This document shows positions 1 through 40,738 of a DNA stretch of 40,738 bases, one piece after another. Source of the DNA: Bacteroidales bacterium (GTDB lineage: Bacteria; Bacteroidota; Bacteroidia; Bacteroidales; JAGOPY01). The position numbers and the translations under genes were made by a program. Under the pieces are notes generated by a model. It saw only the letters and a program-made list of their open reading frames with translations, was not told the DNA's origin and ran no database searches. Position 1 is the first letter of the stretch. The number at the start of each line of letters is the position of its first letter. The stretch lies in the NCBI GenBank assembly GCA_030638325.1, contig DAOWEV010000193.1, forward strand, positions 1 to 40,738, given 5' to 3'.

Positions 1-1151
1 ATCAAAGCATGGGTACCTATCAGGATCTGTAATTTTCCCGAGAGCAATTGTTCGAGAATATGCTTTCTGGAAGAAGCCCGCGTAGATCCGGTAAGCAGCT
101 CCAGTTCAATATCCAGGCCTTCTATCAGTGTAGAGATGGAATTATAGTGCTGCATGGCCAGTATCTCGGTAGGCGCCATTATACAGGCCTGGTATCCGTT
201 ATCGAGGGCAATCAGCATGCTCATTAGCGCCACCAGGGTCTTGCCGCTGCCTACATCACCCTGCAGCAAACGGTTCATCTGCCTGCCTGACCCAATATCC
301 TTCCGGATCTCACGAATCACTCGTTTCTGGGCTTCCGTGAGCTCAAAAGGCAGTTTTTCATTATAAAAATCATTTGTATAATCCCCTACAAGTGAAAATT
401 TACGACCGTTGACCTTTTGTATCCTGATGATCTTTTCTTTCAGCAGGCGCAACTGTATGAAAAACAGCTCTTCAAACTTCAGCCTGGCCCGGGCTTTTTG
501 AAGCGATCTCTGATCCTCAGGAAAATGAATACTGAGAAGTGCCTGTTCTCTGCCGGTGAGGCTAAGCCTTTTCATGATCTCATCAGGCAGAGTTTCTCTG
601 ATATTTCCGGGGACCCTGGAAACCAATGTCTTCATCAGCTTAATTAGGTTTTTATTATTGAGGCCGCTTCTTTTGAGTTTTTCGGTTGTACTGTAGATGC
701 CCTGCAGTCCACTTCCCATGGTCTTTTCGTATGTCTCTGCCAACTCTATTTCGGGGTGTGCGATATTGAATTTTCTGTTAAAAATGGAGGGTTTACCAAA
801 AACAATATACTCCAATCCGGAAGTGAAGGTATCCATGACCCATTTTATTCCCTGGAACCACACCAATTCAATCTGTCCGGTATCATCGGTCAGGAGTGCC
901 GTTAAGCGCTTTGCTCTTCTCACGCCAATGAGCCTGACATCTGATATCGTTCCTTTAAGCTGTACATATGCCAGGTCACTGTTGATTTCCCCGATCTTAT
1001 AAATTTTATTACGGTCGATGTACCTGAACGGAAAATAAAACAACAGGTCCTCAAAAGTAAAGATCCCTGCTTCCTTTCGAAGCAAAGCCGCCCTTTTGGG
1101 GCCTACCCCTTTCAGGTATTCAATGGGTGTATCCAGGAATGATCTTGCCAT
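1..1151 (-). CDS. recG: ATP-dependent DNA helicase RecG, N-terminal part (runs off the window start)
   Basis: Reverse-strand translation from ATG at 1151: MARSFLDTPIEYLKGVGPKRAALLRKEAGIFTFEDLLFYFPFRYIDR... and Walker A LLQGDVGSGKTLVALMSML; open at the window edge, so absent from the ORF track. Confidence 0.93.
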   Translation of the reverse strand, partial: MARSFLDTPIEYLKGVGPKRAALLRKEAGIFTFEDLLFYFPFRYIDRNKIYKIGEINSDLAYVQLKGTISDVRLIGVRRAKRLTALLTDDTGQIELVWFQGIKWVMDTFTSGLEYIVFGKPSIFNRKFNIAHPEIELAETYEKTMGSGLQGIYSTTEKLKRSGLNNKNLIKLMKTLVSRVPGNIRETLPDEIMKRLSLTGREQALLSIHFPEDQRSLQKARARLKFEELFFIQLRLLKEKIIRIQKVNGRKFSLVGDYTNDFYNEKLPFELTEAQKRVIREIRKDIGSGRQMNRLLQGDVGSGKTLVALMSMLIALDNGYQACIMAPTEILAMQHYNSISTLIEGLDIELELLTGSTRASSRKHILEQLLSGKLQILIGTHAL

Positions 1152-1245
1152 AGCAATAATATTGCATAACAAAAGTAAGAAAAGGACTGGGGTAAGGAGA
1201 AGAAATCTTTGTTACTTTGAACTTATAAAAGGTTCATCCTGAACC

Positions 1246-2091
1246 TTAGTATTCCCAAATGCTGTGTTCGAACATCATCAAATCGTCTTTGACCCGTTCT
1301 GATTCAAGCAGGGCATCCAATCCCTGGGCATATTCCGAAATACGACGGTCATAAACGTTCTGTTCCTTATAGATATAGCTATTGAATATCCTTTTCATAA
1401 AGACCTCATCATAGGATCTTCTGGCAGCATCATTTTTACGGTTGAACACTTTAGCCTGAGCAAACACCGGTCTGGCTTCAGGAAAATATATCCAGAACAT
1501 GGGTTCCGTAAATTCTTCACCTTCGCGTTCTTTGATCATGACCGGGCAAATACCGAGAATGCGCACCATCATCTGGGAGCGCTTTTTATCAAAATACCAG
1601 TCTTCCTTGAGCCTGAGTCGCATAACCCTGGTCGCATCGAATTCTGAATAAATAACCGTATCATACTCATCATAAGGAGGATAAGGACGTGTAAGCACCC
1701 TGTGAATGGTATCGATCTGCCTGGTAATGATCTCCTGATAAGTTAATGGGACCAGGAATTCATCGGTATTGGAAATATCATAAGCAGTAACAGAGCCTTC
1801 TTTAAGAGCATCCATCAGGACAGTCATAAAATTTCTCCAGTTATTATGTGGTTCTATGGGAAAGTAGAATGGCTGGTTGATTTTCTGTCTCATATCAATC
1901 TCCCGCCATATTCTTTTCGCCCACATCACATCAGCATCTCTGAGCGGTGGATAGGGTATCGGCCTGATATCGGGCTCCAGGTCGCTAAAGACACCATCCT
2001 GGGGAGGGCTATCGAGTATTTGGCCATAAGAGACATTTCCAGGTACTGCAAAAAGCAGGAATAGTGTGGAAACCAGCAATAATTTTTTCAT
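1246..2091 (-). CDS. gldN: Type IX secretion / gliding motility protein GldN (PorN)
   Basis: Signal peptide, GldN-like sequence (DVMWAKRIWREIDMRQKINQPFYFP) and position downstream of gldKLM. Confidence 0.93.
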   Translation of the reverse strand: MKKLLLVSTLFLLFAVPGNVSYGQILDSPPQDGVFSDLEPDIRPIPYPPLRDADVMWAKRIWREIDMRQKINQPFYFPIEPHNNWRNFMTVLMDALKEGSVTAYDISNTDEFLVPLTYQEIITRQIDTIHRVLTRPYPPYDEYDTVIYSEFDATRVMRLRLKEDWYFDKKRSQMMVRILGICPVMIKEREGEEFTEPMFWIYFPEARPVFAQAKVFNRKNDAARRSYDEVFMKRIFNSYIYKEQNVYDRRISEYAQGLDALLESERVKDDLMMFEHSIWEY

Positions 2092-2112
2092 TTTGACCTC
2101 CTATATAATCAT

Positions 2113-3765
2113 TTATTTTATTTCTAAACTGATTGGGTTCAGGCTTCTCGGAACGCCATCGGGTCCTTCGGCCTGGATATTTTCAAAGAAGAACTTTTGT
2201 CCTCTTCTGGCACTTCTGATCATTGATACCATTTCATCGGAGAAACGGTTTCCGTTATTACGTTTTGATATCCAGTCGCCTCCAATAACTGTTGCCATTC
2301 TAAAGGAGGTCACCTCGAAGTACAGTTCAAACTCAAAATCTTTCATGACCGGGATGATAGCGGCGGCAGCCATCAAAGTATTCTTTTCGATCTGGCCTTC
2401 GATCTGGCCTGCGATCTCTGCTACCGGGTCGGGGACTCTCTTCACCCTGAATTCAGCCGTTCCCATTGATCTTATTTCATCTTCAAAGCGTGCATTGACT
2501 GAGATTATTGCCTTGTTTTGTCCTTTCGGAACTATTACGATCCAACCATCTCCATCTGCCTTTCTGTTCAGCGAACCAGTCGAAATAGAAGCATTCAGTT
2601 TTGTATCGGCAACACCGGGAACAGAAATAGAAACCGGGTTGTCAACACCGACATAAAAGACATTCATCTTGGTAGCTGCCACTGTGAGCGAAGGCGGCGC
2701 CACAACGTATTCATGCTGGAACGGGAAAGAGAGGGTATTTCCTTCAGGATCTCTCACTTCAATGACGCCTGCATATCTCTGGAGACCTTCTCTGTTGGCC
2801 GGCCACGATATTTTCACCACGCCATCCTCGCCGGCAATTTGTTCGGCTCGTGATTTGTTGTTTTCATTGATTTCAACAGCACCCTGAAGGACAAACACCT
2901 TCGGTTCCTGAGTTTTATCGATGGCGGCCACCAGGACATCCGCTTCGTATTTATCGCCTTTCAGGACATAATTTGTCTTGGGAATAACTTTTGCCTCGAT
3001 ATCTGAAAACTTGTAATCTGTAATGGTGATCTCACTGTAAAGCTGTGAAATAACATCAAATTCAGCAATTTGCACTTCGGCCTTGATTTTATTCAGGATG
3101 GTTACACAGGCTGCCAGTATGGTATGGTAAAAATGATGCATCTCCCAGTTTTGCGGGTTACCACTGGCATCATAATAAGGGCCTTCTGTGTCAAGCCCTA
3201 TTTTGATCCTGTGCCTGTATGCAGAATCTACCAAATTCAGTATTGCGTCATGATATTCCGCCATCCGCTCCCTGATTTCTACGGCTTTTCCTCTTACAAT
3301 AAAGTAATTAGTTGCCTGATCATATTTATCCTTAGCAGGTACCACAGCGAGATTCAAAACGGGAACTTCAATGGTTGCCCTGGAGTTATATGGATCCGGC
3401 ACTGTTTTCATAACATAGTAATCTGCCATGATCCGGAGTGAATCCTTTCTTTCCGAATGTTGCACAGCCATGTATTCAGCATCAGAGAGGTATTCCAGCA
3501 TTTCATTAGAAAGGCGTCTGGCCTCCTTTGCTTTTTCCCAATAGGGTCTCACTTTATTTTGATTCAACTGAAATTGATTCTCAAATTGAATATAAGTATC
3601 GTTCAGTTTGTTGGCAAAAGTCTCATTGGTTTCCTCCATGCTTGTATTCACTACCAGGAATGCATCCAGAATATCTTTAGAAACATTTAGTGCTAAGAGG
3701 GCAGTTAACACCAGATACATCATCGCGATCATCTTCTGACGTGGTGTTTCCTTATATCCAGCCAT
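2113..3765 (-). CDS. gldM: Type IX secretion / gliding motility protein GldM (PorM)
   Basis: N-terminus MAGYKETPRQKMIAMMYLVLTALLALNVSKDILDAF is characteristic of GldM (one TM helix plus large periplasmic part). Confidence 0.96.
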   Translation of the reverse strand: MAGYKETPRQKMIAMMYLVLTALLALNVSKDILDAFLVVNTSMEETNETFANKLNDTYIQFENQFQLNQNKVRPYWEKAKEARRLSNEMLEYLSDAEYMAVQHSERKDSLRIMADYYVMKTVPDPYNSRATIEVPVLNLAVVPAKDKYDQATNYFIVRGKAVEIRERMAEYHDAILNLVDSAYRHRIKIGLDTEGPYYDASGNPQNWEMHHFYHTILAACVTILNKIKAEVQIAEFDVISQLYSEITITDYKFSDIEAKVIPKTNYVLKGDKYEADVLVAAIDKTQEPKVFVLQGAVEINENNKSRAEQIAGEDGVVKISWPANREGLQRYAGVIEVRDPEGNTLSFPFQHEYVVAPPSLTVAATKMNVFYVGVDNPVSISVPGVADTKLNASISTGSLNRKADGDGWIVIVPKGQNKAIISVNARFEDEIRSMGTAEFRVKRVPDPVAEIAGQIEGQIEKNTLMAAAAIIPVMKDFEFELYFEVTSFRMATVIGGDWISKRNNGNRFSDEMVSMIRSARRGQKFFFENIQAEGPDGVPRSLNPISLEIK

Positions 3766-3811
3766 ATCTTAATTAAATTAATTCAGATTAATTATTCAGT
3801 AAACGATTGTA

Positions 3812-4822
3812 TCATCTTCCTGCATTCATGGCAGAAAGCATCCCACCGTAAATACTGTTCAGGGCAGATACCCTTTCATTGAGTACACTCATCTGGTCTT
3901 TATAGGAGTTCATCATCTCTGCGGATTCCTTCACCGTACCCAGGAACTCATTTAATGTTTCTTTCACTTTCCCTCCTGATTCAATTTGTTCATTAGAGCT
4001 TCGCAGCTGCAGTTCATAAACAGAATTCAGTGCGGCCAGATTATTTGATATTTTTTGTAATTGCTCACTATATGTACCTGTATCGACAGATGAAAAGTCA
4101 AGGTTTTCAGCTGATTTGGCGAGGACTCCTGCCGACCTGGTATATTCTCCGGCGAGGAGGTTAGCTGATTCAATGGCAGATTTAATGCTGCTGGAAAATT
4201 CCTGTGTTATATTAACATCTGACTTCAGGTTATCGGATGTATCGCGATAAGAGGATGATAACGCAGATGCGTTGTCTGCGGCATTTTTGATGCTGGAAAC
4301 GTATTCTGATGATGCATTGGCATCCCTTCGCAAGACATCTGAAGTATTCTTATAGGCTTCCGTCAGGGTGTTTGCCGAATTAGATGCATTTTTAACGTTA
4401 TCAACATATTCATTTGTGGCTGCTGCCGCATCGGATATATCGGATAATTTAGCGGTGCTATCACTAAGGTTATGCAGGCCACTACCAAGCCTGTCGATCA
4501 GCCGCTGATCTATTTTCGCCTCTTTCAGCATATCATCAAGCGCTTCCGAAGGCTTTCTTATTCCGGTTTCATCGACATGATACATGCCGGCCAATTGCGG
4601 GTAAACCAGGCTCCAGTCCGGCTCTACATGAGGTGGTTCAAAGCCGGAAAAGAAAAAGATAAGAGACTCTGTGCCAAGGCCCACGATAAGCATGATATCC
4701 GCTCCGGCATAGTGATTGATCTTAAACAAGGCCCCAAGAATAACAACTGAAGCTCCCCAGCCGTACAGTTTGGCCATAAAGTTCCTAAAACCTCTTGTTC
4801 TCACTAATTTATTTAAACCCAT
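3812..4822 (-). CDS. gldL: Type IX secretion / gliding motility protein GldL (PorL)
   Basis: Two N-terminal TM helices (LYGWGASVVILGALFKINHYAGADIMLIVGLGTESLIFFFSGFEPPH) and long cytoplasmic helical tail; adjacent to gldM and gldK. Confidence 0.95.
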   Translation of the reverse strand: MGLNKLVRTRGFRNFMAKLYGWGASVVILGALFKINHYAGADIMLIVGLGTESLIFFFSGFEPPHVEPDWSLVYPQLAGMYHVDETGIRKPSEALDDMLKEAKIDQRLIDRLGSGLHNLSDSTAKLSDISDAAAATNEYVDNVKNASNSANTLTEAYKNTSDVLRRDANASSEYVSSIKNAADNASALSSSYRDTSDNLKSDVNITQEFSSSIKSAIESANLLAGEYTRSAGVLAKSAENLDFSSVDTGTYSEQLQKISNNLAALNSVYELQLRSSNEQIESGGKVKETLNEFLGTVKESAEMMNSYKDQMSVLNERVSALNSIYGGMLSAMNAGR

Positions 4823-4869
4823 AGTATCAGAAATTAACGTAGTTTTTGTAAAATTTTAGTATCAGAAAA

Positions 4870-6246
4870 TTAATTATAAACCCTTGAAGATTTGGATGGA
4901 TTATCATCTTTATTTCGCCCAAGATAAGGCAAGACACACCTGAATCCAATATAGCATTTGGCAGTATCCTGATATTCATAATCACGTGTAGTCACCTGGA
5001 GGTAATACGCGATATCTTTCCAGGACCCGCCCCTGATCACTTTCCGTTTCATTGCCGGTGAATCGTCATCTTTGGCATTGTAGGTATAGTTCGGGTTCAT
5101 ATCCCAGGTAAAATTATAGGATGCAGGATCATAGGCGCTGTTGGTCCATTCGGAAACATTTCCAGCCATGTCGTACAAGCCAAAATCATTCGGGGGATAA
5201 TGCGCTACGATGACAGTACGTATGCCGCCATCATCAATATAGTTACCCCTGAGGGGTTTAAAATTGGCCAGGAAACATCCTTTTTCGTTTCTGGTATACG
5301 GTCCTCCCCAGGGATAAGGGTTATTATTATACCCTCCCCGGGCTGCCCATTCCCATTCAGATTCGGAAGGAAGACGGAATTCCGAAACACCCGTTTCGCC
5401 TTTTCTGGATTTGAGATAAGAATTCAGCAATTCAGTCCGCCAGACACAAAAAGCACGGGCCTGTTTCCAGTTCACTCCAACAACCGGGTAAAAATTATAT
5501 GCCGGGTGCCAGAAATATTTTTCAGTCATCGGGTCATTGAAAGAATACGTATAATCATGGATCCAGCTGAGTGTATCCGGGTATACGCTGATGAGCTCCT
5601 TCCTGACAAAAACCGAGCGGTCTCTCAATCCCTGCGGGCGATTCTGAAAAGAAGCATATTCGGAATTTGCCTCTTCGGTATAATCTTTTTTTGCCGCTGC
5701 ATGTAAGTCTACCCAGTAATACTCGTAAAATAATTTACGTGCATCGATTTCCTTTTTCCTGAAATATCTCTCATGCTCTGGAATATACATTTCATCCAGC
5801 GCATCCCTGATATCCTGTTCGTCACTATTCCATTCAACATCAGAATCCCAGTTCAGATAAGGGGGATCATAAATTTCACCGGTTTTTTCGTTCTGTTCGA
5901 TCAGAAATTCATCAGGCCTGATATCACCTAAAATCCGGCGGGCAGTAGAGTCTCTTACCCAAAAGACGAATTGCCTGTATTCATCATTAGTGATCTCTGT
6001 TTCATCCATGTAAAATGCCGATACGGAAATAGTCTTAGGCTCATGAACAAAGGCATATGCAATGTCCTGGTCACCGACCCCCAATGTAAAACTACCCTGG
6101 GGCACGAATACCATGCCGAAGGGATCAGGTTGGTAAAAAGGTTTACTCTTCCTGGAAACGCCTACAAGCTCACCATTACCGGAATTGTTACAACTGATGA
6201 GGTAAACTGATAAAGTAATTATCAGTAGAAAAACCAGTTTTTTCAT
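4870..6246 (-). CDS. gldK: Type IX secretion lipoprotein GldK (PorK), SUMF1/formylglycine-generating-enzyme-like fold
   Basis: Lipoprotein signal MKKLVFLLIITLSVYLISCNNS; FGE-like motifs (FRLPSESEWEWAARGG, DMAGNVSEWTNSAYD, VIRGGSWKD). Start placed at 6246 rather than the longer ORF start at 6270 because of the signal peptide. Confidence 0.95.
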   Translation of the reverse strand: MKKLVFLLIITLSVYLISCNNSGNGELVGVSRKSKPFYQPDPFGMVFVPQGSFTLGVGDQDIAYAFVHEPKTISVSAFYMDETEITNDEYRQFVFWVRDSTARRILGDIRPDEFLIEQNEKTGEIYDPPYLNWDSDVEWNSDEQDIRDALDEMYIPEHERYFRKKEIDARKLFYEYYWVDLHAAAKKDYTEEANSEYASFQNRPQGLRDRSVFVRKELISVYPDTLSWIHDYTYSFNDPMTEKYFWHPAYNFYPVVGVNWKQARAFCVWRTELLNSYLKSRKGETGVSEFRLPSESEWEWAARGGYNNNPYPWGGPYTRNEKGCFLANFKPLRGNYIDDGGIRTVIVAHYPPNDFGLYDMAGNVSEWTNSAYDPASYNFTWDMNPNYTYNAKDDDSPAMKRKVIRGGSWKDIAYYLQVTTRDYEYQDTAKCYIGFRCVLPYLGRNKDDNPSKSSRVYN

Positions 6247-6348
6247 GTCAGAATTATATTTAAAAGCCAAATTATAACGAGTATTGTATGTATTTATTTC
6301 AAAAAGATGACAAAAATAAATAAATTAAACTAATCAAGCAAAAAAACA

Positions 6349-7326
6349 TTACAAGAACCTTGTATTCTTATAACTTTTCCTCCCTTTTTCTATTTCCAGC
6401 TTAAAACAGTAGCTTAACATGACCTCATGAGTTCCCCCGCCAACAGGCATCTTTAGCTTGGAAATATTGATGTCATATGAATATCCTATCTTGAAATCTT
6501 TAAACTGCATTCCAATAATAATTGCCACGGCATCCTGCAGGCGATAGCTTAATCCCCCCCAAAACTTTTCTTTGTATTCCAATAATGCTGCTAAATCCAG
6601 TTGCATAGACGACATGTTTGTTTTAAAAAGAAGAGATGGTTTAAGTAACCAGGCAGGATTTCCGGGAAAAACAAATTCGTACCCACCCAACAGGTAAAAT
6701 GTCCTGTCGAGTGTCAGGGCAAAGTCGCCATTTGTGGTAGTAGCGATTGTTTTTCCATCCGATTGCAACAGGTTAATTCCGGAAATACCAATGTAATAAC
6801 TTCCGGGAACCCGGTAGTACAAGCCAAGTGAGAAATCAATGAGCATATCACTTTCCTCTCCCTGAGAGCTTAAAATGGGATCATTATCTTCTACGGGATC
6901 GAGTTTTGAAAAATCAAGCGTCCGGTTATTCAAGGCAAACTGAGCCCCTATGCCAAGCCTCCCAAAACCAATTCTCTTCTGATAGGCGTACCCCAGTTTA
7001 ACGGCAATGGTTTTTTCATATCCGATATTATCACTCATGATATACGCACTGAGGCCACCTCTCAGGATCTTCACCGGAGCATTGACTGTAATAAAATAAG
7101 TTTCAGGGGCCACATGGTTACCCTCCGAATCCTTGAAGCCTGCCCACTGGTATCGATATGATCCGACAGCACAGATCGCATTCACATTGCCTGCAAAACC
7201 AGGATTATAGTACATGTCATAAAACATGTTCTGTGTGAACTGAGGTTCCTGTTGTGCATGTAATGAGGCCTGGGAAATAATGATCAGTAGTACGCTTATT
7301 TTTATCCTCCGCAACACCTTCATCAA
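6349..7326 (-). CDS. porP: PorP/SprF family type IX secretion outer membrane protein
   Basis: Signal peptide then QQEPQFTQNMFYDMYYNPGFAGN, typical of PorP/SprF; heads the porPKLMN order. Confidence 0.93.
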   Translation of the reverse strand: MMKVLRRIKISVLLIIISQASLHAQQEPQFTQNMFYDMYYNPGFAGNVNAICAVGSYRYQWAGFKDSEGNHVAPETYFITVNAPVKILRGGLSAYIMSDNIGYEKTIAVKLGYAYQKRIGFGRLGIGAQFALNNRTLDFSKLDPVEDNDPILSSQGEESDMLIDFSLGLYYRVPGSYYIGISGINLLQSDGKTIATTTNGDFALTLDRTFYLLGGYEFVFPGNPAWLLKPSLLFKTNMSSMQLDLAALLEYKEKFWGGLSYRLQDAVAIIIGMQFKDFKIGYSYDINISKLKMPVGGGTHEVMLSYCFKLEIEKGRKSYKNTRFL

Positions 7327-7342
7327 ATTAGTTTTTTTTGAG

Positions 7343-7527
7343 TTTTCCGGCCTTAGGCATAGTTACAAAATAACTTGACCATACAGACTCGTTCTTTTGC
7401 ACGCTAACTTCGTTAAAAAGCCTCGCCGTAGCTATGGCTATGCCTACGTTTTTTGCCTTGTTAGCGCACAAAATAACATCGTCTCTTTTGTCCAACTTAT
7501 CTCGCAACTATGCCTTACCCAGAAAAT
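7343..7527. repeat. Large imperfect palindrome between porP and the 1167-aa barrel gene
   Basis: Left arm AGGCATAGTTACAAAATAACTTG...TTTTGCACGCTAAC pairs with right arm GTTAGCGCACAAAA...CAACTTATCTCGCAACTATGCCTTA; centre near 7434 (GTAGCTATGGCTATGCCTAC). Confidence 0.8.
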
Positions 7528-7576
7528 GCTAAAGTAATAATTTTATCTATTAACGGTCGTTTATTCGATATATTTT

Positions 7577-10500
7577 TTAAAAATGCGCTCTCAACTGTAA
7601 ACTCCCTATGTGAACGGCATTTAAATCTTCCGCCTTCCTGCCGTCATACACCAGGTTAAGCTGCAGGAATTTAGCGAGGTTCTGTTGATAAGACACGCTC
7701 CAGGTTGCATTCTTGCCGGTCTTATATCCACCCAGCATTTCAAAAGTTAAAGGTGTATTCTGCGCTCCATCATAAGAGGTTGAGATATAATTAACTTTAA
7801 GGACGACATTCCCTTTGTTTACGATCCTGTATGTGACCTCTGTTCCGATATCCTGGATCATCGCTTTCTCTTTTGCCTCACCTAAAGTATTGATCTTGTA
7901 TGATAATTGATAAGTCAGGTCAATCCTGAAAGAGGAGTTGGGCTGGTATATGAGGGAAGGCCGCAGTTCGTCAAATTTCACCGAATAATTATTACCGGAG
8001 TAAAAATCAGATCCGCGGCTGCTGGTACCCCTGTTATATTTCATATTTATTGTGAAGGCCTCGTAAAAATTCCACCGTATTGAGATCCCGTTCCGGGTAA
8101 TCCTTCGGATTTCAAATCCACTCACAAGCAGGGCCTTGTTCCGGTTGGTTTGGTAATTCAAATCAAATCCGAACTTTTGATTGACCCTGTTATAATATAA
8201 GGTATTCCTGAAAGATGAATTCAGTGACAGGAGTGCCGTATCATTGATCATATCACCTGTTGCAAACGGATTGAAAGCAATCCATGGATCATCCGATGAG
8301 GACTTTCTTTCAGTTCTGTAGATCAACTGATCCGAGAACCTTGCCACAACACCTTTCCAGCCTTTCTTTTTCTTCCAGACAACAGCGGGTTGAATGTTTA
8401 TTGATTCGGTGAATTTGCTGAAATAGGATCTGACATACTCATTACTTTGAGTAAAAACCCTGATATAGTTGGCCTGGTCCTTAAAAGGAGCCACCTCAAA
8501 TTCATTCAATTGTTCAATGCTATCGTTATTATAATCCACCCACATAAAGATCCCTTCCCCGTTGGGCACTTTCAGGTAATAAAACTCCTGCCTGGTCTCA
8601 GATCCACTCCCTAATTCATAAAAGGTGTTTGATGTTATAGTGCCTTTCAGGAATTTTACAAAATATTCCAGCCTGCCGACAATAGTATTTTCTGGTTGCT
8701 GTGATACCCGGGTTGTATCTTTAACGGCCAGGGTTCTGTAAGTAGCCCCAACGGTAATCCTGTTGGAGGCATTTTTCAGCAAACTGACTCTAAACCCAAG
8801 ATCCTGTGCTGCTGTTGCCTGCCTTAAGCTGTTTTGGTATGGTAGCTTATCCACCCTGTTTTTATAACTGATTGAATATTGATTACGAATAGTGTCAGGA
8901 CTTTCCATGTATACTTCCCACTGTATAAATGAGAAACTGTTCAGTAACAATGAATCCGTCTGTTTATTCCGGTATTGGTTGTTTTCCTGTTCCAGCCTGA
9001 TCCCGGTTTTGAACCATTTGAATTCTTTTGATAATCCTGCCATCTGGCGTAAGAAACCGGTTGTCAGATCATCTTGAGCAGAGTTCATCAAATTGCCGTC
9101 AAACATCAGCTCAAAACCTTTTATCTTCACCAGCGCTCCGATGAAATTCCGGTAGGCCTGGTACTCATCTCCGATAAACAGCGTATTGACCTGCCAGCCT
9201 ATATATCCGTATTTATCATTTAAAAGGCTCAGGTTCACTCCTGCCAGGTGCTGATCCAGTAAAAGCAGTGAGTCATCCAGGTTCCAGTCACGTGTAAACT
9301 CAACCGGACGAAAGCGCTCCACAGGCCTGAAACGGTCATCAACGAACTCATAGGAGGCTTTGCTTGAAATCTTCCACAATGTATCCTTTTTTTTATTGAT
9401 ATATGACAGATTATTAAATTTCAACCTGATACCAAAGCCTAAATTGTCATTGTCATCTTTTGGAGAAAATAAGTTCAAATCATTGTTACTCATGGCGATC
9501 TCAGCGTTTAAGGAAGTTCTTTTATTGAACTTATAGCCGGCCCCCAGCACCAGCATTTGTGTCTTGTCAGGGGTCACCAGCAGCTTTACCGGTTCGTAAC
9601 TTCCCTGCGGAACCCCATCCACAGGAGCAACCCATTTGTATACCCTGCCGTTGACGCCAAGATTATCCAGCAAGTAGTTCCCCTTTTTCTGCCCCATATT
9701 GGAAAAGCTAACGCGGTACACTGCGCTGTCGGGATTTGCTGATAAAACAAATACCGAATCATATAAAACCTGATTAACCAGGGTATCCACCATTTTGTAG
9801 CGGATTTGATCCGTGGCATAGCCGAGGCTGTCAAAACCCGGAACAAAGGCGCTTCCCACATCATCGCCAATGGTTGATAAATAGGCTTTTTCATCCGGGC
9901 TCAATGGCTGCAGAAGAGATTGGTTTTTCAGGTCCTGCTCGGAATAAAAATTGAATCTCAGGCTGAGCTTATTCATTTCCAATTCATTACCTACAAAAAA
10001 CAAGGAGCGGGCATAACGTTCATCTGAATATTCAAATTCAACGATTATTCTTTTATCCTTATTGATCAGGATATTAGGGGTAAAAGTTACTTCGGCCGTG
10101 TTATAATCTATGATATAATCACATTTCTCACCCCGGGTCATCAGCATACCATCAATATAAACATTCTCGGATCCCGCGAGAACGATGATATAGGTCTCTC
10201 CGCCAGCTCCTGTCAACTTATAGGGCCCCTGGTTGCCTTCCTGCCCCTGGATTTTATTCCTCGCAAACTTTCCCTTCGAAAGCGCTGCTGCTGCTTTGAC
10301 CCGGTATGTTCCGGGGCCGGAAGTCCTTTTTTTTCCGACCTTTACTTCTGTTGAAAACAAACCGCCCTGCAGCTTTTTATAAAAATTCATAAAATACCCG
10401 GGTGGCTTTGTCAGTACAAAATCACCGGCAACCAGGATTGACTTGCGGTGTTTCAGTTGAATATAAACCCTGTCAAACTCCTGGATTACCTGTGTATTGC

Positions 10501-11080
10501 CATAGGGTTGTACAGGGATGTTATTATCCGAGATGGCCGCTAAAATTTCAATCTCAGGGCTCAGTTTACCTGACAGTTGAAGGTTAAAACTAGAGTTCAC
10601 CACCACATCCTGATTATTCCCGAATGAGATACCCCGTGAAATGCTCCCGCTTTTGTTCAATCCTCTTGTCCGGAATAGCTCATCGGGGGAAGTGACAGGT
10701 TGGTATCGCAAGCTGAAAGGACTTTGATAGCCTCCTTCATCCGCTTCAATCCGGGTATTGTCCTTGTGTCTGTATACCCTATTTAAATTCACCGGGAAAA
10801 CCCGGTAGGATATCCTGAGCTTTGTAAAAGAAAACATTGAAGTATCAATGATCATGAGGCCATGAAAGTGGTCCAGGCTGTATAAACTATCAGCAATTCC
10901 GGATCCATCAATAGCTGTCAAAATAACAGACCCGGGAACAATGCTCAGGGAGTCCAGTTTCAGGGTGTCGGATGTTAGCTCAATAACTGTAGAACGCAGA
11001 TTGCTCAAATCCTGCTGCGACCTGGCGGCAATCGAAATGAAAAAAAACAGTAGCAGATATGGTGCAATCTTCTTATTCAA
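7577..11080 (-). CDS. Large outer-membrane beta-barrel-like surface protein, uncharacterised, with SprA-reminiscent N-terminal segment
   Basis: Signal peptide [92 protein letters not shown]; aromatic alternating C-terminus ending LQLRAHF. Confidence 0.75.
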   Translation of the reverse strand: [1167 protein letters not shown]

Positions 11081-11123
11081 GACAATGTATAACGGTCAAT
11101 ATGAATAAATAATGTAAAAATAT

Positions 11124-11131
11124 CAAATCTA
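11124..11131 (-). promoter_or_regulatory. Candidate Bacteroidetes -7 element (TAGATTTG) for the 1167-aa gene
   Basis: Matches TAnnTTTG on the minus strand upstream of 11080; no clear -33 TTTG. Confidence 0.35.
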
Positions 11132-11176
11132 TTGTGAAAAAAACCTGAAACCTTTTTTCTATATTACAAATCCTAT

Positions 11177-11184
11177 TACATTTG
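11177..11184 (+). promoter_or_regulatory. Candidate Bacteroidetes -7 element (TACATTTG) for yitT
   Basis: Matches TAnnTTTG, 36 bp before the ATG at 11220. Confidence 0.45.
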
Positions 11185-11219
11185 CACGCTTTTTTGGGAA
11201 ATTTTTAAAATCAATCATC

Positions 11220-12110
11220 ATGACATTCATAACAAAAGAAAAACGGTTCAGTAAGAAGTGGTTCATTACCTATGGGTTGATCGTCGTCGGAGCCTTTATT
11301 ATGGCCGCTGGGTTTGTGCTTTTCATAACCCCCTATAAGATCGTTCCGGGGGGTGTATACGGGATTGCGATCGTGCTTCACCATACTTTTGGGTTTCCGG
11401 TTGGGCTGACCGCATTGTGTTTTGATATTCCCTTGACTATCATAGGGATCCGGATACTGGGGCCGAGGTTTGGCATCAAGACTGTTGTCGGGTTTGTACT
11501 GACGGCAGTATTCGTGGATGGACTAACCTATTTTTACGGTGAATCACCCCTGGTAGATAATGTCCTGCTTTCTTCTATCTATGGCGGTTTGTTCTTAGGT
11601 ATCGGCCTGGGGATGATCTTCAAATCACGGGCCACCTCGGGAGGTTCTGATATTGTGGCCATGATCATTGCCAAGTACACAAAACTTCCGCTGGGGCAAT
11701 TGATGATCCTGGTGGATTCAGCCATCGTTCTAATTGGGTTGTTCTCTTTCGGCGACTGGGAGATCCCATTGTATTCCCTGATCGTGATCTTTATCGTGGG
11801 CAGGGTGGTGGATGTTGTACTACAGGGTATCAGCTACGATAAGACCTTATTCATCATCTCCGAAAAACACCGGGAGATCCGCGACAAGATCATTGGCGAC
11901 CTGAACCGGGGAGGCACATTTTTTAAGGGCGAAGGCATGTATAGCGGGAGTGAAAAAACCATGATCTATACCATTGTAAACCGCCGGGAGCTTGTCATCC
12001 TGCAGGAGTTCATCCACCGGATCGATCCCGAAGCTTTCATGACCGTTATCAACGCCAACGAGGTGCTGGGCCATGGATTCCGGTCGTTGAGAGAGAAAGT
12101 GGAGGATTGA
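11220..12110 (+). CDS. YitT family membrane protein (DUF161/DUF2179 type)
   Basis: MAAGFVLFITPYKIVPGGVYGIAIVLHHTFGFPVG plus C-terminal soluble domain (GGTFFKGEGMYSGSEKTMIYTIVNRREL). Confidence 0.92.
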   Translation: MTFITKEKRFSKKWFITYGLIVVGAFIMAAGFVLFITPYKIVPGGVYGIAIVLHHTFGFPVGLTALCFDIPLTIIGIRILGPRFGIKTVVGFVLTAVFVDGLTYFYGESPLVDNVLLSSIYGGLFLGIGLGMIFKSRATSGGSDIVAMIIAKYTKLPLGQLMILVDSAIVLIGLFSFGDWEIPLYSLIVIFIVGRVVDVVLQGISYDKTLFIISEKHREIRDKIIGDLNRGGTFFKGEGMYSGSEKTMIYTIVNRRELVILQEFIHRIDPEAFMTVINANEVLGHGFRSLREKVED

Positions 12111-12222
12111 GAAGACGGAAGTCGGAAGTCAGAAGACAGAAGACAGAAGTCAGAAGACAGAAGACGGAAGTCGGAAGACGGAAGTCAGAAGACGGAAGTC
12201 GGAAGTCGGAAGTCGGAAGGCA
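12111..12222 (+). repeat. Tandem heptamer array, consensus GAAG[T/A]C[G/A], 16 units
   Basis: Direct reading in 7-bp register directly after the yitT stop codon: gaagacg gaagtcg gaagtca gaagaca ... gaagtcg gaaggca. Confidence 0.95.
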
Positions 12223-12236
12223 GATGGTAGTTTTTT

Positions 12237-13559
12237 CTACTTGAACAATTTAATGATATCATTGCCATTGGCGAAGATCAGCAGGGCGAACAGGAGCACC
12301 ATTCCAACGATCTGTGCGTGTTCCATGAACTTGTCGCTGGGCTTTCGGCCGGTGATGATCTCGTAGAGCAGGAACATCACATGGCCTCCATCAAGGGCCG
12401 GTATCGGCAAGACGTTCAGGATGGCCAGCATTATCGATAAAAAGGCTGTCAGACGCCAGAAAGCCGGCCAATCCCATGTGGGAGGAAAGATACTGCCAAT
12501 GGTGATAAAGCCACCTACCGATTCATATGCTTTGACTTCAGGGGAAAACAACAGCCTTAACTGTTTCAGATAATCTACAATGCCTCTGTAAGCTCTTGAG
12601 GTACCTGCCGGAATGGCCTGCACAAAAGAATATTCTATCCTGCTGGTCTCAAAATATTTACCGGGATCTGTATAAATGCCCACCAGGCCATCCGGTGTTA
12701 CCCCCACATCATAATCAAGGGTGTCATTGGTCCGGACAATAACCATGGGGACCGTTTTTCCTTTATTCGCCTTAACTGCCTTAACAAATTGATCAAAGTA
12801 TACTGTCGGTTGGTCATCCACCAGAATGATCTTGTCATTCACCATCAGCCCGGCTTCCCTGGCCGTCGACTCATTGGCAAAGCGTTCGATCTCAAAGGGA
12901 AACCTGGGGGATATGAAATCAGGGTTTTTTTGTTTGATCAGCTTCCCGAGAAACCCTTCCGGTACATCGATCTCGATTTCTTCACCATCTCTGATGATCT
13001 GTATGGTCTTGGCTTCATCCAGGATCAGCACAAGCGGTATTTTTCTAAATTCTTTGACTTCAACATGGTCCAGGCTGATGATCTTGTCTCCGTCTCTCAG
13101 ACCCAGTTCCATCCCGAGGGAGTCGACTGCGATCCCATATTTATTAACTTCAGAGGTGGGCAGATACTGTTCTCCCCAAACAGCCAATATGCCAATATAA
13201 ATAGCTATTGCCAGTAAGACGTTAACGGTAACACCTCCGAGCATGATGATGAGTCTTTGCCAGGCCGGCTTTGACCTGAATTCCCAGGGCTGGGGGGGCT
13301 TTTTCATCTGTTCCTTATCCATCGATTCATCGATCATGCCCGAGATCTTGACATAGCCGCCGAGGGGCAGCCACCCCAATCCGTATATAGTACCTTTGTA
13401 GTTGATCTTAAAAACCGAGAACCATGGATTAAAGAAAAGATAAAATTTCTCTACCCTTGTCTTGAATATCTTAGCGGCCAGAAAATGACCGAACTCATGA
13501 AAAATAACAAGTATAGAAAGGCTTAACAGCAGTTGCAATATTTTGATCAGAATTTCCAT
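12237..13559 (-). CDS. rseP: RIP metalloprotease RseP (site-2 protease family)
   Basis: HEFGH zinc motif (VIFHEFGHFLAAKIF), PDZ-like middle, NVLPIPALDGGHVMFLLYE. Confidence 0.94.
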   Translation of the reverse strand: MEILIKILQLLLSLSILVIFHEFGHFLAAKIFKTRVEKFYLFFNPWFSVFKINYKGTIYGLGWLPLGGYVKISGMIDESMDKEQMKKPPQPWEFRSKPAWQRLIIMLGGVTVNVLLAIAIYIGILAVWGEQYLPTSEVNKYGIAVDSLGMELGLRDGDKIISLDHVEVKEFRKIPLVLILDEAKTIQIIRDGEEIEIDVPEGFLGKLIKQKNPDFISPRFPFEIERFANESTAREAGLMVNDKIILVDDQPTVYFDQFVKAVKANKGKTVPMVIVRTNDTLDYDVGVTPDGLVGIYTDPGKYFETSRIEYSFVQAIPAGTSRAYRGIVDYLKQLRLLFSPEVKAYESVGGFITIGSIFPPTWDWPAFWRLTAFLSIMLAILNVLPIPALDGGHVMFLLYEIITGRKPSDKFMEHAQIVGMVLLFALLIFANGNDIIKLFK

Positions 13560-13594
13560 TTCCTTATCCTATTTTTACTTCTTAATCTTACGCA

Positions 13595-14749
13595 TCAATG
13601 GCGTATCAAACTTAAAGCCAATTGCCTGGTTTCATTATCGGTAGCTACATAATCATCATATTCCGGTTCCTCAAAATAACTGACATGGGTCAGACAATGT
13701 TCAACAACCCCGGATATTTCGAGGAATCCGATACGATCCTTCAGAAACGCATCAACGGCTACTTCATTGGCAGCGTTCAGGACACAACTTGCGTTGCCCC
13801 CTTTTTCGAGCGCCTCAAAAGCGAGTGCAAGATTACGAAAAATTTTAATATCCGGGGGATAAAAAGTAAGATCAGGAGCATTTGCTAAATCAAATCTTTT
13901 GAAATCCGATCTCAGCCTCTCCGGGAACGCCAGGGCATATTGAATGGGTAACTTCATATCAGGGAGGCCCATCTGTGCTTTAATGGAACCATCGTGGAAC
14001 TGCACCAAAGAATGAATGATCGACTGGGGATGTATGATGACCTCTATCTGTTCCGGCTTCAGGCCGAATAGCCACCTGGCCTCAATAACCTCCAGGCCCT
14101 TGTTCATCAAAGTAGCAGAATCGACAGTTATCTTGTTACCCATGTTCCAGTTGGGATGCTTCAGCGCTTCGTGCTTTGTTACTTTTTCAAGTTGCTTCAG
14201 CGTTTTTCCAAAGAAAGGCCCTCCTGATGCTGTCAGGATGATCTTTTCAACATTGTTATAATCTTCGCCCGCCATACACTGGAAAATGGCCGAATGTTCC
14301 GAGTCAACGGGGATGACAGCAGCATTGTGGTCACTGGCCAGCTTTGACACCAGGGCGCCACCCACAACCAGTGACTCCTTGTTGGCCAGGGCCAATACCT
14401 TCCCGGCTTTCAAGGTATTGAGTGTGGGTAAAAACCCGGCATATCCGACAAGGGCATTCAACACCACATCGATGTTATCGGAATCAACGATCTGGGCTAC
14501 AGCATCCTCGCCGGAATAGACTTTTATATCGTAGGAAAATAAAGCATCAGACACTTCCCGGTAATGATCTTCCCGGGCAATAATCACGGCGTTCGGTTTA
14601 TGATGAATGGCTTGCCGGATGAGCAGGTCTTTATTGGACCAGGCGCTCAGCACTTCCACTTCAAACTTGCCGGTATTTGCACCGATCACCTCCAGGGCTT
14701 GCCTCCCTATTGAGCCTGTGGAACCAAGTATGGCTATCTTTTTTTTCAC
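13595..14749 (-). CDS. dxr: 1-deoxy-D-xylulose-5-phosphate reductoisomerase
   Basis: KKKIAILGSTGSIGRQALEVI, ALANKESLVVGG, DSEHSAIFQC, KITVDSATLMNKGLEVIEA. Confidence 0.97.
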   Translation of the reverse strand: MKKKIAILGSTGSIGRQALEVIGANTGKFEVEVLSAWSNKDLLIRQAIHHKPNAVIIAREDHYREVSDALFSYDIKVYSGEDAVAQIVDSDNIDVVLNALVGYAGFLPTLNTLKAGKVLALANKESLVVGGALVSKLASDHNAAVIPVDSEHSAIFQCMAGEDYNNVEKIILTASGGPFFGKTLKQLEKVTKHEALKHPNWNMGNKITVDSATLMNKGLEVIEARWLFGLKPEQIEVIIHPQSIIHSLVQFHDGSIKAQMGLPDMKLPIQYALAFPERLRSDFKRFDLANAPDLTFYPPDIKIFRNLALAFEALEKGGNASCVLNAANEVAVDAFLKDRIGFLEISGVVEHCLTHVSYFEEPEYDDYVATDNETRQLALSLIRH

Positions 14750-14760
14750 AATATGATGTT

Positions 14761-15642
14761 TTAAAAGATCATCAGTTCGGCCGGATTCAAAGGTGTTCCG
14801 TCATACCAGATCTCAAAATGCAAATGGGGCCCCGTGCTTAACTCCCCTGATTCACCAACAATGGCTATTGGTTCGCCGGCCCTCACAAAAGCACCTTGAT
14901 CTTTCAGCAAACTGGAGTTATGTTTATAGACTGAGAAAAGATTATGCTGGTGTTGAATGCCAATAACATACCCCGTTTCCAGGGTCCAGTTCACAAAAAT
15001 CACAACCCCGTTCAGAGTGGCTTTAACTGCTTCGTTCTTTTTCGCGACGATATCCACTCCGAAATGCTTCTCACGGGGATTAAACGAATTTGTGATGATG
15101 CCGTTCAGGGGGGTGAAAAAAATAAAATCACTGACTGAAGATCTACCGGATGATTTTCCATCCTCTTTGATCAGAAAAATATTGTACATGCTTTGCTGTT
15201 CAAAATCCACCCTGAGGATAGAATCCTCTTTCGACCTGGTGATGGTGACATCATCATAATTAATACCGGATTCAACGGTTTCCGGGATTTGGTTCACAGT
15301 ATCTCTTCCTTCCAGGATCATCTTCAGGTTGTATAAGTAAAGATTTTTTTGCCTGAAATCCATTTCCAATGAATCTGCCCTATATTCCAGTATATCAATC
15401 TTATGGTAAAGTGACATATCAGTATAACCGGGTATGTATTCCCGAAGCGGTGTAAAAGCAATCAACCCGATCGTTAAGGCGATCAACACAATGGCTATGG
15501 TTCCCATGGCGACAAAAACATTCCAGCGGGATAACCGGAAGGATATGCGTTCTTCATATGTCTGGTCATTCAGGATAACCAGTTTATACTTGCTCCGGAG
15601 TTTCCTGGTCCACTTTTTCTTTTGCTTGCTTTGCTGTTCCAT
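14761..15642 (-). CDS. M23 family metallopeptidase (peptidoglycan endopeptidase-like)
   Basis: NPREKHFGVDIVAKKNEAVKATLNGVV ... GPHLHFEIWYDGTPLNP; start placed at internal MEQQSK (15642) rather than the ORF start at 15690. Confidence 0.88.
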   Translation of the reverse strand: MEQQSKQKKKWTRKLRSKYKLVILNDQTYEERISFRLSRWNVFVAMGTIAIVLIALTIGLIAFTPLREYIPGYTDMSLYHKIDILEYRADSLEMDFRQKNLYLYNLKMILEGRDTVNQIPETVESGINYDDVTITRSKEDSILRVDFEQQSMYNIFLIKEDGKSSGRSSVSDFIFFTPLNGIITNSFNPREKHFGVDIVAKKNEAVKATLNGVVIFVNWTLETGYVIGIQHQHNLFSVYKHNSSLLKDQGAFVRAGEPIAIVGESGELSTGPHLHFEIWYDGTPLNPAELMIF

Positions 15643-15795
15643 TATATTTGGCTCGGACTGCAAATATCGGAAAATTTTAAGGAGTCTCATTATTTTATAA
15701 CTTTGCAGATCGGCAGCAGATTGAAAATCATGGGAAATAACGAGCTAATAAAATAATTTTTCAGTTTATCAGTTATTAGATTTATAATGCCAAAG

Positions 15796-15837
15796 CAAGT
15801 CGGAAGTCGGAAGTCCGAAGACGGAAGTTCGAAGCAA
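15796..15837 (+). repeat. Second GAAGTCG heptamer cluster, 6 units
   Basis: caagtcg gaagtcg gaagtcc gaagacg gaagttc gaagcaa. Confidence 0.85.
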
Positions 15838-15943
15838 TTGTACTTTTGGCAATGAAATATACTCATTGGGCGCTGAATGATGGAAAAATGGAATAATAGA
15901 AGAGTGGAAGACCTATTACTTTCAGGGTCTCCAACGGGGCTCA

Positions 15944-15975
15944 ATTCCAACATTCCAATATTCCAATATTCCAAC
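15944..15975 (+). repeat. Octamer tandem repeat ATTCCAA[T/C], 4 units
   Basis: attccaac attccaat attccaat attccaac. Confidence 0.9.
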
Positions 15976-16020
15976 CGTCAAAGAAGGTGGATTTCAAATT
16001 AAAGAGTGAGGCGCTGAATT

Positions 16021-18693
16021 TTGAAGAGTTTTATCACATACAGATTCTCCCGGATATTAACTGTGTTATTATTGATAACAGTTATATTATCATGTTCCAC
16101 AAAAAAGAATACTTTTTCCAGGAGGGCTTACCATAATCTCACTTCTCATTATAATGTATACTGGAATGGCCGTGAAAGCCTTTGGGAAGGCGCTGATATA
16201 ATGAGAACCAAGGCAAAAGACAATTATACCAAAGTATTACCGGTTTTTAATTACGGAAAGGATGGGGATGCCCAGCAGATCTTTCCCCAAATGGACAGGG
16301 CCATAAAAAAGGGGTCTATTGCCATCCAAAAACACTCCATGGAATTTGGCGGTGAAGAAAAGGTCAAATGGATCGATGATTGCTACATGATGATCGGGGA
16401 GGCTTATTTTTACAAAAAAGAGTACATCAGCGCCCGCCGCACTTTTAACTTTGTGATCAGGGAATATGGTGAAAATGACATCAAATATGATGCGATGCTT
16501 TGGCTGGCGCAAACATATAATCAACTTGAAGAGTTTGAAAAATCTGAACCACTACTGAATCTTGTATCTAAAGACGTCGAAGAAGAGGATGTCCCCTTAG
16601 AAACAGTAAAGAAGCTGCCCCAGATCTATGCCGATCATTATATTCTTCAGGAAAAATACGACCTCGCTGTGGATCACCTCTATGAAGCACTTTCATACAA
16701 CCCGCCACGGTTGCTGAAGATCAGGATGCTATTCATCCTGGGCCAGATATTTCAAGGGAATGAAGATCTTAACAGGGCAACGGATCTTTACCGCCAGGTG
16801 ATCCGAAAGAACCCCCCTTATGAAATGGCTTTCCAGGCCAAGATCAATATGGCTAAGTCTTATGACGCTTCCACCGGAGACAGCAGACAGGTTATCAAAT
16901 ACCTGACCAGGATGCTGAAAGATGATAAAAACAAAGATTATCTTGACCAAATATATTTCGCCCTCGCAGAGGTGGCGCTGAAAGACAATGATATGGACCT
17001 GGCCATTGAATACCTCGGCTTGTCCGTCCTAAAAAGCACCAACAATAATTATCAAAAGTCAGCATCATCATTAAAACTGGCTGATATTTATTTTGAGATC
17101 CCTGAATATGAACTCTCGCAGGCCTATTACGATACTACGATGATGTTCCTCCCCAAAGACTATCCTGACTATAAATCAATCGAAGCTAAAACAAGTGTAC
17201 TCTCAGAACTGGTTATATATCTGATCACGGTGCAACATCAGGACAGCTTACAACGGCTGTCACGAATGAGTGAGGACGAACGGAGCCGTATCATCGATAA
17301 GATCATTGAGGATTATATTTTAGAGCAGGAAAGACTGGAACGGGAAAAAGAACTTCAGGAAGCATTGAACGCCCAGGATGAGTTGAATGCCAAGGCCGGC
17401 TCCGGACCGGTTGGTCCCGGGACCCCAATCGGAGGAGGGGGCGCCTGGTATTTTTACAACTCAAGCACCAAAAACTTCGGGCATTCTGAATTCATTAAGA
17501 AATGGGGTAAAAGAAAACAGGAAGACCTCTGGAGACTCAGTAATAAACAGCTCTCGACATTTGGTTTTGGGGATGAAGAAGGAATAGCAGTTGACAGTTT
17601 ACAGACCGGCACCGATACCCTGGTGATGGGCGCCGACGACCCCCTGTCGAGAGAATACTACCTGAAAGACATCCCGTTTACCGACGCGCAAATTGCTAAA
17701 TCCGATACAAGTATCAAGGAAGCCTTATTCCAGCTCGGAAGGCTTTATAAAGATGGTTTGAATGACCTCGGTGAGTCCAGGGAATCTTTTGAAACACTGC
17801 TGGAAAGATTTCCTGCTAACGACCACCAGCTGCAAACCTACTATTATCTTTATAAAATATATGAGGAGCTTGGAGACTTTGAGCAACAGGAGTATTATAA
17901 GAATCTTATCACTACTATGTATCCTGGCAGTGATTATGCAAAGGTGCTGAACGATCCGGAATATTTTAAAAAGCTGTCGGAAGAAACAAATAAAGTTAAC
18001 AAGCTTTACGAGGAAACTTACGAAGCTTATGAGGCGGGGCAATATTACATGGTCATTGCCAAGAGCGAAATTGCCCTTACTATGTATGGCGACACCAATG
18101 CGCTGGCGCCAAAATTCGAATTCCTGAAAGCCATGTCTGTGGGACGGGTTGATGTGCTGGATTCACTGGTTGCATCGCTAAAGCATATTATTCTGCAATA
18201 CCCGGATAGCGAAGTCAAGACCATGTCGCAAAATATTCTTGCCCATATCATGCTGGAACACCCGGAATTCGCTGATGAAAACTTTGCAGCCCCAAACCAG
18301 GAGCCGGTTAAAATATTTCCTTATAAATTAAACAATAACCGCATGCATATGTTCATCATGGTGGTGAAGTCGAGGGAGGTCAGGCTGAATCCTTTAAAAG
18401 TAAAAATATCCGATTATAACACAAAGTATTACAGCCTGGAAAATCTCACTATCAACAGCCTGGTATTGGATAATACGCATTACCTTATCACCGTTGGTAA
18501 TTTCACCAATGCCGTGAAAGCATTAAAATACAATGCAGCTATTTCGCAAAGTGAATATGTAAATTCCGACCTAAAACAGGAACATCATAAAAATTTTATA
18601 ATTTCGACAGAAAATTATCCGGTTTTCTTTAAAGAAAAAAATATAGAAGAATACGAAGAGTTTTATAATGAGAATTACAAGGATCTTAAATGA
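16021..18693 (+). CDS. porW: PorW/SprE-like TPR lipoprotein, type IX secretion system
   Basis: Lipoprotein signal MKSFITYRFSRILTVLLLITVILSCSTKKN with TTG start; RRAYHNLTSHYNVYWNGRESLWEGADIM...DNYTKVLPVFNYG is PorW/SprE-like; TPR-rich body. Confidence 0.85.
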   Translation: MKSFITYRFSRILTVLLLITVILSCSTKKNTFSRRAYHNLTSHYNVYWNGRESLWEGADIMRTKAKDNYTKVLPVFNYGKDGDAQQIFPQMDRAIKKGSIAIQKHSMEFGGEEKVKWIDDCYMMIGEAYFYKKEYISARRTFNFVIREYGENDIKYDAMLWLAQTYNQLEEFEKSEPLLNLVSKDVEEEDVPLETVKKLPQIYADHYILQEKYDLAVDHLYEALSYNPPRLLKIRMLFILGQIFQGNEDLNRATDLYRQVIRKNPPYEMAFQAKINMAKSYDASTGDSRQVIKYLTRMLKDDKNKDYLDQIYFALAEVALKDNDMDLAIEYLGLSVLKSTNNNYQKSASSLKLADIYFEIPEYELSQAYYDTTMMFLPKDYPDYKSIEAKTSVLSELVIYLITVQHQDSLQRLSRMSEDERSRIIDKIIEDYILEQERLEREKELQEALNAQDELNAKAGSGPVGPGTPIGGGGAWYFYNSSTKNFGHSEFIKKWGKRKQEDLWRLSNKQLSTFGFGDEEGIAVDSLQTGTDTLVMGADDPLSREYYLKDIPFTDAQIAKSDTSIKEALFQLGRLYKDGLNDLGESRESFETLLERFPANDHQLQTYYYLYKIYEELGDFEQQEYYKNLITTMYPGSDYAKVLNDPEYFKKLSEETNKVNKLYEETYEAYEAGQYYMVIAKSEIALTMYGDTNALAPKFEFLKAMSVGRVDVLDSLVASLKHIILQYPDSEVKTMSQNILAHIMLEHPEFADENFAAPNQEPVKIFPYKLNNNRMHMFIMVVKSREVRLNPLKVKISDYNTKYYSLENLTINSLVLDNTHYLITVGNFTNAVKALKYNAAISQSEYVNSDLKQEHHKNFIISTENYPVFFKEKNIEEYEEFYNENYKDLK

Positions 18694-18724
18694 TCTTACA
18701 GACTGATCACTAAATCTTAATACT

Positions 18725-19135
18725 ATGGCGAAGAACAATTCTCCTGAGTCGTCTACCATCAACACCATTGGAAAAGGCACAAGCATAACAGGTGATATTA
18801 AATCAAACGGCGATTTCCGTATCGATGGTCAACTGAACGGTTCCATAAATTCCGAAGGCAAGATCGTTGTCGGGACTTCAGGCGTAGTGGAAGGTGAAAT
18901 CGTTTGCCGGAATGCTGATATATCCGGTACCGTCAAAGCCAATATCAAAGTTTCTGAATTATTATCCCTGAAGGCTACTTCCGAAATAACAGGCGATATT
19001 ATCGCTAATAAGCTGGCTATTGAACCAGGGGCAAAGTTCTCAGGTACCTGTAATATGGAAACCCCGAACAAGCCACAGCTTAAACATCCACCTGCAGATG
19101 GAACCCTTAAGGAAAAAGAAAAAGTATTTGGATAA
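18725..19135 (+). CDS. Bactofilin (polymer-forming cytoskeletal protein)
   Basis: INTIGKGTSITGDIKSNGDFRIDGQLNGSINSEGKIVVGTSGVVEGEIVCRNADISG; repetitive beta-helix pattern. Confidence 0.95.
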   Translation: MAKNNSPESSTINTIGKGTSITGDIKSNGDFRIDGQLNGSINSEGKIVVGTSGVVEGEIVCRNADISGTVKANIKVSELLSLKATSEITGDIIANKLAIEPGAKFSGTCNMETPNKPQLKHPPADGTLKEKEKVFG

Positions 19136-19385
19136 TTATGCCAGGTACTCCAGCATTGCATTTCAAATGATCGTGATCATCCTGATCGGGGTGTTCGGGG
19201 GGATCAAATTAGATGAATGGCTGAGTATGCAATTTCCTGTCTTCACAGTAATATTTTCAATCCTGTCAGTGATATTGGCCATCTATTATGTTACTAAAGA
19301 CCTTATAAAGGCAGGTGAAAAAAAAAAACATCATCAGAAAAGAGAGATAATCGGTCGATTCCAAATAATGATCAAGAGTGAATAA
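19098..19385 (+). CDS. AtpZ/AtpI family protein (F0F1 ATP synthase-associated)
   Basis: YLDNYARYSSIAFQMIVIILIGVFGGIKLDEWLSMQFPVFTVIFSILSVILAIYYVTKDL; start placed at internal ATG 19098, overlapping bactofilin. Confidence 0.82.
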   Translation: MEPLRKKKKYLDNYARYSSIAFQMIVIILIGVFGGIKLDEWLSMQFPVFTVIFSILSVILAIYYVTKDLIKAGEKKKHHQKREIIGRFQIMIKSE

Positions 19386-19764
19386 ATCATCTAAAATATT
19401 TATGATAAGGCTCCTGGTGTTATCTGTAATACTTGGAGCAATCACACTGCTGTTTTACCAGGTACTTCCGGAGAACTATCTCTCACCTGCCACACCTTAT
19501 CTCATATTATTTTTCTTTGTAGTTACCTCATTGGTGCATTATATCCTGTTGAAGGCCACCGCCAACAATGCCAGGAAATTTGTGAATTCTTTTATGCTGG
19601 CAACCCTGATCAAATTCTTTGTTTACATTCCCCTGATCATTACTTATATGTATTTTAACAGGGAAGATCTGCTCCCCTTCGTGATCAGTTTTTTTGTTAT
19701 GTACATTTGTTATACCACTTTCGAAGTGCTATCGACCCTGAAGTACATTAAAAATAACAGCTAA
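19378..19764 (+). CDS. Small four-TM membrane protein, ATP-synthase-I-like position
   Basis: GTG start overlapping the AtpZ-like stop; hydrophobic helices; normally located between atpZ and atpB in Bacteroidetes. Confidence 0.7.
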   Translation: MNKSSKIFMIRLLVLSVILGAITLLFYQVLPENYLSPATPYLILFFFVVTSLVHYILLKATANNARKFVNSFMLATLIKFFVYIPLIITYMYFNREDLLPFVISFFVMYICYTTFEVLSTLKYIKNNS

Positions 19765-19768
19765 CTTT

Positions 19769-20082
19769 GTAACCATTTAGCTGTGACGTATATTTCATCA
19801 GCATGAAATGAAGCACTAAATCCGAATTTCTAAATCCTAAACAAATTTAAATGTCAGAAATACAAAACTCAAAACAGTGTATCTTTGAGGAAAGAACTTT
19901 GTTGATGATCTGCTGACTGGCGCATGGGTCAATAATAGTGAAATCTGAAAAGATGAATACCACAACACAGTTTTAAACATTTGAAAATTTGAGTTTTGAA
20001 TTTGTTTAGGATTTAGGATTTGGTGCTTAGGATTTATCAAAAGAAAACATTTGTATTGTATATAACACCTAAAATAGAAACC
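19769..20082. mobile_element. MITE-like dispersed element, copy A
   Basis: Starts gtaaccatttag...tgacgtatatttcatcag; inner inverted arms gcactaaatccgaatttctaaatcctaaacaaattt / gaatttgtttaggatttaggatttggtgcttaggattt; shared with copy B. Right boundary approximate. Confidence 0.7.
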
Positions 20083-20108
20083 TAACTTGTATAATAAATC
20101 ATAGTATT

Positions 20109-20750
20109 ATGTCAAACGACAGACTCAAAGAGATGGCCGAAATCAACCTGATGGATGGCTATGAAAAAATAGATAATTACAATTACGAGAACATTGAAAA
20201 GCTTGCCGGGCATTATAAAGCCATCCTCGGGCTGATCGGGGAAAATGCCGATCGCGAGGGATTGCTGGATACTCCTGTCAGGGTAGCAAAAGCCATGCAA
20301 TTCTTCACGCATGGATACATGCTGGATCCGGACGAGATCCTCAAATCCGCCATATTCAAAGAAGATTACAAGCAGATGGTACTGGTCAAGAATATTGAGA
20401 TCTACTCGCTCTGCGAGCATCACATGGTCCCGTTCTTCGGAAAAGCGCATGTTGCCTATATACCCGATGGACAGATCGTCGGGCTGAGCAAGATCCCCCG
20501 GGTGGTAGATGCCTATGCCCGCCGGCTGCAGGTCCAGGAAAGACTAACCACCGAGATCAAGGATTGCATGCAGCGTACATTGAACCCATTGGGCGTAGCA
20601 GTCGTGATTGAAGCCAATCATATGTGCATGTCGATGCGTGGGATCCAGAAACAAAATGCTGTTACCACTACCTCTGATTTCACCGGTGAATTCATGAAAG
20701 AAGCCACGCGTGAAGAATTTATACATTTGATTGGGGCGGATTTGCATTAG
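20109..20750 (+). CDS. folE: GTP cyclohydrolase I
   Basis: [53 protein letters not shown]. Confidence 0.97.
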
Positions 20751-20869
20751 GGTGTTGAATCATAAACTTAACTAAGAGACTATTTACAGCTGACTTTCCT
20801 GCCAGATGAATACGCATTTCCAATGCTGGTATTATTTTTGATAAGATATTTTCCCTATCATAAATCCAT

Positions 20870-20877
20870 TACTTTTG
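20870..20877 (+). promoter_or_regulatory. Candidate -7 element (TACTTTTG) for the BI-1/YccA gene
   Basis: TAnnTTTG match 28 bp upstream of ATG 20905; no correctly spaced -33 seen. Confidence 0.35.
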
Positions 20878-20904
20878 CGTTCTTAACTTTTAAGCTGTAT
20901 AAAT

Positions 20905-21633
20905 ATGAATCTTCAACAATATGATAAATCTGTAAGCAGGCCCGCTACTGAAGGCTTGTCAACGGTTAGGACATTTTTATCGAATGTATTCATGTGGATG
21001 TTTGTCGCCCTCGGTATCACTGCATTAACTGCTTACTTGTTTGCCTCTGATGCTGCCCTGCTGGGGTATCTTATAAATTATGAAACCGGCAGTATGAGCA
21101 CGCTGGGCTGGGTGGTGATCTTTGCACCTCTCGGATTTGTGCTGTTGATGTCGTTTGGGTTTCAGAAATTATCTTACCCGGTATTAACATTGCTCTTTGT
21201 CATTTTCTCCATATTGATGGGGATGAGCCTCAGCTTTGTTTTGCTGGCTTACACAGGAGCCTCCGTGTTCAAAACATTTGTGGTTGCATCCGTCATGTTC
21301 GGCATTATGGCCGTAACAGGATACACCACAAAAATGGACCTTTCACGTTTCGGCTCCCTCATGTTCATGGGATTGATCGGGATCATCATCGCTTCCGTGG
21401 TCAATATGTTCATGCGCTCTGAAACCATGGATTATGTCATCAGTTTCATTGGAGTGCTGGTATTTACGGGACTGACCGCGTATGATGTCCAGAAATTAAA
21501 GAGAATTGGCGCTGGTGCGGAATATGGTGCAGAATCCACCAAAAAACTGGTGATCCTCGGGGCCTTAAACCTGTATCTTGACTTTATTAATTTATTTCTA
21601 TTTTTGCTGCGCTTTTTAGGAAACAGAAAATAA
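20905..21633 (+). CDS. Bax inhibitor-1/YccA family membrane protein
   Basis: LSTVRTFLSNVFMWMFVALGITALTAYLFA, GALNLYLDFINLFLFLLRFLGNRK. Confidence 0.95.
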   Translation: MNLQQYDKSVSRPATEGLSTVRTFLSNVFMWMFVALGITALTAYLFASDAALLGYLINYETGSMSTLGWVVIFAPLGFVLLMSFGFQKLSYPVLTLLFVIFSILMGMSLSFVLLAYTGASVFKTFVVASVMFGIMAVTGYTTKMDLSRFGSLMFMGLIGIIIASVVNMFMRSETMDYVISFIGVLVFTGLTAYDVQKLKRIGAGAEYGAESTKKLVILGALNLYLDFINLFLFLLRFLGNRK

Positions 21634-21667
21634 TTTGTAATGCGAATTAAGGGTTGAGATTTTATTT

Positions 21668-21914
21668 AACCACAAAGTCACACTAAGGATGTCACAATAC
21701 CGATTGCTATCGGTATCACAAAGTATCCAAAGAAAAAATTTGATCTTTATGAATGTAGATATACAAATGGCACAAATACTCACTTATTTGAAGCTTTCAG
21801 GATGTAAGTTAGGCTTTTTGGCAAACTTCAAGTTCAGGAATTTGAAAGATGGTATTAACGGGTAGTTCTTTAATCCTTAGTGTGACTTTGTGACATCCTT
21901 TGTGACCTTTGTGG
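21668..21914. repeat. Inverted-repeat-bounded intergenic cassette
   Basis: Perfect 20-bp inverted repeat CACAAAGTCACACTAAGGAT (21671-21690) / ATCCTTAGTGTGACTTTGTG (21873-21892), plus CCACAAAG-type ends. Confidence 0.85.
21749..21865 (+). pseudogene. Remnant resembling the C-terminus of a GxxExxY family protein
   Basis: Frame reads MNVDIQMAQILTYLKLSGCKLGFLANFKFRNLKDGING*, resembling the family C-terminus (..aQlltYLKlsg.klGlLiNFn...LkdGi..). Confidence 0.7.
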
Positions 21915-21985
21915 TAAAAAAAACCTCTTTCAACTCTTGACTCGCATTAATAACGATAATTTAACCAGTTAATAACGGGAACACA

Positions 21986-22876
21986 ATGAGAGCATACTTA
22001 TTCCCCGGGCAGGGAGCCCAGTATCCAGGGATGGGACAGGATCTTTATAAAGATTCTGCAGTCGCCAGGGATATTTTTAAGAAAGCCGATAATATTCTTG
22101 GTTTTAAGATCACGGAGATCATGTTTGAGGGCACTGATGAGGACCTCAGGCAAACCAAGGTCACCCAGCCGGCTATTTTTCTGCATTCAGTCATCCTGGC
22201 CATGACGATGGGCGAGGATTTTAAACCGGACATGGTAGCAGGCCATTCTCTTGGAGAATTTTCGGCCCTGGTAGCCAATAAGACATTGTCATTTGAAGAT
22301 GGCCTCAAGCTGGTGTTCAAGAGAGCCCTCGCGATGCAGCATGCCTGTGAGCTGGAGCCCTCCACCATGGCGGCTGTTCTTGGAATGGACGACAAAGAAG
22401 TTGAAAAGATCCTGGATTCAATAAAAGATGAAATCGTGGTTCCGGCCAATTTTAACAGCCCCGGGCAGTTGGTGATCTCAGGCAGCATAAAGGGCGTTGA
22501 AATGGCTACCGAAAAACTTACCGAAGCAGGCGCCAAGCGTGTCATTCCCCTGAAAGTAGGGGGCGCTTTTCACTCCCCCCTGATGCAACCCGCCGGTGAT
22601 GAGCTGGCAAAAGCGATCGACAGTACCAAATTTATAAAAGGGATCTGTCCGGTTTACCAGAATGTTACAGGCCAGCCGGTAACAGATCCGGAGATCATCA
22701 AGAAAAACCTGATAGCCCAGTTAACTTCACCGGTACGCTGGACCCAGACATCTATAAACATGATCGCCGATGGTGCCAGTATTTTCATCGAGGTAGGGCC
22801 AGGTACGGTGTTGCAAGGCCTGGTGAAGAAAGTGAAGCGGGACGTTAAGACTGAGAGTGCGGAGCTTGGGAATTAG
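21986..22876 (+). CDS. fabD: Malonyl CoA-acyl carrier protein transacylase
   Basis: YLFPGQGAQYPGMGQDLY, VAGHSLGEFSALVANK, GAFHSPLMQPA. Confidence 0.97.
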   Translation: MRAYLFPGQGAQYPGMGQDLYKDSAVARDIFKKADNILGFKITEIMFEGTDEDLRQTKVTQPAIFLHSVILAMTMGEDFKPDMVAGHSLGEFSALVANKTLSFEDGLKLVFKRALAMQHACELEPSTMAAVLGMDDKEVEKILDSIKDEIVVPANFNSPGQLVISGSIKGVEMATEKLTEAGAKRVIPLKVGGAFHSPLMQPAGDELAKAIDSTKFIKGICPVYQNVTGQPVTDPEIIKKNLIAQLTSPVRWTQTSINMIADGASIFIEVGPGTVLQGLVKKVKRDVKTESAELGN

Positions 22877-22903
22877 TTGACGGTTGACGGTTGACAGTTA
22901 TCA
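22876..22903 (+). repeat. Heptamer repeat GTTGACG, 3-4 units
   Basis: gttgacg gttgacg gttgaca gttatca, starting on the last base of the fabD stop codon. Confidence 0.8.
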
Positions 22904-22908
22904 GTATG

Positions 22909-22940
22909 GGTTGCAAGTTGAGAACCTGCAACTTGCAACC
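22909..22940. terminator. Perfect 11-bp inverted repeat between convergent genes, possible bidirectional terminator
   Basis: GGTTGCAAGTT (22909-22919) / AACTTGCAACC (22930-22940), 10-nt loop; A-rich run follows at 22947-22954. Confidence 0.45.
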
Positions 22941-22990
22941 TGCAACAAAAAAAATAGACAACATGTTGGCAAAAGTTGCACCCTAAATAC

Positions 22991-23740
22991 CTATAGCGTA
23001 TCGTTCAATATTTTTCCGGAATTTATCAAACGATCCAGGGAAGGCTCAAAACGTGCTCTCTCCATAGCCTCAAAATATCTCATGTTATGCAGGTCGGTAC
23101 CAATAAATTCGATCATGCCTTCATCGATGAATTTCGCGGCTATCTTGTTGACCGGGTCCGGGTAATACCCGGCAAGAGATATGGCATTCACCTGGAAAAA
23201 AACGCCCCTGTCTTTCAATTCCTCAAATTTCTTCCAGTCATTGAACCAGTATGAATACCTTTCGGGATGTGCCAGTATCACCTTGTAACCATCCACCTGA
23301 AGATTGAAGATAATGCCTTTAATATTCGGATGGGGATTGAAATATGATAACTCGATAAGGATATATTTGTCTCCGAAAGTCAACAGATCTCCTTCATCAA
23401 TTTTCTCCTGGAAGCCGTCATCCACAAGGTATTCTGCTGCGGCTTCAAGGCTTACCGGAATATTTTCATCCTGAATGGCTTTTCTGACATCCTGCAATCC
23501 GGCTTTTATGACCGTGGGCGTATTCCTGAAAAATTCCTGCTGGATATGAGGGGTTGTTACCAGTTTTGAGTATCCCAGGCCATTCAATTTCCTGATCAGG
23601 TCGATGGAATCTTCGAGTGTTCCCACCCCGTCATCAATACCGGGAATCAGGTGGGAGTGCATGTCGGCCACAAGTGGTGAAAGGCTCACAGGCTGAGATA
23701 GTTTTTTCTTTCCGAAAAGCTTTTTGAAGACCATCAGCAA
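22991..23740 (-). CDS. CpsB/YwqE-type tyrosine-protein phosphatase (PHP-like)
   Basis: LVADMHSHLIPGIDDGVGTLEDSIDLIRKL, VTTPHI, ILAHPERY. Confidence 0.9.
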   Translation of the reverse strand: MLMVFKKLFGKKKLSQPVSLSPLVADMHSHLIPGIDDGVGTLEDSIDLIRKLNGLGYSKLVTTPHIQQEFFRNTPTVIKAGLQDVRKAIQDENIPVSLEAAAEYLVDDGFQEKIDEGDLLTFGDKYILIELSYFNPHPNIKGIIFNLQVDGYKVILAHPERYSYWFNDWKKFEELKDRGVFFQVNAISLAGYYPDPVNKIAAKFIDEGMIEFIGTDLHNMRYFEAMERARFEPSLDRLINSGKILNDTL

Positions 23741-23746
23741 GTATTT

Positions 23747-24799
23747 TCAACGTTTCAGGTACTGCTCTTCGTAATACTTCTTATAATCCCCGGAAGTAAC
23801 GTTGTTAAGCCATTCTTCATTAGCAAGGTACCAATCTACTGTTTTGTGCAGGCCTTTCTCAAAATCCACCGAGGGACTCCATCCCAACTCATGCTGCAAT
23901 TTTCCAGAATCAATGGCGTATCTCAGGTCATGTCCGGCACGGTCCTTCACATAAGTGATAAGTTTTTCAGATGTACCCTCTGCCCTGCCAAGCTTACCAT
24001 CCATGATCCGGCAAAGCAGTTTTATGAGATCGATGTTACGCCATTCGTTATTACCTCCTATGTTGTACGTCTCTCCCGTCTTCCCTTTGTGAAAGATCAG
24101 GTCGATGGCGGCAGTATGGTCTTCAACAAACAGCCAGTCCCTCACATTTTCTCCTTTTCCGTATACCGGCAATGGCTTGTTATTGCGAATATTATGAATG
24201 AATAAAGGGATCAGTTTTTCAGGAAACTGGTTGCCGCCATAGTTGTTTGAGCAATTCGAAATCACTATTGGCAGGTTAAAAGTATGATAATAGGCCCTGA
24301 CGAGGTGGTCTGAACTTGCCTTGGAGGCCGAATACGGACTTCTGGGGTCGTAGGGCGTGTTTTCAGTGAAATATCCTTCTTCTCCGAGTGAACCATAAAC
24401 CTCATCGGTAGAAATATGATAAAAGAGCTTGCCCTCCGGTTGATCTTTCCAGATATGCCTGGCCGCATTCAACAGGTTCACCGTACCGATGATGTTGGTA
24501 ATGATAAATTCCATCGGGTTTGAAATTGATCTGTCGACATGGGATTCGGCGGCAAGATGGATCACTCCGTCAAAACGGTATTTCTCAAAAAGGGGCATGA
24601 TCTCCTTGTCAAATGAAATATCGGCCTTTACAAATTCATAATTCGGCTTGTCCTCAACATCCCTGAGATTTTCAAGGTTCCCGGCATAGGTTAAAGCATC
24701 CAGGTTCACGATCCTGTAATGCGGGTATTTATTGACGAAAAACCTCACTATATGAGATCCGATAAACCCGGCCCCTCCTGTTATTAATATAGTCTTCAT
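23747..24799 (-). CDS. rfbB: dTDP-glucose 4,6-dehydratase
   Basis: ILITGGAGFIGSHIVRFFVNKYP, AAESHVDRSI, STDEVYGSLGEEGYFTE, YSASKASSDHLVRAY. Confidence 0.96.
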   Translation of the reverse strand: MKTILITGGAGFIGSHIVRFFVNKYPHYRIVNLDALTYAGNLENLRDVEDKPNYEFVKADISFDKEIMPLFEKYRFDGVIHLAAESHVDRSISNPMEFIITNIIGTVNLLNAARHIWKDQPEGKLFYHISTDEVYGSLGEEGYFTENTPYDPRSPYSASKASSDHLVRAYYHTFNLPIVISNCSNNYGGNQFPEKLIPLFIHNIRNNKPLPVYGKGENVRDWLFVEDHTAAIDLIFHKGKTGETYNIGGNNEWRNIDLIKLLCRIMDGKLGRAEGTSEKLITYVKDRAGHDLRYAIDSGKLQHELGWSPSVDFEKGLHKTVDWYLANEEWLNNVTSGDYKKYYEEQYLKR

Positions 24800-24803
24800 A
24801 CGT

Positions 24804-25817
24804 TTAATTTTTTAATTTCTTTTCCCACTCCCAGGCCGACAGCATCATCTCGTCGAGGCCTTTTTCCGCTTTCCATCCCAATTCCCGGTTGGCATAAGAG
24901 GTATCTGCCCAGACCTTTTCAATATCCCCGGAACGACGATCTACGATCCGGTAATTCAGTTTCACACCTGATACCTTTTCGAATGAATGGATCACATCCA
25001 GTACCGAATAGCCGGTACCTGTTCCGAGGTTAAAGACTTCGCACTTCGACAGGGTTTTGGATTCAAGCAGGCGTTTCAGGGCAACTACGTGGGCCTTGGC
25101 CAGGTCCACCACATGGATATAGTCCCGTACCGGGGTCCCGTCAGGGGTGTTGTAATCATTGCCAAAGACCCTCAGAAATTCGCGTTTTCCGGTAGCTGTC
25201 TGAGTAATGTACGGAACGAGATTGTCTGGAATACCGGTTGGCGACTCACCGATCAAAGCTGATTCATGGGCTCCTATAGGATTGAAGTACCTGAGCAGTA
25301 TGGCCTGAATAGCAGATGCCCTGGTTGTGTCAAAGATTACGTCTTCCATGATCTTCTTGGTGTTCCCATACGGAGATTCAGCCTTTCGCAAAGGGGCCTG
25401 TTCCGTTACGGGAAGTTGTTCCGGCTGCCCATAAACAGTACATGAAGAGGAAAAAACCATCTTATTTACCTCCTTATCTTTCATACATTTCAACAAGTTG
25501 ACCGAGGATAAAATATTGTTGTGATAATATTTCAATGGTTCATTTACCGACTCTCCAACTGATTTAAAAGCAGCAAAATGTATCACAGCTTCAATATCCG
25601 GGTAATTGCTGAACAGCGCTTCGGTTTTTCCCAGGTCGCAAAGGTCAAAAACTTCCAAAACGGGAAGGGTTCCGGTGATCTGTTCAATATTATAAGGCAC
25701 ATCCCCTGAAGAATTGGAGAGGTTATCTACAATGACAACTTCAAAACCCTCCTGCTGCAATTCCACCACAGTGTGAGAACCAATATAGCCCGTTCCGCCG
25801 GTTACCAGTATTTGCAT
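24804..25817 (-). CDS. galE: UDP-glucose 4-epimerase
   Basis: ILVTGGTGYIGSHTVVELQQEGFEVVIVDNLSNSS, SSSCTVYGQPEQLPVTE, YGNTKKIMED, RYFNPIGAHESALIGE. Confidence 0.96.
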   Translation of the reverse strand: MQILVTGGTGYIGSHTVVELQQEGFEVVIVDNLSNSSGDVPYNIEQITGTLPVLEVFDLCDLGKTEALFSNYPDIEAVIHFAAFKSVGESVNEPLKYYHNNILSSVNLLKCMKDKEVNKMVFSSSCTVYGQPEQLPVTEQAPLRKAESPYGNTKKIMEDVIFDTTRASAIQAILLRYFNPIGAHESALIGESPTGIPDNLVPYITQTATGKREFLRVFGNDYNTPDGTPVRDYIHVVDLAKAHVVALKRLLESKTLSKCEVFNLGTGTGYSVLDVIHSFEKVSGVKLNYRIVDRRSGDIEKVWADTSYANRELGWKAEKGLDEMMLSAWEWEKKLKN

Positions 25818-25857
25818 TGTAATTAATTAAGGTTTTTTACAACAATATTCTTAACCG

Positions 25858-25934
25858 AACTTTCAACTTTCAACTTTCAACTTATAACTTATAACTTATA
25901 ACTTTTAACTTTCAACTTTCAACTTTTAACTTTT
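25858..25934 (+). repeat. Tandem heptamer array AACTT[T/A][C/T], 11 units
   Basis: aactttc aactttc aactttc aacttat aacttat aacttat aactttt aactttc aactttc aactttt aactttt. Confidence 0.95.
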
Positions 25935-25959
25935 AACTCCTAATTAAGAATCAAACAGC

Positions 25960-27255
25960 CTAAAGACTCCAATACTCCATATCCTTTATCTTTTTCCGCA
26001 ATATACCTTTGATATCAATAATGATAGGACTGTTATGCGTGATCGTCCTGAAAAAGTTTTCATCCAGGTCAAGATAATCCTTGTGAGCAACTGCAAGTAT
26101 GACTGCATCGTAGATATCATCAGGTTCTTCAATCAGGCCAAAACCATATTCCTGCATCAGTTCTTCTGAGTTTGCGTAGGGATCCACGACATCGATGTTC
26201 ACCCCATAGTCTTTTAGCTCATTATAGACATCAGCCACTTTTGAGTTCCGGATATCGCTTACATTTTCCTTAAAAGTGACTCCCATGATCAGGACATGCG
26301 TATGCAACACGTTTTTTCCGGCTGCGATCAGCTTTTTCACCAGTTGTTTGGCCACATAAGGGCCCATGGAATCATTCACAAAGCGTCCGGAATTGATTAT
26401 CTGGGGGTGGTACTTATACTCTTTTGCCTTATACGTGAGGTAATACGGATCCACGCCAATACAGTGACCTCCAACCAGTCCGGGATAAAAATTCAAAAAA
26501 TTCCATTTTGTTCCGGCAGCTTCAAGCACATCATAAGTGTTAATACCCATTCTGTTAAAGATGATCGACAATTCATTCATGAGGCCAATATTCACATCCC
26601 GTTGTGTATTTTCAATGATCTTGGCAGCTTCTGCAACTTTGATGGATGAGGCCCTGAAAACACCGGCCTGAACAACCATCTCATATACTTTGGCAACCTG
26701 CTCAAGCGATTCTTCATCACAGCCCGAAACAACCTTTTTGATAGTCACTATGGTATGTTCTTTATCGCCCGGGTTAATACGTTCCGGAGAATAGCCGGCT
26801 TTAAAATCTACACAAGCCTTCAAGCCCGATTCTTTTTCAAGGACAGGAATACAATCTTCTTCTGTGGCTCCCGGATAGACGGTTGATTCAAAAACAACAT
26901 AATCTCCTTTTTTCAGTATTTTCCCGACTGTTTCAGAAGCTTTCAGCAGAGGGCTCAGGTCCGGCATGTTTCTTTCATCGATGGGCGTAGGCACAGCTAC
27001 AATATGGAATGTTGCTTCTTTTAGTTTTTCAGGGTCTGCGGTAAACTCGATATCACAGTTTTCAAATGCTGATGGGGGCAATTCCTCGCTGGGATCCTGG
27101 CCGTTTTTCATCATCTCAACACGTTCATGATTGATATCGAACCCAATAACAGGGACAATCCTGGCAAACTCCAGGGCAATTGGTAATCCCACATATCCCA
27201 GGCCAACAACAGATAGTTTAGCTTCTTTCGCTAATAACTCATTATATATTTCCAT
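25960..27255 (-). CDS. Nucleotide sugar dehydrogenase, TviB/WbpO-like (UDP-N-acetylhexosamine 6-dehydrogenase)
   Basis: LSVVGLGYVGLPIALEFARIVPVIGFDIN, ESTVYPGATEE, GYSPERINPGDKEH, LVGGHCIGVDPYYLTYKAKE. Confidence 0.92.
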   Translation of the reverse strand: MEIYNELLAKEAKLSVVGLGYVGLPIALEFARIVPVIGFDINHERVEMMKNGQDPSEELPPSAFENCDIEFTADPEKLKEATFHIVAVPTPIDERNMPDLSPLLKASETVGKILKKGDYVVFESTVYPGATEEDCIPVLEKESGLKACVDFKAGYSPERINPGDKEHTIVTIKKVVSGCDEESLEQVAKVYEMVVQAGVFRASSIKVAEAAKIIENTQRDVNIGLMNELSIIFNRMGINTYDVLEAAGTKWNFLNFYPGLVGGHCIGVDPYYLTYKAKEYKYHPQIINSGRFVNDSMGPYVAKQLVKKLIAAGKNVLHTHVLIMGVTFKENVSDIRNSKVADVYNELKDYGVNIDVVDPYANSEELMQEYGFGLIEEPDDIYDAVILAVAHKDYLDLDENFFRTITHNSPIIIDIKGILRKKIKDMEYWSL

Positions 27256-27268
27256 AAAAACTATTTCT

Positions 27269-28228
27269 TTATTTAAGCAATTTCTTCAGCATGGGATGAT
27301 AGTCCCCTGTGAGGCCGACAGGAGTGGCATTTCTGATCTCATATGCAATCTCAATACTGGATCTTGCATCTTCCAATCCAAATCCTTCTCCATTCAATAT
27401 GTTCTTATAAGTCTCCGTGTGTAATTCATTAAATCCTCCACTGAATTCGATTTCCCTGCCTTCCACAGTAATTGAACGAAATGTTCTCTGTCCGCGGGCT
27501 TTCACATTATCAGGAAGAACATTGTAGTCCAGGCTCATGAACCACCTCACACGGGCTCTTTCAAGATGCAGGAAGCCTGCAGAGCTTTTTTCATCCTGGT
27601 AATGAACAATATTTCCTTTTACACGGCCGAAGGCCATGGTCAGCATATCAAAGAAATGGATCCCGATATTGGTAGCCACACCCCCGGATTTATGGGTATC
27701 TCCTTTCCAGGAAATAGAATACCAAAGCCCGCGGCTGGTTATATATGCCAGATCAATATCGTAGATCTTATCCGGCGGGCCACTATCTATTTCCGCTTTA
27801 AGCTGCTGTATTGCAGGATGCAGGCGAACCTGAAGAACCACATTGATCTGCTTGCCGGTCTCTTCCTCTATCTCTCTCAATGCATCTACATTCCAGGGGT
27901 TCAGCACCAATGGTTTTTCACAGATGGCATGTGCTTCATTGCGCAAGGCCAGGCGGATATGTGCATCATGCAGATAATTCGGTGAACAGATGGCAACATA
28001 GTCTATCTTTTTCCCTTCTTTTCTCCTGAGTTTATCAAGGTGCCTGTCGAACCTCTCTGTTTCAACAAAAAAATCAGCCTCCGGAAAATAACTGTCAATG
28101 ATCCCAACGCTATCGTATTTATCTACCGCTGAAACCAATATGTTGCCCGTATCTTTTATGGCTTTCATATGCCTGGGAGCAATATAACCTGCAGCACCGA
28201 TAAGTGCAAATCTTACTGGTTTACCCAT
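27269..28228 (-). CDS. wbpB: Gfo/Idh/MocA oxidoreductase, WbpB/WlbA-like (UDP-N-acetyl-2-amino-2-deoxyglucuronate 3-dehydrogenase)
   Basis: RFALIGAAGYIAPRHMKAIKDTGN, CSPNYLHDAHIRLALRNEAHAICEKPLVLN; next to wbpD and wbpE homologues. Confidence 0.88.
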   Translation of the reverse strand: MGKPVRFALIGAAGYIAPRHMKAIKDTGNILVSAVDKYDSVGIIDSYFPEADFFVETERFDRHLDKLRRKEGKKIDYVAICSPNYLHDAHIRLALRNEAHAICEKPLVLNPWNVDALREIEEETGKQINVVLQVRLHPAIQQLKAEIDSGPPDKIYDIDLAYITSRGLWYSISWKGDTHKSGGVATNIGIHFFDMLTMAFGRVKGNIVHYQDEKSSAGFLHLERARVRWFMSLDYNVLPDNVKARGQRTFRSITVEGREIEFSGGFNELHTETYKNILNGEGFGLEDARSSIEIAYEIRNATPVGLTGDYHPMLKKLLK

Positions 28229-28252
28229 ATATCTTCTTATTTAGAAATGATC

Positions 28253-28834
28253 TCAAACTTCAAGCTTTCGTACTTTCCCATCCTTCAGAAGGTATTTCCC
28301 GCCACTTTCAGGGCATACAGCCACTTTTTCAGCATCAAACTCGAGGCGATGCCCATATTCACTCATCCATCCCACATGTCGTGCCGGGTTTCCCAACACC
28401 AGCGCATAGCTGGGGACATCCCTCAGAACGACTGCCCCTGCACCAATAAAAGCATATTCCCCAATGGTGATACCACATATAATGGTAGCATTGGCCCCTA
28501 TTGAAACCCCTTTTTTAACCAGCGTCCTGATATATTGATCCTTTCTGACAATGGCGCTTCTGGGGTTTTTGATATTGGTAAATACCATCGAAGGACCCAG
28601 GAATACATCATCTTCGCAGATGACTCCGGTGTAAATCGAAATATTATTTTGTACCTTAACGTTTTTACCCAGCACTACATCAGGAGAGACAACCACATTC
28701 TGGCCAATATTACATTTTTCACCCATTACACTTCCTGTCATAATATGAGAGAAATGCCATATTTTACAGTCTTTTCCTATACTGCAACCGGCATCGATCA
28801 CAGCTGTTTCATGGGCGAAATAATCTTGTTCCAT
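28253..28834 (-). CDS. wbpD: Left-handed beta-helix N-acetyltransferase, WbpD/WlbB-like
   Basis: Hexapeptide repeats ([70 protein letters not shown]). Confidence 0.9.
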
Positions 28835-28838
28835 CTCC

Positions 28839-29969
28839 CTATTGATTTACAAACTCAAGCACTGTTTCCGTAATGTATTCCAACTGTTCTTCATCCAGTT
28901 CCGTATGCATCGGCAGTGATATTACTGTACTGGCCAGCATTTCCGTAACCGGAAAATCACCCTTTTTATATCTCGGGTCAAGATAGGCTTTTTGCATGTG
29001 CATTGGAACGGGATAATAAATGCCAAAAGGGATATCTTTTGAAGCGAGGTGTTGTTGCAGAGCATCCCTGTCAACATCCCTAATCACTAAAGTATACTGG
29101 TGATATACATGGTTTGACCGGTTAAATTCGACCGGTGTTTTTAATTTGGGATTATCTTTAAAGGCTTCATTATAGATGGCTGCCACTTTTCTCCTGGCCA
29201 TCGCATATTGGTCCAGGTACTTCAGTTTTACATTTAGAACAGCAGCCTGGATGCTGTCAAGCCTCGAATTTACCCCTACCATGTCATGGTAATATCTGAC
29301 TGTCATACCATGATTTACGATGATCCTGAGTTGCTCCGCCAGCCCATCATCATTGGTAAATATGGCTCCCCCATCGCCATAACATCCCAGGTTTTTGGAA
29401 GGGAAAAATGAGGTACAACCGACATGTCCAATGGTCCCTGCCTGGGCCTTTGACCCGTCTTTAAAGTAATACTCCGCACCAATTGCCTGGGCGGTATCTT
29501 CGATCACAAACAGATCATATTCTCTGGCTATCTCAAGAATGGCATCCATATCAACACATTGCCCGAATAAATGCACCGGCACAATGGCTTTTGTCTTTGG
29601 AGTGACAGCCCTGCGAATCGCTTCGGGGTCTATATTAAAAGTATCCGGGTCTACATCTACCAGAACCGGTGTTAACCTCAACAGGGCAATAACCTCCACG
29701 GTAGCAATAAATGTAAAAGAAGTTGTGATGACCTCATCCCCGGGTTGCAGTCCAAGAGCCATCATAGCAACCTGAAGTGCATCTGTACCATTGGCACAGG
29801 GGATTACGTGCCTGATCCCGAGGTATTTTTCCAGGTTTTCCTGGAACCTGCCAACAGCCGGGCCATTTATGAATGCAGTCGAATCAACAATTTCCTGAAT
29901 AGCAGTATCAATTTCCGGTTTGATGTTCCCGTACTGCGTGTGCAGGTCCACCATTCTTATCTGTTTCAT
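28839..29969 (-). CDS. wbpE: DegT/DnrJ/EryC1 aminotransferase, WbpE/WlbC-like
   Basis: [74 protein letters not shown]. Confidence 0.92.
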
Positions 29970-29987
29970 AAATCGAATTATTTAGTG

Positions 29988-29995
29988 CAAATGTA
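29988..29995 (-). promoter_or_regulatory. Candidate -7 element (TACATTTG) for the wbpE-wbpD-wbpB block
   Basis: TAnnTTTG on the minus strand 19 bp upstream of the wbpE start; T-rich stretch further upstream. Confidence 0.45.
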
Positions 29996-30088
29996 GGTAA
30001 TATTGCATATTGTGAAAAAAGAAAAAACAAAATTGTGCAACCTTCCTGGTCATAAAATGTCTTTAATAGATGATACTTGATAAAAATG

Positions 30089-30123
30089 GTTCTATCTTGA
30101 ATTTAATGATTAAATGATAGAAC
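30089..30123. repeat. Nested inverted repeat (possible cruciform)
   Basis: GTTCTATC ttga ATTTAAT g ATTAAAT GATAGAAC: outer 8-bp and inner 7-bp stems. Confidence 0.75.
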
Positions 30124-30131
30124 GACATTTA

Positions 30132-30155
30132 AGCATTTTAGCATTTTAGCATTTC
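30132..30155 (+). repeat. Octamer repeat AGCATTTT, 3 units
   Basis: agcatttt agcatttt agcatttc followed by cattaaaataaca. Confidence 0.85.
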
Positions 30156-30317
30156 CATTAAAATAACAATAAAACCATAAAAGTAAAAAGTCATTAACTT
30201 TGAACTTTTGTTTTTATTACTTTTATCTTTTATTATATTTTATGGCGCTACCACGTGTTTAATGGATTAATGATTGAATGATTGAATGTAGGAACAATAA
30301 ATAGCATTTGCCAATTT

Positions 30318-30357
30318 AAGCATTTTCGCATTTAAGCATTTACCCATGTAAGCATTT
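30318..30357 (+). repeat. Octamer repeat AAGCATTT, 5 units, followed by a repeated tail
   Basis: aagcattt tcgcattt aagcattt acccatgt aagcattt, then ccattaaaataaca as at 30155. Confidence 0.85.
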
Positions 30358-30388
30358 CCATTAAAATAACAGAAAACCTATTTTATAA

Positions 30389-31516
30389 ATGGATATTGAA
30401 ATTCATGAAGTTAAGACCAAAGGCGATATTGATGAATTCGTTCGATATCCGCTAAGATTATACAGGCATAATCAATTTTATGTTCCTCCGCTAATTGGAA
30501 ATGAAAAAGCAAGCCTGGATCCTGAAAAAAATCCGGCCCTGGAATTTTGCGAGCTTGCGTGCTGGCTTGCAAGGAAAAACGGTAAGGTTGTGGGACGCAT
30601 TGGCGGGATTATCAATCGCCGGGAAATAGAGATAAAAAAGCTTAACCATGCGCGGTTCAGCTGGTTTGATTTCGAGAATGACGCCAATATTGGACGATCT
30701 TTGCTGAAAACCGTAGAATCCTGGGCCATATCAAATGGAATGGATGCTATTTATGGCCCCTATGGATTTACCAGTTTTGATAAGCATGGATTGCTAATTA
30801 AAGGGTTTGAGGAACTGACAACCAAGATAGCTGTTTATAATTTTCCTTACTATCAGGACGTCATTGAACAATTTGGATATAAAGAAAAAATGGATTGGGT
30901 GGAATTCCGTATAACAGTTCCTGACCAGATACCTGAGAAAATAGAGAGGATAGCACAGATTGCATTGCAGCGGAACCAATTGCATGTTCCGGAAGTGAAG
31001 AAGGCAAAAGGCATGATGGAGTATAAGGATGCGTTTTTCCAGTTACTGAATGAAGCATATGCTGATCTGAGCGGCGCTGTGCCTTTAACCAGCAAACAGG
31101 CCTCATTGTTCAGCAAAGCATTCTTCAAATATCTAAATCCTGATTATGTGACTTTAGTACTTACCAAAGACAATCAACTGGCTGCCTTTGGCATCACCGT
31201 TCCCTCCCTGTCGAGAGCGCTTCAAAAAGCGAGGGGGAAACTATTGCCTTTTGGGTTCTATCATCTCTGGAGGGCATTAAAAGTGAATGACACCATAGAT
31301 TTAATGCTGATAGCCGTCAAACCGGAGTTTCAGAATAAAGGGGTCAACTCTATCTTGTTCTGGAAACTTATTCCAAATTATATCAAACACCGTATAAAAT
31401 ACGTTGAAACAAATCAAAACCAGACAGATAATGTTAAAGTACAGGCCCAGTGGAAATATTTTGACGCCAGGCATCATAAGACATCGAGATCTTATATAAA
31501 ATACTTTGTTCAATGA
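30389..31516 (+). CDS. GNAT-superfamily-like protein conserved in Bacteroidetes
   Basis: FVRYPLRLYRHNQFYVPPLIGNEKASLDPEKNPALEFCELACWLARKNGKVVGRIGGIIN; MDAIYGPYGFTSFDKHGLLIKGFEE. Confidence 0.75.
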   Translation: MDIEIHEVKTKGDIDEFVRYPLRLYRHNQFYVPPLIGNEKASLDPEKNPALEFCELACWLARKNGKVVGRIGGIINRREIEIKKLNHARFSWFDFENDANIGRSLLKTVESWAISNGMDAIYGPYGFTSFDKHGLLIKGFEELTTKIAVYNFPYYQDVIEQFGYKEKMDWVEFRITVPDQIPEKIERIAQIALQRNQLHVPEVKKAKGMMEYKDAFFQLLNEAYADLSGAVPLTSKQASLFSKAFFKYLNPDYVTLVLTKDNQLAAFGITVPSLSRALQKARGKLLPFGFYHLWRALKVNDTIDLMLIAVKPEFQNKGVNSILFWKLIPNYIKHRIKYVETNQNQTDNVKVQAQWKYFDARHHKTSRSYIKYFVQ

Positions 31517-31555
31517 TATTTTAAAGAAATCCCTGCACATCAGCAATCATTTACC

Positions 31556-31563
31556 TAAATTTG
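31556..31563 (+). promoter_or_regulatory. Candidate -7 element (TAAATTTG)
   Basis: TAnnTTTG 46 bp upstream of ATG 31609; overlaps the ORF-track TTG start, supporting the later ATG. Confidence 0.35.
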
Positions 31564-31608
31564 CGTTCGGAAAACTCAGGCGCTTTTATCCTGAAGAATA
31601 TATTACTA

Positions 31609-32373
31609 ATGAAAGTCCTGTTAAAATATTTTCTGTCTCTGTTATTTCTGATCTGGCTCATTCCTGTTTCCGGCCAGGTTAGCATTCAGGATTCTGCACT
31701 TACCATTCCAATGTTTTACGGAACTTACAGTTATCAGATCCCGCAAGCTGATATGGCTGAAAGATTCGGTAATAACTCGCTGATTGGTCCCGGGTTTCAG
31801 ATTAAGACTTCATCCAACTGGATATATGGTCTCGAATGGGGCTTTATTTTCGGCAACAATATTAAATACGGTTTTTCGATCTTTGATGATATCATGACAT
31901 CCGACGGGAACATCATCAGCGGAGACGGGGTGCCTGCTGTAGTAGCATTGTTTGAAAGAGGGAATATCTTTTCACTGAGGTTCGGCCGGCTCATTCCGGT
32001 ACTGAGCCCCAATCCCAATTCCGGAATTGTTATTGGTATCAGCGCAGGGTATTTGATGCATAAGATCAAGATAGAAGTAGAAAACAACAGCGCGCCACAA
32101 TTAAAAGGTGATTATAATAGAGGATATGACCGCATGTCAAGCGGGTTTGCCATCAGCGAATACGTGGGATACATGTACCTCGGAAACACCAGGATAATCA
32201 ATTTCTTTATAGGCGTTGAGTTTTATCAGGCCTGGACAAAAAGCAGAAGAGATTATATATTTGACCTGATGGGCCCCGACAAGAAGAACCGGTTTGATGT
32301 GCTCATCGGCCCTAAGATATCCTGGATAATACCATTGCATAGAAGAGCCCCGCAAGAATATTACCTGTATTAA
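31609..32373 (+). CDS. Outer-membrane beta-barrel-like protein, uncharacterised, adjacent to kdtA
   Basis: Signal peptide MKVLLKYFLSLLFLIWLIPVSGQ; barrel-like alternation; aromatic C-terminus (EYYLY). Confidence 0.75.
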   Translation: MKVLLKYFLSLLFLIWLIPVSGQVSIQDSALTIPMFYGTYSYQIPQADMAERFGNNSLIGPGFQIKTSSNWIYGLEWGFIFGNNIKYGFSIFDDIMTSDGNIISGDGVPAVVALFERGNIFSLRFGRLIPVLSPNPNSGIVIGISAGYLMHKIKIEVENNSAPQLKGDYNRGYDRMSSGFAISEYVGYMYLGNTRIINFFIGVEFYQAWTKSRRDYIFDLMGPDKKNRFDVLIGPKISWIIPLHRRAPQEYYLY

Positions 32374-32386
32374 TGTTACATCTTTC

Positions 32387-33637
32387 ATGTCATTTTTATA
32401 CAATATTACTATACGAACTTATGGGCTTGTCATCCGGTCTGCAGCTCCATTCAACGACAAAGCCAAAAAGTGGCTGCATGGAAGAAAAGATCTCTTCAGC
32501 GAGCTGGAAAATAAATTTGCCGGTTCCGGAAAAAAGACCAGAAGAATATGGTTTCATTGTGCCTCCCTCGGAGAATTTGAGCAAGGGCGGCCGGTGATTG
32601 AGAGGCTTCGGAAAGATCATGAAAATATCGAGATCATCCTGACTTTTTTCTCTCCTTCGGGCTATGAGATCAGAAAAAATTATGAGGGCGCTGACTATAT
32701 TTTCTATCTGCCATTGGATACTCCGAAAAATGCAGCGAAGTTTGTTGACCTGATAAATCCCGACCTCGCTATATTTGTGAAATATGAATTCTGGTTTAAT
32801 TACCTGCATGCCCTCAATACAAGAAATATTCCGGCAGTGGTCATATCGGCTATTTTTCGCAGGAACCAACATTTCTTCAAATGGTATGGCGCCTGGTTCC
32901 GGAAGCAACTTGATCATGTGAATTTTTTCTTTGTGCAGGACCAGGTCTCTTATGATTTGCTGGCCTCTATTGGAGCTGAACATGTTATCATAAGCGGAGA
33001 CACCCGTTTCGACAGGGTGACTGAGCTTGCGTCCAAAGCTAAAAAAAATCCTGTTGTGGAATCATTTTGCAAAAGATCGCAGGTGATGCTTGCCGGAAGC
33101 ACCTGGCCCCGGGATGAAGAAATCATTCTTAAGCTGATCGGGCAATCTTCCGGGTCACTCAAAATCATTTTCGCCCCGCATGAAGTAGATGAGAACAGGA
33201 TCAGGACATTACAACAAAAGCTTTCCGGAGAGAAGGTTTTGAGGTACTCCGAAGCAAATGAAGAGAATGTTAAAAAAGCACAGATACTTATCATCGACGG
33301 CATCGGATACCTCTCCAGCCTGTATCAATACGCAACGATCGCTTACATCGGAGGCGGGTTCGGGACCGGCATACACAATATCCTGGAGGCCGCCACCTTC
33401 GGGAAACCGGTCATTTTCGGGCAAAACTATAACAAATTCAAAGAGGCTGTCGACCTGGTGGAAGCCGCAGGAGCATTCTGCATTCATGACGAGGAGGAAC
33501 TGGTGAAAACGGCGGACTTCTTGCTCAATAATCAAAAAACCTATCAAAATGCCTCACAGATATGCCGGGAATATGTTGAAAAGCATGCCGGGGCTACCGG
33601 GGTGATTGTGGAAACTCTTTCACGGTACCGCTTTTAA
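32387..33637 (+). CDS. kdtA: 3-deoxy-D-manno-octulosonic acid transferase (KdtA/WaaA)
   Basis: RRIWFHCASLGEFEQGRPVIERLR, LTFFSPSGYEIRKNYEGADYIFYLPLDT, LAGSTWPRDEEIIL, YIGGGFGTGIHNILEAATFGKPVIFG. Confidence 0.95.
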   Translation: MSFLYNITIRTYGLVIRSAAPFNDKAKKWLHGRKDLFSELENKFAGSGKKTRRIWFHCASLGEFEQGRPVIERLRKDHENIEIILTFFSPSGYEIRKNYEGADYIFYLPLDTPKNAAKFVDLINPDLAIFVKYEFWFNYLHALNTRNIPAVVISAIFRRNQHFFKWYGAWFRKQLDHVNFFFVQDQVSYDLLASIGAEHVIISGDTRFDRVTELASKAKKNPVVESFCKRSQVMLAGSTWPRDEEIILKLIGQSSGSLKIIFAPHEVDENRIRTLQQKLSGEKVLRYSEANEENVKKAQILIIDGIGYLSSLYQYATIAYIGGGFGTGIHNILEAATFGKPVIFGQNYNKFKEAVDLVEAAGAFCIHDEEELVKTADFLLNNQKTYQNASQICREYVEKHAGATGVIVETLSRYRF

Positions 33638-33645
33638 AACTTTCA

Positions 33646-33653
33646 TACCTTTG
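33646..33653 (+). promoter_or_regulatory. Candidate -7 element (TACCTTTG) for the M17 aminopeptidase
   Basis: TAnnTTTG 29 bp upstream of ATG 33683. Confidence 0.4.
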
Positions 33654-33682
33654 CATGCATTGAATTTTAAGATCATTTTAAA

Positions 33683-35113
33683 ATGAAGCTGACACGTGTA
33701 AATAAAGTACCCGGACCGGATAGTTTTATTCTTCTAATCTCTGATATCAGCTCGCTTGAAGGAACGTCATACCTTTCTCCGGAAGAGCTTGCTTATGCAA
33801 AAAAGACCCTGAATGACAAAAAAAATACAATGTGCCTGGACCGCCTCGGAAAGATGGCTTGTATCCATGTCTTTAAGAGAGATGATAATAATGCAAAAAG
33901 GCTGGAATCATGCAGAAAAGCGGGTGATAAAATAGCCGCTGACCTGAATGGCCATAAGATCAAAAATGTTGTGGTCATCGATGTGGAGAATGTCATGGAT
34001 GAAGCGCTTTCAATGGCCGAAGGGATCATGCTGGGGAATTACCAGTTTGTCAAATACCTGAAGGAGAAGAAGGAAAATTCCCTGAAATCGGTAAATATTC
34101 TGTCAAAGGCGGTTAAGAAGAGCCATGTTGATATGTTGAATATTGTGGTGGATGCAACCTGCCTCGCAAGAACCCTGGTGAATGAGCCTGTTTCCTTCCT
34201 GAATGCGGTCAGGCTGTCAAATGAGATCAGGAAGATGGGAACGGAAAGCGGAGCTAAAGTGGAAGTGCTGAACAAGAAAAAGATCGAGTCTTTGAAGATG
34301 GGCGGACTGCTGGCGGTCAACAAAGGCAGTGTGGATCCCCCGACCTTTACCATCATGGAGTGGAAACCCGAAAAGCCGGCAAACAAAAAACCTGTGGTAC
34401 TGGTCGGGAAAGGGGTTGTATTCGATACCGGGGGATTGAATCTCAAACCCGGCAATTATATGGACGATATGAAATGCGACATGGCAGGTGCAGCGACGAT
34501 GTCAGCAACTATTTATGCAGTGGCCAGGGCGGGATTGCCGGTGCATGTGATCGGACTGATCCCGGCTACCGATAACCGCCTCAATGGAAACGCCTATGTT
34601 TCTGGAGATGTGATCAGGATGTACGACGGCACCACAGTGGAGGTCAAAAATACTGATGCTGAAGGAAGAATGATACTTGCAGACGCCCTCAGCTATGCCA
34701 AAAAATACAAGCCGGAACTGGTGATCGATGCAGCAACGCTCACAGGGGCTGCCAGACGTGCTATCGGCAAATATGGCATCGTCGCCATGGAAAACAAGGC
34801 CGGAGAACAAATGGAAAGCTTAAAAGAAAGCGGCGAAAGAGTGTATGAAAGAATTGCTGTGTTTCCATTCTGGGAAGAATATGCCGAGCTTATCAAATCC
34901 AACATTGCAGACATCAAGAATATTGGCGGCCTCGATGCAGGTATGATCACCGCCGGTAAGTTCCTGGAACATTTTACAGATTATCCTTTCATTCACTTAG
35001 ACATAGCGGGCCCTGCTCATATTGAAAAGAAAGACAGTTACAGAACGACAGGCGGCACCGGGACAGGTGTTAGATTATTGTTTGATTTTCTGAAAAACTA
35101 CTGTACTGATTAG
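33683..35113 (+). CDS. pepA: Leucyl aminopeptidase family protein (M17)
   Basis: VGKGVVFDTGGLNLKPGNYMDDMKCDMAGAATM, NTDAEGRMILADALSYA, ATLTGAARRAIG. Confidence 0.95.
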   Translation: MKLTRVNKVPGPDSFILLISDISSLEGTSYLSPEELAYAKKTLNDKKNTMCLDRLGKMACIHVFKRDDNNAKRLESCRKAGDKIAADLNGHKIKNVVVIDVENVMDEALSMAEGIMLGNYQFVKYLKEKKENSLKSVNILSKAVKKSHVDMLNIVVDATCLARTLVNEPVSFLNAVRLSNEIRKMGTESGAKVEVLNKKKIESLKMGGLLAVNKGSVDPPTFTIMEWKPEKPANKKPVVLVGKGVVFDTGGLNLKPGNYMDDMKCDMAGAATMSATIYAVARAGLPVHVIGLIPATDNRLNGNAYVSGDVIRMYDGTTVEVKNTDAEGRMILADALSYAKKYKPELVIDAATLTGAARRAIGKYGIVAMENKAGEQMESLKESGERVYERIAVFPFWEEYAELIKSNIADIKNIGGLDAGMITAGKFLEHFTDYPFIHLDIAGPAHIEKKDSYRTTGGTGTGVRLLFDFLKNYCTD

Positions 35114-35142
35114 AGGCTGGCCTTAAAGGCTAAAAGCGGCAA

Positions 35143-35170
35143 TAAAAAAAGGGGTGCACCTCTGCACCCC
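35143..35170 (-). terminator. Intrinsic terminator oriented on the minus strand
   Basis: Perfect 8-bp stem GGGGTGCA/TGCACCCC with 4-nt loop (35151-35170), then T7 on the minus strand (A7 at 35144-35150). Confidence 0.75.
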
Positions 35171-35196
35171 AGCCAAGCTAAAACTAATAGGTAGGA

Positions 35197-35217
35197 ATAA
35201 TAAAACTGTTTTATTAT
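35197..35217. repeat. Perfect 21-bp palindrome
   Basis: ATAATAAAAC t GTTTTATTAT. Confidence 0.85.
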
Positions 35218-35375
35218 CAGTTAATTGCAAAATTATAGAGAAGTAATACGGTTTTTTATAAGTTTTTTTAAAAAAATATTAACAAATTGTTAATAACCTT
35301 TTGAAAGACAGTGTGTTTTCATAATTTAAAGCATATAAATCAAAATATAATACCATCCACTAAAACCTGAAACTA

Positions 35376-35990
35376 TTGTACTTCATAAAAACACCCGGCA
35401 TATTAAAAACGATCTTTCCATCTAATCTGATATGGGATATTCATACAGAAGATAAGATCATTTATCTGACCATTGATGACGGGCCTACACCGGATCTCAC
35501 ACTTGCCATTCTTAATATTTTAAAAGAATTTAATGCTCAGGTCACCTTTTTTTGTGTCGGAGATAATGTTGAAAAGCATCCTTTTTTGTATTCAGAAATT
35601 TTAAACGCCGGCCATGCTGCCGGGAACCATACCTTCAACCATCTGAATGGCTGGAAAACGGCAACAGCTGATTATTTAAATAATGTGGAGCAATGCAAAC
35701 AGCTTGTGGCAGGCGATCTTTTCAGGCCTCCATACGGCCGCATCTCATTCAGCCAGAACAAGGCCCTGAAAAAAGATTTCAGGATCGTCCTGTGGTCGGT
35801 GCTGAGTGGTGACTTTGACCAAAAAGTATCGAAAGAAAAGTGCCTGGAAAATGTGATTAAACACACCAAACAAGGTTCTATTGTTGTGTTCCATGATCAT
35901 ATTAAAGCAGCCCGGAATTTGCTTTATGCCTTACCAGGATTTCTAAAGGAATTCAAAAAGAAAGGATTTCGTTTTGAGGCGTTGGGCTAA
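35376..35990 (+). CDS. Polysaccharide deacetylase family protein (NodB domain), TTG start
   Basis: IIYLTIDDGPTPDLTLAILNILKEFNAQVTFFCVGDNVEKHP, HAAGNHTFNHLNG, FRPPYGRIS; in-frame stop at 35361 and no suitable ATG. Confidence 0.92.
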   Translation: MYFIKTPGILKTIFPSNLIWDIHTEDKIIYLTIDDGPTPDLTLAILNILKEFNAQVTFFCVGDNVEKHPFLYSEILNAGHAAGNHTFNHLNGWKTATADYLNNVEQCKQLVAGDLFRPPYGRISFSQNKALKKDFRIVLWSVLSGDFDQKVSKEKCLENVIKHTKQGSIVVFHDHIKAARNLLYALPGFLKEFKKKGFRFEALG

Positions 35991-36130
35991 GCTGTCTTTC
36001 AGCTGGAATAATAACCGTATGCAAAGTATACGGAAAAACATGCGAAACATTAATCAGAACCCCGAATGGGGTTCAACAAACAACACCAATATTTCAAAAG
36101 CCAGATAATACGGCAAAGAAAAGGAGGTGA

Positions 36131-36208
36131 TTTACAGTTTACAATTTACGATGTACAATTTACAAAGTTGGGGGGGCGGGAATTACATCGTAAATAGTAA
36201 ACTGTAAA
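36131..36208. repeat. Inverted repeat with heptad-periodic arms and G-rich loop
   Basis: TTTACAGTTTACAATTTACGATGTA (36131-36155) pairs with TACATCGTAAATAGTAAACTGTAAA (36184-36208), one mismatch in 25. Confidence 0.85.
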
Positions 36209-36339
36209 CTGTAAATTGTAAAACCGCTTCACGGTTCACAATAGATTGATGAATACCTCACTTGATAATGAACTACAAAATTACGACATGACTGTTTTTA
36301 GCGGGTCAGGAGTTCTGAACTTTCAACTCGTAATTCAAG

Positions 36340-37005
36340 TTAAAAATAATAAATCTCCTCTTCCCCGGCATATTCAATATCCTTTAACATGCTACGGTCG
36401 TAGCGCTCTTTGATTATTTGGGCGATGCCTGACTCATAATCTTTTTTTCTCAGTATAAATTTAATATTATCCCGACCGGTAACGGATTGATATGCTTTCA
36501 GAAGTCTTTTTGCTTTTCTCTCAAAATTCCCGCTGGGCAATATATATAATTGGTTTTCAACCTCTTCCTGTCCATCACACAATTCAAATCCGATCAATTT
36601 ATTATACTTGATGGCCCTTGTGTTAGTTTTCAATATCCGGGCATAAGCTATCAAACCACCTATTATTATCCCGAGCTCCGCAAGGATCAAAATCGCCAGG
36701 ATCGGAACAGGTGTATTGTAAATATCCTTATCCCAGAAAAAGATACCAGTCTCCATAGTATTCTTTTCCCAGTCGATGTTCTTCCCGTTTATGAGGCCAA
36801 TTTTCTTATCCTTATATTCAATGATAAAATACAGGTTGTTATTATTGTTTATGGATTCAAACCACTGCTGTTGCATTTCCTCTGTAATATGCCCCCTGTA
36901 TTCCATGAATTGCGAGATCAAAGGTGAAGTTCTCCATTTCCGCACAAGTTCGATGTCTCCTTCCTCAAGGCGCCTGAAAGTAATATCGAATTTCTTTATG
37001 ATCAT
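36340..37005 (-). CDS. GNAT family N-acetyltransferase
   Basis: FRRLEEGDIELVRKWRTSPLISQFMEYRGHITEEMQQQWFESI; NTRAIKYNKLIGFELC. Confidence 0.8.
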   Translation of the reverse strand: MIIKKFDITFRRLEEGDIELVRKWRTSPLISQFMEYRGHITEEMQQQWFESINNNNNLYFIIEYKDKKIGLINGKNIDWEKNTMETGIFFWDKDIYNTPVPILAILILAELGIIIGGLIAYARILKTNTRAIKYNKLIGFELCDGQEEVENQLYILPSGNFERKAKRLLKAYQSVTGRDNIKFILRKKDYESGIAQIIKERYDRSMLKDIEYAGEEEIYYF

Positions 37006-37024
37006 TTTAGACTGGTTTATTTTT

Positions 37025-37032
37025 CAAAGGTA
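37025..37032 (-). promoter_or_regulatory. Candidate -7 element (TACCTTTG), divergent promoter for the GNAT gene
   Basis: TAnnTTTG on the minus strand 20 bp upstream of 37005. Confidence 0.4.
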
Positions 37033-37065
37033 AAAGTAAAATTCACCTGATGAAATATTTATCTT

Positions 37066-37073
37066 TAATTTTG
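37066..37073 (+). promoter_or_regulatory. Candidate -7 element (TAATTTTG), divergent promoter for the radical SAM gene
   Basis: TAnnTTTG 31 bp upstream of ATG 37104. Confidence 0.4.
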
Positions 37074-37103
37074 TCACTCATCTGAAATGCTGAATATACT
37101 GAT

Positions 37104-38480
37104 ATGCCCAGGCGAAGAAAATTATTGTTGATAAACCCTTTCAATCAAATGACCAAAGAGGGCTTTTTTGATACCAATACGATTTCCCCGCCTTTGGGCC
37201 TTGGAATAGTTGCAGCCCTGACTCCTGCACACTGGGATGTGGAGATCCTGGATGAGAACTTCGACACTTTTGAATACCGGGAAGCTGACCTGGTAGGACT
37301 TACTGCCCTGACTTCGGCTGTCAACAGGGCCTACGAGATAGCGGGTATTTACAGGGAAAAGGGCATAAAAACTGTCTTAGGGGGGATACATGTTTCAATG
37401 CTCCATGAAGAAGCGCTGAAGTATGCAGACTCGGTCGTGATTGGAGAAGCCGAGAGCGTCTGGGCACAGCTCATTGCAGATTTTGAACAGGGTGTCCTGA
37501 AGAGAAAGTACAAAGCAGAATTACTGCCGATGAACAAGGCTCCCCTGCCCCGCCGGGATCTGTTTCATCCCGGCTATGTATATGCAAACATCCAGACTAC
37601 GAGAGGTTGCCCGATGAAGTGTGATTTCTGTTCGGTGCATATCTTCAATGGCAGCCATTACCGCCAGCGTCCGGTGGAGGAGGTGCTGGATGAACTGGAA
37701 ACCATTCAGAAGGATCGTTTATTCTTCATCGATGATAATATTATTGGCTATAGCAAAAGCTCTGCCGAAAGGGCTGTTGAGCTGTTTAAAGGAATGATCA
37801 GGCGCGGCATCAAAAAAGACTGGTTGTGCCAGGCATCCCTGAACGTTGCCGACAATGAAGAAGTCCTGAAATATGCGGCTGAAAGTGGATGCAGGATGAT
37901 CCTGATTGGCATAGAATCAGAAAAAGAAGGCCAGTTGGAAGAGGTCAACAAGAAAATGAACCTGAAGATAGGCACCGAAAACTATCAAAAAGTCTTCGAT
38001 AAGATCCACAAGCATGGCATCAGCGTCCTGGGTGCATTCATTTACGGGCTGGACACCGATTCTGTTGAAGACCTTGAAAACCGGACAGATTATGCGATCC
38101 ATTCAAATGTAGATGCGATCCAGGCCACTATTGTCACTCCCCTTCCCGGCACGAGCTTGTTTAAACGGCTGGAAAGAGAAAACAGGTTGTTGTACACCAA
38201 CTTTCCGAAAGACTGGGAACACTACCATTTTCTGGAGGTAGTGTACAAACCGAAATTAATGACCGCTCCGGAACTGACCACAGCCATGCACGATAACTGG
38301 GTTAGGATGTGGGACTTAAAGGTTCTGCAAAGAAAAATGCTCCGGACATTAAAAGCCACTAAAAATTCCAGAGCTGCCGTGTTTGCCTATTTTGCGAGCC
38401 TGGAGCGGCACAATGCGGCATTCGGGACAAGCCGGCAACCTATCGACCTGAATAAGATGCTGCAAGGGCTTTCAAAGTAA
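37104..38480 (+). CDS. B12-binding-domain radical SAM protein
   Basis: N-terminal B12-binding-like region (LLLINPFNQ..., SPPLGLGIVAAL, VLGGIHVSM) and CxxxCxxC motif (TTRGCPMKCDFCSVHIFNG). Confidence 0.93.
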   Translation: MPRRRKLLLINPFNQMTKEGFFDTNTISPPLGLGIVAALTPAHWDVEILDENFDTFEYREADLVGLTALTSAVNRAYEIAGIYREKGIKTVLGGIHVSMLHEEALKYADSVVIGEAESVWAQLIADFEQGVLKRKYKAELLPMNKAPLPRRDLFHPGYVYANIQTTRGCPMKCDFCSVHIFNGSHYRQRPVEEVLDELETIQKDRLFFIDDNIIGYSKSSAERAVELFKGMIRRGIKKDWLCQASLNVADNEEVLKYAAESGCRMILIGIESEKEGQLEEVNKKMNLKIGTENYQKVFDKIHKHGISVLGAFIYGLDTDSVEDLENRTDYAIHSNVDAIQATIVTPLPGTSLFKRLERENRLLYTNFPKDWEHYHFLEVVYKPKLMTAPELTTAMHDNWVRMWDLKVLQRKMLRTLKATKNSRAAVFAYFASLERHNAAFGTSRQPIDLNKMLQGLSK

Positions 38481-38487
38481 CTAAATC

Positions 38488-38508
38488 AATTAGGAATTAG
38501 GAATTGAA
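38488..38508 (+). repeat. Short heptamer repeat AATTAGG, 2-3 units
   Basis: aattagg aattagg aattgaa. Confidence 0.65.
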
Positions 38509-38548
38509 ACCGCTATGCGGGAATTGAATTTCGACAACATCCAATTTG

Positions 38549-38564
38549 ATCCGCCCAGGCGGAT
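38549..38564. repeat. Compact palindromic hairpin between convergent genes
   Basis: ATCCGCC ca GGCGGAT, perfect 7-bp stem. Confidence 0.7.
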
Positions 38565-38592
38565 GGTAAGTTTGACTTTTTAAGAGCCTATG

Positions 38593-39516
38593 TTATTTCA
38601 GTATTTTACCAATCGAAAAAGGCGGCTTTTTATTCTGAATATGATAGATACGGCTCAGGTAACCTCCGATCACACCGAGGCTGAAAACAATGATGCTGGT
38701 GGAAAAGAGAATCGTGACGATAAGCGAGGTATATCCTAATGGAGTATTAAAGAAGAGTCTCTTGATGATGAACTGAACACCCATCAGGAAGCTTAATACT
38801 GAAACGATCAATCCCCCATAAACCATAAGTTTCAAAGGAACATTGGTATAATAATACATAAGGTTGGAGGAGAGCTTCAGCAATTTGCCGGCAGTATATC
38901 CGGATTTCTGTCCTTTCCGTTTATGATGGTCAACCCACACAAAATCAATATCATCGGTATACCAGTTCAGCACCTCATCAATGAATATAAAACTATGATT
39001 GTGCGAGAGCACATCATCGATAAGGGATTTGCTGATCAGGCGGAAAGAAGATCCCTTGCCCGAACGTTTAAGCAATATTTTAGATGATCTCTTTATGGAT
39101 TTACTTGCAATGTTTCTTGCAACAGAGTGTTGCTTCTTGTGATATATTCCATATACCAGGTCCGCCTGGCTTTCTTCATGGGCAGCAATCAGTTTATTTA
39201 TCTCTTCCGGAGGATTCTGCAAGTCATCATCAATCGTGATAATATATTTACCTTGTGCAAAACCGAAACCGCAAAAAGTCGCATTATGCTGACCAAAATT
39301 CTTATTCAGCTTAATGGCTGTGATCAGATCCGGATATTTTTCTTTCAGCATTGTCAGAACATGCCAACTATTGTCAGGGCCCCCATCTTCAACAAAGATC
39401 ACCTCAAAACTCTTCCCTGGTTCTTCGAAAACCTGTTTGATCCGTATAAAGAGTTCCTCCAGCGTGTTTTCACTATTAAAGACAGGAACTACAACTGAAA
39501 AGTCTACTTTGCTCAT
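38593..39516 (-). CDS. Glycosyltransferase family 2 with C-terminal TM helices
   Basis: FSVVVPVFNSENTLEELFIRIKQV, ITIDDDLQNPPEEINKLI; two hydrophobic helices near the C-terminus. Confidence 0.93.
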   Translation of the reverse strand: MSKVDFSVVVPVFNSENTLEELFIRIKQVFEEPGKSFEVIFVEDGGPDNSWHVLTMLKEKYPDLITAIKLNKNFGQHNATFCGFGFAQGKYIITIDDDLQNPPEEINKLIAAHEESQADLVYGIYHKKQHSVARNIASKSIKRSSKILLKRSGKGSSFRLISKSLIDDVLSHNHSFIFIDEVLNWYTDDIDFVWVDHHKRKGQKSGYTAGKLLKLSSNLMYYYTNVPLKLMVYGGLIVSVLSFLMGVQFIIKRLFFNTPLGYTSLIVTILFSTSIIVFSLGVIGGYLSRIYHIQNKKPPFSIGKILK

Positions 39517-39549
39517 TGCTGAAAAACTATATTACTAACAAAGATAAAG

Positions 39550-39791
39550 GTAATTATTTAGTTGTGACGTATATTTCATCAGTGTTAATAAAGCACTAAA
39601 TCCGAATATCTAAATCCTAAACAAATTCAAATGACAGAAGTACAAAATTCAAAACCGTATGTTCTGTAGGAAATCCTTTGTTTTGAACATTTGATTATTT
39701 GAGTTTTGAGTTTGTTTAGAATTTAGGATTTGGTGCTTAGGATTTAATATGAAGAAAACCCTTTTATGATATATTATAGCTAAATAATTAC
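39550..39791. mobile_element. MITE-like dispersed element, copy B
   Basis: Perfect 12-bp terminal inverted repeats GTAATTATTTAG (39550-39561) / CTAAATAATTAC (39780-39791); internal sequence matches copy A. Confidence 0.8.
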
Positions 39792-39823
39792 AGCTAAAAA
39801 ATAAAACGGTCATGCCTGATAAT

Positions 39824-40573
39824 TTATTGAATAACACTCCCCATAATCAGGTTTGCGCCAGAGATCCATCTTGATTCATCAGAAAGAAAAAACAGTATCG
39901 CATTGGCAACATCATCAGGTTCACCGATACCGAGGGGATATTTTTTCAAATACCTTTCAAGTGATTCATCTACGATCTCCGGGTTTCCTTCTTTGGCCGG
40001 ATCGGTTATTAACGGGGTGTTCACGAGACCCGGGGAAAGACAATTGGACCGGATCCCCTTAGCTGCCAGTTCCAGTGCAAGGTTTTTCGAATAGGCCTCC
40101 AATGCAGATTTTGCACTGGTGTACAGGGCACCCCCAAAATAAGGGCTTTTGGTTGCAATAGTCGAAAGAAAAATAATTGATGCGTTGTTATGAATCTTTC
40201 TTTTCTGAAGGATCTTTGCAGTCAGCAATACAGGAACTTCAAAATTGATGCGAAACATCTTATCGATATTCCCCTGCCTGATAAACTTTGCAGGAGTTGG
40301 GCCGATAATCCCGGCACAATGGACGATCCCATCCAGTTCCGGCAAGGCATCTACCAGCTCACCAATTTGTTTTTCGCCGGTCAGGTCCGCATCGATAGCG
40401 AGATGCCCGTCGTTTTCAAGCTCCCGGTATGCCTCGTCAAGTTTTTGCCGGTCCCTGCCTGAGATTACCACTTTGCCGCCCTGCCGGCTTATCCTGATGG
40501 CTGTCTGCCGGCCGATACCCGACGAAGCCCCGGTGATTAGGATCACCTTGCCGCTTAGATCACAAAACCCCAT
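39824..40573 (-). CDS. SDR family oxidoreductase
   Basis: VILITGASSGIGRQTAIRISRQGG, YTSAKSALEAYSKNLALELAAKGIRSNCLSPGLV. Confidence 0.94.
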   Translation of the reverse strand: MGFCDLSGKVILITGASSGIGRQTAIRISRQGGKVVISGRDRQKLDEAYRELENDGHLAIDADLTGEKQIGELVDALPELDGIVHCAGIIGPTPAKFIRQGNIDKMFRINFEVPVLLTAKILQKRKIHNNASIIFLSTIATKSPYFGGALYTSAKSALEAYSKNLALELAAKGIRSNCLSPGLVNTPLITDPAKEGNPEIVDESLERYLKKYPLGIGEPDDVANAILFFLSDESRWISGANLIMGSVIQ

Positions 40574-40584
40574 TTTTTTTAATT

Positions 40585-40738
40585 GTAACTATTTAGACGT
40601 TATTTATCATACGAATGCTTTCTTTAAATAAATCCTAAGCACTAATTTCTAAATCCTAACCTGGACAAGCCAGAACCAAACAGGATATAACAGTTTGGTC
40701 TTATCTATTAGTCAAAATGATTATTGGTCAAATCCGAA
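40585..40738. mobile_element. MITE-like dispersed element, copy C (left end; may run off window)
   Basis: gtaactatttag...aaatcctaagcactaatttctaaatcctaa, matching the left ends of copies A and B. Confidence 0.5.

Follow-up and report, generated by a model that had tools for sequence, protein, structure and literature searches.

A predicted minus-strand small RNA gene between pepA and a nodB-like gene in a Bacteroidales genome

The closest described counterparts of the locus analyzed here are bacterial small RNAs (sRNAs) of three kinds: (i) the BTnc class of Bacteroides thetaiotaomicron, high-confidence intergenic sRNAs that include GibS, (ii) the paralogous FopS family (RF04319), and (iii) AniS (RF02274). 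In B. thetaiotaomicron, 49 intergenic sRNAs with an anatomy of transcription start site (TSS) and terminator have been described, of which 27 are strain-specific; a canonical promoter was found for 76% of the intergenic candidates, and Northern blots confirmed 9 of the 11 sRNAs tested (8/9 with both TSS and terminator) (PMC7366714). In Bacteroides, sRNAs are bound by the RRM-1 protein RbpB (PMC11697453).

The locus lies in contig C35 of a Bacteroidales assembly (2.75 Mb, 258 contigs, 79% completeness); the whole stretch of 40,738 nucleotides analyzed is referred to below as the window. To our knowledge, few small RNAs have been annotated in uncultured Bacteroidales. Between pepA and a nodB-like gene, we infer, with a probability of about 0.6, that the minus strand of the intergenic region is transcribed from an independent sRNA gene that is single-copy and lineage-specific (Table 1). 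This reading is the best supported one because the terminator is stronger than expected by chance, both neighbors are on the opposite strand, the promoter box agrees with the promoter statistics of the genome, and the same search rule recovers two tRNA genes. By strand, the predicted RNA is not part of the transcript of either flanking gene.

Table 1. Predicted features of the pepA-nodB intergenic region and its flanking genes
Feature	Position in window	Strand	Details
pepA	33683-35113	+	family M17 leucyl aminopeptidase
Intrinsic terminator	35144-35170	-	stem 35170-35151, T7 35150-35144; dG -15.2 kcal/mol
Predicted small RNA	35144-35222	-	~79 nt, 37% GC; from -7 box position and terminator
Linker	35171-35196	-	26 nt, UCCUACCUAUUAGUUUUAGCUUGGCU, mostly unpaired; open in centroid structure
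Perfect 21-bp palindrome	35197-35217		ATAATAAAAC-T-GTTTTATTAT; 10-bp arms, 1-nt spacer
-7 box	35228-35235	-	TAATTTTG, then CA; Bacteroidetes primary sigma factor type; genome promoter statistics and PWM
nodB-like gene	35376-35990	+	polysaccharide deacetylase

The candidate resembles the BTnc sRNAs in its putative TAnnTTTG-type promoter, intrinsic terminator, intergenic location, and low GC content (37% vs 35%). A Rho-independent terminator at the 3' end, which the predicted RNA has, is a criterion of Bacteroidetes intergenic sRNAs (PMC7366714). The BTnc sRNAs are often strain-specific, and the candidate, with its predicted transcript, is likewise without relatives found. It has no Rfam-level match to any of them (BTnc049, 16.7 bits vs a cut-off of 81.9), and the promoter motif of GibS is PM2 rather than the TAnnTTTG type. 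The FopS sRNAs are of similar size and also carry a single-stranded region before a Rho-independent terminator (PMC11697453); however, the candidate scores 15.9 bits against a gathering cut-off of 56, is single copy (vs 14 FopS copies in B. thetaiotaomicron), and has an AU-rich 5' hairpin preceding the open region. No Rfam 15 family reached its gathering score anywhere in the window, and relaxed thresholds gave nothing above cut-off. The best sub-threshold match, AniS, presents a 5' hairpin, a linker, and a GC-rich terminator with a T-run in the same order, but reaches 22 bits vs the cut-off of 50 (E 0.06-0.17); what the two share is the overall layout of hairpin, linker, and terminator.

An intrinsic terminator facing the minus strand between two plus-strand genes had been noticed in the sequence-only reading, and both stem and T-run lie where that reading had put them. 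The stem is formed by GGGGTGCA-GAGG-TGCACCCC and is followed by TTTTTTT; it is the sole terminator with dG <= -10 in the 40.7-kb window. For the chance test, the intergenic region 35114-35375 was subjected to 20,000 dinucleotide-preserving shuffles. A terminator of -12 or better was obtained in 12 shuffles, one of -15 or better in a single shuffle, and the combination of a terminator (-12 or better) with an upstream -7 box in none, whereas a minus-strand TAnnTTTG appeared in 7,522 shuffles (38%) and TAnnTTTGC in 13%. The strength of the terminator is far beyond chance. Given these frequencies, it is the terminator that carries evidential weight, and the -7 box alone, not significant in AT-rich DNA, is weak evidence.

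The terminator is one-directional, away from pepA and nodB, and its stem is located 37 nt past the pepA stop codon. Such a position would also suit the 3' end of the plus-strand pepA mRNA, with the hairpin acting in mRNA stability or as a terminator; the perfect palindrome upstream of nodB, which is operator-like, would then bind a nodB repressor and the minus-strand pattern would be coincidental. We regard this explanation as improbable: read along the plus strand, the stem runs into AGCCAAGCTA rather than a T-run, which lies on the other strand, and nothing in the single-copy region points to a regulon.

Genome statistics were derived from an 832-kb sample of the same genome, taken as stretches with the window included and with genes called simply as longest ORFs. 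The sample contains 35 terminators with dG <= -13, and the noise of terminator calling is low because just 3 of them fall inside called ORFs. Five strong terminators lie between two opposite-strand genes. Three of these are bidirectional terminators seen from their reverse side (L078, L130, and L129), one ends a tRNA-Met gene with TACCTTTGC upstream (L099), and the remaining one is the candidate locus. A weaker orphan terminator, with TAATTTTGCACT upstream, was found in another tRNA gene (L138, 6592-6665). Unidirectional orphan terminators with an upstream TAnnTTTG box are rare in the 832 kb, the clearest three being those of the two tRNA genes and the candidate locus; orphan terminators with a -7 box otherwise comprise the L106 leader described below and a few weaker cases. 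The rule that combines a promoter box with a one-directional orphan terminator picks non-coding RNA genes of this genome with little noise, the two tRNA genes being internal positive controls. The same rule could serve other genomes of the phylum, and the candidate RNA itself is of modest importance.

The main rival to the sRNA gene is an insulating antisense terminator that stops minus-strand transcription before pepA, produces no functional RNA, and yields a short transcript as a by-product. The transcription that it stops would come from promoters in the AT-rich leader of nodB, either spurious or divergent, or would run antisense to nodB. The short distance between the stem and the pepA stop codon is consistent with this role, as are the very AT-rich composition of region 35250-35375, the weaker minus-strand -7-like boxes at 35278 and 35349 (one mismatch each), and the general abundance of antisense TSSs in Bacteroidetes, which make up 24% of the TSSs of B. 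thetaiotaomicron (PMC7366714). However, the rarity of strong one-directional orphan terminators in the 832 kb argues that such insulation is not the rule in this genome, and the presence of a -7 box and a hairpin at sRNA-like spacing is left unexplained. Insulation is therefore judged unlikely, yet it deserves to be kept in mind.

Several other terminators of the sample were recorded on their own account. Three further strong terminators, each placed after an opposite-strand gene and ahead of a gene on their own strand, are possible leader terminators. One of the three, in L106 at the start of a 2-oxoglutarate dehydrogenase E1 gene, is very strong (8197-8225, -21.4 kcal/mol) and is preceded by a 757-nt non-coding stretch and by a TATATTTGC box 241 nt upstream; it is a possible leader attenuator. 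The strongest terminator of the sample (L138, 10516-10547, -23.1 kcal/mol) is separated by 299 nt from an opposite-strand gene and followed after 86 nt by a gene for 140 aa, and neither an Rfam match nor a -7 box was found for it.

The TAnnTTTG-type element reported upstream of the terminator is real; its position had to be shifted by two bases, from 35233-35226 to 35235-35228, where the minus strand reads TAATTTTGC. The box begins 65 nt upstream of the terminator stem. In the 832-kb sample, TAnnTTTG is 3.7-fold enriched upstream of genes (144 vs 39 occurrences in shuffles) and TAnnTTTGC 7-fold (56 vs 7.8), and TAnnTTTGC is validated as the -7 box by the promoter statistics of the genome itself. 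The candidate box TAATTTTGCA matches the extended consensus of this genome, and its PWM score of 11.3 (training median, 13.5) exceeds that of 30% of training sites; on intergenic strands with no gene in need of a promoter, the density of sites this good is just 0.16 per kb. The -33 box had been called unclear, and we likewise see no clear one upstream of the candidate. In the 832-kb sample, a strong -33 motif is not visible even before ordinary genes, where T is slightly preferred near -33, so its lack of clarity is little objection. In Flavobacterium, the -7 box has been mapped to -12 to -5 (PMC9723704), and with the box at 35235-35228 the likely start is A35222 (about 35223-35222). The transcript outlined previously was about 80 nt long, and from the corrected box its predicted length is ~79 nt.

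The perfect 21-bp palindrome described between the box and the terminator is indeed present; a comparable one arose in 155 of the 20,000 shuffles (0.8%). In the RNA it would form the 5' hairpin; alternatively, it is possibly an operator. The fold of 35222-35143 is dominated by two hairpins and has a z-score of -2.16, 6 of 200 shuffles being as stable; for the longer stretch 35130-35240 the z-score is -1.32, short of significance. The linker, predicted to be open, is a candidate seed region. No ORF of at least 20 aa starts on the minus strand within 35222-35144, and there is no start-to-stop ORF inside the predicted transcript. A small-protein reading was rejected: the single minus-strand ORF starts with TTG at 35230, inside the promoter and upstream of the predicted start.

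On the plus strand, no TAnnTTTG box was found between pepA and nodB (35113-35375), so that expression of nodB, for which TTG at 35376 is the likely start codon, may rely on pepA read-through or on a promoter of another type. If read-through occurs, the candidate, complementary by position to the pepA-nodB leader, could act in cis as an antisense RNA that, by perfect pairing, causes the intergenic mRNA to be processed or terminated. Such a role seems rather improbable, since some 150 nt separate the RNA from the start of nodB downstream, which leaves the nodB translation start uncovered, and nodB may have promoters of other types.

As to conservation, the independent sRNA gene proposed here has no homologue in the genomes searched. 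A DNA search of 98 order-level genomes gave no convincing homologue, only short AT-rich or hairpin matches, the best of which (E 2.2e-5) spans 41 bases covering the terminator; a covariance model built from the single sequence gave a best E-value of 0.013 per genome in 99 genomes, equal to chance expectation; and a genome-collection scan found no homologue. The adjacency of pepA and nodB is not conserved: in the fetched flanks, nodB was beside pepA in 0 of 29 PepA loci and pepA beside nodB in 0 of 29 NodB loci. The kdtA-pepA neighborhood is kept in a few relatives, and no comparable minus-facing terminator was observed right after the pepA stop codon in the pepA loci of relatives. The nearest named matches of PepA in the genome-collection scan are from Bacteroidales MAGs (66% identity). 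The two other genomes of the same family that were compared are both distant (about 44-49% for NodB, 66-67% for PepA), and for this reason the missing homologues say little about function. The region is single copy in its own genome, and a repeat-element reading was rejected on this ground.

A hairpin, an open linker, and a terminator form the usual plan of a base-pairing sRNA. In the proposed mechanism, the TAATTTTGCA box would be used by the primary sigma factor, with initiation near 35222; the T-run would then halt RNA polymerase, and the resulting RNA would carry a 5' AU-rich hairpin, the open linker, and a GC-rich terminator hairpin. By analogy with described sRNAs, its most likely mode of action would be base-pairing of the linker with mRNAs in trans. 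A scan of 473 translation starts for linker targets gave no signal above chance, 16 of 40 shuffled linkers equaling it. An RRM-type protein is the probable partner, again by analogy, because an RRM_1 protein (87.8 bits) was found in the genome and Hfq was not, a combination also described for Bacteroides; Hfq gave no match in an assembly that is 79% complete, so its absence is uncertain. A more specific model is a long shot: in a Bacteroidales lineage that lacks Hfq, a lineage-specific trans-acting RNA would be bound by an RRM-1 protein and would be autoregulated, or switched by a repressor that acts on the 21-bp palindrome where its transcription starts. The candidate is probably a previously unreported regulatory RNA of a well-known, ordinary kind.

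Two further observations concern the neighborhood of nodB. Between nodB and a GNAT gene, an inverted repeat of TTTACAGTTTACAATTTAC motifs occupies positions 36131-36230 of the window; the 12-mer TTTACAATTTAC has 19 copies in the 832-kb sample, so the repeat is dispersed and may be a small mobile or REP-like element. The same convergent gap contains a second -7 box on the minus strand, TAATTTTGTAG (about 36275-36282, PWM score 12.1), which is directed antisense into nodB.
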